Shown piece after piece: positions 1 through 64,000 of a stretch of 64,000 nucleotides of DNA. Origin of the DNA: Bacillota bacterium (GTDB lineage: Bacteria > Bacillota > Clostridia > Caldicoprobacterales > Xylanivirgaceae); contig JAMOAB010000175.1 of assembly GCA_023621995.1 (NCBI GenBank), positions 62,001-126,000 of the forward strand, given 5' to 3'. The notes below the pieces were generated by a model that saw nothing but the letters and a program-made list of their open reading frames with translations, ran no database searches and had not been told where the DNA came from. Both the position numbers and the translations under genes were made by a program. Positions within the stretch are counted from its first letter, which is position 1, and each line of letters starts with the position of its first letter.

Positions 1-79
1 GTAGCCTCCCCTATTTCCCAATAATGTATTTCACTATGTTCATTACTATAATTCCTCTTATATATGCATTTATGCACAT

Positions 80-946
80 TCATTCTCCTTCTTTACTTAC
101 ATATACATTATAGTCATTCCATATTTTTTCTAGTTTCGAAAAATTCGCCGAAATACTTTCTTTGTGTTTTAAGCTTATAGCTACTATTAGTGCATTTATA
201 AGGCTTAAAGGTGCCACAAGCGAGTCTACAAAAGATGCCATATCACTGCGAGCTAATAGCGTATGATCGGCATAGGCAGTAAGGGGAGATAGATACGTAT
301 CAGTAATGGCAACAATCTCAACTTTCTTCCCTTTCGCAAATTCCATAGCTTCTATTGTACGGCTAGCATACCTAGGAAAACTTATGCCTATTAATATGTC
401 TCCTTTTTTTATATGCATAAGCTGTTCAAATATATCATTTACTCCTGATGTAACAATACGCACATTGCTAAACATAAAACTTAGATAATATCCCATAAAT
501 TCAGCTAGTGGTGCTGCACTTCTCATTCCTAGTACATATATATTATCTGCCGCAAAGATTCTATCTACAACCTGTTCAAAGGCATCATTATCGATCTCAT
601 CAATGGTCATACGGATATTATTCATATCTGCCTTTAGAACACTTTTTAACACCATAGATTGATCTAAATCGGATGTCATCTCTATTCTTTGCACTGTAGT
701 AAGTTTATTGCGCACTAGCTCCTGTAGTGCCTTTTGTAGACTAGGATAACCGTCATAATTTAAAGCATTTGCAAACCTAACTACAGTTGATTCGCTAACA
801 CCAACTTTTTTACCCAGTTTAGAAGCTGTCATAAATGCCGCTTTATCATAGTTGTTAAGTATGTATTCTGCAATCGACTTGTGTCCTTTACTCATATCTT
901 TATAGTGGGTATTTATCCGATATATTAAGTCCTGATTACCTTGCAT
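80..946 (-). CDS. MurR/RpiR family transcriptional regulator (HTH plus SIS domain)
   Basis: N-terminal HTH 'GKKVGVSESTVVRFANALNYDGYPSLQKAL' and SIS-type 'IYVLGMRSAAPLAEFMGYYLSF' are typical of RpiR regulators. Confidence 0.93.
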   Translation of the reverse strand: MQGNQDLIYRINTHYKDMSKGHKSIAEYILNNYDKAAFMTASKLGKKVGVSESTVVRFANALNYDGYPSLQKALQELVRNKLTTVQRIEMTSDLDQSMVLKSVLKADMNNIRMTIDEIDNDAFEQVVDRIFAADNIYVLGMRSAAPLAEFMGYYLSFMFSNVRIVTSGVNDIFEQLMHIKKGDILIGISFPRYASRTIEAMEFAKGKKVEIVAITDTYLSPLTAYADHTLLARSDMASFVDSLVAPLSLINALIVAISLKHKESISANFSKLEKIWNDYNVYVSKEGE

Positions 947-1081
947 GGTAGCCCTCCTAAAACCAAAGCATTTGATAATATTCTACCATATATGACCTGC
1001 TTTGCAAATATGAATATAAAACTATTACATTATAATTTACCACCTGTTTACAAATAATACTTTATAAAAGGAGGATATGGT

Positions 1082-1720
1082 TTGATACAAATTGACGATG
1101 CAGGAAGTGGTAGCTTGGTCGGAGGTACATGTATAGGAGCTATTAGAATAGAGACAGGGGAATTTTACTATAGTTTTATTCCATTAAAATATTATAGAGA
1201 TCATCTTTTTCGTTCTAAACAGTATTTGGATAAGACAAATCAAATAGTTTTCAATCTATTAGATAAATTACAAGTAAATCAAAGTGAAACTATACAGATT
1301 TGTCAAGGATACATGTTTGACAAAGCTAGAGATTCCTTAAAAGAAAGAGGATATTCAATAATAAGTACGAGTATAGGAAATCCCCTCCAAGACATTATTG
1401 AAACTACGTTTCAAAATTATGCTTTAAACTTGGGGGTTCCTATACAATATGCTAAATATACGAAATACCCCTTCCATTTCCATAGAATTTTAAGATGGGT
1501 TTATGCAGATTACCAGAATAGAGCAAGACTGTGTAAAACCGGTTGGAAAAGTTGGAAAAAATATGGATATCTTAACCCAAATATCTATTATGATACTCTA
1601 GACACAGATAATTATATTTGCTTAAAATGCGGAAAAATCATAACTCAAGGTAGTAAAGTAAAAGTTTTGCAATATTTCAGTAATTGTAGAAATATAATAT
1701 ATCTCCATCATTCATGTTGA
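1082..1720 (+). CDS. Conserved-looking hypothetical protein with C-terminal Cys/His putative zinc site
   Basis: TTG start preceded by AAAGGAGG (1067-1074); C-terminus has CLKCG...LHHSC; only credible plus-strand gene; followed by a hairpin terminator. Confidence 0.75.
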   Translation: MIQIDDAGSGSLVGGTCIGAIRIETGEFYYSFIPLKYYRDHLFRSKQYLDKTNQIVFNLLDKLQVNQSETIQICQGYMFDKARDSLKERGYSIISTSIGNPLQDIIETTFQNYALNLGVPIQYAKYTKYPFHFHRILRWVYADYQNRARLCKTGWKSWKKYGYLNPNIYYDTLDTDNYICLKCGKIITQGSKVKVLQYFSNCRNIIYLHHSC

Positions 1721-1732
1721 AAAACTTTATAA

Positions 1733-1761
1733 GAGGAGGTGTTGTGAAACCTCCTCCTATT
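1733..1761 (+). terminator. Rho-independent terminator after the plus-strand ORF, between convergent genes
   Basis: GAGGAGGT-GTTGTGAA-ACCTCCTC followed by CTATTTTT. Confidence 0.75.
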
Positions 1762-1762
1762 T

Positions 1763-3160
1763 TTACACTGGGTGAATTTGATTTTTTCTGTCAAGCATTG
1801 TACTATCTATTTTATATTTCTCTGCCTGCCTATATTGGAAATAATTAATTGCCACTTGTGGAAACAGAGCATATGACAGTATGTCTTCATCCTGCTCTAT
1901 ATATTCCTTTATCTCTTCTTTATATTTAGCAAGGGCAGGCTCTAAAAGATCTGCAGGTCGACATTCAATTACTTCCTCATCTCCTATTATCTTTTCTTTT
2001 ATCTCTTTACTTATAGGTGCTGGTGGTTTACCATATTCACCACGTACATAGGCCTTAGTCTCTTTTGTAATCATTTTATACCTCTCACCCATTATAACAT
2101 TTAATACAGCCTGTGTACCTACTATCTGGCTAGTAGGAGTAACAAGGGGTGGATAGCCTAAATCTTTTCTAACCCTTGGTACCTCCTTTAATACTTCATC
2201 ATACTTATCTAGCTTATCTTGTTGCTTTAACTGAGACACCAAATTAGATAGCATACCACCAGGCACTTGATATACTAAAGTATTTACATCTACAGCCAGC
2301 ACCTTAGGATCCATAAGTCCGCTTTCTATATATCTATCTCTAAGAGGTTTGAAATAGTCAGCAATTTCATTTAATAAGGTTAAATCATAGCCCGTATCAT
2401 ACTCGCTTTCCTGCAAAGTTGCCACAAGAGGTTCTGTAGGCGGTTGCGAAGTCCCCATAGCCATAGGCGATATTGCACAATCTACTATGTCTACCCCTGC
2501 TTCTATGGCCTTTAAATAAGTCATGGAAGCTACACCACTTGTATAATGTGAGTGAAGTTGTATAGGTACTTTAACAACCTTTTTCATCTCCGTTATCAAT
2601 TCGTAGGCATAGTAAGGTGTCAAAAGTCCTGCCATGTCCTTCAAACATATAGAATCTGCTCCCATGTCTTCTAACCTTTTTGCAGTCTGTATATAATGCT
2701 CTGTGTCATGTATTGGACTAATTGTATAGACAACTGTTGCCTGTGCGTGAGCTCCTGCCTTTATAGTAGCATCTAGAGCACATTCAATATTTCTTATATC
2801 GTTAAGGGCATCGAAAATCCTTATTATATCTATACCATTGTCTACAGCGCGATTGACAAATTCCCTTACAACGTCATCAGGGTAGTGTTTATAACCTAAT
2901 AAATTTTGTCCTCTGAGTAACATTTGAAGTTGTGTATTTTTTGCCACTTTTCGTATCTTTCTAAGCCTTTCCCATGGATCCTCATTTAAAAATCTGAGGC
3001 AAGAATCAAAGGTTGCCCCTCCCCATACCTCAAGAGAATGGTAACCTACTTTATCTAATAACTCTATTATGGGCAACATTTCATCAGTAGTCATACGAGT
3101 TGCAATTAGAGACTGATGGGCATCTCTAAGGGCTGTTTCGGTTATCTGTACTTTTGCCAT
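1763..3160 (-). CDS. oadA: Oxaloacetate decarboxylase alpha / pyruvate carboxylase subunit B-type carboxyltransferase (no biotin domain)
   Basis: 'ITETALRDAHQSLIATRM' and 'DSICLKDMAGLLTPYYAYELI' motifs; 465 aa, ends before a biotinyl domain. Confidence 0.95.
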   Translation of the reverse strand: MAKVQITETALRDAHQSLIATRMTTDEMLPIIELLDKVGYHSLEVWGGATFDSCLRFLNEDPWERLRKIRKVAKNTQLQMLLRGQNLLGYKHYPDDVVREFVNRAVDNGIDIIRIFDALNDIRNIECALDATIKAGAHAQATVVYTISPIHDTEHYIQTAKRLEDMGADSICLKDMAGLLTPYYAYELITEMKKVVKVPIQLHSHYTSGVASMTYLKAIEAGVDIVDCAISPMAMGTSQPPTEPLVATLQESEYDTGYDLTLLNEIADYFKPLRDRYIESGLMDPKVLAVDVNTLVYQVPGGMLSNLVSQLKQQDKLDKYDEVLKEVPRVRKDLGYPPLVTPTSQIVGTQAVLNVIMGERYKMITKETKAYVRGEYGKPPAPISKEIKEKIIGDEEVIECRPADLLEPALAKYKEEIKEYIEQDEDILSYALFPQVAINYFQYRQAEKYKIDSTMLDRKNQIHPV

Positions 3161-3213
3161 ATAGCATCCTCCTATTTTAGTTTACACATTTATACAATAT
3201 TCACTCTGTAGTA

Positions 3214-3247
3214 TCCGATATTGATTATTTAAATAATCAATATCGGA
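3214..3247. repeat. 34-bp perfect palindrome in the oadA-oadB intercistronic gap
   Basis: TCCGATATTGATTATTT|AAATAATCAATATCGGA. Confidence 0.85.
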
Positions 3248-3322
3248 CATCAAAACATATTAATAAATTTATTCATGAACTTAGACTAAGCTTCATAGTT
3301 TTAAATTTGATTAATAGATATA

Positions 3323-4465
3323 CTAGCTAAACATTGTAAGAAAAATACCAGCGACAATTGCTGATCCAATCACGCCTGCAACATTGGGCCCCATAGCATG
3401 CATGAGAAGAAAATTCTCGGGATTCTCCTCTTGTCCAACCACCTGCGCAACTCGAGCAGCCATAGGTACAGCAGATACACCTGCCGCTCCGATTAATGGG
3501 TTTATCTTTCCTTTTGAAAGTTTATACATAAGTTTACCCAATAAAAGTCCTCCTATAGTTCCACTCGCAAAAGCAATAAGGCCCAATGCAATTATCTTTA
3601 AAGTATCAGGTGTTAAGAATTTTTCAGCACTTGCCGTCGCTCCAACTGTTAACCCTAAAAATATTGTAACAATATTTATAAGTTCGTTCTGTGCTGTCTT
3701 ACTAAGCCTATCTACCACTAAACTCTCTCTAAAAAGATTACCTAACATGAGCATACCAAGTAGTGTCCCAGCAGACGGAACCAACATAGTACCTATGATG
3801 GCAACAGCAATGGGAAATACTATCTTTTCAAGCTTCGAAACAGGCCTTAACTGTTCCATCACTACTGATCGTTCTTCAGTAGTAGTAAGTGCCTTCATTA
3901 TAGGAGGCTGTATTATTGGAATAAGGGCCATATATGAATAAGCGGCAACAGCAATTGGCCCTAAAAGTTCAGGTTTGAGCTGGGATGTCACGAGTATAGC
4001 AGTTGGTCCATCGGCACCGCCAATAATACCTATGGCTGCAGCAGCCTGTTCATCAAACCCTAATAACCTAGCCAATAAAAATGCTACAAATATACCAAAC
4101 TGAGCTGCACCACCTAACAGTAGGCTTTTAGGATTGGCAATTAAAGGTCCAAAATCAGTCATAGCACCTATCCCCAGAAATATAATAGGGGGATATATAC
4201 CCTTTTCCACACCTTGATAGATGTAATAAAACAGACCACCAACCTTGCCATCTTCAGGTTCAGCCATAAGCCCTGTAAGTGGCAAATTGACAAGTAACAT
4301 ACCAAAAGCTATAGGTAAGAGTAATAGTGGCTCATATTCTTTTTTTATTGCAAGATATATGAGTATACAGGCAACTAGTATCATAACACCCTGTTGCCAT
4401 GTTATGTTCAAAAAACCAGTGTCTTGAATAAAAGCTGTTAATATATCTGAAAATGATCTTGTCAT
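3323..4465 (-). CDS. oadB: Na+-translocating decarboxylase subunit beta
   Basis: Polytopic membrane protein with '[18 protein letters not shown]' signature. Confidence 0.95.
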
Positions 4466-4491
4466 TTATTTAAACCCCTTCCCTCCTACGT

Positions 4492-4902
4492 CTATTCAAT
4501 TGAAAATAATAGCTCACCTGCATCTACTGAAGCTCCTTTAGATGTATTGATTGTAGCTATTTTCCCATCTTTTGGCGACATGATTTCATTTTCCATCTTC
4601 ATTGCTTCAAGTATACACAAAACTTGACCCCTCTCCACTGTATCGCCGACATTCACATTTATATCAAGTATTGTACCTGGCATAGGAGCCTTTACAGTAG
4701 TTGCTCCAGAAGGGACCTTACTCGAACTTTCCGTATTATTTATACCAGATGCTATATCTGAAGGTACTACTGATTGGTCTAGCTTAGCATTTTGATTTTG
4801 CACAGATGGTTGTATATTATCAGATTGGGTCACATCGTTTGTAACCTCTTCTACTTCAACTTCATAAGAATTTCCATTAACTGTTACTATAAACTTTTTC
4901 AT
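4492..4902 (-). CDS. Biotin carboxyl carrier protein (biotin/lipoyl attachment domain)
   Basis: C-terminal 'CILEAMKMENEI' biotinylation motif. Confidence 0.95.
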   Translation of the reverse strand: MKKFIVTVNGNSYEVEVEEVTNDVTQSDNIQPSVQNQNAKLDQSVVPSDIASGINNTESSSKVPSGATTVKAPMPGTILDINVNVGDTVERGQVLCILEAMKMENEIMSPKDGKIATINTSKGASVDAGELLFSIE

Positions 4903-5037
4903 ATTTTTTCCTCCTATCTATATACAGGCTTTTTCAAAAAGCCACTTTGCTTATCAATTGTATTTTATGCTTTCTATAAAGTTTATTACAAGCCTTAAAC
5001 TCCAAATAATTTCTCTCTACTAAAACATTAAGAAACT

Positions 5038-5421
5038 TTATCTTCGATTTAATAGTTGCTCTCTTCTGCCTATTTGATTCCACTTAGGAGTACTAGCAGG
5101 TATATGTTTAATACTTTTTATTTTAAATGGCTGTTCATAGTCGTCTAGCATACTCGCTATAGCCGCACTGATGACTGCCACTAGCTCATCATCGGCTATT
5201 TGACTGTTGTCATCGTTGTCATCATTTGATGATGCACTATCTACAGTATCAATAGATTTTTTGGTAGTAGCAGTCTCTTTATTTCTATCACCACTTAATA
5301 GTTTATGCATAATTTCCACCACCAGTATAAGCAAAATAAGGGCAACGAGAGTTATTCCCAAGCCAAGGATTAATACCTGTAGACCTTCTCCTAAACTTTC
5401 ACCTACGTTCATATTTTTCAC
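5038..5421 (-). CDS. OadG-family gamma/delta subunit of Na+ pump decarboxylase
   Basis: Short protein with single N-terminal TM helix 'LILGLGITLVALILLILVVEIMHKLL'; operon position. Confidence 0.8.
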   Translation of the reverse strand: MKNMNVGESLGEGLQVLILGLGITLVALILLILVVEIMHKLLSGDRNKETATTKKSIDTVDSASSNDDNDDNSQIADDELVAVISAAIASMLDDYEQPFKIKSIKHIPASTPKWNQIGRREQLLNRR

Positions 5422-5455
5422 CTCTTAATTAGCATATATTAGACATTAGCATATA

Positions 5456-7006
5456 TTAGACTGGAAAATTACCATGTTTTTTAGCAGGTCTATTTTCTCT
5501 CTTCCCTTCAAGAACTTGTAACGCCCCTATAAGATAAGGCCTTGTACCTTGAGGTTCAATTACATCGTCTATATAACCACGAGCAGCAGCTATATAAGGA
5601 TTGGCAAACTTTTCCCTGTATTCATCGATCTTTTGTTGCCTAAAGCTTATTGGATCTTCTGCAGATTGTATCTCTTTTCTGAATATTATATTAGCTGCAC
5701 CATCTGGACCCATAACTGCTATTTCTGCTGTAGGCCATGCATATACCCTATCTGCACCTAGATGTCGACTGCTCATAGCTATATATGCGCCACCATATGC
5801 TTTGCGGAGTATTACGTTGAGTTTGGGAACAGTTGCCTCTGAATAGGCATACAGTAATTTTGCTCCGTGTCTAATAATGCCACCATGTTCTTGATCAACT
5901 CCAGGTAAATAGCCTGGTACATCGGTAAATGTTATAATCGGAACATTAAAAGCATCACAAAATCTTATAAATCTAGCAGCTTTGTCAGATGCGTCTATAT
6001 CAAGACAGCCTGCCTTATGTTTAGGCTGGTTTGCCACTATACCAACTGATCTGCCATCTAATCTAGCAAATCCAATAACAATATTAGGAGCAAATAGCGG
6101 TTGAATTTCAAAAAAATCACCGTTGTCTACTACCCTAATTATTACATCCTTAACATCATATGATTTGTTAGGATTATCAGGTATTATCTGATTTAAATCA
6201 GGTGACAATCGGTTGGGATCATCATTAGTCTCCATAACTGGAGGATCTTCTAAATTGTTCTGTGGAATAAAACTTAAAAGCTTCCTAATTGCATCAAAGC
6301 ATTCATCTTCTGAACTACTAGCAAAATGGGCAACTCCACTTTTTTCGGTATGGGCAGCTGCACCTCCTAATGCGTCTGCACTCACTTCTTCTCCTGTAAC
6401 AGCCTGTACAACCTGGGGACCCGTTATAAACATCTTGCTTATATTATCTACCATGAATATAAAATCCGTCAGCGCAGGTGAATACACTGCTCCCCCAGCG
6501 CAAGGACCAAGTATTACAGAAATTTGAGGTATAACACCTGAGGCTAAAGTATTACGAAAGAAGATTTCTCCATAGCCTCCCAATGCATCTATGCCTTCTT
6601 GTATCCTGGCTCCACCTGAGTCGTTGATACATATGATAGGACATCCCATCTTCATTGCCTCGTCCATGATCTTAGTTATCTTTTTTGCATGCATTTCACC
6701 AAGTGAGCCACCAATAACAGTAAAATCCTGAGAATAGATATATACTGGTCTGCCATTTATCGTGGCATAGCCTGTTACTACACCTTCACCGGCAGCTCTC
6801 ACTTCGTCCATTCCAAACTCCACCGATCGATGTTTTATAAGCATATCGGTTTCAATGAAACTATCAGCATCTACCAATCGGGCAATTCTCTCTCTTGCAG
6901 TTAGTTTGCCACTCTCATGCTGCTTTTTTATCTTTTCATCGCCTCCACCTTTATAAACTTCTTCTTTTGCTGCTTTTAATTGATCAATCTTATCTCTACT
7001 ACTCAT
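5456..7006 (-). CDS. mmdA: Acyl-CoA carboxylase carboxyltransferase / methylmalonyl-CoA decarboxylase alpha subunit
   Basis: 'GGSLGEMHAKKITKIMDEAMKMGCPIICINDSGGARIQEG' and C-terminal 'YGGAYIAMSSRHLGAD'. The ORF track starts at 7126; ATG at 7006 with GGAGG upstream (MSSRDKIDQL) is the better start. Confidence 0.95.
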   Translation of the reverse strand: MSSRDKIDQLKAAKEEVYKGGGDEKIKKQHESGKLTARERIARLVDADSFIETDMLIKHRSVEFGMDEVRAAGEGVVTGYATINGRPVYIYSQDFTVIGGSLGEMHAKKITKIMDEAMKMGCPIICINDSGGARIQEGIDALGGYGEIFFRNTLASGVIPQISVILGPCAGGAVYSPALTDFIFMVDNISKMFITGPQVVQAVTGEEVSADALGGAAAHTEKSGVAHFASSSEDECFDAIRKLLSFIPQNNLEDPPVMETNDDPNRLSPDLNQIIPDNPNKSYDVKDVIIRVVDNGDFFEIQPLFAPNIVIGFARLDGRSVGIVANQPKHKAGCLDIDASDKAARFIRFCDAFNVPIITFTDVPGYLPGVDQEHGGIIRHGAKLLYAYSEATVPKLNVILRKAYGGAYIAMSSRHLGADRVYAWPTAEIAVMGPDGAANIIFRKEIQSAEDPISFRQQKIDEYREKFANPYIAAARGYIDDVIEPQGTRPYLIGALQVLEGKRENRPAKKHGNFPV

Positions 7007-7159
7007 TCGAAAACCTCCAGACTTAAAAATGGTTATATCTTTATATTGTAAAATTATAAAATAAAACAACTCTACCCCTGTTTCTAAGAATTCTACATAA
7101 AGCCCGTTTTTCCTCCTTAAAAACAATAAATATTTAATTTAAATTTTGGTTATACTATA

Positions 7160-7639
7160 TTAAGAGCATGAGCAACTAGATCTCTTAAAAAAATACTCCA
7201 AATTTATATAGATAGTATTATATTTAGTAATATCATTAACTATAGTATCACCCAAGTGTATATCCGGCTTCAGAATGTCGCTACAATATTCTCGAAATCC
7301 AATACCTTTAAATGTCTCAAATTGCCCTTTTTTTTCTATAAACAGTAGTTTCACTCCATCTAGATCTAATATATGCATCAAAGATCTAACTAAACCATCT
7401 TCATATGTTTTACAGGCATAGTGATCTTTTAAAATCAATTGCTGTATCATTGCTCCATCACCATCTATATAGCCACTAACACCGCCCTTTAAAACCCCAT
7501 CTAGTTCCATAATTGCTCCAAATTTTTCTCCCTTTGAATCTACTGTCAATAATGGTTTTAATGCCTCGTCATTATATATTATATCTAAATCCTTTAGTAA
7601 TAATCTCCTAAAAATAAGCATATATGTCGAACTCCTCAC
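7160..7639 (-). CDS. Hypothetical protein, possibly GNAT-like
   Basis: 159-aa ORF abutting rluB; weak acetyltransferase-like pattern only. Confidence 0.55.
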   Translation of the reverse strand: MRSSTYMLIFRRLLLKDLDIIYNDEALKPLLTVDSKGEKFGAIMELDGVLKGGVSGYIDGDGAMIQQLILKDHYACKTYEDGLVRSLMHILDLDGVKLLFIEKKGQFETFKGIGFREYCSDILKPDIHLGDTIVNDITKYNTIYINLEYFFKRSSCSCS

Positions 7640-8346
7640 GTATTGTTCTTTAAATAATTAACTTCTTCTTCCGTCAAATGCCTCCACTTACCTGATTGTA
7701 AATCACCTAATGATATGTTAGCTATTCTAACCCTTTGTAATGATATAACACTATGCCCAATAAAGTCAAACATCCTCCTTATCTGTCTATTCCGCCCTTC
7801 TTTTAAAATTACCTTAATGTGTGATTTTTCTTTATATTGTCTTATAAGTTCTACAGTAGCTGGCCTGGTCTTTTGATTATCTAAATCTATTCCCCATCGT
7901 AATTTATCTATGTCAGCTCTGGAAGGTACTCCTTCCACCTCAACATAATACTCTTTAGGTATATTATATTTAGGATGGGTCAATTTATAGGCAAAGTTCC
8001 CATCATTGGTAAGTAATATAAGTCCTTCACTTTCATAATCAAGTCTGCCTACAGGGTATAGCCTGCCAAAATCATCGTCTATAAGATCGATCACTGTAGG
8101 ACGTCCAAATTGGTCTCTAGCAGAACTTATATAACCAACAGGTTTATTGAGAGCAATATATATTTTCTGTGTCTGAATGGCTATTATCTTACCATTAACT
8201 TTTACAATATCTTCTTTAGGATCAACTTTTACACCCATATCGGTCACAATATATCCATTTACACTAACTTTTCCTTCTTTGATCATAGTTTCACATTTCC
8301 TTCTTGAAGCCACACCACAATGTGCCATATATTTTTGCAACCTCAT
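7636..8346 (-). CDS. rluB: 23S rRNA pseudouridine synthase RluB/RsuA family
   Basis: S4 domain 'MRLQKYMAHCGVASRRKCETMI' and 'PVGRLDYESEGLILLTNDG'. Confidence 0.95.
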   Translation of the reverse strand: MRLQKYMAHCGVASRRKCETMIKEGKVSVNGYIVTDMGVKVDPKEDIVKVNGKIIAIQTQKIYIALNKPVGYISSARDQFGRPTVIDLIDDDFGRLYPVGRLDYESEGLILLTNDGNFAYKLTHPKYNIPKEYYVEVEGVPSRADIDKLRWGIDLDNQKTRPATVELIRQYKEKSHIKVILKEGRNRQIRRMFDFIGHSVISLQRVRIANISLGDLQSGKWRHLTEEEVNYLKNNT

Positions 8347-8364
8347 AATACATTTTCACCCTTT

Positions 8365-9501
8365 TTACCTATTCCATATTTCAAAGATTCTCCTTATAGA
8401 TGCCTTAAATCCTTTAACAGGTACATATGACTGAGACACCAAAGGAATTTCCTTTATAATTTCTCCATTAATGCTAATTATTATATTACCACAAATTTCA
8501 CCTTTGTTTACTGGCGCTTCTATTATATCAGGCACTTCAACTGATACATTTAAATTATTATACTCATAATCGGTCAAGGCCACCTTATAACTTTCTATAG
8601 GGTGAAGAGTAATGCTTTCTACTACACCATTATCTACTGGAATAGATACTATAGCATCTGAGCTATTCACTATATCATGGCTTTTGTACATTTCAAACCC
8701 ATATTCTAATATTGAACTACTTTCTTCAAACATAGGTCCACAGTTTAATACAACGCATACAAGTTGCATATCATTCCTTTGTGCAGCTGATACTAAGCAC
8801 CTTCCTGCATGTCTAGTAAAACCTGTTTTTACACCATTTGCACCCTCAAAATTCCATAGTAGCTTATTACTGTTTTTGAGAACTCTATTCCATTGACTTC
8901 CTTTCCATGGAATCTCCCTATATTTTGTAGACACGATCTCTCTAAATATATCATTTTTTAGAGCATATGCAGCAATTCTTGCAAGATCATATGCAGTAGT
9001 ATAATGATTGTCAGAATGAAGACCATGTGGGTTTTCGTAATTGGTATTATAAGCACCTATATGCCTTGCGGTTCCATTCATGAGGGCAACAAATCTCTCT
9101 ATTGAGCCCATTCCTATTTCATAGGCTATGGCAGTAGCAGCATCATTTCCAGACCGTAACATAAGACCATATAATAGCTCTTCAAGAGTTAGTAGCTCTC
9201 CCTCTTCAAGATAAATAGAAGAACCTTCTACACCTTGAGCAGCTTTGGGTATTACAACTATGTCATCTAACCTTCCATTTTCAATAGCTACAAGTGCAGT
9301 CATTATCTTGGTTGTACTCGCCATTGGCAACATTTCGTCTATATTTTTACCCCATAATACCCTATAACTACTACCATCTATCAGTACTGCAGACTTTCCA
9401 CTTGTCTGAGGATAGTTAGAATAAGCATGTACATAGCTTACAGTACATAATATAATGATCATATATATTATAAAAACTTTATACCATTTCATGTTTTTCA
9501 A
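8365..9501 (-). CDS. dacB: D-alanyl-D-alanine carboxypeptidase
   Basis: SxxK 'MASTTKIMTAL', SGN 'LRSGNDAATA', 'GANGVKTGFT'. Confidence 0.92.
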   Translation of the reverse strand: MKNMKWYKVFIIYMIIILCTVSYVHAYSNYPQTSGKSAVLIDGSSYRVLWGKNIDEMLPMASTTKIMTALVAIENGRLDDIVVIPKAAQGVEGSSIYLEEGELLTLEELLYGLMLRSGNDAATAIAYEIGMGSIERFVALMNGTARHIGAYNTNYENPHGLHSDNHYTTAYDLARIAAYALKNDIFREIVSTKYREIPWKGSQWNRVLKNSNKLLWNFEGANGVKTGFTRHAGRCLVSAAQRNDMQLVCVVLNCGPMFEESSSILEYGFEMYKSHDIVNSSDAIVSIPVDNGVVESITLHPIESYKVALTDYEYNNLNVSVEVPDIIEAPVNKGEICGNIIISINGEIIKEIPLVSQSYVPVKGFKASIRRIFEIWNR

Positions 9502-9573
9502 TACTCCTTACTACTATAATATATTTATAAACATATATGCCCAAATTTCAAACAACTAAATTGGCTTATAAAA

Positions 9574-9591
9574 AAGCGGCCAAGGCCGCTT
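9574..9591 (-). terminator. Rho-independent terminator after ytfJ
   Basis: AAGCGGCC-GGCCGCTT followed by TTTTA on the minus strand. Confidence 0.85.
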
Positions 9592-9593
9592 CT

Positions 9594-10013
9594 CTATTTT
9601 GCCTGATTTGGCAACTGGTCCTCAATATTATCCCTCTCTTCTTTTGAGCTCATATCTTCAAATAGCTTGGGAATCATGTCTACAATTCTATCTAGTGGTG
9701 TATTAAAGTTTACTGGTAACAGCTGTATCTTGTTTTTTCCTACGACTAAAAACGCTATAGGATTTACCGTCACTCCTGCACCACTACCACCGGCAAAAGG
9801 TGGATCTCCATCTGCCTGTGGAATAGCTTGCCCTATACTGGCATGCTCACCTCCACCTGCAACAAAACCAAAAGATACCTTAGATATGGGTATTATAACA
9901 GTCCCATCAACAGTCTCTACCGCGTCTCCTACTATCGTATTTACATCTATCATATCTTTTATATTTTCCATTGTAGTTGTCATTATATTTTCTATTGGAT
10001 GTGGGTCTGCCAT
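9594..10013 (-). CDS. ytfJ: GerW/YtfJ family sporulation protein
   Basis: 'VIIPISKVSFGFVAGGGE...FAGGSGAGVTVNPIAFLVV'. Confidence 0.95.
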   Translation of the reverse strand: MADPHPIENIMTTTMENIKDMIDVNTIVGDAVETVDGTVIIPISKVSFGFVAGGGEHASIGQAIPQADGDPPFAGGSGAGVTVNPIAFLVVGKNKIQLLPVNFNTPLDRIVDMIPKLFEDMSSKEERDNIEDQLPNQAK

Positions 10014-10564
10014 TTATTTTTCACCGCCTTTACCATATTGTTAAATATAGCCCTACATGCTATGTTAATAATATAGCCTGTTCTCATCCACATTATGCAG
10101 TCCAAGTCTATATCAATATAATTTCTATTATCATAGATTGGACATATCTCTTTCTCTATGTATTCAACCTTCAGATTAGATTTTAAATATTGATATATTA
10201 GTTCAATCGCAGTTATGAAAGTACCACAGAGAATAGCAGTCGTCCCTGCATCGCCTAATCCTATATAAGCCCTTATATATAGCTTTTCTATCGTCAGATC
10301 GGAAATAGCATAATTTATGATACCATAGTGTTCTGTTCTCATTACTTTCATCTTTTGTATATGCTTTTTAACCTGTGATAAAGAAAAAAGCCCTATGTAT
10401 TTGGGCTCTAGTGGAATCTTTAATTTATAGATATGCCTTTTCTGTAAAAAACCAAAACCAATATATAATTGTCTTAGGTGTGAATTTATATCCAATTGAA
10501 TCTCTACATATAGGGGAGCTACAAGCATCAACAATATAAGTAATAATATAACAGCAACTAGCAT
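9992..10564 (-). CDS. DUF2953 domain-containing membrane protein
   Basis: N-terminal TM; between scpB and ytfJ, the usual DUF2953 context. Confidence 0.75.
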   Translation of the reverse strand: MLVAVILLLILLMLVAPLYVEIQLDINSHLRQLYIGFGFLQKRHIYKLKIPLEPKYIGLFSLSQVKKHIQKMKVMRTEHYGIINYAISDLTIEKLYIRAYIGLGDAGTTAILCGTFITAIELIYQYLKSNLKVEYIEKEICPIYDNRNYIDIDLDCIMWMRTGYIINIACRAIFNNMVKAVKNKWQTHIQ

Positions 10565-10620
10565 ATAGACAGCACCTCATATTTATCAATTTTTTCTAGT
10601 TTGGCTTTTATTACGATTTT

Positions 10621-11142
10621 TTATTCATATTCATTTAAATCTAATGGTGGCAATTCATCTATTGAAGATAGTCCAAAATGTTTTAAAAAGACATCTGTTG
10701 TTCCATATAATATGGGACGCCCAGGTGCATCTAATCTATCTACTTCTCTTATTAACCCCTTATCCAACAGGGTATTGAGTAAACTATCACATTTAACACC
10801 TCTTACCGCTTCAATATCCATTCTTGTAATAGGCTGTCTATATGCAATAATTGCCAAGGTCTCTAACGCAGCTTGAGATAAACGCTCCCTCTGCCTTGGC
10901 TCTATAAATTTATTCACATATTTTGCATACTGGGGACGGGTAGCAATTTGGTATTTATCATTTACCTTTATAATCTGAAGACCTCTTCGTTCAAAGTCAA
11001 AACAACATATCATATTGTCCATCAGCTTTCTTGCTGCTGACTGAGGTATATCTAGTACCTTGGCTATTTCTTTTAGTCCTACCGCCTCTCCAGATACAAA
11101 AAGTATATTTTCAACTATTGCCATCATTTCTCTCTCTTCCAA
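10621..11142 (-). CDS. scpB: Segregation and condensation protein B
   Basis: 'ETLAIIAYRQPITRMDIEAVRGV'. Confidence 0.97.
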   Translation of the reverse strand: MEEREMMAIVENILFVSGEAVGLKEIAKVLDIPQSAARKLMDNMICCFDFERRGLQIIKVNDKYQIATRPQYAKYVNKFIEPRQRERLSQAALETLAIIAYRQPITRMDIEAVRGVKCDSLLNTLLDKGLIREVDRLDAPGRPILYGTTDVFLKHFGLSSIDELPPLDLNEYE

Positions 11143-11148
11143 AATTCA

Positions 11149-11892
11149 TTATCCCCTTTTTCTTATTATGATATCACCAAATAGTTTTTCTTGGTAAAGT
11201 TCAATATGATCTTCCCTTATTAGATCTAATAATGCCAAAAATGTAATAATCACATCTGTTTTTTCGTATTGTTTTTCAAATAGCCCAAAAAAACTCAATC
11301 GATCCTTGGTGTTTAATAACCGCTTAAGTTGGTACATACGCTCTTTTACCGTAATATGATCTTTTTTTACCACATGTTCTCTCTTATTATTTGCCTCCTC
11401 CCGTTTATCTTGTAACAACATAAGCCTATTGAATGTATTCAATAAATCATATTTTGTAAGTCCATATAATAAATTATCGTCAATCCCTTTCATTACAATA
11501 TATTCAGGCTCTTTATAATATACGTTCATGTATGTATTCTCACGATCTTTTAGCTTCTCTCCCATCTCCTTATATTTTTTATATTCTATCAGCTTTCGTA
11601 TAAGTGCTTCTTCAGAATCTATATCGTCTTCATATTCTTCTTTATCATCTGATGTTGTCTTCTTTCGTGGTACTAAGTTACATGATTTAATATATACTAA
11701 TGTAGATGCCATTACTAGAAATTCACTGGCTATCTCTATATCAAATCTTTTCATCTCAGCTAAATAGTCTAAGTATTGTTGAGTAATATCCGATACTGAG
11801 ATATCTTCTATATCCATCTCTGCTTTAGATATTAGATGCAATAAAAGATCAAGTGGACCCTCAAAAACATCAAGTTTAACCGTATAAGCCAT
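11149..11892 (-). CDS. scpA: Segregation and condensation protein A
   Basis: 'FEGPLDLLLHLISKAEMDIEDI' N-terminus. Confidence 0.97.
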   Translation of the reverse strand: MAYTVKLDVFEGPLDLLLHLISKAEMDIEDISVSDITQQYLDYLAEMKRFDIEIASEFLVMASTLVYIKSCNLVPRKKTTSDDKEEYEDDIDSEEALIRKLIEYKKYKEMGEKLKDRENTYMNVYYKEPEYIVMKGIDDNLLYGLTKYDLLNTFNRLMLLQDKREEANNKREHVVKKDHITVKERMYQLKRLLNTKDRLSFFGLFEKQYEKTDVIITFLALLDLIREDHIELYQEKLFGDIIIRKRG

Positions 11893-11958
11893 AAATATAC
11901 ATCCTCTTGTTCATAAGAAGTTTATAAATCCTTTTATAACGTAAAAATATTATAACAC

Positions 11959-11984
11959 AAAAAGTGTGCCTAGGCACACTTTTT
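11959..11984 (-). terminator. Palindromic Rho-independent terminator after dacF
   Basis: AAAAAGTGTGCCT|AGGCACACTTTTT. Confidence 0.85.
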
Positions 11985-11995
11985 AGATCTGGCAA

Positions 11996-13159
11996 TTACT
12001 TTTTAAACCAATTACCTATAATCTTATTAAACATATCAAGTAAATTGGCCTTTTCTATACCTTGTTCTGCCATTATGTCCACAGACCCTATTACCTGATC
12101 CTGATGCAAAGCTGTCACACTACCAATTTTTTGTCCTTGTTCAATGGGCGCAGGTATTACATCAGGAATTTCAAATATAAATTCAAATTCTTTAGAACTA
12201 CCCTTTTTTAATAATATTGATAGATCACTTTGGACTACTCCGTCTATACTGTCTAACTTACCACCAGTTACTCTTATGTCTATAGTGTCATCTGTTTTTT
12301 GCCCTTCGGTAAGTAGTTTTATAGAGTCGTAATTGGCAAATCCATAATCTAGCAATTTACTTGCCTCTTGAAAGCGTATCTTAGATGTCGGACCTGCTAA
12401 AATTATAGAGATGAGTCTTAGGTTACCCCTTTTTGCTGTAGCCGATATACAATGCATTGCCTCCTTCGTGTAACCTGTTTTAATTCCATCACATCCATTG
12501 TAAAATCTCACAAGATTATTGGTGTTCTTCAGCATTGTCTTGCCATCTCGCATCTCATCTAACCAAATACTACTCCATTTAAAAAATAGAGGTTTTTTTA
12601 CAAGTTCCCTCGACATTATAGCCACATCCCGAGCAGTAGAATAGTGATTATCATCTGGCAAGCCTGTACAATTGACAAAATTAGTGTTCTCCATGCCTAG
12701 CTCTTTCGCTTTTTCATTCATTTTTTCCACAAAACCTTCATGAGAACCACTTATCTTTTCGGCAATGGCTACACTCCCATCGTTGGCCGATGCAACTATG
12801 ATAGTTTTCAATATTGTAGATACGGGGAAAATTTCACCTTCTTCTAAAAAAGCCGTAGAACCACCCATACTCTGTGCATATCTACTTACATATACCTCAT
12901 CGTCTTCCGTTATCAAACCATCTTCTATAGCCTCTAGAGCTAGAAGAATAGTCATTATCTTTGTTACACTTGCGATTGGAAGCTTTTCATCTACATTCTT
13001 TTCGTATATTATCTCGCCACTATCATAATCTAACAACAATGCTGATTTTGATTCAATTTCAAAAGGTAACTCTTGCGGCGATGCAACAGCAAAGCTTGAA
13101 TTAAGCGTAAAACATATTACAGACAAAATACACATAAATCGTATTATATTCTTACTCAA
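11996..13159 (-). CDS. dacF: D-alanyl-D-alanine carboxypeptidase, DacF-like
   Basis: SxxK 'IASVTKIMTILL', SAN, 'DGIKTGYT'; signal peptide. TTG at 13159 with GGGAGGG is a better start than the track's 13204. Confidence 0.93.
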   Translation of the reverse strand: MSKNIIRFMCILSVICFTLNSSFAVASPQELPFEIESKSALLLDYDSGEIIYEKNVDEKLPIASVTKIMTILLALEAIEDGLITEDDEVYVSRYAQSMGGSTAFLEEGEIFPVSTILKTIIVASANDGSVAIAEKISGSHEGFVEKMNEKAKELGMENTNFVNCTGLPDDNHYSTARDVAIMSRELVKKPLFFKWSSIWLDEMRDGKTMLKNTNNLVRFYNGCDGIKTGYTKEAMHCISATAKRGNLRLISIILAGPTSKIRFQEASKLLDYGFANYDSIKLLTEGQKTDDTIDIRVTGGKLDSIDGVVQSDLSILLKKGSSKEFEFIFEIPDVIPAPIEQGQKIGSVTALHQDQVIGSVDIMAEQGIEKANLLDMFNKIIGNWFKK

Positions 13160-13221
13160 ATAACATCCCTCCCAGTTTGTTAATACTAAGATTATGTTTT
13201 CCAACTGGGAGGGATGTTATT
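13159..13221 (-). promoter_or_regulatory. 19-bp perfect inverted repeat sequestering the dacF Shine-Dalgarno and first base of the start codon
   Basis: Minus RNA: AATAACATCCCTCCCAGTT - 25 nt - AACTGGGAGGGATGTTATT(TG). Confidence 0.8.
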
Positions 13222-13224
13222 CTT

Positions 13225-14037
13225 CTAAAGGCTTTCAATAAAATTAACTATCAGATCTTTGAGCAAATCATTTGCTCTATTGGCAGTATGGATCACTTCT
13301 TTATGTGATAATGGTAGATCTAAAATACCGGCTGCCATATTAGTTATGCACGATAGTCCAACCACTTTCATGCCACAGTGAACAGCAGCAATCACCTCTG
13401 GTACTGTAGACATCCCTACAGCATCGGCACCTATAAGTCTTAGCATCCTAATTTCAGCAGGTGTCTCATAACTAGGACCTAGCATAATTGCATATACTCC
13501 TTCACGCATAGAAATACCAAGCTCCGCTGCAGTAGATTGCATCTTTTCCCTAAGATCACCATCGTAAGCATTAGTCATATCAGGAAAGCGGGTACCCAAT
13601 AGTTTATCATTTTTTCCCCTCAGAGGGTTTATACCACTTAGGTTTATATGATCATTTATAAGCATGAAATCTCCTAGCTTAAACTCAGGGTTTATGCCAC
13701 CTGCAGCATTTGTTATAATCAAAGTATTTACTCCCAGTATGCCCATTACTCTAACTGGAAGTACTATCTGATCGGGGTCATATCCTTCATAATAGTGGAA
13801 ACGGCCCTGCATAATTATAACATTTCTACCGCCTAACTTTCCTATCACAAATCTGCCCTCATGTCCTTCTACAGTGGATAGGGGAAAATTTGGTATGTCA
13901 TCATAATTTACTATAATGGGCTTATCTATCAGATTAGCTATATTACTTAATCCTGAACCTAATATTAGCCCAACATCTGGGGTTATATCTATCTTTCCCC
14001 GTATGTATTTAGCTGCTTCCCGATACATAGTTATCAC
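13225..14037 (-). CDS. punA: Purine nucleoside phosphorylase
   Basis: 'LGLILGSGLSNIA'-type N-terminus, 'FHYYEGY', 'NAAGGIN'. Confidence 0.95.
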   Translation of the reverse strand: MITMYREAAKYIRGKIDITPDVGLILGSGLSNIANLIDKPIIVNYDDIPNFPLSTVEGHEGRFVIGKLGGRNVIIMQGRFHYYEGYDPDQIVLPVRVMGILGVNTLIITNAAGGINPEFKLGDFMLINDHINLSGINPLRGKNDKLLGTRFPDMTNAYDGDLREKMQSTAAELGISMREGVYAIMLGPSYETPAEIRMLRLIGADAVGMSTVPEVIAAVHCGMKVVGLSCITNMAAGILDLPLSHKEVIHTANRANDLLKDLIVNFIESL

Positions 14038-14066
14038 TTCCTTCTATCTATATATTTGGACACTAG

Positions 14067-14377
14067 CTATATTCTAACTTCTCTTCCCATTCTAGACGAT
14101 TCATATATTGCAAGAACAATATCTAAGGCCTTTTTTGCCTCTTCTCCCGTTATCATGGGCTGTCTACCTTCTAACACTGCCTCTGCCATATCTTGTATCT
14201 GCTTAGTATGTCCAATATTCATATCACTCCAACCACAATTAGTTCCTCTGCCCTCTCCTCTATAATATCACATACAGCAACAAGTTTAGCGTTAGGTGAA
14301 TTTTCTATAGCGTCCATATGTCTTTGGGGGATTTTCCCACATCCTAGAATAGCAAATCTGACCTGTCTAGTATCCAA
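14067..14377 (-). pseudogene. Gfo/Idh/MocA oxidoreductase remnant with large out-of-frame internal deletion
   Basis: Minus strand N-terminus LDTRQVRFAILGCGKIPQRHMDAIENSPNAKLVAVCDIIEERAEEL, then in another frame TNCGWSDMNIGHTKQIQDMAEAVLEGRQPMITGEEAKKALDIVLAIYESSRMGREVRI*. Confidence 0.88.
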
Positions 14378-14517
14378 TTTTAACACCTCGTTTTAAATAA
14401 ATATATATAGTATATATTTTCAGGTCATAATTTGCTTTGATTATTCTTGATAAAATTTGTATTTTTGTTCAATAGAAGAATATATAGATACAAGAAATAA
14501 CATTAGAAAATATATCA

Positions 14518-15876
14518 TCAATTTTTAAAGCTATGAACAGGAGCTGGGATCCTTCCACCTCTTTTTATAAAGTCTTCACTTGAAAATCTATTCACTTCCA
14601 TAACAGGAGCCCTACCTAGGAGCCCTCCAAATTCCACTGTATCACCTGCATTCTTTCCTGGGGCGGGAATGATTCTAACTGCTGTAGTCTTATTATTTAT
14701 GACTCCTATGGCAGCCTCATCTGCAATTATTGCTGATATAGTATGGGCCGACGTATCACCAGGTATGGCAATCATATCTAGGCCAACAGAGCAAACACAT
14801 GTCATAGCTTCCAACTTTTCTATATTGAGAGATCCACTATTTACTGCAGCAATCATACCTTCATCTTCGCTTACAGGTATGAAAGCACCACTTAGGCCAC
14901 CTACATGTGAAGATGCCATTATGCCTCCTTTTTTAACAGCATCATTTAACAACGCTAATGCTGCTGTCGTTCCTGGTGCACCGCAGCTTTCTAGCCCCAT
15001 CTCCTCTAGAATTCGTGCAACACTATCGCCTACATCAGGAGTAGGTGCAAGAGATAGGTCTACAATTCCAAAGGGTACATTAAGTCTTTTAGCTGCTTCA
15101 TTTGCTACTAATTGTCCCATTCTAGTAATTTTAAATGCCGTCTTCTTTATTGTCTCAGACACTACGTCAAAGCTCTTTCCCTTTACACTTTCCAATGCTT
15201 TCTTAACTGTGCCAGGTCCACTTACACCTACATTAATTACACACTCTGGCTCCCCAACTCCGTGAAATGCTCCAGCCATGAATGGATTGTCTTCTGGAGC
15301 ATTTGCAAACACTACTAATTTTGCACATCCAATCCCATCTCTGTCAGCAGTACGCTCTGCCGTCTCTTTTATTACCTCGCCCATCTGTCTTACTGCATCC
15401 ATATTAATACCACTCTTGCTAGTAGCCACATTGACAGATGAACATACTGTCTCTGTTATATCTAAAGCCTCTGGTATGGCCTTTATTAAATTCATATCTC
15501 CCTTTGTATAACCTTTATGAACCAGTGTAGAAAATCCTCCTATGAAATTGACACCTACTGTTTGAGCTGCCCTATCTAAAGTTTTTGCAAATTTAACATA
15601 ATCATCCTCATCAGCAGAAGCCGCTATAATAGATATGGGAGTTACTGCTATTCGCTTGTTTATTATGGGAATACCATATTCTAAAGAAATTTGTTCCCCT
15701 ACTTTTACTAAGTCTTCCGCACAGCTAGTAATTTTGTCATAGATTCTATCACAAGCAATATTTATGTCACTATGACAGCAGTCTAGAAGGGATATACCCA
15801 TAGTAATAGTGCGTATATCTAATTTTTGTTTTTCTATCATCTGTACTGTTTCTAAAATTTCAAAAGAATTTATCAT
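14518..15876 (-). CDS. PFL family protein (UPF0210 / DUF711)
   Basis: '[25 protein letters not shown]' and paired ACT-domain gene upstream. Confidence 0.92.
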
Positions 15877-15888
15877 CTAAAACACCTC

Positions 15889-16158
15889 TTATACTCTATG
15901 CATAGATTTAAAAACATCTTCATGTTGAACTATAATAGATACTTCTAATTGAGAACCTACAATGTCCAGTTTCTCTTTAAGTTCATGGAATGAAATATTC
16001 ATTTTTTCCAGATCTACCAACATCATCATGGTAAAATATCCTTGCAAAATAGTTTGGCTAATATCCAATATATTAACTCTACATTCTGCCAATTTAGTAC
16101 TTATACCGGATATAATACCTATCTTATCTTTGCCTATCACCGTAATAATACCTTTCAT
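15889..16158 (-). CDS. ACT domain protein (UPF0237)
   Basis: 'ITVIGKDKIGIISGISTKLAECRVNILDISQTI'. Confidence 0.93.
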   Translation of the reverse strand: MKGIITVIGKDKIGIISGISTKLAECRVNILDISQTILQGYFTMMMLVDLEKMNISFHELKEKLDIVGSQLEVSIIVQHEDVFKSMHRV

Positions 16159-16466
16159 ATCTCTAATTCCTCCTATTTTTATCTCGTTATTCTTTTATAG
16201 TAAATCAAAGAGCCAACTTTTTTCAAAATAAAGATATATCATAGGGATTCTGCTAATTAAAAAATCTGTCAAATAGGCTACTACTTATTTTATAATATCT
16301 AGACATATATTACAATAATACTTATACATAACTTTGATTCTCAATTGAGCATATATAATGGCATAAAAGCTATATTTGTTGAGTAAATATCATAAATGTA
16401 CTCGAACAACACCCTAATAAATTCCTCGCTTTTTTATAAATTACAAAATTAAGGAACACAACATAC

Positions 16467-16503
16467 ATGAAACAAGGGAAGCCTCCAACTTCCCTTGTTT
16501 CAT
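16467..16503. repeat. 15-bp stem hairpin downstream of the GH20-like gene
   Basis: ATGAAACAAGGGAAG-CCTCCAA-CTTCCCTTGTTTCAT; no clear U-tract. Confidence 0.7.
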
Positions 16504-16581
16504 ATGATTCAAAATATTTTGGAAACCCTTTACTATCATTCACTGATATATAGGTAGCTTGTCCATACAAAATTTATAAAA

Positions 16582-18471
16582 TCAACCATGGGCTGCAATT
16601 CTACTAGCCGAAACTATTTGATCATAAAAATTTACATAGCTTACAAGCCCTGGCTTTCCGTCAAAACTCAAACGCTCTTCTTCCAGTTCTTCAATGATAT
16701 CAATTGTACCAGATAGATATTCATCTATAGTCTCTTTAGCTGTCTCAATTCGTATTATTAGAGAACCATAACGCATATCCATGATCTCCCATCCTAGCCT
16801 TTTGTTTATGACTGTCCATTGTTTTTTATGACAGACCCTAAGGTCTTGTACCCTCTCTAATAAATCTGGTAACCGTTTGTTCCTTATCTCTTCTAACATA
16901 TCTCTATCATCGTTTTTATAGGCATTAGTTATCTCTATACCCATTTGAGATTTAAGTGCTAAAACGTAACTGACTTTTCCTAAGTACTCAAAGAGAAAAT
17001 TATAATGTCCATTACGCTTAGATGCATTATCAAATTTTTGGGTTAAGTCTCTGTAATGATTGTTCAATGGCAGACCTTCAATATTTTTATCAAAGAGTCC
17101 AGCCAGTAGATCTTGCCACATTAGATATTTACTTGGATTATAAGTATTCATATTATCAATTTCTGATCCAGGAATCTCATCTAAATATTTTATATCCATA
17201 AAATCATCATACTTACAGCCTGTACAAAATTCGAATCTTCTCCTTAACTTGCCCATATCTAGTTCTCTCGAATATCCATGCTCAGCAAAAAGTTGCAGAC
17301 CTAGAAGGTTTGAATATATATTGCTTTCAGTTCCATTGTCTCCCCATATAGTAACAAACACCTCATCTACACCTTGTGCTTTACAAGCATCAAGGGCAGG
17401 ATTTGTAGTGTTAAAAGTCTTGCCCCAATTAGCAGCAAAACCTATCCAAGTCCATATTCCACCAGCAAATATAGGCTTAGAATTAAATCCTTTATGTTTT
17501 TTTATAAATTCTTCATAAAAGTTCTGATCGTCATGGTAGTAATCCCAGTATACCAGTTGTATTCCATCTGGTACTGCATCTATTACATCTCTGGGAATTG
17601 CAGCATCAAGGTCATAATATTCACCGGTTTTAGAAGCAGCACGAAAATACATGTCGCTCCATATCATAGGTTCCAATCCTTTTTCTTCTACAATCTTGAG
17701 AACTCTCTCTAGATGTTCGTTCATAATATCAAATTTTCTTCTAAGCCCATTTTTTTGGAGATATACTCCAAGACCAAGACGCCATGCTTCATCCATACCA
17801 ATGTGTATTCTTTTGCTTCTAAATGGGGCATATGCACTGGTTATTAAATGCTCTATAAATTCATAAACCCTGTCATCTCCCACTAAGAGAGTTTCTTCAT
17901 CATCTCGCATATCTACATATACAGACCATTTGAGAACATCGGCTAGATGAGCCAAAGTTTGTATACATGGTATCATTTCTATACCAAGAGCATATGCAAA
18001 GTCGTCACATTCTTTTAGTTCTTCATAAGTATATTTGCTTCTCATATATCCCAAATAGGGCTCTTCCTCTACAACATAACTATCTTCCGTATAGAGCATG
18101 AACATATTAAGTCCCATAACTGCCATACGCTTTAGTATATCTTTAATGGTACCAACTCGCATCACAGCATTACTCTGGGAAACATCAAACATAGCACCAT
18201 TCATAGTAAATTGAGGTGTCTCTACTATCTCAAAATTTTCTTTTTTGGGTAATGCCTCTAGCAGAAGACCTACTGCCCTAAAAAAATGAATTTTTTCAGA
18301 ATATCTTATCTTCGCCCTGTTCCCTGCTTTCCATACCACTATATCACATCCAGGGCTTTGTTCTACTTCTATCTTTAAACCTTCATCATCTAGCTCAAAG
18401 TCATAGTCATCAGATAAAATCTCTAGCCCTTTCAGACAATCTTGTATATCTCCTCTAAAACAAAGTTTCAT
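16582..18471 (-). CDS. Glycoside hydrolase family 20-like beta-N-acetylhexosaminidase
   Basis: 'GAMFDVSQSNAVMRVGTIKDILKRMAVMGLNMFMLYTEDSY' and 'HIGMDEAWRLG' (DE pair). Confidence 0.82.
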   Translation of the reverse strand: MKLCFRGDIQDCLKGLEILSDDYDFELDDEGLKIEVEQSPGCDIVVWKAGNRAKIRYSEKIHFFRAVGLLLEALPKKENFEIVETPQFTMNGAMFDVSQSNAVMRVGTIKDILKRMAVMGLNMFMLYTEDSYVVEEEPYLGYMRSKYTYEELKECDDFAYALGIEMIPCIQTLAHLADVLKWSVYVDMRDDEETLLVGDDRVYEFIEHLITSAYAPFRSKRIHIGMDEAWRLGLGVYLQKNGLRRKFDIMNEHLERVLKIVEEKGLEPMIWSDMYFRAASKTGEYYDLDAAIPRDVIDAVPDGIQLVYWDYYHDDQNFYEEFIKKHKGFNSKPIFAGGIWTWIGFAANWGKTFNTTNPALDACKAQGVDEVFVTIWGDNGTESNIYSNLLGLQLFAEHGYSRELDMGKLRRRFEFCTGCKYDDFMDIKYLDEIPGSEIDNMNTYNPSKYLMWQDLLAGLFDKNIEGLPLNNHYRDLTQKFDNASKRNGHYNFLFEYLGKVSYVLALKSQMGIEITNAYKNDDRDMLEEIRNKRLPDLLERVQDLRVCHKKQWTVINKRLGWEIMDMRYGSLIIRIETAKETIDEYLSGTIDIIEELEEERLSFDGKPGLVSYVNFYDQIVSASRIAAHG

Positions 18472-18599
18472 AAAAATCCCCCTTGTGCAAATTGATGGAA
18501 TCCAATCCCATCAATTTAATAATACATGATAAATATGAATTATTCTATCATCAAATCTATTTATATATTGCTATTTTTTATAATGTAAAGTGGCAAAAC

Positions 18600-19247
18600 C
18601 TAATTGTTAAGTATTCTAGAAAATATGTTCAGAAATAGTGGGGCAATAAATGTTTCATACAATATGCCAATAATTAGCACAATAGTGACAATCAAAATTT
18701 TAAAAGTATATAACGCAAAATCCTTTTTCCTATACTGTTTAGATATGGAATTTTTCCGTTGTCTATAGTTATTTATGCTGTTTTTTAATCCAATTATGAC
18801 AATTATGGTTATGCAGGGAATGTATATAAAATTTTGTGGCAAAACACATACTAAGACGAAAAAAAAGCCCTTAGTGCCATAAAAATATACTAAAAATCCA
18901 GTTGTAAAACCAAGCAAAAAACCTTTTATGCCAAAAGCTACAATAATAAATGGAATACCTAAATAGGATAATCCAAAAATCCAAACCATGAATGAAAAGC
19001 CACAATATTGACGTAGTCCTTCTAAAAAAATAGCCTTTTTATCTATATCACTGTTTATACCATTGGAAATATTGGCTATAAATCCACTAATATAATCAGC
19101 TAGTCCTCCTTTTTGATTAGAGGAAATAGAATTTACAGTAAACGCCCCACTGGTCAACCCTATTAAAAATATAAATATTACAATAGCATATAGTAATAAA
19201 TGTTTCTTAAAGTGAAGTGTAAAGAAAAACTTTACCCGCTCAAGCAA
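18600..19247 (-). CDS. spoIIM: Stage II sporulation protein M
   Basis: Multi-TM protein next to spo0A; 'FSFMVWIFGLSYLGIPFIIVAFGIKGFLLGFTTGFLV'. TTG at 19247 with GAGGGGG is a better start than 19262. Confidence 0.9.
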   Translation of the reverse strand: MLERVKFFFTLHFKKHLLLYAIVIFIFLIGLTSGAFTVNSISSNQKGGLADYISGFIANISNGINSDIDKKAIFLEGLRQYCGFSFMVWIFGLSYLGIPFIIVAFGIKGFLLGFTTGFLVYFYGTKGFFFVLVCVLPQNFIYIPCITIIVIIGLKNSINNYRQRKNSISKQYRKKDFALYTFKILIVTIVLIIGILYETFIAPLFLNIFSRILNN

Positions 19248-19311
19248 ATAAATCCCCCTCATCTTTTGAGTGCTTCTAAAGAGATATTATGCAACCATTT
19301 GGGGATTTATT
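19247..19311 (-). promoter_or_regulatory. 11-bp inverted repeat covering the spoIIM Shine-Dalgarno, enclosing a possible SigE-type promoter
   Basis: AATAAATCCCC - 43 nt - GGGGATTTATT(TG); CATAATAT in loop. Confidence 0.55.
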
Positions 19312-19356
19312 ACTGAATAGATTTTTGAAAACAAGATAAATATAGATTTGTTTTAC

Positions 19357-20160
19357 CTATATACTACCTGCACTAATTCTTAATTTGTCCGCCACCATGG
19401 CTATAAACTCTCCATTTGTAGGCTTGCCCTTTTGTTCATGGACAGTATAACCAAATAATTTATTTATAACTTCAATCCTTCCTCTACTCCATGCTACTTC
19501 GATTGCATGTCTAATAGCGCGCTCAACTCTGCTGGGAGTTGTACTATATCTTTCTGCGATATTTGGATATAATTCTTTTGTAATAGCATTTAAAAGTTCA
19601 ATGTCATGGACTACCATTATTATTGCCTCTCTAAGATATTGATATCCTTTTATATGAGCTGGAATACCTATTTCATGCATAATAAATGTTACATCTGCTT
19701 CTAATGAATTATTTCTATTGGTATTTGTAGCAGAAATATAGTTTGTTTGGACTCCCATTTGCCAATCTATATATTCTTGATTCTGTAGTGTCAATTCCCT
19801 TATACGTATTATAAACGTCTCCATATCAAATGGCTTTACCATATAGTAGTCTGCCCCTAGCCTCATTGCCTGCTGGGTTATTTTATCTTGGCCTACTGCA
19901 GACAATATTATTATCTTAGGGGATTTATTTAAGTCTTGATATTTCAGCCTTTCAAGAACCCCTAAACCATCTAAATGTGGCATTATAATATCTAATATAA
20001 CCACATCGGGTTCTGTTTTTAATATTATATCTACAGCTTCTAACCCATCATTGGCAACACCTACTACTTCCATATCATGCTGTTTATCTATATACTCCAC
20101 AATGATATCGCAAAAATCTCTGTTGTCATCCGCAACTAAAATCTTTATTTTTTTATTCAA
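19357..20160 (-). CDS. spo0A: Sporulation transcription factor Spo0A
   Basis: Receiver '[18 protein letters not shown]' plus C-terminal '[20 protein letters not shown]...[16 protein letters not shown]'. Confidence 0.98.
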
Positions 20161-20246
20161 GTTAATACCCCCTTTAATGAAATAGATATTTTACCTATTC
20201 GCCAGAAATTTAAAATATCCTTCAAATATAGGAAAAATAACCCTTT

Positions 20247-21545
20247 TTACTCAACTATCTTATCTATTTCATCAAGCATCCATTCTATAAATATGGCGTA
20301 ACCTTTTTTAGGATCATTTACGAATACATGAGTTACGGCACCAACAATTTTTCCATCCTGTATTATAGGGCTTCCACTCATACCCTGAACAATACCACCA
20401 GTTTTCTTTAAAAGATTAGGATCTGTTATCTCAATGATCATCCCTTTTGGGCCAGGATAGCTCTGTCTATTTATCTTTACGATATCAACCTTGTATTCTC
20501 TTATTCCATTATTATCTACAGTTGATAATATTTTGGCTTCCCCTAACCTTACATCTGATTGTCTACAAATAGGCAATACATTGTTTTCGTCTAATTTAAG
20601 AGCGTAATTATACATTTTCCCGAATATACCGAAAGGAGTATTTTTTATTATACTTCCAACTGTCCTTTGATTTTCAGAAAAAATTCCCTTTATTTCGCCT
20701 GGTTTCCCCTTTTTGCCTTCAATAATATCGACTATTTTTGCCTGTACTATTTCACCATCTTTTACAGAGAGTAAAGCACCTGTATCCATATCTGTTATAG
20801 CATGGCCTAATGCAGCGAACAGTTGCTTTTCTGGATCTATAAAAGTAAGTGTCCCTACGCCTGCTGTACTATCCCTAACCCAAATTCCTAATCTAAATTT
20901 CCCATCTTTTGAGTTTTTTATAGGATTTATATAGCGTTTTAATATTACATTCCCCCTTTTTATATCTATCTCTAATTCCCGTCCCTTTAATTTATCTATT
21001 AGTAAAGAAAGATGGTCTGCATTTTTTACCGTAACTCCATTTATCTTTTCAATTATATCGCCTGGTCTTAATCCAGCATCTATGGCTGGACAGCGAACAA
21101 CTCCGTTTTCATCTATCACATCTGAAATACCTACTATCAACGCACCCTGAGTATATATAGTTACCCCTATAGAATCTCCTCCAGGAATAAGTTTTCTTGG
21201 TGGTTCTACACTTACCTTCAATTCCTTTATGGGTATAATGCCAAAAAGTTTAAGATTAAGTAAAGCATTACCTTTCCTTATACTTTCTATTGCGATAGTA
21301 TTCCTCATACTATATATTGTTTTATCTCCCAAAGAGTTACCATTAATTTGCAATACATCTATCTCATCAGTTTCAACTTTTACGCTAAATGGTAATTTTA
21401 AATCAAGGATTTTTATATCTCCCTCAAATAGCTTCAGTTCCGATGGAAGTGCTTTTAATCCCTGAATACCAGGTGAATAATTTACTAATAAAAAAAGTAT
21501 AGCTATACATATACCAATTAATTGCTTAATAGAACATTTCTTCAC
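20247..21545 (-). CDS. spoIVB: SpoIVB peptidase
   Basis: PDZ 'AGLRPGDIIEKINGV', serine peptidase 'GGIVQGMSGSPIIQDGKIVGAVTHVF'. GTG at 21545 after AGAGGTG is the likely start. Confidence 0.96.
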   Translation of the reverse strand: MKKCSIKQLIGICIAILFLLVNYSPGIQGLKALPSELKLFEGDIKILDLKLPFSVKVETDEIDVLQINGNSLGDKTIYSMRNTIAIESIRKGNALLNLKLFGIIPIKELKVSVEPPRKLIPGGDSIGVTIYTQGALIVGISDVIDENGVVRCPAIDAGLRPGDIIEKINGVTVKNADHLSLLIDKLKGRELEIDIKRGNVILKRYINPIKNSKDGKFRLGIWVRDSTAGVGTLTFIDPEKQLFAALGHAITDMDTGALLSVKDGEIVQAKIVDIIEGKKGKPGEIKGIFSENQRTVGSIIKNTPFGIFGKMYNYALKLDENNVLPICRQSDVRLGEAKILSTVDNNGIREYKVDIVKINRQSYPGPKGMIIEITDPNLLKKTGGIVQGMSGSPIIQDGKIVGAVTHVFVNDPKKGYAIFIEWMLDEIDKIVE

Positions 21546-21752
21546 TATTAACACCTCTGCTGTGCCATTTTTGTAATATATTGAATGTTGTAAGTATCTG
21601 CCATTTATTATTTTTACAGTATACATACAAGAAATAGTCTAAAATTTGTATATAAATGTCAACAAAACTCTTTCTCATAGTATTTTATTGATTTTTGTCT
21701 AACAAGTTTAAGTTAACCTTAAAAATACTATTTATTCTACTTAAAATCCGTT

Positions 21753-21798
21753 AAAAAAGGCAAAAAAAAGAAGGCCTAGACCTTCTTTTTTGCCTTTT
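21753..21798 (-). terminator. Rho-independent terminator between recN and spoIVB
   Basis: GAAGG-TCTAGG-CCTTC with flanking A/T tracts and an outer AAAAGGC/GCCTTTT pair. Confidence 0.8.
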
Positions 21799-21844
21799 AA
21801 TCACTTAATTGCACAGAGTTACCAATCCATTTTTTGTTTTTATA

Positions 21845-23560
21845 TTATTTATAGGTATCATATAATGTCTTTTTATAACTCATTGAATTCCTTATCAGCT
21901 CTAAGGCATGATCTAAACTTAATTTACTAGAACCTGTTCCATCTATCATCTTGGCCAATTCATATTGTCTCTCTTTTTCCGGTAATACTCTAGCCGTAGT
22001 ATATGTTCTTTCTTGGTCTGTATATTTTTCAATAGTGAAATGTTTATCAGCCATAGCAGCAATTTGAGGAAGATGTGTAACACAGATTAATTGATGAGAA
22101 CGAGAAATTATTGCCATCTTCTGCGCCACTGCCTGGGCTATACTTCCACTTATTCCCACATCTATCTCATCAAATATAAGTGTTGGGATCTTGTCTACAT
22201 CTGCCAATATAGTTTTAAAGGCAAGCATAATCCTCCCTATCTCTCCCCCCGAAGCTATTTTTGAAAGTGGTTTTAACGGTTCTCCAGGATTAGGGGATAT
22301 TAAAAATTCTATCTTATCAAAGCCGTCACTAGAAATATTGTTCTTGTTTGATTTTATATCCACTACAAACTCTGTCTTTTCCATACCTAGATCTCTCAGT
22401 TGTTGTAACATCTGTAGTTGGAACTCCTTTGCAGCCATTTTCCTTTCGTGCGAAAGTTTGCCACTTGTCTCATATAATTCTTTTAAGATATCATTTTTGC
22501 TTTTATTAAGATCATCTAATAGCTGTTTACTTTCTTCAAGCTGCCTTAACTTATTTTCCAAGTCTTTTCTATACTCTAGTATTTCATCTATAGTTTTTCC
22601 ATATTTTCGCTTAAGATCATTTATTAAATCCAAACGTGTTTCTATCTCCTCTAGCCTATCTTCATCAAAATTAAAAGTATCCATATAATCTCTAAGTTCT
22701 ATTGTACAATCTTCTAACTCATAGTATATATTTTCAAGGCGTCTGTGAAAATTTTCTAGTTCTTCATCTATTTCTGCTAAAGCTTCAAACTCAGAACATA
22801 TCCTGCCTAAATTATCATGTATAGAAGGCATACCTAAAGCACCTCTATATAGAAGATTATAGGCATTCTCGACGCTCTCCATTATCCGTTCTGAATTTTG
22901 CAATATTGTTCGTTCCTGTAGCAGTTTCCTATCTTCATCTTCCTTTAAATTTGCACTCGTTATCTCTTGAAGTTGATAGATAAGGTAATCCTTATGTCTA
23001 TCTCCATCAGCCCCAACTCCTTGAAGATTATCTATCTGATTTTGAATGTCTACTAAGGCACTGTAATATTTTTTTACATATTTTTTATGACTTCGTACAT
23101 TGACGCCGCCAAAGCTATCTAAAAAATTTTTATGTGATTCAATTGAAAGAAGAGATTGGTGTTCATGTTGGCCATGTATATCTACAAGATGTCTGCTCAC
23201 CTCTTTTAATATCGAAAGTGTAACAGCTCTACCATTTATTCTGCATATATTTCTTCCAGTCGCCGAAAGCTCACGCGTTATTATCAATAATCCATCTTGC
23301 ATTTTGATGCCATAGTTGTCTAAAATGGGACTTATCTCATCTGTATCTTCTAAATTGAATATCCCTTCTATATACGCAGTTTCTTTCCCCGCTCTTATTA
23401 AATCTCTATCGGCTCTTTCACCTAAAAGTAAATTAATACTATCAATAACTATGGATTTACCCGTCCCTGTCTCACCAGTTATTATATTAAGTCCCTGGCC
23501 AAACTCAATAGACAATTGATCAATAAGAGCTATATTTTCTATCTGAAGATGGCTAAGCAT
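21845..23560 (-). CDS. recN: DNA repair protein RecN
   Basis: 'MLSHLQIENIALIDQLSIEFGQGLNIITGETGTGKSI'. Confidence 0.98.
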   Translation of the reverse strand: MLSHLQIENIALIDQLSIEFGQGLNIITGETGTGKSIVIDSINLLLGERADRDLIRAGKETAYIEGIFNLEDTDEISPILDNYGIKMQDGLLIITRELSATGRNICRINGRAVTLSILKEVSRHLVDIHGQHEHQSLLSIESHKNFLDSFGGVNVRSHKKYVKKYYSALVDIQNQIDNLQGVGADGDRHKDYLIYQLQEITSANLKEDEDRKLLQERTILQNSERIMESVENAYNLLYRGALGMPSIHDNLGRICSEFEALAEIDEELENFHRRLENIYYELEDCTIELRDYMDTFNFDEDRLEEIETRLDLINDLKRKYGKTIDEILEYRKDLENKLRQLEESKQLLDDLNKSKNDILKELYETSGKLSHERKMAAKEFQLQMLQQLRDLGMEKTEFVVDIKSNKNNISSDGFDKIEFLISPNPGEPLKPLSKIASGGEIGRIMLAFKTILADVDKIPTLIFDEIDVGISGSIAQAVAQKMAIISRSHQLICVTHLPQIAAMADKHFTIEKYTDQERTYTTARVLPEKERQYELAKMIDGTGSSKLSLDHALELIRNSMSYKKTLYDTYK

Positions 23561-23575
23561 GCTTATTTATCCCCC

Positions 23576-24028
23576 TTAAGCTTTCATAAGTTTGCTGAAC
23601 CTTTCCATAACATCTTTTACCAATCCGTCCTCTTTAACAATTACTAAAATAGTGTCATCTCCTGCGATACATCCCATAATTTCCTTCCAATTTAATGCAT
23701 CTATAGCACCAGCAGCAGCCATAGCACTGCCAGATATAGTTTTAATAACAATCAAATTGTTTGCTGATTCCATAGACAAAACAGATTCGGAAAAGACCCT
23801 TATCAATCTCTCTGAAACAGTTCCCTCTTCCTTCTCAATAGTAGCATACTTGTAGACACCAGAAGGAGACATAACTTTTACCAATCTTAATTCTTTAATA
23901 TCTCTAGATACAGTTGCTTGAGTTACCTCAATACCCCGCTTTTTCAATTCTTCTGCTAACTGTTCTTGAGTTTCTATATCTTTCTCTGAAATAATTTCAA
24001 GTATTAGCGAGTGACGATTCATCTTCAT
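23576..24028 (-). CDS. argR: Arginine repressor ArgR
   Basis: '[18 protein letters not shown]' and 'GDDTILVI'. Confidence 0.97.
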
Positions 24029-24054
24029 CTGTTATCCTCCTTAGTCTATACTTG

Positions 24055-24906
24055 TTAGGATAATCTCTCAGTAAGCTTATTTCGCAATATGTCAAAAAAA
24101 CTTTGTTCGCCAATTCTTATCAATTTTGCCCGCCCTTCATCCTTTTTAACGATTATTTGGTCTTCTTTAAAAAGTTTTATACCTTCTTGTCCATCAACAG
24201 TCAATAATATGTCCTTTTTGTCATCATCTATCATTATTTTTATCTCGTCATCTGCACTAGTTACAATAGGACGAATATTTAGAACATGGGGACAAATAGG
24301 AGTAAGAAGTAGACACTCCATATTAGGAGTTATAACTGGCCCTCCAGCTGACAGTGAATATGCAGTCGACCCTGTAGGACTAGAAACCAATATCCCATCA
24401 GCCGGATAGAAGTTTACAAATGCATTATTTATGTAAGCTCTAAGATGGATTATCCTTGCATATGACCCTTTAGCTATAGCAATATCATTCAAAGCTACGA
24501 ATTCATCATATATTTTATTATCTCTAATAAGCTGTGCTTTAAGCATCATTCTATCTTCAATAGAATAAGTGTTATTTCTAAGATGTCTAAGAGCTGTGTC
24601 TATTTCTGAAATTTCAATGGCAGTCAAAAACCCCAAACGTCCCATGTTAATTCCTAAAATAGGAACTTCGTATTGCGCCGCATCTTTGGAAACTCTAAGC
24701 AGGGTTCCATCTCCACCTAGTACCAAGACAGCTTCACATCTATTATAGAACGCATCTTTACTAAGGGGGATTCCAACTTTAATCTCCTCATATATTTCGT
24801 CTATTACATAACATTTTATGCCATAGTATTCTGCCTTTTTTGCTATTATAGCTGTGAGTTCTCCATCATCCTTTGTTAAATTTGGAACTATGCCTATCTG
24901 TTTCAT
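24055..24906 (-). CDS. nadK: NAD kinase
   Basis: 'VLGGDGTLLRVSKDA', 'GILVSSPTGSTAYSLSAGGPV'. Confidence 0.98.
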   Translation of the reverse strand: MKQIGIVPNLTKDDGELTAIIAKKAEYYGIKCYVIDEIYEEIKVGIPLSKDAFYNRCEAVLVLGGDGTLLRVSKDAAQYEVPILGINMGRLGFLTAIEISEIDTALRHLRNNTYSIEDRMMLKAQLIRDNKIYDEFVALNDIAIAKGSYARIIHLRAYINNAFVNFYPADGILVSSPTGSTAYSLSAGGPVITPNMECLLLTPICPHVLNIRPIVTSADDEIKIMIDDDKKDILLTVDGQEGIKLFKEDQIIVKKDEGRAKLIRIGEQSFFDILRNKLTERLS

Positions 24907-24922
24907 AAAGCCCTCCCTTGTG

Positions 24923-25744
24923 TTAATTCAATTCCCTATGGGCACATTCCACAACAAGTGGTATTTCTTCAATGTAATTAAATTTTCCTATAGGAGTGAT
25001 AGAATTCTTGTAGAAGTGTGCTAGAAACTCTATATTCCCTTCAGGTCCTTTTATAGGTGAATAGGTAAGCCCCTTAACCTCCAAGCCTTCATTCTCTACA
25101 AACTTCAATATTTCAAACAGTACTTCTTGATGAACATCGGATTGACGAACAACCCCCTTTTTACCCACCTTGTCCACCCCTGCTTCAAACTGTGGCTTTA
25201 TCAAAGCTACTATATGGCTATCATGATCTAGCAATCGTTTGACAGCAGGGATAACTAGCTTTAAAGATATGAAGGAAACATCGATCACAGCACCTTGGGC
25301 TAAATCAGATAAAGCATCAGGTTCTAAATATCGTATATTAGTCCTCTCCAATACCACTACTCTACTATCTGTTCTTAGTTTCCAATCTAATTGTCCGTAA
25401 CCTACATCAATAGCATATACTTTTTTGGCCCTATTCTGAAGAAGACAGTCAGTAAAACCGCCTGTGGATGCACCAATATCTAAGAAAATACGTTCCTCAA
25501 CGGGTATTTTAAATATCTCAAGTCCTTTTTGCAGTTTTAATCCTCCACGACTGACATAGGGTATGGGGTCTTCCTTCACTTCAATGTTTGAACTGTAGGC
25601 TACTTTCGTTCCTGCCTTATCTATTCGAACCTTGTCTATATACACAACACCAGCCATAATAGCGCGCTGTGCCTTTTGCCTCGTATGGAAAAAACCCCTT
25701 TCTACTAATAGAATATCAATTCGCTCTTTCCTATTATCTTGCAT
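24923..25744 (-). CDS. tlyA: TlyA family rRNA 2'-O-methyltransferase
   Basis: S4 domain '[25 protein letters not shown]' plus '[15 protein letters not shown]'. Confidence 0.96.
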
Positions 25745-27623
25745 TAGTACGCTCCTTACATTCTCCTATTATGTTCTTTATTTCTTGTGCCAAATTATCT
25801 GCATCAAGTTGCAACTTTCTCAATAAAACATCTATGTTACCGTGGGGTATAAACATATCAGGTATTCCAAAATTCTTTATATCTACATTTAAACTATTAG
25901 CACTTAGAAATTCATTTATACTACTTCCAAATCCTCCTGCAACTATGTTGTCTTCAAGTGTTATCCATATTTTGTATCTATCATAAAGATCAAACAACAT
26001 CTGATCATCTAGTGGCTTAACTACCCTTGCATTTACCACTCCAACGTCTATGCCTTCAGCCTTTAGTAGTTCACGAATGTCGATGGCAGTAGATACCATT
26101 CTACCAACAGCTAATATTACACAATCTTGTCCTTCATATAATAATTCCCAGAAAGGTAATTTACTATTTTCTATGCTAAATAAGTTTGATCCATATCCTC
26201 TAGGATATCTTATTGCAATTGGCCCCTCAGCATGTCTAGAATACTCCAACATACCTTCTAATTCTTTAGTGTCCTTAGGAGCCATAACCGTCATATTAGG
26301 CATAGTACGTAAATAAGTCAAATCAAATACTCCTTGATGTGTCTCCCCATCTTCCCCTACTAAACCTGCTCTATCAATACAAAAAACAACTGGTAAATTT
26401 TGAATACACACATCATGAAGAATTTGATCATAAGCTCTTTGCAGAAAAGTTGAATATATAGCCACATAAGGCTTCATCCCATTTATTGCTAGCCCAGCTG
26501 CCATAGTAACTGCATGTTGCTCAGCTATTCCTACATCAAAAAATCTATGGCTGAATACCTCTTCAAAGTGAGAAAGACCTGTGCCTTCAGGCATGGCTGC
26601 ACAAACTGCAACTATACTCTCATCCTGCTTGGCCATTTCTACAAGCTTAGTACCAAAGATATGAGAATAACTATTTCCCTTGTTTTTTAACGGCCTCCCT
26701 GTTTCCACGTCAAAGGATGATACTCCGTGATATATTTCTGGATTTTTTTCTGCATATTCATAGCCCTTGCCTTTTTTAGTCACAACATGTACTAGTACAG
26801 GACCTTGTATATTCGACGCAATCTTAAAAACTTCTATTAAATTTGCTATATTATGGCCATCAATGGGCCCTATATAGGTGAAACCCATCTCTTCGAATAT
26901 TATCCCTGGCACAAAGATATATTTAAAACTATTTTTTAACCGTTCTGCTCCATATGCCATAGGGTTCCCTATCACAGGCGTTTTCTTAAGTACATGCTCT
27001 AGTTCTCTCTTGAACCAATTATATTGAGAACTCGATCGTATTTTTGAGAGATGTCTGGATAAGGCGCCAACATTTTCTGATATTGACATCTCATTGTCAT
27101 TTAACACAACAGTAAGCTTTGTGTTTGTATGGCCAGCATCATTTAAGGCTTCAAAGGCCATACCACCTGTCAGAGCACCATCACCAATAACGGCTATTAC
27201 ATTTCCATACTCACCTTTCAGATCGCGAGCCCGCGCCATACCTAGGGCTGCAGATATGGATGTACTACTGTGGCCTGTCTCAAAGATATCATGTATACTT
27301 TCCTTTCGCTTAGGAAAACCACTTATTCCACCGTACTGCCTTATTGTGTGAAAAACATCTTTCCTCTGTGTGATTATTTTATGCACATAAGATTGATGTC
27401 CTACATCCCATATTATCTTGTCAAATGGACTATTAAAGACATAATGAAGAGCAATAGTTAGCTCTACAACACCCAAATTAGATGCTAGATGCCCCCCTGT
27501 GCTAGAGATATTGTCTATAATAAATTCTCTTATTTCTTCTGATAATTGACGCAATTCGCCTATAGTAAGTTGTTTTATATCAGATGGAGAGTTTATACCA
27601 TCAAGTAGAGAATAGTCTTTCAA
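25734..27623 (-). CDS. dxs: 1-deoxy-D-xylulose-5-phosphate synthase
   Basis: '[19 protein letters not shown]', '[18 protein letters not shown]'. Confidence 0.98.
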
Positions 27624-27630
27624 GCCATTT

Positions 27631-28224
27631 TCACTCTTTCTTTTTATTTGTTTTTGTTTGCCTTTTAAAGTTTTTTATGTCAAAAACTGACAATATGTAA
27701 CCGACCGATAATACAATTTGTTGACTGTTTTCCATTGCGAAATTTTTACCAAACGCTTTTCCACCTACAGTCAAAGCAGCAATTAAACTACTTATCAATA
27801 TACTTAAAATAGTCTCATCTAATGTATTTCTCATTATAATTAATCTTGCAACCAATATAGTACCTGCAGAACCACTTAAAATTCCGCATATATCTCCTAT
27901 TACATCATTGCAAAAACTTGACACTCTACTAGCATTTTTTATCAATATAAGTGCCTCATTTGCTCCCCTGATTTTCTTGGATGCCATAGATAAAAATGGA
28001 ATATCGTCAGCAGCAGCTACTGCAACACCAACTATATCAAAAAGAACACCTACCAATATTATAAAAAAAATCGATAACAAAGCAAAAAAAGTATTTTCAA
28101 AGTTGCGAACAAATGCCTCAGAAAACATTCCCAATAAATAGGTCATTATTAAAGTTACAATTGAGATCTTTAAAAGCCAATATTTTTGGGATTTATTAAT
28201 CTTTTTCTGTTTTTTATTCGACAA
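27631..28224 (-). CDS. oapA: OLE-associated protein OapA (multi-pass membrane protein)
   Basis: 197-aa membrane protein immediately 3' of the OLE-type RNA and 5' of dxs; DxxxD motif in 'FCNDVIGDICGILSGSAG'; TTG start with GGAGTG RBS. Confidence 0.88.
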   Translation of the reverse strand: MSNKKQKKINKSQKYWLLKISIVTLIMTYLLGMFSEAFVRNFENTFFALLSIFFIILVGVLFDIVGVAVAAADDIPFLSMASKKIRGANEALILIKNASRVSSFCNDVIGDICGILSGSAGTILVARLIIMRNTLDETILSILISSLIAALTVGGKAFGKNFAMENSQQIVLSVGYILSVFDIKNFKRQTKTNKKKE

Positions 28225-28246
28225 CTATATCACTCCAAAATATTAA

Positions 28247-28837
28247 ATCCGGTGGTAATAGGCTGGATAAACTTTGCGGTTTATGGTCCAGTAGGATTTC
28301 CCAATCTAGTACTCTCTGTCACCAAAAGAGCGGTTTCCCTTTAAACCAGATTTTATCTTGTCGCCAAAGATAAAACTGGATCGCCTTATAACCACACCGT
28401 AATCCCCAGCCTATTCTTATCTGAAAGACAGTCTAGGAGCTTTCCTCTACAGCCAATACCAGCTTCTAGCCTCTTTTGCAGTATAGATTTCATATAGTAC
28501 AGTGATAAAACCTAAAGGGCCCTTTAGGTTTTATCCTTTAAGCTATAATCCGCCAATACCACTCAAGGCAGGCTACACTGCACACAGCTTTATAGCCGCA
28601 ATACAGGTTTAATCCCAAATAGTAGTATATATTCTCATACCACCAGTTTGGGTCTCCACGGAAGCGGGGTCGATCTCTGCATGCCTTTGCAGTCCGCCCT
28701 TCTTCCTTAACTTCCAGCACTAGCCCTCAACTGGGCGTCGAAAGCCAGCACCAGAAACTTCATCGATATGCCCTCAACGGATTTTTAGCCCCGTCTTCAA
28801 AGCTGGCTGTACTGACTAGAATACTGCACCACCAGAT
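28247..28837 (-). ncRNA. ole: OLE (ornate, large, extremophilic) RNA
   Basis: ~590-nt ORF-poor, structure-rich gap between the DUF212 gene and oapA in the ispA-OLE-oapA-dxs context; ends pair as AUCUGGUGGU / ACCACCGGAU; own promoter. Confidence 0.9.
28504..28535 (-). repeat. 32-bp perfect palindrome (hairpin) inside the OLE-type RNA
   Basis: GATAAAACCTAAAGGG|CCCTTTAGGTTTTATC. Confidence 0.9.
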
Positions 28838-28842
28838 CGATT

Positions 28843-28871
28843 ATTATAGCATATAAATTATACTGTTGCAA
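28843..28871 (-). promoter_or_regulatory. Sigma-A-like promoter for the OLE-type RNA
   Basis: TTGCAA - 17 nt - TATAAT on the minus strand, a few nt upstream of the RNA terminal stem. Confidence 0.8.
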
Positions 28872-28887
28872 CTTGAATAAATTGTAT

Positions 28888-29337
28888 TTATCTTAACATT
28901 ATCTTAGATATAATTATACCCAGTACTGCTCCAACAATAACCTCTACAGGAGTATGTCCTATCAGTTCTTTTAATTTTTTTTCAGGTATTTCTTTTTTTG
29001 TCTGTAGTATATCTATAATATCATTTAACACTTCAGCTTGTCTACCCGCTGCCCTTCTAACGCCGGCTGCATCATACATAACCACTAAGGCAAATGCTGT
29101 AGATAATGCAAACATAGTAGAGTCATATCCATGTACTTGTCCAATTGATGTAGCCATGGAAACTACAAATGCTGAATGTGAACTTGGCATTCCACCTGAT
29201 CCAATAAAACGTTTTATATCTAATCGCCTCTTAGCAAGTAATGTAATAATTACCTTTGAAGTCTGTGCAATTAGCCAAGCTAGGGCACTAACCCATATGA
29301 TAGAATTTTGCAATAGCTCATCTATAAAATTTTTCAT
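28888..29337 (-). CDS. Divergent PAP2 family protein (DUF212)
   Basis: 'GGMPSSHSAFVVSMATSIG' and 'VVMYDAAGVRRAAGRQAEVLN'. Confidence 0.95.
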   Translation of the reverse strand: MKNFIDELLQNSIIWVSALAWLIAQTSKVIITLLAKRRLDIKRFIGSGGMPSSHSAFVVSMATSIGQVHGYDSTMFALSTAFALVVMYDAAGVRRAAGRQAEVLNDIIDILQTKKEIPEKKLKELIGHTPVEVIVGAVLGIIISKIMLR

Positions 29338-29348
29338 ATGTCTCTCCC

Positions 29349-30266
29349 TTAATTTTGACGATTTATTATATTGATTGCTAATCTTTCTAGAAAATCAGCT
29401 TTCTCGCCAAAAGGCCTCAATGCTTCAACTGCCTCTGTAATAAGATCGTTCACAATTTTCTTTGATTTATCTATTCCATATAAGAGAGGATAGGTATTTT
29501 TTTTGTTTTTTTGGTCACTGCCTACTTTTTTACCTAAATCTTCAAAGCTACCTGTAATATCTAGTATATCATCTGTTATCTGAAAAGCTAGCCCTATATT
29601 TTCTCCATATTTTCTTGCACAGCTTATAAGTTCCCTATCGACATCTTCTAACATAATACCTGCTAACACCGATGCCTTTATAAGGGCAGCTGTCTTGTAT
29701 CCATGTATAAATTCTAAGGCATCTAATTCTATATATTCGTCTTGGTAGGATATATCTGCAACCTGACCACTTATCATTCCATTTACTCCTGAAGAACTAC
29801 TTATAATATACATAGACCTTAGATGATTACAAATATTATTTGGATATTTGCGAGCATTATCAATCATTATCTCATATGCCATATTCAAAAGTGCGTCTCC
29901 TGCAAGTATAGCCATACCCTCTCCAAATACCATATGGTTAGTAAGTTTACCTCTTCTATAATCATCATCATCCATAGAAGGTAGATCATCATGTATTAGA
30001 GAGTAAGTATGTATCATCTCTATAGCACAAGCAAGGGCAAGGGATTCTTCTATATCTCCTTCCACCATACTATGGAATGATATTAGCAGTATAGGCCTCA
30101 AGCGCTTTCCTCCTGCAAACATACTATATCTCATGGCATCTATAATTTTCCGAGAGTAGTTTAAGTGATCAAAATTATCTATATTGAGATACTTCTCTAT
30201 TTTAGAATTTATTATATTTTGCCTTTTTAAATATTCTTCTTTAAAGTTCATCTGCATTCTCTCCAT
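29349..30266 (-). CDS. ispA: Polyprenyl (farnesyl/geranylgeranyl) diphosphate synthase
   Basis: 'GGKRLRPILL', 'LIHDDLPSMDDDDYRRG', 'QITDDILDI'. Confidence 0.97.
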   Translation of the reverse strand: MERMQMNFKEEYLKRQNIINSKIEKYLNIDNFDHLNYSRKIIDAMRYSMFAGGKRLRPILLISFHSMVEGDIEESLALACAIEMIHTYSLIHDDLPSMDDDDYRRGKLTNHMVFGEGMAILAGDALLNMAYEIMIDNARKYPNNICNHLRSMYIISSSSGVNGMISGQVADISYQDEYIELDALEFIHGYKTAALIKASVLAGIMLEDVDRELISCARKYGENIGLAFQITDDILDITGSFEDLGKKVGSDQKNKKNTYPLLYGIDKSKKIVNDLITEAVEALRPFGEKADFLERLAINIINRQN

Positions 30267-30504
30267 TATTCATGTCAAAAGGTACTTCTTTCAACTGACC
30301 ATTCTTATCTTTCAATAACAACTCTACAGTTCCCTCTGCTTCTTTTAGTTTGGTATTACAATGGTTTACTAATTTTATACCCGTTTGAAAAAGTTCAAGT
30401 GCCTCATCTAGAGGAAGAGTATTAGATTCTAATATATGCACAATCTCCTCTAGTTTAGATATGGCATCTTCAAATGTTGTATCCTTCAAATCATTATTAG
30501 CCAT
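30241..30504 (-). CDS. xseB: Exodeoxyribonuclease VII small subunit
   Basis: 'TFEDAISKLEEIVHILESNTLPLDEALELFQTGIKL'. Confidence 0.97.
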   Translation of the reverse strand: MANNDLKDTTFEDAISKLEEIVHILESNTLPLDEALELFQTGIKLVNHCNTKLKEAEGTVELLLKDKNGQLKEVPFDMNNGENADEL

Positions 30505-30516
30505 ATTCCTACTCCT

Positions 30517-31752
30517 TTATAACTTCTTGTATTTTTTACTTTTTTCTACTGTAACTACATTACAATTGACAACACCATCATGTAGCATTATATCTATATT
30601 ATCTTTTTGGACTATTTGGTCTATGCTACGAATAACCTGTCCACTTTTGTCAGCCACCATGGCATATCCCCTAGATAAAACTTCCAGTGGACTTAAGGCA
30701 TCTAGGTAAGCTGATAGGCTCGCCAGTTGTTTCTTGCTTTTTTCCACAATTTCCTTCATAGAGGAAATCATACGATCACCAAGATTGTCCAATTCAATCC
30801 CATAAGTGTTTATAAGTCTGTCTGGATATTTAAGAGAATAACTATTTTGAAGCATCTTTAACTTTTCTGTTTTAACATCAAATAATCTTCGTATAGAGAC
30901 GTATAGGCGCCTAGTCAATGTTATTAGCATTTGACTATAATATAGCATATCTGGTGCAACTAGTTCAGCAGCAGCTGATGGAGTAGGCGCCCTCAAATCT
31001 GCAACAAAATCTGCAATGGTATTATCTGTCTCATGTCCAATGGCAGAGACGACAGGAATTCTAGATCTCCATATTGCCCTTGCCACCTCTTCCTCATTAA
31101 AAGCCCAAAGTTCTTCTATTGAACCCCCACCTCGTCCTACAATTATGACGTCAATATCTTCCCTAGTGTTGACATAGTCTAGAGCATTTCTTATTTGAGC
31201 TGAAGCATTAACTCCTTGTACTAGTACGGGAACCACCAGTATATCTATTGTCTTATCACGTCTCTTCATAATATTTATAATATCTCTAACTGCAGCTCCA
31301 GTGTGGGAAGTGATAATAGCCACCTTTTTAGGAAATGGTGGTATTGTTTTTTTATATTGGGCGTCAAACAAACCCTCATTAGCTAACTTTTTTTTAAGAG
31401 ACTCGTAGGCGGCATAGAGATCGCCTATTCCATCACGTTCCATATCGTATACATATAATTGGTATTGCCCTTCCTTACAATACAGGGATACCTTACCCCG
31501 TGTAAGCACCTGCATTCCATCAGAAGGTATAAAATTAAGATTTTCACAGTCCTGCCGAAACATTACACAATTTATTCGTGCCTGTTCATCTTTTAAAGTA
31601 AAATACATATGTCCCGAAGAATGAAGTTTGAGATTTGATAGTTCTCCCCTTATCCATATCTCATTTAAAATGGGATCGCGATGCAATAGGCTGCGAACAT
31701 AGTCATTTATTTGTTTTACACTGAACATAAATTTACTCATGGCTCTTTGCAC
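30517..31752 (-). CDS. xseA: Exodeoxyribonuclease VII large subunit
   Basis: 'VKQINDYVRSLLHRDPILNEIWIRGELSNLK', 'GRGGGSIEELWAFNEE'. Confidence 0.97.
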   Translation of the reverse strand: MQRAMSKFMFSVKQINDYVRSLLHRDPILNEIWIRGELSNLKLHSSGHMYFTLKDEQARINCVMFRQDCENLNFIPSDGMQVLTRGKVSLYCKEGQYQLYVYDMERDGIGDLYAAYESLKKKLANEGLFDAQYKKTIPPFPKKVAIITSHTGAAVRDIINIMKRRDKTIDILVVPVLVQGVNASAQIRNALDYVNTREDIDVIIVGRGGGSIEELWAFNEEEVARAIWRSRIPVVSAIGHETDNTIADFVADLRAPTPSAAAELVAPDMLYYSQMLITLTRRLYVSIRRLFDVKTEKLKMLQNSYSLKYPDRLINTYGIELDNLGDRMISSMKEIVEKSKKQLASLSAYLDALSPLEVLSRGYAMVADKSGQVIRSIDQIVQKDNIDIMLHDGVVNCNVVTVEKSKKYKKL

Positions 31753-32581
31753 AATACAAAGTATTCTCTAGAAGCATGGTTATAGTCATAGGTCCAACGC
31801 CCCCTGGCACTGGTGTTATCCAACCCGCCTTATTGATTGCCTCATCGAAATTTACATCACCATATAGCCTATTGCCTACTCTAGAAGTACCTACATCAAT
31901 AACCACTGCCCCTTCTTTTATGTAGGACCCGTCTATAAATTCTGGATTGCCAACAGCTACTATAAGTATGTCTGCCTTATTAGCTATATCCTTTAATTTC
32001 CTAGTTTTTGAATGACACATAGTAACTGTAGCATTTTTATTTAATAACATGAAAGAAACAGGCTTTCCTACTATGTTGCTCCTACCAATAACCACTGCAT
32101 GTTTGCCTTCAATTTGTATATCTGTTTCCTCTATAAGTTTCATAATTCCCTTTGCAGTACATGGTTCCAGTGTCTCTTCTCCGATGACAAGCTTGCCCAC
32201 ATTTATAGGGTGAAAACCGTCTACATCCTTCTTAGGATCTATGGCATTTAAAACTATCTGTGAATCTATGTGATTAGGAAGGGGAAGCTGAACCAATATG
32301 CCATGGACATTATGATCATTATTTAGCTCATGTATCTTATCCAAGAGTTGTTCCTCCGATATACTACTGTCGTATCGTATTATATTAGAGTTCATTCCAA
32401 CGCTTGCACAGCCCCTCTCTTTATTCCTTACATATATTTGGGAAGCAGGATCATCGCCCACAAGAATGACAGTTAAGCCTGGAACGATTCCGCTCTTCTG
32501 CTTCAATTGGAGTGTTCTTTTTTTTATATCCTCTTTTATCCTATCAGCTATTACTTTTCCATCGATTATGTTAGCCGCCAT
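31733..32581 (-). CDS. folD: Bifunctional methylenetetrahydrofolate dehydrogenase/cyclohydrolase
   Basis: 'GILVQLPLPNHID', 'PGGVGPMTITMLLENT'. Confidence 0.98.
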   Translation of the reverse strand: MAANIIDGKVIADRIKEDIKKRTLQLKQKSGIVPGLTVILVGDDPASQIYVRNKERGCASVGMNSNIIRYDSSISEEQLLDKIHELNNDHNVHGILVQLPLPNHIDSQIVLNAIDPKKDVDGFHPINVGKLVIGEETLEPCTAKGIMKLIEETDIQIEGKHAVVIGRSNIVGKPVSFMLLNKNATVTMCHSKTRKLKDIANKADILIVAVGNPEFIDGSYIKEGAVVIDVGTSRVGNRLYGDVNFDEAINKAGWITPVPGGVGPMTITMLLENTLYCAKSHE

Positions 32582-33545
32582 AACAACTCATCCCTTCATA
32601 ATGTTTTATACCTAATAATGCTGCCCCAACTGCATTGTCTTTAGCAAGTTTGGGGTCAGCAAAAAATAATCGTATATTATTATCTTGTTCCTTTTTAAAT
32701 TTTGCACACAATTTTTTCCTTAAAATATGGCTCGAAGTCACTCCTCCTACTAATAATATGTCTGTCAACCCGGTCTTTTCCGTGCCCTTTTTAATCCATT
32801 TATATAGCGTATCTGCCAAACAGTTGTAAACTGAAATTGCAATATCTTCTTTTCTATGCCCACTTTCTATCAGTTTTTTAGTATATGTTTCAGCACCAGA
32901 AAAACCTATTTTATCCCCTCGAACAAATGTTGGAATAGTAATAGCACCATCTTCACCTAAGTTGGCCATCTTTTCTAGTCCTGCACCGGCTGGGAAGTCA
33001 AGTCCCATGGCCACACCTATCCTATCAACAAATTGGCCTGCATGTAAATCCTGTGTGTTGCCTATTATTTCAATTTCATAGGTCTTTTGAAAATCGGATA
33101 TTTTAAGAAGCTCTGATGTGCCACCAGAAAAATGAACTGATAGGAATTCATTAGAATTAGGTCCCTTTGCCGAATACTTTCCTGCCATTATATGAGACTC
33201 CTGGTGACTCACCGAACAAAAGGGTACTCCTAAAAAATCGGAAATTACCTTGCCAATTACATTGCTTACAAGAAATACAGGCATATATGAATTGGCCACA
33301 GGACGGGGTTTAGTAGTACTACACACTATCGCTATCTTTTTCGTATTCACTTTCTTAACTATATCCTCACTTATACTAGGAATATTTTGTAAATGTTTAA
33401 ATATGGCGTTTGACTGTCTGAGTCCAAGTTTACCCCTTTCCACTTCTAAAATAACCTGGCTATTGTATGCAATTTTACCTTCAAAGGATACTAAGGCAAA
33501 TGATGTTGTATAGCAACTCGTATCAATACCTAATGCATATCTCAT
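32571..33545 (-). CDS. Kae1/TsaD-like (O-sialoglycoprotein endopeptidase-family) paralogue
   Basis: 'LGIDTSCYTTSFALV', HxxxH in 'VSHQESHIMAG', 'FVDRIGVAMGLDFPAGAGLEKMA', 'LLVGGVTSS'. Confidence 0.85.
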   Translation of the reverse strand: MRYALGIDTSCYTTSFALVSFEGKIAYNSQVILEVERGKLGLRQSNAIFKHLQNIPSISEDIVKKVNTKKIAIVCSTTKPRPVANSYMPVFLVSNVIGKVISDFLGVPFCSVSHQESHIMAGKYSAKGPNSNEFLSVHFSGGTSELLKISDFQKTYEIEIIGNTQDLHAGQFVDRIGVAMGLDFPAGAGLEKMANLGEDGAITIPTFVRGDKIGFSGAETYTKKLIESGHRKEDIAISVYNCLADTLYKWIKKGTEKTGLTDILLVGGVTSSHILRKKLCAKFKKEQDNNIRLFFADPKLAKDNAVGAALLGIKHYEGMSCYGG

Positions 33546-33976
33546 TGCTTATCTTCACCGCTCAATTTGTTTAGAAAATCTTCTGAGCGTACAAATCCGC
33601 CCAATACTCCATTTATGAAGGAACTAGATTTCTCATCCCCATATAGTTTGGCAAGTTCCACTGCCTCATTTATTGAAACCTTGTAAGGTATATCATCCAT
33701 ATATATCATCTCATATATTGCCAATCGTAAAATAGCTAGGTCAATTTTAGAGATACGATCAAAACGCCATCCCTTTACATGCCTTTTTATATATTCATCA
33801 ATCTTAGATTTATTACTATCTGCTCCATATATTACATCGTCTATATACTCTGCATCTACTTTATCAATCTTAAATTCATCCATCATCATACTTAAAGCAT
33901 CCATACTATAAGTCGAGGAAATATCCTTTTGATATAGTAGTCTCATTGCAACTTCTCTCGCAGCTTTCCTAGACAT
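33542..33976 (-). CDS. nusB: Transcription antitermination factor NusB
   Basis: 'MSRKAAREVAMRLLYQKDIS'; ATG at 33976 with GGGAGGAA upstream; the track's N-terminal extension overlaps the DUF2273 gene. Confidence 0.95.
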   Translation of the reverse strand: MSRKAAREVAMRLLYQKDISSTYSMDALSMMMDEFKIDKVDAEYIDDVIYGADSNKSKIDEYIKRHVKGWRFDRISKIDLAILRLAIYEMIYMDDIPYKVSINEAVELAKLYGDEKSSSFINGVLGGFVRSEDFLNKLSGEDKQ

Positions 33977-34010
33977 ATGTTCCTCCCTAATTCGATATAA
34001 TAAGCATATA

Positions 34011-34235
34011 TCACCATTTATCCTTATTAAATTTATCAAATACTGAATTAAAGTCATTACCACTATCAATTTTACTGCCTATCCACCATCCTAAAAATAT
34101 AAATAGTACTAGTAGGATAGAATGCCAAAATCCAATCGATAAGACAAGTATTCCAAATATCAATCCTATTATACCACCAAATACTTTACCCAAATTATTC
34201 TTTATGTACAGTTTAAGCTTTTCTCCATTGAACAT
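34011..34235 (-). CDS. DUF2273 domain-containing small membrane protein
   Basis: 'GKVFGGIIGLIFGILVLSIGFWHSILLVLFIFLGWWIGSKID' next to amaP/asp23. Confidence 0.9.
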   Translation of the reverse strand: MFNGEKLKLYIKNNLGKVFGGIIGLIFGILVLSIGFWHSILLVLFIFLGWWIGSKIDSGNDFNSVFDKFNKDKW

Positions 34236-34246
34236 ATGAGTCCCCC

Positions 34247-34801
34247 CTATTCAACTCTATGTCTTTGAGGTTGAATCAGATCGTCAATAAATATTTGAAC
34301 TTCTTTTACATGTATTCCTGAAAGAGTTTCAATATATTCTTTAACTTCATCTTGTATTTTTTTTGTCAAGTCTGGAATTACCACATCTGGCATTATCATT
34401 AGCTTCAATTGGACACTTATTCCATCAATTTCTGATATGATATTGCTCTTTACATCCTTTACTTCATCAAATTTTCTTACAGCCTTTTGAGCAAGATTAT
34501 TTAAAGTACCAATAGATACTTTTATACCACCCAACTCGGTATTTTTGACAAGAGCTCCTGACAATGTTTTGCTCTTTTTCCCTGGAAACATTAGTTTTAT
34601 AGATGATATAAATAAAAATATAGCCACCAAAACAGTTATTAAATTGAGTACTAAGTTCCCCTTATAGTATAATCCAATGTACAAATTTACGTCATCAAAA
34701 GGAATTATTCCAATGGAAAACACAAATAGACATATGGATATAAGTAATACAATGACTAAAAATAGATAATAAATGATCTTTCCCATAATACTATCTTTCA
34801 T
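34247..34801 (-). CDS. amaP: Alkaline shock response membrane anchor protein AmaP
   Basis: Two TM segments, Asp23-like C-terminal region 'VVIPDLTKKIQDEVKEYIETLSGIHVKEVQIFIDDL'. Confidence 0.9.
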   Translation of the reverse strand: MKDSIMGKIIYYLFLVIVLLISICLFVFSIGIIPFDDVNLYIGLYYKGNLVLNLITVLVAIFLFISSIKLMFPGKKSKTLSGALVKNTELGGIKVSIGTLNNLAQKAVRKFDEVKDVKSNIISEIDGISVQLKLMIMPDVVIPDLTKKIQDEVKEYIETLSGIHVKEVQIFIDDLIQPQRHRVE

Positions 34802-34827
34802 TATATTTGCCCCTTTCCATCATCATG

Positions 34828-34860
34828 CAATAACCCTCTGAATTTTCAGAGGGTCTATTG
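34828..34860 (-). repeat. Intercistronic hairpin between the asp23-family gene and amaP
   Basis: CAATA-G(bulge)-ACCCTCTGAA / TTCAGAGGGT-TATTG. Confidence 0.65.
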
Positions 34861-34865
34861 GCTGT

Positions 34866-35306
34866 TTATTTCGTTTTAGTGTCTTCCAATTCAGGTTTCT
34901 CTTTAGCTTTTTCAGCTTCCTTAGCTTTTTCAGCTTTTTTCTCAAAATTAATCCCTTGAACATGGATATTAACCTCTACCACATTCAAACCTGTCATGGT
35001 CTCAACAGTCTTCTTTACATTTTCCTGTATCTCCCATGCCATCTCTGGCACTCTTACTCCATACTCTACTATTATGTAAAGGTCTATAGCTGCTTCTTTT
35101 TCACCGATTTCTACCTTAACACCCTTAGATAAGTTTTTCATCCCTAACATTTCAGTAAATCCGCCAGCAAACCCGCCACTCATCGCAGCAACACCTTTTA
35201 CTTCGGTGGCCGCAAGTCCAGCTATAATGGCAACAACTTCATCTGCAAAAGTAATCCTTCCATATTCATCAACCGATGTTTGTATAGTCTCTGACAAAGA
35301 GATCAT
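34866..35306 (-). CDS. Asp23/Gls24 family envelope stress response protein
   Basis: 'ADEVVAIIAGLAATEVKGVAAMSGGFAGGFTEMLGMKN'. Confidence 0.96.
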   Translation of the reverse strand: MISLSETIQTSVDEYGRITFADEVVAIIAGLAATEVKGVAAMSGGFAGGFTEMLGMKNLSKGVKVEIGEKEAAIDLYIIVEYGVRVPEMAWEIQENVKKTVETMTGLNVVEVNIHVQGINFEKKAEKAKEAEKAKEKPELEDTKTK

Positions 35307-35388
35307 CCCCTTTCGCTATTTTGTCCTACATAGTCAAATATATTATAACAAAACTTTTTTGATAATACAATTGAAATGCACCATAACT

Positions 35389-35958
35389 TTAAGATTTTGG
35401 TATTATTTTTATATTATCAGCTTGTTGTCCAGTTTCTCGTTTGACTATGTCTAAAATCTGTGCGACTTCTTCTGGAGAAAGATCATCCTTATCGACCACT
35501 ACATTTACCGAATTTTCATGAAGTATTACTACAACATCATTAAATCCTTTGGCCTTTATAAGACCTTCCACCCCTAGTTCCTTTTCCATGACATTTGTCA
35601 ACTCTAACAGCTGACTTTGAGCTTCTACCTTCATCTCTTTATCTGAATTAGGATTATCTATTATGTTTTTTATATACTCTATTTCTTTTTTTCTTGTATT
35701 CTCCCTGTCATATCTAAAATCCTTAAAAAAGTTTTTTGAAGAAGTCTCTATACTGCCATCTGTCTCCAGTTCCTGGTCAGTCGCTAGATCTTTAACTAAA
35801 ATATCATCTTCCTTCCTATCATCAATCAGCATATCCTCACTTTTTAAATCTGATGCATTTTGATTGTATCTAAAGTTTAGATACCCGGTTATTATCAGAA
35901 GAAACATTAAAATACCCATTATTATACTTTTTCTCTTTACAATCATTCTTTTACTCAC
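35389..35958 (-). CDS. spoIIIAH: Stage III sporulation protein AH
   Basis: Single TM plus SpoIIIAH-like domain at the end of the spoIIIA operon. Confidence 0.93.
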   Translation of the reverse strand: MSKRMIVKRKSIIMGILMFLLIITGYLNFRYNQNASDLKSEDMLIDDRKEDDILVKDLATDQELETDGSIETSSKNFFKDFRYDRENTRKKEIEYIKNIIDNPNSDKEMKVEAQSQLLELTNVMEKELGVEGLIKAKGFNDVVVILHENSVNVVVDKDDLSPEEVAQILDIVKRETGQQADNIKIIPKS

Positions 35959-36548
35959 TCCTTGTCAAAATTTTCATCCATTACAAATACCTCTACCTGA
36001 CTAGGGCTCACCCCTAAGGCAGTCTGCACCGCTTTTAAAAGTTCTAGCTTTACGTTTATATCATATGCTCCTTCTGCAATAACTATAACGCCTTTTACTT
36101 CTGGTTCAACTTCTTTTATGATAAGTGGACTTGTTCCATCTGAACCATTCATAGTCACTGCCTGATTATTTATATCATTTTGTATTATCTTTCTTATCCC
36201 TCCACCACTGTCTTGCTCCTCAGTTGTACTATTAGATTGGGTTGTATTCATAGCAGTTACAATTTCCTTGCTTGATACATATGTTATCATTACCTCCACC
36301 TTTCCTGCCCCTTTTATGGCAGATAGTTTTTGTTCTAACCTTTCTTCTTGTGTACTATAATTTTGATTGTCTTCTTCATTATTTATATTGTAAATCGTCT
36401 CATCATCTTCTAATTTATAAGGTGACTTCAGGGAAGATATGTATATACTAATTATTACAGCCATTATGAGTATGGTTACGATTATTTCGTAATTTTTAAT
36501 TTTTTTTATCTTTTCTTTAAGTTTTTGTATAACATTGTCAGATATCAT
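35955..36548 (-). CDS. spoIIIAG: Stage III sporulation protein AG
   Basis: 'RLEQKLSAIKGAGKVEVMITYVSSKEIV', operon position. Confidence 0.94.
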   Translation of the reverse strand: MISDNVIQKLKEKIKKIKNYEIIVTILIMAVIISIYISSLKSPYKLEDDETIYNINNEEDNQNYSTQEERLEQKLSAIKGAGKVEVMITYVSSKEIVTAMNTTQSNSTTEEQDSGGGIRKIIQNDINNQAVTMNGSDGTSPLIIKEVEPEVKGVIVIAEGAYDINVKLELLKAVQTALGVSPSQVEVFVMDENFDKE

Positions 36549-36563
36549 CTTTTATCCTCCTAT

Positions 36564-37124
36564 CTACCTATATATATCAATAACTATCTTATCTTTCGGC
36601 ACATTATAAATACTAGCTAGATAATCTACTATTCCATCTATATTCTCATTGGCTTTTTTAAATTCTATTTCTATAGGTGAATTGGTTTTGGGAGCTTTAG
36701 CTTTAACATGAATGTCCCTTATGTTATACATATATTCAGCCGTATTCTCTAGTCTTACTGTAGCAACAATATCCTCACATTGTATTACACTATTGAGCTG
36801 CATAGTAATTTGGTGTTCTATTTTCTTTTTGAATAGTTCTTCCATCTGTTGCTTTTGCATTGCATCTATGGCTTGCCCTTTTGATTCTATTGCCTTTATA
36901 TCTTCCAAAGTCTTTCCTTTACCTATATTCCCACCTGCCCATATTTCATTATTTATATTCAGAAAAGATTTTAATATCATTGTCACCATAGTTATATTTA
37001 TTATAAATTTTGAATATCTTTTAAAACTTCCGTTTGGAAGAGACATATTTGCAATAATGCCCAACATAGATAAAACTAAAATATTAGTAATAAGTGTTGT
37101 TATAGCAACTTTCAAAGGCCTCAC
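36564..37124 (-). CDS. spoIIIAF: Stage III sporulation protein AF
   Basis: N-terminal TM pair; operon position. Confidence 0.92.
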   Translation of the reverse strand: MRPLKVAITTLITNILVLSMLGIIANMSLPNGSFKRYSKFIINITMVTMILKSFLNINNEIWAGGNIGKGKTLEDIKAIESKGQAIDAMQKQQMEELFKKKIEHQITMQLNSVIQCEDIVATVRLENTAEYMYNIRDIHVKAKAPKTNSPIEIEFKKANENIDGIVDYLASIYNVPKDKIVIDIYR

Positions 37125-38294
37125 CTACCTCATAAAGAAAATTGAGTTCCCGGCAGCTACCATTATAGATATAGTAAGGAAAAAAATTAGAGCTATCCCC
37201 AACACTGTAACTAGCAGTATAACCATCACTTCACTCATATCACTCAAACAATTTGCAATTCTCTTATCCGAAATGAGCTCTATAAGGGCACTACTAACTT
37301 TATATACCATCAATATGGAAAATATTTTGATGGAAGGCACTAAGCATATCATCCCTATCACTAATAACCCTGCTACCCCTACAGCATTTTTTACAATTAT
37401 GGAACATCCTATAATGGTATCTACAGTCTGAGAAAATAATCCTCCTACTATAGGTACAAAACTTTCTATTGCATACTTAGTAGTTCTTATTGATATACCA
37501 TCAAACGTAGTAGCCACAACACCCTGTATCACCATTACTCCAATAAAAATTGTAAAAGTTATTCCTAGCATCCATGAACACACATTATTAACTAGACCTT
37601 TTAAGTTTGTAAGTTTAGTATCGCTATCTATGTTAGAAATGATAGATAAGACCGATGAAAAAAATATTAAAGGCAATATTACACTTTTTAGAAAGGATCC
37701 TACAAAACCTACTATTAGCATGAAATGGGGTTGTAGGATTGCTGACGTATTTACACCTCCTATAGCCAATATCAAGGCTAGTAAGCTGGGGAATACTATA
37801 TGCATAAATGCTACCATGTTTTCAATAGCTTGCCTACCAATCTGTAGTATATACATTACATTCCTGAAAATTATTGTTACTATTGTTATATAACAAGCAA
37901 AATAGGCAATATCTCCAATAGATGTGTCTTCAAAAGCATCTGTAAAACTATTTATAACACCACATAATATGGCAATTATCAATAATTCAATCAATAATTT
38001 ATAGTTATATCTAATCTCTTTAAATAACAGATATTTTATATTCTCTACAATATCTCTACCGCTTAATCTATATCTGTTAAGGGCTATATCTTTTATCAAT
38101 TTACCTGCATTAATATCTCTGACAGTGGGAATATCATCCATATTCACTATCTCCTTCAAAAAATCATCCCAACTAGAAGTATCTACCAAGTCTATGTTTT
38201 CCATTATTATATGTTCATCATATACATTAGATCTGGCATATGCTACAGATGATACAAATAACATTGACATTAGAATTAAAAATAGTTTTTTCAT
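37125..38294 (-). CDS. spoIIIAE: Stage III sporulation protein AE
   Basis: Polytopic, 'GGVNTSAILQPHFML', 'ESFVPIVGGLFSQTVDTI'. Confidence 0.96.
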   Translation of the reverse strand: MKKLFLILMSMLFVSSVAYARSNVYDEHIIMENIDLVDTSSWDDFLKEIVNMDDIPTVRDINAGKLIKDIALNRYRLSGRDIVENIKYLLFKEIRYNYKLLIELLIIAILCGVINSFTDAFEDTSIGDIAYFACYITIVTIIFRNVMYILQIGRQAIENMVAFMHIVFPSLLALILAIGGVNTSAILQPHFMLIVGFVGSFLKSVILPLIFFSSVLSIISNIDSDTKLTNLKGLVNNVCSWMLGITFTIFIGVMVIQGVVATTFDGISIRTTKYAIESFVPIVGGLFSQTVDTIIGCSIIVKNAVGVAGLLVIGMICLVPSIKIFSILMVYKVSSALIELISDKRIANCLSDMSEVMVILLVTVLGIALIFFLTISIMVAAGNSIFFMR

Positions 38295-38305
38295 ATGCTT
38301 CCACC

Positions 38306-38707
38306 TTAAACATTATTCAGAATATCGACTATTATCCCCATAAGAGCAGTCAATATAGGTATGGCTAAATTCATAATTATTATCTTCCCTCCTAGCTCAA
38401 TTTTCTTTCCAATGGCTTCTTCTCCAGCATCCTTGCATATTTGAGAGGCGAACTCGGCAATATATGCAATGCCAATTACTTTGAATACTGTCATAACATA
38501 TAAACTATCAATTCTAGATTGATTGACCATACTTATTATCACATTTATATTTGCTGAAAACTTTCCTATAATGAACGTAAATATAATTATGCCTGCAGTT
38601 ATACTAACTAAAATGGCCAATTCAGGATGTTCTTGTCTTATGATAAGCGCTATTATTGTTGCAACAATTCCTATAGACACAATCTGAAATATATCCATAA
38701 ATTGCAC
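38306..38707 (-). CDS. spoIIIAD: Stage III sporulation protein AD
   Basis: 'KVIGIAYIAEFASQICKDAGEEAIGKKIELGGKIIIM'. Confidence 0.97.
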   Translation of the reverse strand: MQFMDIFQIVSIGIVATIIALIIRQEHPELAILVSITAGIIIFTFIIGKFSANINVIISMVNQSRIDSLYVMTVFKVIGIAYIAEFASQICKDAGEEAIGKKIELGGKIIIMNLAIPILTALMGIIVDILNNV

Positions 38708-38712
38708 CTCTC

Positions 38713-38910
38713 TTAATAGAGCTGAAATATGCTTTTCACATTGGTAAACAAGTTATTTATAAGATTTACAACCATGAGAAGGACAATAACTATACCGGAT
38801 AATGTAACCATCATGGCTATCTCCTCCCTGCCTGCTTTTACTAAAACCTGATTTAATACAGTGACCAATATGCCTATTGCTGCAATTTTAAAAAGTATAT
38901 CTATGTTCAT
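38713..38910 (-). CDS. spoIIIAC: Stage III sporulation protein AC
   Basis: 65-aa two-TM protein 'LFKIAAIGILVTVLNQVLVKAGREEIAMMVTLSGIVIVL'. Confidence 0.97.
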   Translation of the reverse strand: MNIDILFKIAAIGILVTVLNQVLVKAGREEIAMMVTLSGIVIVLLMVVNLINNLFTNVKSIFQLY

Positions 38911-38925
38911 TTAACGATCCTCCTG

Positions 38926-39459
38926 TCAAAACAGTATAATTACAATGGTAAGTCCTGTTAGGAAACCTAAACTTCTGTACATCTTCTCATATCTATCCCT
39001 CTCTTCTTCCGCCTTTTGCTCCTGTTTTTTTAATTGAAGTTGTGCTAACTCAAATAATTGTTTCTGACTTGTCCTATCAACTATGCCTAATTGACAACCA
39101 AATCCCCTTATAACTTCATAGTCATCATTAGTGAACTTTAGATCCAATCGGTTTTTGTCTAATGCTAGCTCCCATGCTGCGTCTATGCCATCAACCCTCT
39201 TATCTGTCAGGTTTTTAGATACATCACATAAAAATCTGCCTATCACACCTTTTGTAGATTTTCCAACATTATCTAGGGCTTCTGGTAAAAATGTAGAATA
39301 ATAGATTATTTCTGTCTCCAATTTTGCAAGACAGACCTGTAGTATACGTATTTCCTTTAATCTGAATAAATACCTATTTGCTATTTGATTTCCTAGCATA
39401 CTAGAACAACATATTATAATTAAATTTAGTAATACCTTTATGAACATACTACATCCCAT
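38926..39459 (-). CDS. spoIIIAB: Stage III sporulation protein AB
   Basis: SpoIIIAB pattern 'RLKEIRILQVCLAKLETEIIYYSTFLPEAL'. Confidence 0.95.
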   Translation of the reverse strand: MGCSMFIKVLLNLIIICCSSMLGNQIANRYLFRLKEIRILQVCLAKLETEIIYYSTFLPEALDNVGKSTKGVIGRFLCDVSKNLTDKRVDGIDAAWELALDKNRLDLKFTNDDYEVIRGFGCQLGIVDRTSQKQLFELAQLQLKKQEQKAEEERDRYEKMYRSLGFLTGLTIVIILF

Positions 39460-39464
39460 CCCCT

Positions 39465-40436
39465 TTAAAGCTTAATTGGACTAGATAAGATTTGGGTCCT
39501 CTCTCTCCCGTCATACACCTTTTCTAGGGTTCCTATTCCCCTAGAGTTGCCTAATACCAGTATTCTATCAAAAAAACCCCTATCTACGACCTGCTTAAGT
39601 ATTGGACGTTTAAGTACATCTCCCACATCGCTTCCATGGGCTGATGTAATAATTTTTACACCACCATTTAGAGCTTCTTCAATTGCATCCATATCTTCCT
39701 CTCTGCCTATTTCATCAGTTATAATTACATTTGGTGACATAGATCTAATAATCATCATAATTCCTTCTGCTTTGGGACAAGCATCGAGTACATCTGTTTG
39801 GTATCCAATATCATTTTGAGGTACTCCCTTATAACATCCTGATATTTCTGAACGCTCATCTACAATAGATACTTTTACCCCGTTAAAATTCCTAAAACCA
39901 TTGCTAAGTTGCCTTGCTATATCACGTAGTAAAGTAGTTTTACCCATACCAGGTGGAGATATGATCAGAGTATGCATAACTTCATGGCCTTCTATTATAA
40001 AAGGCATTACACGATTAGCTACACCTTTTATCTCTCTAGATATCCTAAAGTTAAAAGAATTAATATATTTTAACGTTTTTATCCTTCCTCCTTCTAGGAC
40101 AGTTTGTCCTGCTAATCCCACCCTGAATCCTCCTTTTAGAGTTATATAACCATTACTCAATTCATCTTCTAGTGCATATATTGAATAGTTTGATATGAGT
40201 TGTACAATCCTTTGCGTATGCTCATTGATTATAATATATCCATTATTGGGTGATGAGCAGGGGCTACCATCCTCTCCTATGTAGTAATTTTTGCCACTGC
40301 TGATGACGGCAAGAGGGCGATTTTCCCTTATTCTTATCTCTTCCAAACTTATCAATACATCTCTTGGAATAGATAATATAATGTTTTGAATTTCCTGTGG
40401 CATTACATTTAAAATTACATCTAACCAGCTACACAT
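39465..40436 (-). CDS. spoIIIAA: Stage III sporulation protein AA (ATPase)
   Basis: Walker A 'ISPPGMGKTTLLRDIARQLS', 'VSIVDERSEI'. Confidence 0.97.
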   Translation of the reverse strand: MCSWLDVILNVMPQEIQNIILSIPRDVLISLEEIRIRENRPLAVISSGKNYYIGEDGSPCSSPNNGYIIINEHTQRIVQLISNYSIYALEDELSNGYITLKGGFRVGLAGQTVLEGGRIKTLKYINSFNFRISREIKGVANRVMPFIIEGHEVMHTLIISPPGMGKTTLLRDIARQLSNGFRNFNGVKVSIVDERSEISGCYKGVPQNDIGYQTDVLDACPKAEGIMMIIRSMSPNVIITDEIGREEDMDAIEEALNGGVKIITSAHGSDVGDVLKRPILKQVVDRGFFDRILVLGNSRGIGTLEKVYDGRERTQILSSPIKL

Positions 40437-40544
40437 ATAACTCGTCCCCCTTTTATTAATATGTATGTTATTTACCTTTCCATTATCACTTTTTTATAAA
40501 AGTTTTAATTAGAGTTGGTGTCTCTTACCATTTTTGTATACAAA

Positions 40545-40586
40545 AATGGGAGTTACCCATGGTTATCTCCATGGGTAACTCCCATT
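40545..40586 (-). terminator. Strong Rho-independent terminator upstream of spoIIIAA
   Basis: 18-bp stem AATGGGAGTTACCCATGG - 6 nt - CCATGGGTAACTCCCATT followed by TTT on the minus strand. Confidence 0.88.
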
Positions 40587-40602
40587 GGTTTTCAGAAAGA
40601 TT

Positions 40603-41025
40603 TTATTCAATATATTCAGAATCTTCATCCGTATTGCTATCCGTGTCCTCAGAATTATCAGAATTAGCGGCATACCTACAGCTTGGACAGACAACGTCAC
40701 CATCATCATCTATATTATCTAAATACAGTATTTGATGACAGTTAGGACATATAACCTCTACATAATCGTCATAATAATAGTCGTCTTCTTCCTCATCATA
40801 TTCATCGTACACTATCTCCTCTAGTAGAGCTAAATCTTCATCAACGGCTTCCACATAGTCATCCAGTTCTGAATGTGAAGCATCTAGTTTTGCAACTACA
40901 TCTACCAAATCTTCGAGTAATTCTAAAATACCTGATATGACCTTACCGTCCTTCATATCTTCTTCTACATTTAGCCCATCTGCTAGTCCTTTTAAATATG
41001 ATACCCTTTGTTGCAGATCATGCAT
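40603..41025 (-). CDS. CD1247-type N-terminal domain protein with zinc ribbon and acidic tracts
   Basis: 'RVSYLKGLADGLNVEEDMKDGKVISGILELLEDL'; CPNC...CPSC flanked by D/E/Y-rich segments. Confidence 0.85.
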   Translation of the reverse strand: MHDLQQRVSYLKGLADGLNVEEDMKDGKVISGILELLEDLVDVVAKLDASHSELDDYVEAVDEDLALLEEIVYDEYDEEEDDYYYDDYVEVICPNCHQILYLDNIDDDGDVVCPSCRYAANSDNSEDTDSNTDEDSEYIE

Positions 41026-41067
41026 AAACTTCCCTCCAATCAGAATTCCTACTATAAAATATACCCA

Positions 41068-41628
41068 CTATACTCTTTCCATATACTCGTCTGTTCGGGT
41101 ATCAATACGAATTATATCTCCCGTATTCACAAATAATGGAACATTGATCACTGCACCAGTCTCCAATGTAGCTGGCTTGGAGCCGCCGCTTGCAGTATCT
41201 CCGCGAACACCTGGTTCTGTTTGAGCAACTTCCAGCTCTACAAAGTTAGGAGGTTCAACAGAAAATGCATTACCTTGATAAAATTTTATAAATACATTCA
41301 TATTTTCTTTTACATATTTCATAGCATCTTCTACCTGGTCTCTATCAAGTGGGATTTGTTCATATGTCTGTACATCCATAAAATAATATAAACTTCCATC
41401 ATTATAGAGATATTGCATCTCTTTAGTCTCTATATGTGCTCTAGGAAATTTCTCCGTTGGGCTGAAAGTCCTCTCTACTATGACACCAGTCATTATATTT
41501 CTTATCTTTGTTCGGACAAAAGCCGCTCCTTTACCAGGTTTAACATGTTGAAAATCAACTATAATACATACCTGACCATCAATTTCAACCGTCATTCCCT
41601 TTCTAAAATCACCTGCTGATACCATCAA
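41068..41628 (-). CDS. efp: Translation elongation factor P
   Basis: '[42 protein letters not shown]'. Confidence 0.98.
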
Positions 41629-41727
41629 ATCTACCTCTCTTTCGATATTTTAATCGTATGCTCATATAAAATCATTATATAGCCTATCAATATCTATATT
41701 CTGATAGATATTTTTCTTAGAGCTTAT

Positions 41728-42162
41728 CTACTGTCTATGAAAAAAGTCTAATGCTAGTTTATAACTTTCAATACCTAGTCCCGATATCTGGCCTACACAT
41801 ACAGGTGCTATAACCGATTTATGACGAAAATCTTCCCGTGTATATATATTTGATATATGTACCTCTACAACAGGTATATCTATGGCACTTACCGCGTCCC
41901 TTAGTGCATAACTATAGTGAGTGTATGCACCCGCATTTAAAACTATACCATCAAACTCCTCCATAGCATTATGGAGCTTATCTATTATAGCACCTTCGCT
42001 ATTTGATTGAAAGCATTGAACATCCAAACCTAATTGCTTGCCGTACGATATCAGTATGTTTTCTAATTTATGTAGGGATAATGTTCCATAAATGTTCGGC
42101 TCCCTGATCCCAAGCAAGTTTAAATTTGGACCATTTATCACTAATATATTCATAGCATACAC
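41728..42162 (-). CDS. aroQ: Type II 3-dehydroquinate dehydratase
   Basis: 'ILVINGPNLNLLGIREPNIYG', 'FQSNSEGAIIDKLH'. Confidence 0.98.
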   Translation of the reverse strand: MYAMNILVINGPNLNLLGIREPNIYGTLSLHKLENILISYGKQLGLDVQCFQSNSEGAIIDKLHNAMEEFDGIVLNAGAYTHYSYALRDAVSAIDIPVVEVHISNIYTREDFRHKSVIAPVCVGQISGLGIESYKLALDFFHRQ

Positions 42163-42185
42163 CTTTCATCTACTATATAATAATA

Positions 42186-43079
42186 TCATAGACTAGCCTT
42201 TTCAAACAAGCTTAATTTTTCTATATATGTTTTTTTAAATCTACATGCATCTTCTGCCATTTGCTCCCGAGATTCGCATATAATTATAGGTTCAAGATCA
42301 TATTCTATTAAAAGCTCAGCCAAAGGCTCAAACTCTGGTCCATATTGTTCATCACTTAATGTTCGATGTCTCAATTCTCCAGCATTGGTGTATTCTATTC
42401 TACTAAAGTGAGCATGAAAGTTTACTATCCTCTCCCTTCCAAGTTCGTCAATCATATAATCAAGTATATACCTATAATCATCCTTGTCTTTTATAGCTCC
42501 CATATCCCTAGCGTGAAGATGGGCAAAATCTATAGTTGGAATAAAAGAATCAAAAGTCTTACATATCCCCACTATCTCCTCAAGAGTACCAATCTGTTTT
42601 TGTTTCCCTGCCGTCTCTGGGCAAAGAATTATATCATTATAATCCAAATCTATTATTCCGTTCATTAATTCATCTAGCACGCGTAATATAGTCTCTATAG
42701 ATGTCTTTCTATCCCTCTCCCCACACGAACCAGGATGAAAGACTACTCTGTTTGCCCCAATCCATTTAGCTACCTTCATTGACTGTCTTATATGTTTTTT
42801 ACTGTTTTGCTGTATATCCCTATCTGGTGAAGCCAAGTTGATATAGTAAGGAGCATGTACACTGACTGTCATACCCCATCTGTTGGCCTCTTTACCTATT
42901 GCCCTTGCAGTTTTCTCACCTATGTTTACACCTCTAGTAAGAGGGTATTCATATGCATTAAGACCCATATTGTACAACCATTTAGGTGCATCAATGCTAG
43001 ATTTATATCCCTGCATATAGAAAGATTTAGAATTACCAGAAGGACCAAATTTTACACTCACACTATCTATATCAATCAT
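42186..43079 (-). CDS. Endonuclease IV-like TIM-barrel (AP endonuclease 2 family) protein
   Basis: 'VSVHAPYYINLASPDRDIQQNSKKHIRQSM', 'VVFHPGS', 'ETAGKQKQIGTLEE', 'TIDFAHLHARD'; probable ATG at 43079. Confidence 0.88.
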   Translation of the reverse strand: MIDIDSVSVKFGPSGNSKSFYMQGYKSSIDAPKWLYNMGLNAYEYPLTRGVNIGEKTARAIGKEANRWGMTVSVHAPYYINLASPDRDIQQNSKKHIRQSMKVAKWIGANRVVFHPGSCGERDRKTSIETILRVLDELMNGIIDLDYNDIILCPETAGKQKQIGTLEEIVGICKTFDSFIPTIDFAHLHARDMGAIKDKDDYRYILDYMIDELGRERIVNFHAHFSRIEYTNAGELRHRTLSDEQYGPEFEPLAELLIEYDLEPIIICESREQMAEDACRFKKTYIEKLSLFEKASL

Positions 43080-43602
43080 CTCCTCCATTATGAAGATATA
43101 TGTAAGCAGTAACTTCATCTACTATCTGATCTATAGTTTTACCGTCTGTGCTGATTATGAAATGTGCCTGTCTATATATCTTATTTCTATAGTCGTATAA
43201 ACTACAAAACTTTTCATAAGTATCATATGTGGACAAAAGAGGACGATTTTCACTACTTTTAAGCCTTTGCCAAAGGATATGAGGGGACGCCTCTAGTGTA
43301 ATTACCAAACCATTCTTCTTCATAATTGCCATACTCCCATAATATATGGGAGTTCCCCCTCCTGTTGAAATTAATGCGTTTTTGTCCCTTATTATCTCTT
43401 GAATGAGCTTATGTTCTAGTTGTCTAAAATAGTCTTCCCCATATTTCTTAAAGATATTTGTTATAGACATATTAAATCTTTCTTCTAGCACATGATCAGT
43501 ATCAATAAAATCTAAATTGAGTTTATCTGAGACTAATTTTCCTATAGTAGACTTTCCTGTGCCCATGAATCCTATAAGAAATATATTCCCTTTCATATAC
43601 AT
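43072..43602 (-). CDS. aroK: Shikimate kinase
   Basis: 'IFLIGFMGTGKSTIGKLVSDKLNLDFIDTD', 'STGGGTPI'. Confidence 0.96.
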   Translation of the reverse strand: MYMKGNIFLIGFMGTGKSTIGKLVSDKLNLDFIDTDHVLEERFNMSITNIFKKYGEDYFRQLEHKLIQEIIRDKNALISTGGGTPIYYGSMAIMKKNGLVITLEASPHILWQRLKSSENRPLLSTYDTYEKFCSLYDYRNKIYRQAHFIISTDGKTIDQIVDEVTAYIYLHNGGDD

Positions 43603-43659
43603 AACCCCTATTTTAATCTATGTCAAAGATTATATCATTTTAATACTATAAGATAAAGA

Positions 43660-44553
43660 CTAATTGTATAAAGCAGCACCTAAAGCTTTTACATATATAG
43701 CAGGAGAAAAAATTCTATCATCTAGATGGGATTTAAATCCTAACATCTGATTATCAACAAAATAGCATTTATAACCTAGATAATTAAAAAGCTCTACATA
43801 TTTCTTATCGTTGTGACAATTGCCCGATAGTATTATCACATCAATAGATTTGTCATAATTCTCAATATGAAAATAATCAAATATTCTTTTGAACTCTATC
43901 GCCAAATCATCTAATCTATCTGGGATATATTGAATAGAAGCTATGGATAAGATCTCATGCTCATGATAAAAATATACCTCTACATTGTCCATCTCTATAT
44001 GAACTAGACAAAGAACTTCCGTCCAGATTTTTATATTCTTATCTATGTGTCTCAAAACTGCAAGTTTTGCATCAAATGGAGCTATAAATGTGATGACCTT
44101 TAATCCAATGTCTTCAAAACAGGCTCTATAAACCTCCATAGTAGAGATAGGTATTGCAATTGCCAATATCCGTTGTATATGACAACGATTCTTAAATTGA
44201 GTTCCAAGCTTATAATAGGAAAACTTATATTTATTTATATCTATAGCATATATACGATATAACTCATATTTTATGTATTGTATGGTTTTTCTATGATTCA
44301 TATATGGAAGTTCTAAATATCTTTTAATTATATGTTGATCTTGTATAGTAATATTTACTCTGTGAGCATGAAAATTATAGTCTTGAAGTAGACTATCTCC
44401 TATTGTATTTATACCACCTTTAATACATGCAGCCTCAACTATGGTCAACTCTCCTCCATGAGATTGTACTTGACACAACATTATAGTATCGTCATATCCA
44501 TATGCTCCTATTATATCTTTACTTCTCTTTAAATAGATGTGCATAATATCCAC
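43660..44553 (-). CDS. PilM-like protein (divergent actin-like ATPase of type IV pili)
   Basis: Last gene of the pilus operon; PilM-like 'LELPYMNHRKTIQYIKYELYRIYAIDINKYKFSYYKL'. Confidence 0.65.
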   Translation of the reverse strand: MDIMHIYLKRSKDIIGAYGYDDTIMLCQVQSHGGELTIVEAACIKGGINTIGDSLLQDYNFHAHRVNITIQDQHIIKRYLELPYMNHRKTIQYIKYELYRIYAIDINKYKFSYYKLGTQFKNRCHIQRILAIAIPISTMEVYRACFEDIGLKVITFIAPFDAKLAVLRHIDKNIKIWTEVLCLVHIEMDNVEVYFYHEHEILSIASIQYIPDRLDDLAIEFKRIFDYFHIENYDKSIDVIILSGNCHNDKKYVELFNYLGYKCYFVDNQMLGFKSHLDDRIFSPAIYVKALGAALYN

Positions 44554-44554
44554 C

Positions 44555-45058
44555 TTATATTTCTCTTATGCTTAATACTCTAAACATCTCACTAAATGGC
44601 AGTCCAGTTGACCATGCTACAATAATGTGAGATTTAAGTCTCCTTGAAACTTCATCTATGCTCACTTTTACATCTATTCTATATTCTACCGACGTGCTAT
44701 TTTGATCTATGATTGTTATTTTTGTATCAATCATATAAATATAACCACCCTTATATAGAGAGGTAACACTATCAAAGAGAATTAAATCATTATAATTATT
44801 AAAAAAGCTGTAAGCATCATTAAAATTAGTATATATGAGCTCCATATTCGTCTCCATAATATCTATGATATACAATAATTGGCCATATGCAATATGATAG
44901 CAGGATATGTACTTTGCCAAATCATAATTTATATAAGAGTTTTGTGCAGTTAGGGACATGAGTATAGTGCTCAAAGGAACTAGAATAGCTACTATGACTA
45001 CTACCAATACAAGGGCAAAACCCTGATTCCTACAGATACTCTTCATATCAATCACCAC
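44555..45058 (-). CDS. PilX/GspK-like pseudopilin-type protein
   Basis: N-terminus 'NQGFALVLVVVIVAILVPLSTILMSLTAQNSYI': G/F cleavage-like, hydrophobic, no Glu5. Confidence 0.7.
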   Translation of the reverse strand: MVIDMKSICRNQGFALVLVVVIVAILVPLSTILMSLTAQNSYINYDLAKYISCYHIAYGQLLYIIDIMETNMELIYTNFNDAYSFFNNYNDLILFDSVTSLYKGGYIYMIDTKITIIDQNSTSVEYRIDVKVSIDEVSRRLKSHIIVAWSTGLPFSEMFRVLSIREI

Positions 45059-45509
45059 AGTATACCTTTATCTCTATACAGCATATATCTCCGCCTTCTC
45101 TCATCCCACCTGTAAGTATAACCGATATCAGACCATTATCGTCCTTCACTTCGAACCTTGTAATATAGTTTGCAAGAGGATTAGACGGTCCATAGCTATA
45201 GTTATGCTGTACCATAAGAGTACTTCCACTTAGATATATGTATGTCTTTTTAATTAAGAGGGTGTTGGACCCTCCCATTCCCTTTCTTATAGTTATATCT
45301 TTCAATTCACAGTCTGAAAGTAAATTATTTATAAAGATTGCAGCAAATCTCACATTACCCTGAACTTCCAATTCGTTGATTGTATTCGCTGTTGAATGAA
45401 CTTTAATGTTAAAGCTAGTAAAGGCTACTACTATCAATAAGGAAAGTATAAAAATCGAAACTATAAGTTCAACAAAGGTAAAACCCTTATTCCTTATATT
45501 TTCGACCAT
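45048..45509 (-). CDS. Prepilin-type N-terminal cleavage/methylation domain protein
   Basis: 'NKGFTFVELIVSIFILSLLIVVAF'. Confidence 0.92.
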   Translation of the reverse strand: MVENIRNKGFTFVELIVSIFILSLLIVVAFTSFNIKVHSTANTINELEVQGNVRFAAIFINNLLSDCELKDITIRKGMGGSNTLLIKKTYIYLSGSTLMVQHNYSYGPSNPLANYITRFEVKDDNGLISVILTGGMREGGDICCIEIKVYCGD

Positions 45510-46139
45510 CTATATCTCCCTTTCAAACAGAGTCTCCATAGATAGTAGATGTTCTTCACCTTGTGGATCACTAAATATATCTATAGTCAGTTTGAATAAG
45601 ACTTTATTTCTATGATTATTATCTAATATAATTGTGTTCTTTTCCATTTGATCCACATTGATTCTATCAAGATTATCACTGGTACAATATATAACAATGC
45701 CTCTATATTCTCTGTCTATTCTAATATCTATATGAGAATCCAAATCATATTTCATAGCATTTATGACTATATAGGGATCTTCACATATGTTATCAGGCTC
45801 AAATATATATATAGAATAATCTTCATATGTAGACTTTATTATGTAATAGACAACATCAGTACTACTATTCCAACAGGGAGTTATATGGTGCTTTATAAAG
45901 TAGTTCCCGTATTCCACTTTTTTTGAACTACATAGGTATACAAGCTCATCAATAGAAGTAGCCTTGATCTCCTCTATGTATGCCTGCCCTAGGTATGGAA
46001 GCCCCAATATCTCCTCCGATTTTTTTAATTCAATATCTATAAATTGGAATATATTTATGAGCATAGGAATGATAATGGCAAGTATAAATAGGGAAGCTAC
46101 TATCTCAACATACGTCACTCCCTTGCCATGCCTAATCAT
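45510..46139 (-). CDS. Prepilin-type N-terminal cleavage/methylation domain protein
   Basis: 'GKGVTYVEIVASLFILAIIIPMLINIFQF'. Confidence 0.85.
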   Translation of the reverse strand: MIRHGKGVTYVEIVASLFILAIIIPMLINIFQFIDIELKKSEEILGLPYLGQAYIEEIKATSIDELVYLCSSKKVEYGNYFIKHHITPCWNSSTDVVYYIIKSTYEDYSIYIFEPDNICEDPYIVINAMKYDLDSHIDIRIDREYRGIVIYCTSDNLDRINVDQMEKNTIILDNNHRNKVLFKLTIDIFSDPQGEEHLLSMETLFEREI

Positions 46140-46615
46140 TCTATCCTCACCCTACCTGTACCAACTGCAATTGCTATCTTACGCGTATTCCCATAATTAT
46201 CAGATAGCTCTATACTCCCTGTCCGTCCAGGTATTCCCGTTTTTGAATTAAACTCTATATAGGGATAATTAGCACTACCTGCCCAAGTGGAACTTTTTAC
46301 ATATATATCATTATGAAGATTGACCCTTTTTACAGAACTCTTCAGTGCTTTAGTAGGTTTTATATAATAATTCTTTTCAGCCTTGTTCATTTGAAGTTTA
46401 TAATTTTCGCCTCGAGTGAGGGCAAGTTGTTGAGTATATCTAATATCTTGTACAATCTGAATTGCTTCTATTTTTAATACTAGGCCACTACCTAACGATT
46501 TTATGTTTGGAATGGAGACCCCTAGTATTATACATATGATACAGACTACAACCATCAACTCTACCAACGTAATTCCTGTATCTGAGGAAGCTATATATGT
46601 CAAACTATTTTTCAT
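46136..46615 (-). CDS. GspH/FimT-like pseudopilin
   Basis: 'TGITLVELMVVVCIICIILGVSIPNI'; C-terminus rich in small strands as in GspH. Confidence 0.9.
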   Translation of the reverse strand: MKNSLTYIASSDTGITLVELMVVVCIICIILGVSIPNIKSLGSGLVLKIEAIQIVQDIRYTQQLALTRGENYKLQMNKAEKNYYIKPTKALKSSVKRVNLHNDIYVKSSTWAGSANYPYIEFNSKTGIPGRTGSIELSDNYGNTRKIAIAVGTGRVRIE

Positions 46616-46952
46616 ACACTATACTCCCCTTTCCATCACTATCTACATATATTGGATAGATCATATCCCAATCAAAATCATCAGGTATCCTCAACTTTAT
46701 ATCTTCTATAGTAATATCTTCCATAGAAGTTATTGTAGTATTTCTTATTTTAGCACTTGTATTTGTCTGCTCCCCATTATAGGATTGGATAATACTCAAA
46801 AGAAACTTAGAATTCATCTCCATTGCCACTACTTTTGACCTATCAATTGTTCGGCTAAGATTCGGCAGGGCAATCGATAACAATATACCTAAAATAGCAA
46901 TTGTTATTATAAGATCAATTAATGTTATTCCCCTATCGTCATAAATACACAT
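46605..46952 (-). CDS. Prepilin-like protein with Asp5 (possible major pilin)
   Basis: 'DRGITLIDLIITIAILGILLSIALPNLSRTIDRSKV'. Confidence 0.88.
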   Translation of the reverse strand: MCIYDDRGITLIDLIITIAILGILLSIALPNLSRTIDRSKVVAMEMNSKFLLSIIQSYNGEQTNTSAKIRNTTITSMEDITIEDIKLRIPDDFDWDMIYPIYVDSDGKGSIVYEK

Positions 46953-46974
46953 GGATATCTTAACCTCCCTGTCT

Positions 46975-48174
46975 TTATAGGATTTCTATCAGTCTATAGA
47001 TAGGCAATACAAGTGCATATGAGATAAACCCCACAATTATACCTACTATAATTAACAATATTGGTTCCATTAAACCTATGTATCTCTCCATATCTCTTTC
47101 AAGTTCTGCTTCATAAAACTTAGCAACTCCGTCAAAAGCTTGTTCCATACTGCCTGATATAACCCCAGCAGACAATAGCTGTATGAAAACTAGAGGAAAG
47201 AACTTACTACTACTGAACGATTGTAATATATCTTCTCCTTTATCAATTTTCTTTTGTACTATTTTCAACTCACTCTTCACCTTTTTATTCCTAATCACAT
47301 CATGACTCATCTCCAGACTATCAATTACAGATATACCTGACTTTAACAACATAGACATTATTGTGCATATCCTTGTCGTAATAGTCTTAACTAGCATTTC
47401 TCCTATAATAGGAAGATTTAATATAAATGCATGAAATTGATATTGGACTTTTGAAGATGTTATAAAAATAACTATAAGCACAATTGCCAATACAAGTATA
47501 GTTCTGCCCCTTCCCATAATTCTATTAATATTTAGTAAAATTTTAGTGGCCTTAGGTAGTTCTTCAGCGCTTTGTGTATAGATATCCATAAAATGAGGTG
47601 TTACATATGATACAAGAAAGTGTACCACAGATATGGTAAGTATGAGTACACATATAGGGTATAATAGAATATTTATGGTTTTTTTCTTTAGCATATATTC
47701 CCTTTCATAATACTCTGCCAAATATTTAAAAGATAATTCAAGATTTCCGCTTGTCTCACCAGCGTACACCATTTCTATAAACATATGTGGGAGTCTACTC
47801 TTGTGTTTTTCGAAACTCTTTGAAAGACTGATTCCCTTTTGAAGATCTATATATACATCTTTAATTATCAACTTCATATATTTATATTTTGTGTTTTCAT
47901 ATATACTTTGGAGAGTCTGTAACAAAGGTATCCCAGAGTCTAACATAATATACATCTGTTGGCAGAAAATTAATATATGCCTCAGTGGAAGCTTACCTAT
48001 TGGATTTCTAATAAACCTCACTAAACCAATTTTAGTTTTCTTTATTTTGAAAGGATATATTGAACGCTCCCGAAGAATATTAAATGCAGTATGTTCATTA
48101 GGAGCTTCTATATAACCCCGTATGTGTTTACCTTTAATGTCTAATGCCTTATATCTATATAGAGAAATTATCAT
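46975..48174 (-). CDS. pilC: Type II secretion/type IV pilus inner-membrane protein (PilC/GspF)
   Basis: Two GspF domains; 'FCQQMYIMLDSGIPLLQTL', 'YAGETSGNLELSFKYLAEYYE'. Confidence 0.95.
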   Translation of the reverse strand: MIISLYRYKALDIKGKHIRGYIEAPNEHTAFNILRERSIYPFKIKKTKIGLVRFIRNPIGKLPLRHILIFCQQMYIMLDSGIPLLQTLQSIYENTKYKYMKLIIKDVYIDLQKGISLSKSFEKHKSRLPHMFIEMVYAGETSGNLELSFKYLAEYYEREYMLKKKTINILLYPICVLILTISVVHFLVSYVTPHFMDIYTQSAEELPKATKILLNINRIMGRGRTILVLAIVLIVIFITSSKVQYQFHAFILNLPIIGEMLVKTITTRICTIMSMLLKSGISVIDSLEMSHDVIRNKKVKSELKIVQKKIDKGEDILQSFSSSKFFPLVFIQLLSAGVISGSMEQAFDGVAKFYEAELERDMERYIGLMEPILLIIVGIIVGFISYALVLPIYRLIEIL

Positions 48175-49889
48175 CCCTCCCCTATAGCTATTAGATCATT
48201 AGAATATATGGTCTTTAAAACTTCGTCTATATTTGTAACGCCCTGTAATAGAAGTGTTAAACATTGATTATTTATGGTCTTCATACCGGATTGAATAGCA
48301 AGATTAGTAAGAGTTACTTCATCAATTCCCTTTGATAGAGCATGTTTAATTTGTTCTGTGACGGTGAGTATCTCAAATACAGCTGTTCTACCCTTATATC
48401 CTCTAAAATTACAAAAAGGACATCCAACTGGTCTATATAGTTGGGGAATCCCCCCATTCAAACCAATAGACTTTAAAATCTGAATTTCATATTGTGATGG
48501 AGGCATTGCTTCCTTACATTTAGAACACAGTACTTTCAATAGTCTTTGTGATATAACACCTATAATAGATGATACCAATAAATACTGCTCTACTCCCATG
48601 TCTATTAGTCTAAACATTGCTCCTACAGCATTATTTGTATGAAGTGTACTGAGGACCAAATGACCTGTTATTGCAGATCTTATTCCAATCTCTGCAGTCT
48701 CCCTATCCCTAATTTCGCCTACCATTATTATATCTGGATCTTGCCGGAGTGCAGCTCTCAAACCACTGGCAAAATTAAACCCTATCTTCCTATTGACTTG
48801 CATTTGATTGATGCCATATATCGTATATTCGACAGGGTCTTCTATCGTTATGATATTCCTAGTTCCATCATTCAATTCGTTTAACATCGCATATAGTGTG
48901 GTCGTCTTGCCACTACCTGCTGGTCCTGTCACTAACAGCATTCCATTAGGATTATTTAATAATGTAATAAGCTTGTCCATCTGTGCCTTCGATAGGCCTA
49001 GCATTTCTTTAGTAAAAAAGTGACGATGTTTATTTAATAGGCGTAACACTGCTTTTTCACCAAAAATAGTGGGTATTATTGAAATCCTTATATCTACCTC
49101 TTCTTCATTCAAGACGATCATCACTCTACCATCTTGTGGTTGCCTATTTTGGGCAATATCTAACTCTGCCAATATCTTTATTCTACTTATTAAAGCCTCA
49201 TGAACACTATTTGGTATTGTCATTATGTTATGAAGATCGCCATCTATTCTAAATCGAATTCTACTATGCTCTTCGAAGGGTTCTATATGTATATCACTGG
49301 CATCTTCTTCTATGCCACGGGCTATTAGATCATCAAAAACTCTAACTATGGGTGCCGAAAGTATATTATAATCTGGTATTGGATCTTTATTTATGTAATG
49401 ATCTGTATATTTTTGGCTTTCCTCCCTTTGATAGTCTAATATAGCGTTTTCTACATTCCAATCCCTATATAGAATATCTATTGCTTTAGCTATCTTTGCT
49501 CTATGTGATATAAATGGTATTACATCCATTTTACAAAATATCTTTATATCTTCTATTGCATATCTGTCTAATGGATCTTTCATGGCAACATAGAGTTTAT
49601 TGCCTTCTTGTTTAAAGGGAACTGCATGATATTTTCGGGCTATAGAATATGGCATATAACTACTAAGATTAATGTCTATATTCCCCAATTCTGCATATGG
49701 AATAGCATAACACTCATAAATCAATGCAATCATTTCGTCTTCTGTAGTATAATTATTATCTATTAAAGAAGACAAAAAAGACTCCTCAGTATTTGAAATC
49801 AATAAGGCATTTGCCTGCCCTATATCTAATATACCTTTCTCGTTTAAGACATGAATTAAACTTATATATTTTCCCCTCAACGGTATCAC
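48171..49889 (-). CDS. pilB: Type IV pilus assembly ATPase (PilB/GspE)
   Basis: Walker A 'GPAGSGKTTTLYAML', 'IITIEDPVEYTIYGINQMQVN', CxxC...CxxC zinc motif. Confidence 0.97.
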   Translation of the reverse strand: MIPLRGKYISLIHVLNEKGILDIGQANALLISNTEESFLSSLIDNNYTTEDEMIALIYECYAIPYAELGNIDINLSSYMPYSIARKYHAVPFKQEGNKLYVAMKDPLDRYAIEDIKIFCKMDVIPFISHRAKIAKAIDILYRDWNVENAILDYQREESQKYTDHYINKDPIPDYNILSAPIVRVFDDLIARGIEEDASDIHIEPFEEHSRIRFRIDGDLHNIMTIPNSVHEALISRIKILAELDIAQNRQPQDGRVMIVLNEEEVDIRISIIPTIFGEKAVLRLLNKHRHFFTKEMLGLSKAQMDKLITLLNNPNGMLLVTGPAGSGKTTTLYAMLNELNDGTRNIITIEDPVEYTIYGINQMQVNRKIGFNFASGLRAALRQDPDIIMVGEIRDRETAEIGIRSAITGHLVLSTLHTNNAVGAMFRLIDMGVEQYLLVSSIIGVISQRLLKVLCSKCKEAMPPSQYEIQILKSIGLNGGIPQLYRPVGCPFCNFRGYKGRTAVFEILTVTEQIKHALSKGIDEVTLTNLAIQSGMKTINNQCLTLLLQGVTNIDEVLKTIYSNDLIAIGEG

Positions 49890-49944
49890 CGCTGTCTGAA
49901 ATGTTATATGTTTAATAATACAATATATTGCATATAATTACAAG

Positions 49945-50796
49945 TTAATCGACAAAATGTATGTTTTTTAGTATTTTTTTACAATCTGTATAGAAAATAT
50001 CCTTTCCTGTCCATATTTTAATTGACGCCAATGCCTGACCTATTAACATATCTAGACCATTTTGGACTGTGCAGCCCTGTCTTTTTGCCATTTGAAGAAA
50101 TTTAGTTTGGGGGGGATTATATATAATATCTACAACTACAGTGTAGGGATTAAATATAAAATTCTCTAATGGATTCACACCTTCATTTGGCCACATTCCA
50201 ACAGGTGTAGTATTTACTATAAGATCTAGGTCAAGCTTGTCTAGTTCTTTTCTATCTATAGGAATAACTACATCTGATTTATAATGGCCATTTAGCTCCT
50301 GAGCTAAATCTGATCCTCTTTCATAAGTTCTGTTTAATATGTATATACGGCTTACACCTTCTTTTAAAAGGTACACACATATAGCTCTTGAGGCACCTCC
50401 AGCACCAATAACTGCAACCTTCTTACCTTTAGGGATAAAGCCTAGCCTTTCAAGGCCTTTTATAAACCCAATTCCATCAGTATTATACCCTTTCAGTCTT
50501 CCGTTTTCGATCTTTACCGTATTCACTGCTCCTATTAACCCTGCCTCATTATCTAAGTCATCTAAGAATCCTAATATTTTCTGTTTATATGGTATTGTCA
50601 CATTGAAACCTCTAAAGGAAAGGGCAACCATGCCATTGATTGCCGTTTCAAGATTGTCTTCATCAACTGCAAAAGCCATATATATATAGTTCATATCGAA
50701 TGCGGTATATAGTGTATTATGAATAGACGGCGATATACTATGGGCTATAGGATTGCCAATAAGTCCTATTAATCTTTTATCAGTATCTATTGTCAT
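49945..50796 (-). CDS. aroE: Shikimate dehydrogenase
   Basis: 'LIGNPIAHSISPSIHN', 'GFNVTIPYK', 'IGAGGASRAICVYL'. Confidence 0.98.
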   Translation of the reverse strand: MTIDTDKRLIGLIGNPIAHSISPSIHNTLYTAFDMNYIYMAFAVDEDNLETAINGMVALSFRGFNVTIPYKQKILGFLDDLDNEAGLIGAVNTVKIENGRLKGYNTDGIGFIKGLERLGFIPKGKKVAVIGAGGASRAICVYLLKEGVSRIYILNRTYERGSDLAQELNGHYKSDVVIPIDRKELDKLDLDLIVNTTPVGMWPNEGVNPLENFIFNPYTVVVDIIYNPPQTKFLQMAKRQGCTVQNGLDMLIGQALASIKIWTGKDIFYTDCKKILKNIHFVD

Positions 50797-51289
50797 ATTT
50801 TATCTTCCTTCCTGTCAAAATTCGCTCTAGTAGTCTCATAAACTTAGTCGTTATAAATTCTTTTTTTGAAATAGGATCTACTAAAACTGTGCCAATTCCC
50901 ATAATATTCCCACCTAATATATCGGTAAATATTTGATCGCCAATTATCAATGTATTATCTATACAGCCATCTAACTCTTCTAGTGCTACTTTAAATGCTC
51001 CAGGGAAAGGTTTGGCACCTTTATGGGCATATAAAACTTGCAACCCATCTGCAAGGGCTTTTACATTACTTTTACTACTATTATTTGAAAGAAGACATAT
51101 TTTAAAGCCTATATTTTTTATATATTGGATATGTCGAAATAACCTTATAGTTATATTATGATTATTCCAAGGCACTATTGTATTATCTACGTCTAATATT
51201 ATATTTTTATATCCCATATTATAAAGTAATACAAAATCAATCGAGTAAATATCCTTAAACTTCATTTTAGGCATAAGTAGTTGTTTCAT
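50780..51289 (-). CDS. yqeG: YqeG family HAD IIIA-type phosphatase
   Basis: 'NIILDVDNTIVPWNNH', 'LIIGDQIFTDILGGNIMG'. Confidence 0.94.
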   Translation of the reverse strand: MKQLLMPKMKFKDIYSIDFVLLYNMGYKNIILDVDNTIVPWNNHNITIRLFRHIQYIKNIGFKICLLSNNSSKSNVKALADGLQVLYAHKGAKPFPGAFKVALEELDGCIDNTLIIGDQIFTDILGGNIMGIGTVLVDPISKKEFITTKFMRLLERILTGRKIKYDNRY

Positions 51290-51381
51290 AACTCGTCTCC
51301 ACTATCTTTATATGAATTAATATTGAGAATTACAGATATTGTACGTTATATGTTAATAGCTGTCAACCCAAGGGTCAACAG

Positions 51382-52089
51382 CTAATTATCGCAAAACGCT
51401 TTGCTTAATTTAGTAATAGCTCTCTTTTCAATGCGGGATACATAGGATCTAGATATCCCTAAAATCTGAGCAATTTCTCTCTGTGTCATATTTTGACCAT
51501 TGCATAATCCATATCTCATCTCCAATACTAAGCGTTCTCTGTGCTTTAATGATGTTTTCATCTTTTGATAAAGTTTTTTTGTCTGTAATCTCAGTTCTAC
51601 CTCATCCAAAACCTGATCAGGATCGGTACCTAGTATATCAATAAGCCTAATCTCATTGCCCTCCTTGTCGATCCCTATGGGGTCATGTAGCGATATTTCC
51701 CCTTTGTTTTTTTTAGAAGCACGTATTGACATAAGTATTTCATTTTCTATGCATCTAGCTGCATATGTTGCAAGCTTAGTCTTTCTGTTTAAATTATATG
51801 TGGATATTGCCTTTATGAGTCCTATTGTCCCAATTGATATTAAGTCATCTACATCTTTACCTGTATTATTATACTTTTTTACAATGTGGGCAACCAGGCG
51901 TAAATTATGCTCTATAAGTATATTTTTAGACTCTTCACAGCCTTGGGCATATCTCTCCAGATGATATCTTTCCTCCTCAGGTGTTAAAGGTTGGGGAAAG
52001 GAGCTGTTGCCCGATATATGTGATACAATGGGAAAAATATTACCTATGAAATAAAGAACTGCACTTGCAGCAGAAAGCAAGGCACGCAC
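51382..52089 (-). CDS. sigK: RNA polymerase sporulation sigma factor SigK
   Basis: Pro-sequence-like N-terminus, 'LTPEEERYHLERYAQGCEESKNILIEHNLRLVAHIVKKY', intact region 4 HTH; single uninterrupted ORF. Confidence 0.95.
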   Translation of the reverse strand: MRALLSAASAVLYFIGNIFPIVSHISGNSSFPQPLTPEEERYHLERYAQGCEESKNILIEHNLRLVAHIVKKYNNTGKDVDDLISIGTIGLIKAISTYNLNRKTKLATYAARCIENEILMSIRASKKNKGEISLHDPIGIDKEGNEIRLIDILGTDPDQVLDEVELRLQTKKLYQKMKTSLKHRERLVLEMRYGLCNGQNMTQREIAQILGISRSYVSRIEKRAITKLSKAFCDN

Positions 52090-52199
52090 CCCCCATATTC
52101 AATTACTATACATAATATGATAAGAATTGGTAATTCGTGCCTGTCTCAACGTTATTTCTTTTTAAATTTTATAGACTTTTATCTTATTATTACTCTTTA

Positions 52200-53867
52200 T
52201 TATTCTATATTCTTCAAATTTAAATTGTACTTCCATATCTCATGTGCAATTTCTTTGAATATAGGTGCAGCCGTCATTCCACCTTCTCCCTCTTCTCTAG
52301 ATAATATGGCTATGGCATATTGTGGATCTTCAATTGGAAAAAAGCCTGCAAACCATCCATAATGTTTGGTATATCTGTCATTAGTTATCTGCGGAGTACC
52401 TGTCTTCCCTCCACTACCTCCAAATTCGCCACTGTACGCATTTTTACCAGTCCCATGTTCTGTCACATAAACTAACCATTCTCTTAGTTCCCTTGCTGTC
52501 TCTTCAGTAATTACCCTATATTCTACACCCTTATTATTCCACTCTATCACTCTGCCATCATTGGATATGAGACCTTTAACAAGTCGTAATGGTTTCCGCA
52601 CACCATTATTACCAATGGTAGTCATCATATCAACTATCTGAATAGGAGTTACCATGACATCGCCCTGTCCAAGGGCAAGATTACCTATGCCTGCGCCGGC
52701 ATACTTACTCTTATCTGGCAACAATCCATTGTCATTGTCAAGCTCTATGTCCACTGCGCTGGCAAAACCAAACTTCATAGCCAAATCTACAATTTTATCT
52801 CCCCCAATTTCCCTTGCTATAGATATAAATGTATCATTACATGAATGGGCAAAAGCTTCCTTTAATGTCAATCTTCCTAACCCTCCTATACTCTTGTGAC
52901 AAGAATAATATACACCATTTATATCTATACCACCATTACAATAGAATATGTCATCCCTGCTGTACCCACCATCTTCCAAAGCAACAGCGGCAACAATTGT
53001 TTTAAATACCGAACCGGGGGGAAAGGCCTTCAAAGGCACTGCCCAAAAACAATCTTCTTCACTATTCCCTCTTATATCATACTGTTTATAATTAGGCATA
53101 CTGGCCAATGCAAGTATATGACCATTTCTTATATCTACAACTACTCCACCGTTTCTACCTCCAGCCCTATCTAATACCTGTTCCAATGCCCGTTGTATAT
53201 GAAAATCTATAGTAAGCTCCACATCATAATAGATGGTATCTGGTTTTTTGTAATCATAACCTGCCCCAGGTACTAACTGGTTCTTTGCGTCTTTTAATGC
53301 ATATATCATACATTCTTCATCACTACTTAAAAATGAGTTAAAACTCTTTTCTATACCCATTATTCCAATACCATCTCCTTGTATATATCCCACTACATGT
53401 CGAGCTACAGAGTTTTCATCATATCGTCTGTTTTTTAAAAAAATATATAAACCTGGATAGATTTCCTTCTCTATTTCTTCTACCAATTGATAATCTCTAT
53501 TTACAACCTCCATTTCAATAGTTTTAGAATCCGAGTCAAGTAGAGATTTAATCTCTTCTATATCTTTATCGGTAAGTATCTCAAGGATCTCTAAAATATG
53601 CTCTTGTCCTGCTATTATCTTGGGAACTGCTGTAATATATAATGTGTCCTTGCCCATTGTAAGGGGTATACCATTCCTATCCAATATATTGCCCCGTACT
53701 TTCTGTGAGCTAAGAATCATCTTGTTCTGCATATCTGTCATTTGGCTGAGACCATCATGATCGAGTATCTGTATTTTAAATAATATTAAAATCAAAATTA
53801 TAAATATTGCAGAGATAGATTTACTAACGATATTTAATCGTCTATATAATGCATCTTTATATTTCAT
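52200..53867 (-). CDS. Penicillin-binding protein transpeptidase (SpoVD/PBP2 type)
   Basis: 'FPPGSVFKTIVAAVALE' (SxxK), 'SCNDTF' (SxN), 'GKTGTPQ' (KTG). Confidence 0.93.
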   Translation of the reverse strand: MKYKDALYRRLNIVSKSISAIFIILILILFKIQILDHDGLSQMTDMQNKMILSSQKVRGNILDRNGIPLTMGKDTLYITAVPKIIAGQEHILEILEILTDKDIEEIKSLLDSDSKTIEMEVVNRDYQLVEEIEKEIYPGLYIFLKNRRYDENSVARHVVGYIQGDGIGIMGIEKSFNSFLSSDEECMIYALKDAKNQLVPGAGYDYKKPDTIYYDVELTIDFHIQRALEQVLDRAGGRNGGVVVDIRNGHILALASMPNYKQYDIRGNSEEDCFWAVPLKAFPPGSVFKTIVAAVALEDGGYSRDDIFYCNGGIDINGVYYSCHKSIGGLGRLTLKEAFAHSCNDTFISIAREIGGDKIVDLAMKFGFASAVDIELDNDNGLLPDKSKYAGAGIGNLALGQGDVMVTPIQIVDMMTTIGNNGVRKPLRLVKGLISNDGRVIEWNNKGVEYRVITEETARELREWLVYVTEHGTGKNAYSGEFGGSGGKTGTPQITNDRYTKHYGWFAGFFPIEDPQYAIAILSREEGEGGMTAAPIFKEIAHEIWKYNLNLKNIE

Positions 53868-53882
53868 ATTATCCTTTCCACC

Positions 53883-53936
53883 TATAAATAAAAGCTATGG
53901 GATAATAATATTATTATCCCATAGCTTTTATTTATA
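53883..53936 (-). terminator. 54-bp perfect palindrome at the end of the U32 peptidase gene, probable terminator
   Basis: TATAAATAAAAGCTATGGGATAATAAT|ATTATTATCCCATAGCTTTTATTTATA. Confidence 0.75.
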
Positions 53937-55158
53937 CCTTCTTCCGCCTCAGAAGACAATACTTCCTAAGTGGAATATCAATTGGTAAATATACTATCTG
54001 CTGTGGATGAGGTGCACAATCTATTGCTTCTCCATTTTCATCTAATATAGATTTTACTTCATAATCTATGAAATTCTGGCCAGGACGCATTATCTCTAGC
54101 CTATCACCTATCTTAAAATGATTACGCTGTTCGACGACAGCAAGACCCTTATCAGGCATATAGTCCATTATCATGCCTACAAAATCATAACTGCGTATAT
54201 ATTGGCTATTATCATATTTGTGGTCATGGGATGTAGGCTTGTTAAAATAAAATCCTGTGGTAAATGGACGATGACTAGCTTTTTTGAGCTCTTCTATAGA
54301 AGTGCTATCAAAAATATAGTTGTCGCCAGCTATTTCATACCTATCTAGCTCTTGCCTGTATGCTTGAACCACTGTAGCTACATAATAGCTACTCTTCATC
54401 CTTCCCTCAATCTTTAAACTATCAAGTCCAGAATCTATAAGCTCGGACAGATATTCTATCATGCATAGATCATTAGAGTTTAATATATAAGTACCTCTAT
54501 CATCTTCAAATACAGGAAAATATTCTCCTGGCCTCTTCTCCTCCATAAGATAATATTTCCATCTACATGGATGGGCACATGTTCCTCTATTTGCATCCCT
54601 TCCCGCTAAATAGTTGCTAAGCGCACATCTGCCTGAATATGACATACACATGGCACCGTGCACAAAGGCTTCAATCTCTAGCGTATCTGGCGTATTTTCC
54701 CTTATCTCGCTAATCTCACTCAGAGAAAGCTCTCGTGCAAGTATTATTCTGTCTACTCCTTGCCTATGCCAAAAAAGTGCACTTTGCCAGTTTGTAGTAT
54801 TTGCTTGAGTACTAAGATGTATCTTCATATCAGGTGCAATTTTCTTAACTAGCTCCAATACCCCTGGATCAGAAAGTATGATTCCATCTACCTTTGCATC
54901 ATTCAAAGCCTGTATATAGTCTTTCATTCCATGAAAATCACTGTTATGGGCAAATATATTCATGGTTATATAAACTTTTCTGTCCTTACTATGGGCATAT
55001 TTAACGGCCTCTACTATCTCTTCAATTTCAAAATTATCTGCAAAAGCACGGAGTCCAAATTGCTTACCTCCCATATATACAGCATCTGCTCCATATTCTA
55101 TTGCAATCTTTAGTTTTTCTAGATTACCAGCAGGAGCTAATAGTTCAGGTTTTTTCAT
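53932..55158 (-). CDS. Peptidase U32 family protein
   Basis: 'KPELLAPAGNLEKLKIAIEYGADAVYMGG', 'EAFVHGAMCMSYSGRCALSNYLAGRDANRGTCAHPCRW'. Confidence 0.96.
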   Translation of the reverse strand: MKKPELLAPAGNLEKLKIAIEYGADAVYMGGKQFGLRAFADNFEIEEIVEAVKYAHSKDRKVYITMNIFAHNSDFHGMKDYIQALNDAKVDGIILSDPGVLELVKKIAPDMKIHLSTQANTTNWQSALFWHRQGVDRIILARELSLSEISEIRENTPDTLEIEAFVHGAMCMSYSGRCALSNYLAGRDANRGTCAHPCRWKYYLMEEKRPGEYFPVFEDDRGTYILNSNDLCMIEYLSELIDSGLDSLKIEGRMKSSYYVATVVQAYRQELDRYEIAGDNYIFDSTSIEELKKASHRPFTTGFYFNKPTSHDHKYDNSQYIRSYDFVGMIMDYMPDKGLAVVEQRNHFKIGDRLEIMRPGQNFIDYEVKSILDENGEAIDCAPHPQQIVYLPIDIPLRKYCLLRRKKV

Positions 55159-55796
55159 ATCTCTGCCTTATCCTCCTTTTTATAACTGATAGAGACACCA
55201 TCCCCTAAGGGAATTATTACAGTGTTCATCTGTGGATGATTGGATATTATCTCTAAAAACTTTTTCATTTCCCTTACAATTGTAATCTTCTTTTTATTTA
55301 CTATTTTATCATTAGCTACCATACCATAAAATAATACATCATCACATATTAAAAGCCCTCCAGGTTTTAACAATCTGAGGCAATGATCAAGATAGTTTAG
55401 ATATTGCCCTTTAGGCCCATCCATAAATATAATATCAAATTGCCCTTCCATATATCCTAATATCTCACTTGCATCACCATTATATATAAATATATCATTG
55501 GCTGCACCTGCAATTTTAAAATATTCTCTAGCTCTACAGGATAGATCATAGTCTAGTTCTATGGTGACTATCTGCCCTCTTCCATTCATTGCCCTATGCA
55601 TCACTAATGAGGAATAGCCTATGCACGTTCCTATCTCCAATATTTTTTCAGGTTTTGTCGATCTCACTATGAGATCCATAAGGCTTGCAAGACTCTCTCT
55701 CATTATAGGAAGGTGGTCCCTCTTTGCCTCTTCCCTCATTCGAGCCATTATATGATCTTCTTCATACCTTGTTAGATTGTCTATATATTTTTTCAC
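55155..55796 (-). CDS. trmR: O-methyltransferase (TrmR-like)
   Basis: 'KILEIGTCIGYSSLVMHRAM', 'IIFMDGPKGQYLNYLD'; adjacent to U32 peptidase. Confidence 0.88.
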   Translation of the reverse strand: MKKYIDNLTRYEEDHIMARMREEAKRDHLPIMRESLASLMDLIVRSTKPEKILEIGTCIGYSSLVMHRAMNGRGQIVTIELDYDLSCRAREYFKIAGAANDIFIYNGDASEILGYMEGQFDIIFMDGPKGQYLNYLDHCLRLLKPGGLLICDDVLFYGMVANDKIVNKKKITIVREMKKFLEIISNHPQMNTVIIPLGDGVSISYKKEDKAEI

Positions 55797-55917
55797 ATAA
55801 TCTCTATTGATGCGACTGATTTATAAACACCTCCACAGGTATTATGGTGAACCATTTAAATAACCAATATAAACATTACTTAATAACGTTTAATTCAAAA
55901 CTATCTATGACAAAAGT

Positions 55918-55945
55918 TAAGATCCACTTAGTGTAGTGGATCTTA
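55918..55945 (-). terminator. Hairpin terminator after mltG
   Basis: TAAGATCCACT - 6 nt - AGTGGATCTTA. Confidence 0.7.
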
Positions 55946-57094
55946 GTTTGCAATATCTTTCCATAGTTTTTCATATTTTTTCTTATCCTGCAAATGTGAT
56001 TCATAATCATAATTAAAAGCATGCCTTCCCTCATTAGGATCCATCAACACAAAGTATAGGTATGGTCGTTCAGGATCCATCATCTCTTCGTCAGGATATA
56101 ACACAGATTTTATAGCCAATTCACCTGGACATGCAATTGGTCCTATAGGTAGGCCGCCATATTTATATGTGTTATATTTAGATTCAATAGCTGCCTCCTC
56201 ATTAGTAACATACAGAATGTTCTTACCAGTTATATAACGTATAGTTGCACAGGATTCAAGGGCCATCTCTTTTTTCATTCTGTTATGAAACACTGCTGCG
56301 ATCTTAGGAAATTCTTCTCTAAGCCTTGCCTCCCGCTGGACAATGGATGCCAAAGTTACAACTTGATCAGTGGTTAAGCCAAGTTCTTCGGCCCTAGCCC
56401 GATATCCAGAGCCATATACTTTCCCAAATTGAGAAAGCATAATCTTTATTATGTCCTCTGGCGTAGAGCCTTCATCTGCAAAATATGTTTCAGGAAATAG
56501 ATATCCCTCTAGTGGATAAGGATATTGTTCCCTATCTCTTCTTTCTTCAGGTATATCTTGTAAGAAAGAAAATTCTTGTTCATATTTTTCGAGGTTTGAC
56601 GCCTCAGCTATAAATTCTTCCTCAGTAAAAGGAAATTTGCCACTCTCTGCAAGGGCATTTGCAATTTCTTTTATGCTTTTGCCCTCAGGAATAGTAAATT
56701 TTTTCTGTGGTATTGCTCCCTCTCCTGATGTAATGGCCTCTACTATCTCAGGGAGACTCATACTCTTTTTTAATTTGTATTTACCAGCTTTCACCTTTGA
56801 AGATTTATCGGAGAACTCCATAAATATTTTAAAAGCCCCCTTATTCCGAATGAGTCCCTCATCATAGAGGATATTCCCTATACCTCGCACAGAAGTGCCC
56901 ATAGGTACTACAACTACAACATCACTATCATCCTTAACATCCATCGGTTTTGTATATTTATTATAGGTATGTTTAACCGTAAACACTACTGTTCCAATGA
57001 CTATACATAAGCTGACAACATATACAAGTATCCGCCTCATCAAGGGATTGATATATGGTGATTTTTTGTCTTTATTTACTATAGGTTGGGACAT
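55943..57094 (-). CDS. mltG: Endolytic transglycosylase MltG
   Basis: 'FTIPEGKSIKEIANALAESGKF', 'LEGYLFPETYF', 'LASIVQREA', 'YNTYKYGGLPIGPIACPG'. Confidence 0.97.
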   Translation of the reverse strand: MSQPIVNKDKKSPYINPLMRRILVYVVSLCIVIGTVVFTVKHTYNKYTKPMDVKDDSDVVVVVPMGTSVRGIGNILYDEGLIRNKGAFKIFMEFSDKSSKVKAGKYKLKKSMSLPEIVEAITSGEGAIPQKKFTIPEGKSIKEIANALAESGKFPFTEEEFIAEASNLEKYEQEFSFLQDIPEERRDREQYPYPLEGYLFPETYFADEGSTPEDIIKIMLSQFGKVYGSGYRARAEELGLTTDQVVTLASIVQREARLREEFPKIAAVFHNRMKKEMALESCATIRYITGKNILYVTNEEAAIESKYNTYKYGGLPIGPIACPGELAIKSVLYPDEEMMDPERPYLYFVLMDPNEGRHAFNYDYESHLQDKKKYEKLWKDIAN

Positions 57095-57166
57095 TGGTCA
57101 ACCTCCACTTAAAAAATTTTACTATAGTTAGCCTCCTTAGCCTCTATATACTAGAGATAAGGATCA

Positions 57167-57197
57167 ACAGCTCTTATCTCTAAGAGATAAGAGCTGT
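57167..57197 (-). repeat. 14-bp stem hairpin downstream of the RNase J gene
   Basis: ACAGCTCTTATCTC-TAA-GAGATAAGAGCTGT; no good U-tract. Confidence 0.6.
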
Positions 57198-57289
57198 ATA
57201 ATTTCTAATTATGCCTAGCCAAACTCCATAATTTATTATATATTATATACATGATATTTACAAGATAAAAGCTTGCCCACGCATATCTA

Positions 57290-59014
57290 TTATATTTCCA
57301 TAATAATAGGTAATATCATTGGATTTCTTTTAGTCTTTTCATATAAGAGAGTTCTAAGTCCATTTTTTATATTGGACTTTAAGGTAGCCCAATCGGTTAT
57401 ATTCTTTCGTTCACATTCCTCTAATATGGATTTGACCAACTGTCGTGCTTCTTCCATGAGTTCTTCAGATTCCCTTACATATACAAACCCTCTAGATATA
57501 ATATCGGGGCCAGCAATCATTTCACCTGTATCCCCTGATATGGTAACTACCACTACCATAAGTCCATCTTGAGCTAGATGTTTTCTATCTCTTAAAACTA
57601 TATTACCTACATCACCAACACCAAGGCCGTCTACTAAAATTCTGCCAGCAGGAACACTACCAGCAAATTTACATGAGTTTTTAGTAAGGGCTAAGACAGA
57701 TCCTATCTTAGGAATAAATATATTTTCCTTTGGTATACCTAGGGATTCTGCAAGCAGTGCATGCCTCTTTAAATGTCTATACTCACCATGAACCGGTATG
57801 AAAAATTTGGGCTTTACCAGAGTATGAATGAGTTTGAGTTCCTCTTGACAGGCATGACCCGATACATGGACGTCTGCCAGTGCCTCATATATGACTTCTG
57901 CTCCCTTTTCAAATAACTGATTTATAACCTTAGATATAAGTTTTTCATTACCAGGAATAGGATTTGCCGATATTATAACCATATCTCCTTGGGTAATCTC
58001 TAGCTGCCTATGGTTAGACGAAGCCATTCTAGACAATGCTGACATAGGTTCACCCTGCGTACCAGTAGTTATTACAGTTATCTTGTTAGGTGGATAATCA
58101 TTTATACGATCTAGATCTATAAGCGTGTTTTTAGGAACATTTAAGTAACCCAGTTCTAGAGCAACTGTCACTACGTTTAGCATGCTTCTTCCTGATATGG
58201 CGACTTTTCTGTCGAATTTTACTGCAGCATCTATTATCTGCTGTATTCTGTGTATATTGGATGCAAAAGTCGCAACAATTATCCTGCTTTCAGCAGTAGC
58301 AAATATACTCTCAAATGTAGCTCCTACTGTCCTCTCTGACATAGTATAACCAGGTCGTTCTACATTGGTACTATCTGCAAAAAGGGCTAAAACTCCATTT
58401 TCACCAAGCTGGGCAAATCTAGCAAGATCTATAACCTCACCATCAATGGGGGTGTAATCAATCTTAAAGTCACCTGTATGGACAATTGTCCCTACAGGTG
58501 TATAGATAGCAAGAGCCACCGCATCGGCAATACTATGACTCGTCTTTATAAACTCAACCTCAAAACAGCCAAGCTTGATCTTATCTCTAGGTTTTATCCT
58601 ATTTAATTTTGCATTTCTAATATTATGTTCTTTGAGCTTGTTCTCAATTAAACCTAGAGTTAACTTTGTACCATATACAGGGACATTTAATTCCCTTAGA
58701 ACATATGGAAGGGCACCAATATGATCTTCATGACCGTGGGTTACTATTATACCGCGTACCTTATTCTTATTCCGTATTAGATATGTTATATCTGGAATCA
58801 CTAAATCAATTCCTAACATATCATCCTCTGGAAAACTAACTCCACAATCTACGAGAATTATATCATTGCCATACTCAAATACCGTCATGTTCTTACCTAT
58901 CTCATATACTCCACCAAGAGTTATGATTTTAAGTGCATTTTTGAATGTATTATTGTTATTTTTGTTCTTTTTCTTGTAATTATTACCATTTCTGTTATTG
59001 TTATTCGATGCCAC
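57290..59014 (-). CDS. rnj: Ribonuclease J
   Basis: 'ITLGGVYEIGKNMTVFEYG', 'VTHGHEDHIGALPYVL', 'PVHGEYRHL'. Confidence 0.97.
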   Translation of the reverse strand: MASNNNNRNGNNYKKKNKNNNNTFKNALKIITLGGVYEIGKNMTVFEYGNDIILVDCGVSFPEDDMLGIDLVIPDITYLIRNKNKVRGIIVTHGHEDHIGALPYVLRELNVPVYGTKLTLGLIENKLKEHNIRNAKLNRIKPRDKIKLGCFEVEFIKTSHSIADAVALAIYTPVGTIVHTGDFKIDYTPIDGEVIDLARFAQLGENGVLALFADSTNVERPGYTMSERTVGATFESIFATAESRIIVATFASNIHRIQQIIDAAVKFDRKVAISGRSMLNVVTVALELGYLNVPKNTLIDLDRINDYPPNKITVITTGTQGEPMSALSRMASSNHRQLEITQGDMVIISANPIPGNEKLISKVINQLFEKGAEVIYEALADVHVSGHACQEELKLIHTLVKPKFFIPVHGEYRHLKRHALLAESLGIPKENIFIPKIGSVLALTKNSCKFAGSVPAGRILVDGLGVGDVGNIVLRDRKHLAQDGLMVVVVTISGDTGEMIAGPDIISRGFVYVRESEELMEEARQLVKSILEECERKNITDWATLKSNIKNGLRTLLYEKTKRNPMILPIIMEI

Positions 59015-59265
59015 TAATGTCTTTCCTCCTATTTTTTATATTATTTTTAAAATCCGCACACATCCAATATCTTCATTATACTTTATTTAATGCGAATGTG
59101 CAACAATCACTTGAAAGTAAAGGGATAGTTTCCAATATAAAGTAAAGAATTGCACTATAATTATCCAAGTTTAGTGTTAAGAATATAGACTCAATAAATG
59201 GAAGATCTCACTTTTTATCAATTTATCTATGATATGGATAGAGATTATCCATATATCTTATAAAA

Positions 59266-59291
59266 AAAAGGAGCTTCATGAAGCTCCTTTT
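59266..59291 (-). terminator. Rho-independent terminator
   Basis: AAAAGGAGCTTCATGAAGCTCCTTTT followed by TTTT on the minus strand. Confidence 0.92.
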
Positions 59292-59298
59292 GGTAGTT

Positions 59299-61731
59299 TT
59301 AATCTCGTTCTTTTAATGTCTTTATCTTGCTTTCATAGAAATCAGCTAACTCAGCTGCATACTCTTCAGTATAACCTTGACTATATACCCTACATGATGC
59401 ATTATCATTATCTGGCAGTATCAATGCCCAGCCTTTTCTATGATTTATTTTAATACCTTCATCTAATTCCATACTACTTGAATCTAACTCATCATCTTCT
59501 ATAAGGGAACGAATTATTCTACCTTTCCACTCCCAAGGACAATTGATCTTTCTTTGCTCCATGTAATAGTATGGTATTTGGTTCATCAATTTTGACAAGC
59601 TAATCTTTTCTTTGGCAAGAACATCTAATATCTTTATCGTCAGACCATTGCAATCAAAATATAATCTAAATATATTATGGGCATCTTCTCCAACAATATT
59701 GGCATATATGGCCTCCATAATAGATTGTTTAGAAGTCTTTGTCCTTATAACATTGCCCCTGTATTTTTTAGCAATATCCTCTATAATATTAGGAGCAGTA
59801 TATGGTGCTACCACATTACATCCCTTATGATTTTTTAAGCAAATTAAAGTTATAAGTGTAAGAAGCCTTTCATCTTTTATGACGCTTCCCCTTTCATCAT
59901 ACAATATCATCTGCTCACCATCATCAAACAAGTCAATCCCAATATCATATTCCCCTGTATATATAGTATCTTTAAAGCTATCTTCATTTTTTGCATATCC
60001 TACGGTACATCCTAGTTTGGTCAAAATCTCTTCAAGTATATAAGACACCAAACTTTCATTTTTTATTAGAATCTTAAATGTCCTTGATCTTATATTGTCA
60101 ATGTCTATCCAATCTATTACCTCTCCCATATAAAAATCGAGACTATCTCTTATCGTCTTTACAGCCTTGATCTTATGATGAGGTTGTATATGAAAATCAT
60201 CTTTCAAAAATATATTTTGTATCTTACGTTCTTGATCTGGAGAAATATTTATTCCGTTTTTCCCCATGAATTGGATGTTTAAATAATCATCATACTGGAG
60301 TAATATGCGAACACCACCATCTAACCCTAATCTATTTATTGAATAGCGCAATACCGGAGTTGATAGCTCTCCAAGATCAAATACCTCAATTCCTACTGAC
60401 AACATTCCCGATATGATGCTATGTTTGATCATTTTACTGGCATATTTATCATCACTAACTACACCTATTCGCCCACCTAGTTTAACCGTTGAGCCATATG
60501 CAGCTCCTAATCTAGATGAAAATTGAGGGCTTATATCTACTATAGCCTGTCCTATAACTCCATCCTGTCTAAACAGCACCTTCTCATGCCTATTTCCCCA
60601 CACTATATTTTCTTTTATTATCATTTCATCGCCAATACTTTTATATGGCCATATCTTGACATGTGGTTTTACCACTGTCTCTTCACCAATAGAACATCCA
60701 TCCCCTATAACAGTATTCTCATATATCCTAGCTCGCCGTTGTATATTTACTTTATTGCAGATAGCAGTTCCTTTAATTTCTGCCTCCCTTCCAATAGCAG
60801 TATTATTCCATACTATCGATTTGGCAATATTACTTGATTCGCCTACTATATTCTTTTTTCCCAGTACAGCATAAGGACCTATATGCACATTTGCACCAAT
60901 GTAATTCTGTTCACCGATGTAACATGGTGCCTCTATTACAGCAGTAGGATGAATATCGCAATCCTTACCTATCCATATATCCTTCCCTATATTCTTTAAA
61001 TCACCTTCTATATCAATACCTTTTATCTTTCCTTCAAGAATATCAAAATGGGCTTTAAGATATGTCTCAGGATTCCCTATATCACACCAGTATTCTTCTG
61101 TTATATAGCCATATATAGGTTGTCTATCTTTTAAGAGCATAGGAAATAGATCCTTGCTAAAGTCAAACTTTACACCTGGCTCAATATATTCAAGAACTTC
61201 TGGCTCTAATATATATATACCCGTATTAACAGTGTCACTAAAGACTTCACCCCAATTTGGCTTCTCTAAAAATCTAGTTATTTCCCCTTCCCTATTTGTG
61301 ATGACAACTCCATACTCTAGTGGAATCTCCACTCTCTTCAGAACTAACGTGGCTATAGCACCTTTTTCTCTATGAAACTCTATTGCTTTCGATATATCTA
61401 TATCCGTCAAAGCATCACCACTTATTACAATAAATGTCTCTTCTAAAAAATGTTCTCCATTTTTTACACTACCTGCAGTTCCAAGTGGTTTATCTTCTAT
61501 GAAATATTCTAAATTTACACCAAATTCTTTTCCTCTACCATAATAATTTTCTATTATGTGAGGAAGATATTGGAGGGTAACTCCTATATCCTTTATATTA
61601 TGTTTTCTCAAAAGTTCTATGCTATACGTCATTACTGGCTTATTCATGATAGTTACCATCGGTTTTGGCAGATCACATGTAAGTGGTCTTAATCTTGAAC
61701 CTTCTCCACCTGCCATTATAATCCCCTTCAA
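59299..61731 (-). CDS. Sugar nucleotidyltransferase / phosphomannomutase-like fusion
   Basis: 'GIIMAGGEGSRLRPLTCDLPKPMVTIMNKP'; left-handed beta-helix repeats; C-terminal PMM-like region. TTG at 61731 after GAAAGGATG is a likely start (track: 61770). Confidence 0.92.
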   Translation of the reverse strand: MKGIIMAGGEGSRLRPLTCDLPKPMVTIMNKPVMTYSIELLRKHNIKDIGVTLQYLPHIIENYYGRGKEFGVNLEYFIEDKPLGTAGSVKNGEHFLEETFIVISGDALTDIDISKAIEFHREKGAIATLVLKRVEIPLEYGVVITNREGEITRFLEKPNWGEVFSDTVNTGIYILEPEVLEYIEPGVKFDFSKDLFPMLLKDRQPIYGYITEEYWCDIGNPETYLKAHFDILEGKIKGIDIEGDLKNIGKDIWIGKDCDIHPTAVIEAPCYIGEQNYIGANVHIGPYAVLGKKNIVGESSNIAKSIVWNNTAIGREAEIKGTAICNKVNIQRRARIYENTVIGDGCSIGEETVVKPHVKIWPYKSIGDEMIIKENIVWGNRHEKVLFRQDGVIGQAIVDISPQFSSRLGAAYGSTVKLGGRIGVVSDDKYASKMIKHSIISGMLSVGIEVFDLGELSTPVLRYSINRLGLDGGVRILLQYDDYLNIQFMGKNGINISPDQERKIQNIFLKDDFHIQPHHKIKAVKTIRDSLDFYMGEVIDWIDIDNIRSRTFKILIKNESLVSYILEEILTKLGCTVGYAKNEDSFKDTIYTGEYDIGIDLFDDGEQMILYDERGSVIKDERLLTLITLICLKNHKGCNVVAPYTAPNIIEDIAKKYRGNVIRTKTSKQSIMEAIYANIVGEDAHNIFRLYFDCNGLTIKILDVLAKEKISLSKLMNQIPYYYMEQRKINCPWEWKGRIIRSLIEDDELDSSSMELDEGIKINHRKGWALILPDNDNASCRVYSQGYTEEYAAELADFYESKIKTLKERD

Positions 61732-62017
61732 TACTATCATCCTTTCTCTATAAAATCCTGTCTCTTGCAATTAGACGTCAATTCGCAATACAATATCATA
61801 ACGGTATAGGCCTGTGTCTGTCCATGATATATCCCTAATATTTACAATTATTTAAGTTCAATACTAAACATATTAGTCTATGAACTTGAACTTCTTACTA
61901 ATTAGCTACGCCCTTTAAATATACTCTTTGTATTTTCCCAAATCGCGAATTGAATTAACAAAATAACATTATTAGTATGCGTATAGCTCAACATGCTTAT
62001 TCAAGCATTAGAAATGC

Positions 62018-62055
62018 AAAAAATAGAGTGGTCTCAATCGACCACTCTATTTTTT
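62018..62055 (-). terminator. Rho-independent terminator after codY
   Basis: AAAAAATAGAGTGGTC-TCAATC-GACCACTCTATTTTTT. Confidence 0.92.
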
Positions 62056-62811
62056 TATCTCATTAAATAATTTGTCATTAAGTATTTTAATGTATGTTCC
62101 CTTCATGCCTAAAGAACGAGATTCTATTACTCCCGCACTCTCTAGCTTTCGTAGGGCATTAACTATTACAGAACGAGTAATACCAATTCTATCTGCCACC
62201 TTACTAGCTACCAGCAATCCTTCTGTGCCATCTAATTCTTCTAGTATATATACAATTGCTTCCAATTCAGAATATGATAGAGTTGAAACTGCCATCCGTA
62301 CATTGCTTAGTTTTCTTGCCTCTTCTTCTATCTCCTCCGATTCAGCACGTAATATCTCCATACCAACTATAGTAGCACCATACTCTGCCAAGACAATATC
62401 ATCTTCTGTAAATACTTTATTTCCCCTCTCAAATAATATGGTACCTAGACGATTACCACCACAGAAAACAGGAACAATGGCAAATAGCCTTGACCCAATT
62501 CCCATATTTATATCTAAATCCTTTAATATATCTTGAACATTGTATAACGTCTCTTTTAACTGTAAAACCTTGTCATTACATATATCATTTAATTTATAGT
62601 CAGCAGTAAAATATTTGTATATGCGTGAATTACTAAGATCATCCCATAGCCCATACCCTAATACCTTACCACTTCTGCTTATGACAAACACATTGCATTC
62701 TAGTATTTCATTTAGTGTATTACATAAATCTGAAAATAGAACAGGATTTGGGCCAGAGTTTTGTAAAAAACTATTTAGCCTTCTAGTCTTTTCAAGTAGC
62801 GTACTGGGCAT
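62047..62811 (-). CDS. codY: GTP-sensing transcriptional repressor CodY
   Basis: '[16 protein letters not shown]', C-terminal wHTH '[43 protein letters not shown]'. Confidence 0.98.
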
Positions 62812-62898
62812 TCAATTCACTCCCTAATCAAGGTAGATTTTTAGATTGTACATACCTATTTAATTTCTAAATAAATTGCTTCTACCACAACTTTAATT

Positions 62899-64000
62899 TT
62901 ATAATATATATTTTCTTAAATCATTTTCCTTGATTGTATCATGCAACTTACTCCTAACATATTCAGCATCTATTACTACCTCTTGCCCTTTTAATTCATC
63001 AGCACTAAAGGATATATCTTCCATTACCTGTTCTAATATAGTATGAAGCCTTCTTGCTCCAATATTCTCTTTTGTCTGATTCATAAAAAATGCCACACTT
63101 GCTATGGACTCAATAGCATCTTCTGTAAACTTAACTTTAACATCTTCAACTTCCATAAGGGCAATCTGCTGCTTTATTATAGCATTTTCCGGTTGCACTA
63201 AAATCATTTTAAAGTCTTCTTCTGAGAGATTATCAAGCTCTACCTGGATGGGAAATCTGCCCTGCAACTCAGGTATCAAATCAGAGATCTTGGATACATG
63301 AAATGCACCGGCAGCGATAAACAAAATATAATCTGTCTTAACTGGACCATATTTAGTCATAACAGTAGTCCCTTCAACAATAGGCAAAATATCCCTTTGG
63401 ACACCTTCACGAGATACATCTGGTCCACTACCTGACTCTTTTCCTGCTATCTTATCTATCTCATCTAAAAATATTATACCTCTCTGTTCAACAGCTTCTA
63501 TGGCATTATCAATTACTTCATCCATATCTATTAATTTTTGAGCTTCTTCTTGTTCAAATATCTTCCTAGCTTCCGCTACAGTTGCCTTTTTCTTTTTCAT
63601 TTGCTTTGGAAAAAGATTGTCGAATACATCTTGCATCTGTAACATTATATCTTCATTGCCCACACCTGGAATAAATCCGATGGGCGGCTGAGAGTCTTCC
63701 ACTTCTATTTCTATGACAGTATCTTCTAATTTTCCCTCTCTTAATAGTTTCCTAAATTTCTCTCTAGTTCCAGACATTGTACGTTCTCTTTCATGGTTAG
63801 ATTCTTCTTCATGGTCATCTGCTGGCGCAAATAGGGCAAAAGGAGTTTGCTCTTTCCTTTTTTTAGTAGGTAATAATGTGTCTAATATTCTCTCTTCAGC
63901 AGCAACTCTAGCTTTGTCTTCTACATCTTTCATACTCTGTCTTTTTGTCATTCTGACTGATTCTTCCACTAAATCCCTTATCATGGCTTCCACATCACGC
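62899..64000 (-). CDS. hslU: ATP-dependent protease ATPase subunit HslU, N-terminus beyond the window
   Basis: I-domain plus 'GIIFLDEIDKIAGKESGSGPDVSREGVQRDILPIVEG'; reading frame stays open to the right edge. Confidence 0.97.
   Translation of the reverse strand, partial: RDVEAMIRDLVEESVRMTKRQSMKDVEDKARVAAEERILDTLLPTKKRKEQTPFALFAPADDHEEESNHERERTMSGTREKFRKLLREGKLEDTVIEIEVEDSQPPIGFIPGVGNEDIMLQMQDVFDNLFPKQMKKKKATVAEARKIFEQEEAQKLIDMDEVIDNAIEAVEQRGIIFLDEIDKIAGKESGSGPDVSREGVQRDILPIVEGTTVMTKYGPVKTDYILFIAAGAFHVSKISDLIPELQGRFPIQVELDNLSEEDFKMILVQPENAIIKQQIALMEVEDVKVKFTEDAIESIASVAFFMNQTKENIGARRLHTILEQVMEDISFSADELKGQEVVIDAEYVRSKLHDTIKENDLRKYIL

Follow-up and report, generated by a model that had tools for sequence, protein, structure and literature searches.

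OapA is defined as the protein that binds OLE RNA, at a ratio of at least 2:1, and localises this RNA to the membrane; to our knowledge, it is the universal partner of OLE RNA, whose chemical role has been a question for nearly 20 years. The gene for the OapA of Halalkalibacterium halodurans lies directly downstream of ole, and its product has four predicted transmembrane helices, a DxxxD motif, and a basic cytoplasmic cluster (PMC11332333, PMC12265935). OapA is required for the membrane localisation of OLE (PMC12265935), and the loss of OLE or OapA leads to Mg2+ sensitivity (PMC11332333). The main text of the latter paper, which treats OapA as a distant relative of the CNNM proteins, reports both the DxxxD motif and a missing proline.

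The window, i.e., the whole 64,000-nt stretch of DNA analysed here, contains an OLE-oapA locus with the following features:

27631..28224, minus strand: oapA, encoding 197 aa, with a TTG start at 28224
28231..28236, minus strand: GGAGTG, the probable ribosome-binding site of oapA, read from the sequence
28236..28848, minus strand: full-length OLE RNA (model positions 1-616 of RF01071; 528.6 bits, E 3.5e-152)
28888..29337, minus strand: divergent PAP2 family gene (DUF212), just upstream of OLE, found by family search
25734..27623, minus strand: dxs, beginning 7 nt past the oapA stop
23576..24028, minus strand: argR, downstream of OLE-oapA within this cluster

Beyond DUF212, further upstream of OLE, lie ispA, xseB, xseA, and folD, and dxs is followed by tlyA, nadK, argR, and recN. 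The same-strand order, folD-xseA-xseB-ispA-DUF212-OLE-oapA-dxs-tlyA-nadK-argR-recN, is of the type reported for OLE operons; the gene names were assigned by reading the translations, and the family search confirmed DUF212 only. Unpublished evidence has been cited for ArgR as a possible binder of OLE (PMC12265935, PMC12054373), and argR is part of the cluster here.

The Rfam OLE match ends 11 nt ahead of the oapA TTG, and its last base is the first base of GGAGTG, which is spaced 6 nt from the TTG. The terminal pairing of OLE, AUCUGGUGGU with ACCACCGGAU as read from the sequence, is followed by exactly 22 nt and then the TTG. These positions agreed with the original prediction, which had described a 197-aa frame with a TTG start and a GGAGTG site (a plausible one), located 22 nt after the OLE terminal stem and preceding dxs. 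OLE RNA is present as a single copy in the whole 3.08-Mb assembly. When the same 900 nt were shuffled 2000 times, the longest open frame was 136 codons, and none reached the length of the oapA frame. The nearest relatives bearing species names belong to Caldicoprobacter (L038, L063), which places the genome in the Clostridia.

A search of Pfam with the oapA product gave CNNM as the sole meaningful match, at 24.5 bits against a curated cut-off of 28.4, and an NCBIfam search gave nothing significant. Name comparison therefore leaves the protein unnamed, as the original prediction had anticipated; the label 'Mg/Co transporter-like', which it had offered as what names alone would yield, was not a false lead, since published work treats OapA as distantly related to CNNM (PMC11332333). 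Across the family, Pfam CNNM was matched by 43 of 67 members. An AF2 model built from 67 sequences (pLDDT 86.8) showed four long hydrophobic helices (6-41, 45-71, 98-131, and 137-165) and a juxtamembrane helix (167-181), in agreement with the predicted multi-transmembrane character of the protein; the four helices would insert into the membrane. The top four structural matches to the model were all CNNM/CorC proteins (7m1t, 7m1u, 7cff, and 7cfg, with Z of 14.1, 13.1, 12.3, and 12.2, respectively), of which 7m1t, MtCorB, superposed with an rmsd of 2.2 over 129 residues; the next, unrelated row had a Z of 8.1. Foldseek E-values to CorB were weak (0.02 at best), two OapA profiles found no match among PDB sequences, and a profile alignment of OapA with 12 CNNM sequences, MtCorB and TpCorC among them, gave 92%. 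According to the model, OapA is a CNNM/DUF21-type transmembrane core preceded by one extra N-terminal helix, and this core is expected to be a dimer. We regard the fold as confirmatory, because the same CNNM comparison was published for H. halodurans OapA in PMC11332333.

To place the protein on CorB, we read the register in three ways: from the ends of the structural match (43-5 and 181-138), from the ends of the Pfam match, and from the profile alignment. The following residues concern the ion site of CorB:

28036..28038, minus strand: codon of D63, invariant in 113 of 113 relatives
27892..27906, minus strand: DxxxD motif (codons of D107-V-I-G-D111), with both aspartates conserved in all 113 relatives
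27745..27759, minus strand: codons of K156 to K160, with K156 in 112 and K160 in all of the 113 relatives

The reading of DVIGD as a DxxxD motif was thus borne out, in that it occupies residues 107-111 and both aspartates are invariant. All three register readings placed D63 on Ser25 of MtCorB, which is a Mg2+ ligand (PMC8242095). The profile alignment placed D107 on CorB Ser71 (Asn in bacteria), also a Mg2+ ligand, and K156, G159, K160, and A163 on Glu111, Pro114, Lys115, and Ala118, respectively, so that the position of the CorB ligand Glu111 is occupied by a lysine that is kept in all but one of the 113 sequences. D111 would fall on CorB Asn75 if helix 3 were ungapped; this pairing is conditional because hhalign opens a 4-residue gap in that helix. 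It thus appears that OapA has gained three acids in the site, together with a lysine in place of Glu111. Since D63 and the DxxxD motif occupy Mg2+-ligating positions of CorB/CorC, a divalent-cation site that has been rebuilt and is rich in acids is probable in OapA; with both Glu111 and Pro114 replaced, it cannot be taken for granted that OapA transports ions as CorB does.

A second segment of interest is located between helices 2 and 3, a region that is on the cytoplasmic side in CorB:

27955..27990, minus strand: codons 79-90, the basic segment S-M-A-S-K-K-I-R-G-A-N-E, a candidate RNA-binding patch, degraded in OLE-free paralogues

Its core, S-K-K-I-R-G at 82-87, corresponds to the positive cytoplasmic cluster of OapA. 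The net charge of the segment is at least +2 in 96 of the 106 relatives outside the OLE-free clade described below; OLE-linked OapAs with a weak patch were found at L049 and L100-L102. The patch is still recognisable at L143, L145, L146, and L148, where OLE is elsewhere in the genome. It is also kept in three Bacilli loci (L089, L093, and L096) with no detectable OLE in about 2.9 kb of upstream sequence, and for this reason we expect these genomes to have OLE elsewhere. In genome G363, oapA (463486-464055) and OLE (666696-667310) are unlinked on contig C1, about 200 kb apart (L149, L211, L212), and in G329, of the same genus, they are on separate contigs.

Within the order, OLE was present in 16 of 30 genomes, and every intact OLE locus with enough downstream sequence carries an OapA-type protein immediately downstream on the same strand, as in the window. 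An alignment of thirteen OapAs of the order shows 45-73% identity and an invariant C-N-D-x-x-G-D. The class was covered by 391 genomes, of which 161 matched the OapA profile and 151 had OLE: both were present in 151, OLE only in 0, an OapA match only in 10, and neither in 230. In 113 distinct OapAs, G110 and G118 were invariant along with D63, D107, D111, and K160. In the species collection, for which the counts cover the best 80 loci, 73 loci have OLE directly upstream of oapA, at a distance of no more than 203 nt; of the other seven, four are at contig ends and three are without OLE despite room. The gene dxs comes next after oapA in 28 of 79 of these loci. In Pusillibacter faecalis, OLE-oapA is followed by dxs-tlyA-nadK, the same gene order as in the window. 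This set (OLE at 399.8 bits, oapA, dxs, tlyA, and nadK) is carried on pMM59_01 (L213, NZ_AP023421.1), a 504-kb plasmid typed as conjugative. A scan of viral contigs for OapA relatives found none.

We also considered that the protein might be a small CNNM/MpfA-type Mg2+ transporter that lies beside OLE by chance and does not need the RNA. The Pfam and structural matches to CNNM domains would fit such a protein, as would the OLE-free paralogues; however, the CNNM score is below the cut-off, the chain ends at residue 197 with no CBS pair or CorC/HlyC domain after the transmembrane domain, and K156 and G159 stand, in the aligned register, where the TM3 pi-helix of CNNM transporters has Glu111 and Pro114. 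In addition, the OapA family is present in 151 of 151 OLE genomes, and the true MpfA of this genome is a different gene on a different contig. A chance neighbour of this kind is therefore very improbable. The best explanation, in which we have high confidence, is that 27631..28224 encodes the membrane protein of the OLE ribonucleoprotein, OapA, as originally proposed. This identification rests on features shared with published OapA and on neighbourhood, namely adjacency to OLE and strict co-occurrence with it, the DxxxD motif, the basic patch, and a CNNM-like fold in which the CNNM proline is missing.

The genome encodes all four published protein partners of OLE: OapA, OapB, OapC, and bS21, the last as an orthologue. 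OapB is a 95-aa protein encoded between map and infA (L141:1180-1467), with 7k9b, 'OLE-associated protein B', as its best PDB match (E 9e-9). OapC is an 86-aa L7Ae-like protein encoded between rpoC and rpsL (L005:1459-1719), with the L7Ae-like protein 3v7e and YbxF 4lck as its best matches (E 1e-15). The original prediction had suggested a search for OapB as a single 'KOW-domain/L7Ae-like' partner; OapB was indeed found, but the description merges two proteins, OapB (KOW) and OapC (L7Ae-like, YbxF), both of which are encoded here. A search with KOW (PF00467) missed OapB; its matches were NusG, a NusG-like protein, and L24. The genome's only strong CNNM/MpfA gene (L002:890-2070; contig C58 of G000) ends at 356 aa, compared with 433 aa for a copy from the same genus and 425 aa for one from the same family. 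Past its stop, another frame encodes LPDVGERIEIANAEIIIESINKNRIEKLKIVM, which resembles the end of the CorC domain; the gene may be decaying, or the assembly may contain an error.

The published view is that OLE and OapA 'might never appear independently', in the words of PMC11332333. We found an OapA match without OLE in five genomes of one reduced-genome genus of the class (f8 g22); these genomes are 0.9-1.1 Mb in size and nearly complete (98-100%), and no OLE was detected in them even with lax filters. In G033, an 85-sequence OLE profile run at full sensitivity over all 862 kb gave a best E of 0.09, compared with 1e-113 and 1e-119 in related genomes. These five are what we count of the ten OapA-only genomes, G285, G179, G190, G326, and G328 having been set aside. 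OLE is present in G285, as a partial copy at a contig end; oapA is at a contig start in G179, which is 61% complete; and the OapA matches of G326 and G328 are marginal (E 2e-4 and 5e-5, respectively).

Seven copies of this paralogue were identified (L152 in G033, L153 in G193, L154 in G288, L155 in G318, L156 in G125, L159 in G071, and L160 in G302), and G071 and G302 have a separate OLE-linked oapA as well. Where examined (L152 and L155), the paralogue follows proS. An L20-leader-like element, detected as sub-threshold Rfam matches, lies just after it in six of the seven copies and is followed at L152 by infC-rpmI-rplT; in G318, an ArsP_2-type exporter comes next. The seven copies form a single clade (100/97) nested within an OLE-linked OapA clade; their most likely origin is therefore a duplication from OLE-linked ancestors. 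The paralogue keeps D63, D107, D111, K156, and K160 down to 44% identity, whereas the segment aligned with S-M-A-S-K-K-I-R-G-A is degraded, with a net charge of -1 to +2 compared with mostly +2 to +5 in the 106 other OapAs (rank test, p 2e-5, a value that overstates independence because the seven copies share one ancestry). The simplest reading is that the patch serves the RNA and the acids serve something else, probably ions. We lean towards the view that OapA can work without OLE and that the paralogue outlives the loss of OLE; with the acid/lysine core kept and the patch largely shed, the ion-handling core and RNA-binding surface would be separable modules.

These copies also bear on how OapA works once its identity is accepted. 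OapA might be only the membrane anchor of OLE, with a CNNM-like core that no longer moves or senses ions; the replacement of both the CorB ligand Glu111 and the pi-helix Pro114 agrees with such a role, as does the dependence of OLE localisation on OapA (PMC12265935). An anchor without its RNA should not keep the core residues, yet all five are fixed in the OLE-free, patch-degraded copies, and the Mg2+ sensitivity that follows the loss of OLE or OapA also argues against it. We therefore consider a pure anchor unlikely and prefer a role in ion handling. OapA would sit in the membrane as a CNNM-like dimer, and OLE RNA would dock on its cytoplasmic face via the basic patch, perhaps with help from N-terminal basic residues of OapA; membrane dimer and patch docking agree with the published H. 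halodurans work (PMC12265935). The D63/DxxxD site would handle or sense divalent cations, subject to modulation by the OLE ribonucleoprotein under stress, and OapA itself probably acts as a device for Mg2+/Mn2+ efflux or balance, or controls one. This proposal draws on the position of the residues, the Mg2+ phenotypes of OLE and OapA (PMC11332333, PMC10898510), and the persistence of the acids without the RNA. OLE RNA with OapB, OapC, and bS21 would then fill the regulatory place of the CBS and CorC domains of MpfA.

The mapping of D63 and DxxxD onto the CorB Mg2+ ligands names the residues to mutate for divalent-ion handling. The OLE-free clade, if upheld, is a natural control with the same core but without the RNA and its presumed docking patch, and a natural OLE-independent OapA, if true, would allow the contribution of the RNA to be isolated. 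The OLE-oapA locus of the window is clean and complete, and the same genome encodes the other partners.

Compared with MpfA, CorC, and CorB (CNNM, PF01595), the protein shares the transmembrane fold, with the Z-scores to MtCorB and TpCorC (7cff) given above, and K160 and A163 match Lys115 and Ala118. It differs in its extra N-terminal helix, the lack of a CBS or CorC domain, its score below the Pfam cut-off, the presence of Asp, Asp, and Lys at the Ser25, Ser/Asn71, and Glu111 positions, and Gly in place of Pro114. Compared by published features with H. halodurans OapA, it has the same gene position directly downstream of OLE, four transmembrane helices, DxxxD motif, basic cytoplasmic cluster, and CNNM-like fold without the conserved proline; the differences are that it comes from an uncultured relative of Caldicoprobacter and that its OLE binding is predicted. 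The oapA product thus matches published OLE biology: it is a well-formed OapA of an ordinary kind, and its locus is canonical.

What the first reader, a model, noticed from the sequence alone, without database searches (positions are those of the whole stretch)
28247..28837. Large structured OLE-type noncoding RNA in the ispA-oapA-dxs gap
Seen directly: about 600 bp without a credible ORF, visibly more GC-rich than its surroundings and full of inverted repeats, lies between the DUF212 gene and a small membrane-protein gene. On the minus strand its ends pair over 10 bp (AUCUGGUGGU with ACCACCGGAU, one G-U), giving an RNA of about 591 nt. Established knowledge: OLE RNA (~600 nt, extremophilic/anaerobic Firmicutes) sits in a conserved cluster with folD, xseA/B, ispA, dxs, tlyA, nadK, argR, recN, spoIVB and spo0A, next to the gene for its membrane partner OapA. 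This window reproduces that order. ORF-only annotation would miss it.
Basis: partly seen in the sequence, partly recalled or inferred. Interest (0 to 1): 0.93.

Follow-up and report, generated by a model that had tools for sequence, protein, structure and literature searches.

The report
OLE noncoding RNA beside oapA

Summary
The finding is correct. Rfam's OLE model (RF01071) matches window 28848-28236, minus strand, over its full length (1-616) at 528.6 bits, E 3.5e-152. The RNA lies between DUF212 and oapA in the cluster folD-xseAB-ispA-DUF212-OLE-oapA-dxs-tlyA-nadK-argR-recN-spoIVB-spo0A. The 10-bp end helix is real: 8 of 10 pairs show compensatory changes among relatives, though Rfam's structure leaves those positions unpaired. 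The same genome carries OapA, a probable OapB, OapC/YbxF and bS21, and only a fragment of the rival Mg2+ exporter MpfA. OLE and oapA are tightly linked: 76 of 76 testable oapA loci carry OLE just upstream. Verdict: a genuine full-length OLE RNA, a new member of a known kind. The one unexpected lead is elsewhere: seven distant genomes keep an OapA-like gene, five of them in the same syntenic slot, with no detectable OLE RNA.

The parts
28236..28848 (-). OLE RNA (RF01071), full-length class; Rfam boundaries
   Evidence: cmscan 528.6 bits, E 3.5e-152, model 1-616 of 616
28828..28837 (-). 5' strand of the terminal helix (AUCUGGUGGU)
   Evidence: 8 of 10 pairs with compensatory changes over 16 relatives
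28247..28256 (-). 3' strand of the terminal helix (ACCACCGGAU)
28843..28871 (-). Predicted extended -10 promoter of the ole gene: TTGCAA, 17-nt spacer, TG-n-TATAAT; predicted start near 28836-28837
   Evidence: 10 of 12 consensus matches with TG (7 promoter-like sites found in the region against 7.3 expected, so the scan alone is not significant); the TATG.TATAAT-type block recurs at the same place in most relatives
27631..28224 (-). oapA, 197-aa membrane protein (OLE-associated protein A), TTG start 12 nt after the OLE model end
   Evidence: CNNM PF01595 E 2.5e-5, below cut-off; invariant D107 and D111 (DVIGD) over 14 OapA; AlphaFold model pLDDT 82.9 whose six best PDB matches are all CNNM/CorB/CorC
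28888..29337 (-). DUF212 (divergent PAP2 family) membrane protein, between ispA and OLE
   Evidence: PF02681 E 6.4e-52; same place in 14 of 17 relatives
29349..30266 (-). ispA, polyprenyl synthase
   Evidence: PF00348
25734..27623 (-). dxs
   Evidence: PF13292 E 2.6e-126
30241..32581 (-). xseB, xseA, folD
   Evidence: PF02609, PF02601, PF02882
19357..25744 (-). tlyA, nadK, argR, recN, spoIVB, spo0A
   Evidence: Pfam for tlyA; NCBIfam for the rest

Best explanation
Window 28848-28236 (-) is a functional, full-length ole gene. It is most likely transcribed both from its own extended -10 promoter, starting at about 28836, and as part of the long folD-to-spo0A operon, then trimmed at its 3' end just before the oapA ribosome-binding site (inferred). 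The RNA folds into the OLE architecture closed by a 5'-3' terminal helix (shown by covariation), is expected to dimerise through the self-complementary GGCC loop of P9.3 (sequence shown, dimer inferred from published cryo-EM), and binds OapA in the membrane together with OapB, OapC/YbxF and bS21, all of which have candidate genes here. By analogy with Halalkalibacterium halodurans the particle adjusts Mg2+ and other stress responses, OapA being a relative of the CNNM Mg2+ transporter domain. The biochemical activity of OLE remains unknown in the field.
For: Full-length Rfam match, 528.6 bits. Terminal helix covariation and fold z -7.4. The promoter-like block recurs at the same place in relatives. 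oapA lies 12 nt downstream; across 41 genomes every OLE genome (20) has OapA, 20 have neither and one has OapA only; 76 of 80 oapA loci have OLE immediately upstream and the other 4 end within 208 bases upstream of oapA. Synteny ispA-DUF212-OLE-oapA-dxs is conserved in relatives. Candidate partners: OapB (L056:1180-1467, between map and infA; best PDB match 7k9b 'OLE-associated protein B', 9.3e-9); OapC/YbxF (L050:1459-1719, between rpoC and rpsL; best PDB match YbxF 1.3e-15); bS21. MpfA's CorC_HlyC domain appears only as a 28-bit fragment in a 42-aa frame, in keeping with the published anticorrelation (PMC11332333). P9.3 loop GGCC here, GAUC in L008, L009 and L014, the switch described in PMC12286853.
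Against: No RNA, protein or phenotype data exist here. The promoter hexamers alone are not significant (7 sites found, 7.3 expected). OapA is below the Pfam CNNM cut-off and was assigned by synteny and motif. The OapB candidate is also close to archaeal L14e (2e-7). The MpfA fragment could reflect a gap in a 175-contig assembly. Function is carried over from one model species.
Confidence: 0.96

Rival explanations
1. The structure acts mainly in cis, as a leader that controls oapA and dxs expression, rather than as a free RNA.
For: It ends 12 nt before the oapA start, and 76 of 76 testable oapA loci have it directly upstream on the same strand.
Against: It has a full-length match to a 616-position trans-acting RNA family, its own promoter-like block and a terminal helix that isolates it from the downstream mRNA. 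Published work shows a separate abundant ~630-nt RNA bound by proteins (PMC9723947). A secondary cis effect is not excluded.
Confidence: 0.03
2. A decayed OLE remnant that no longer works.
For: The genome is a 175-contig assembly, and decayed ole genes are mentioned in PMC11332333.
Against: 528.6 bits over the full model, inside the 448-553-bit range of complete OLEs in relatives, compensatory pairs kept, intact oapA and partner candidates present.
Confidence: 0.01
3. A protein-coding or antisense region whose GC and repeats mimic an RNA gene.
For: A 60-aa GTG ORF exists at 28538-28720.
Against: No Pfam match; conservation follows RNA pairing, and the Rfam E-value is 3.5e-152.
Confidence: 0.001

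Closest known systems
OLE RNA (Ornate Large Extremophilic, RF01071), full-length class
   Same: Length, full model coverage, structure, L9.3 palindrome, position before oapA, gene cluster, candidate partners OapA, OapB, OapC and bS21 in the genome.
   Different: Only ordinary sequence divergence: a hairpin loop 5 nt shorter and single indels. DUF212 stands between ispA and OLE, an arrangement shared by 14 of 17 relatives.
OLE variants 1 and 2 (TANB77 and RF39 clades, PMC11332333)
   Same: Same family core.
   Different: Those have shortened or missing P7, P8 and P9 and often lack the OapB site; the window RNA covers the model without such deletions.
MpfA / CorB / CorC (CNNM Mg2+ transporters)
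   Same: OapA shares the CNNM-type membrane fold.
   Different: The window protein is 197 aa, with no CBS or CorC_HlyC domain and with the DxxxD motif.

Membership tests
OLE RNA (RF01071) | Match to the family covariance model above gathering score | tested here: met
   528.6 bits against 50, E 3.5e-152, model 1-616
OLE RNA (RF01071) | About 600 nt, highly structured, covarying helices | tested here: met
   613 nt; z -7.4; terminal helix covaries
OLE RNA (RF01071) | oapA as immediate downstream neighbour | tested here: met
   27631-28224, 12 nt away, DVIGD motif, CNNM-like
OLE RNA (RF01071) | Conserved cluster with ispA, dxs, folD, xseAB, nadK, argR, recN, spoIVB, spo0A | tested here: met
OLE RNA (RF01071) | Self-complementary L9.3 loop (GGCC/GAUC/AGCU) used for dimer bridge B3 | tested here: met
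   AAAGGGCCCUUU here; GAUC in L008, L009, L014; dimer itself not tested
OLE RNA (RF01071) | Full-length class with P7-P9 and P12.2/P13 OapB-site region | tested here: met
   Model covered end to end with only a 5-nt loop deletion and single-base indels; two GGNGAC loops kept. The helix names were not mapped one by one.
OLE RNA (RF01071) | Kink-turn for OapC | tested here: inconclusive
   The conserved AUCGAUGAAGUU and GGAAGUUAAGGAAG segments are kept and a YbxF gene is present; the turn was not modelled
OLE RNA (RF01071) | Abundant discrete transcript, membrane localisation, stress phenotype on deletion | not testable with these tools
   needs RNA and genetics
OapA | CNNM-like membrane protein with DxxxD and without CBS/CorC_HlyC domains | tested here: met
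   D107 and D111 invariant; six best PDB fold matches are CNNM proteins, best E 0.028, so weak individually; PF01595 only sub-threshold

The most novel reading that the evidence does not exclude
OapA can outlive its RNA. Seven genomes in one related order keep an OapA-like protein but have no detectable OLE RNA anywhere; in five of them it sits in the canonical ispA-[gap of at most 91 nt]-oapA-dxs slot where the RNA used to be. A further genome (G068) has both an OLE-linked copy and a second, unlinked copy. The unlinked copies keep the DxxxD core but lose Met80 with a basic residue at 84 in the patch PFxSMAxKKxxGA (70 of 78 OLE-linked against 0 of 8), which marks that loop as a candidate RNA-contact surface. 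If so, OapA has an RNA-independent role and the protein side of the OLE-OapA interface becomes testable.
Probability: 0.3. Interest if true: 0.6.

Novelty: new member of a known kind. Interest (0 to 1): 0.27.

Why it matters
OLE is among the largest structured bacterial RNAs whose biochemical function is unknown, so each intact example helps a little; the published census already counts about 2,800 species (PMC11332333) and may include this one. The window adds a clear case with all known partner candidates and almost no MpfA. Two by-products could be useful to specialists: the covarying terminal helix and promoter-like block fix the RNA's ends, and the OLE-less oapA lineages go against the view that OLE and OapA may never occur apart, pointing to a protein patch that may contact the RNA.

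Tried and rejected
The first DNA alignment held six loci in the wrong orientation (L002, L006, L011, L016-L018); it was used only for the correctly oriented rows, and the ends were recomputed. KOW (PF00467) did not find OapB, only NusG- and L24-sized proteins; it was found through its place beside infA. G019 and G020 looked like broken OLEs but are OLEs cut by contig ends. A 3-mismatch motif search gave no OLE in G033. A sequence-profile search of the PDB with OapA found nothing. An intrinsic terminator after OLE was looked for and not found. Asn106 looked specific for OLE-linked OapA but varies in OLE-linked controls from the same order, so it was dropped as a marker. A strict regular expression for the 76-88 patch missed a third of OLE-linked proteins and was replaced by column counts. 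Two alignment calls failed because matched stretches held stop codons.

Full report
WHAT IS THERE. The Rfam scan of the whole window gives one match at gathering score: OLE, RF01071, 28848-28236 minus strand, 528.6 bits, E 3.5e-152, model 1-616 of 616, not truncated. The block has no ORF with a family match, is more GC-rich than its flanks and folds far better than shuffles (z -7.4). Complete OLEs in relatives score 448-553 bits, so this copy looks intact.

ENDS. Rfam's consensus structure leaves these positions unpaired. Over 16 OLE sequences, 8 of the 10 pairs have changes on both sides, the covariation score is 0.510 against 0.162 when shuffled, and no slid register comes near. The helix is therefore real; the published OLE figures, which could not be read here, may already draw it. 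On the minus strand, TTGCAA-17-TATAAT with an upstream TG ends at 28843. The scan finds as many promoter-like sites as chance expects, but the TATG.TATAAT-type block stands at the same place in most relatives. It predicts a start at 28836-28837, the first base of the helix. An own promoter is also reported for H. halodurans (PMC9723947).

NEIGHBOURS. Read on the minus strand the order is folD, xseA, xseB, ispA, DUF212, OLE, oapA, dxs, tlyA, nadK, argR, recN, spoIVB, spo0A. Among 17 relatives with a complete OLE, DUF212 lies between ispA and OLE in 14, and oapA lies directly downstream in 16; in the last, the contig ends 49 bases after OLE.

OAPA. The 197-aa protein matches CNNM only weakly (E 2.5e-5, below cut-off). 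It carries DVIGD, whose two aspartates are invariant over 14 homologues; the literature calls DxxxD distinctive of OapA (PMC11332333). The AlphaFold model has mean pLDDT 82.9, and its six best PDB matches are all CNNM/CorB/CorC membrane domains, though with poor E-values (best 0.028).

CO-OCCURRENCE. In 41 genomes (the window's own and 40 relatives), 20 have OLE and all 20 have OapA; 20 have neither; one (G033) has OapA only. Of 80 oapA loci from named GTDB genomes, 76 have OLE immediately upstream; the other four (L062, L085, L090, L126) have at most 208 bases of DNA upstream. Named genomes whose contigs match relatives include Caldicoprobacter oshimai, C. algeriensis and the assembly UBA3920, so the window is most likely from an uncultured member of the Caldicoprobacter order (inference).

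PARTNERS IN THE SAME GENOME. OapB candidate: 95 aa between map and infA, best PDB match 'OLE-associated protein B' at 9.3e-9; OapB's gene lies in a translation operon in H. halodurans (PMC9723947). OapC/YbxF: 86 aa between rpoC and rpsL, best PDB match YbxF at 1.3e-15. bS21 is present. MpfA's CorC_HlyC domain is seen only as a 28-bit fragment in a 42-aa frame.

MECHANISM. Shown here: the RNA gene, its pairing, its linkage to oapA and the presence of partner candidates. Taken from the literature: membrane association, OapA/OapB/OapC/bS21 binding and stress phenotypes (PMC9723947, PMC11332333, PMC12265935), and RNA dimerisation including the L9.3 kissing loop (PMC12286853). The window's L9.3 loop holds GGCC and three relatives hold GAUC, the covariation that paper reports. 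Inferred: that the same particle forms and acts in this organism.

AN UNEXPECTED LEAD. G033 (0.9 Mb) led to its order. Of 61 genomes, seven (G033, G045, G047, G076, G077, G092, G099) have an OapA-like gene without any OLE match, also when searched as a small set up to E 10. In G045, G047, G076, G077 and G099 the gene sits in the usual ispA-oapA-dxs order, with gaps of only about 17-91 nt between the ispA and oapA frames, so there is no room for the RNA; cmscan at E up to 1 finds no remnant in the loci. G068 has an OLE-linked oapA (L160) and a second copy (L159) 74% identical to the G033 protein, in an xseA-proS-oapA-infC setting. Against 78 OLE-linked proteins the eight unlinked ones largely keep D63, C105, D107, G110, D111, S117, G118, T152, K156 and K160, but none has Met80 with a basic residue at 84 (70 of 78 linked, 0 of 8 unlinked). 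These residues lie in a short helix-loop-helix after a membrane helix. Limits: the eight come from about three lineages, G047 and G077 keep part of the patch (AARK), the counts are not corrected for descent, and a variant OLE too diverged for RF01071 cannot be excluded.

VERDICT. The observation and interpretation are confirmed. As a find it is a standard, intact OLE locus, hence the low interest score; the OLE-less oapA lineages deserve a separate look.

Noticed in passing
L153 (G045), L154 (G047), L155 (G076), L156 (G077), L158 (G099): OapA-like gene in the canonical ispA-oapA-dxs slot with only about 17-91 nt between the frames and no OLE RNA detected anywhere in these genomes.
   Followed up: partly
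L159:3516-4115 (+) and L160 (G068); L055:5371-5970 (+) (G033); L157 (G092): A second kind of oapA, in an xseA-proS-oapA-infC setting and not linked to OLE; G068 also has a normal OLE-oapA pair, while G033 and G092 have only the unlinked kind.
   Followed up: partly
window 27961-27999 (-), OapA residues 76-88: Patch PFLSMASKKIRGA: Met80 plus a basic residue at 84 in 70 of 78 OLE-linked OapA and 0 of 8 unlinked ones; candidate RNA-contact loop.
   Followed up: partly
window 28888-29337 (-): DUF212 (divergent PAP2) gene directly upstream of OLE in 14 of 17 relatives; a search of the held papers for OLE RNA together with DUF212 found none.
   Followed up: partly
window 32571-33545 (-): TsaD/Kae1-like protein between nusB and folD, matching TsaD models only below cut-off; possibly a paralogue.
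   Followed up: no
G000:C58:6166-6279: Fragment of a CorC_HlyC (MpfA-type) domain in a 42-aa open frame in the window's own genome; decayed gene or assembly gap.
   Followed up: no
L055:5988-6114, L157:4144-4265, L159:4137-4259: Divergent L20 leader RNAs below the Rfam gathering score upstream of infC, next to the unlinked oapA.
   Followed up: no
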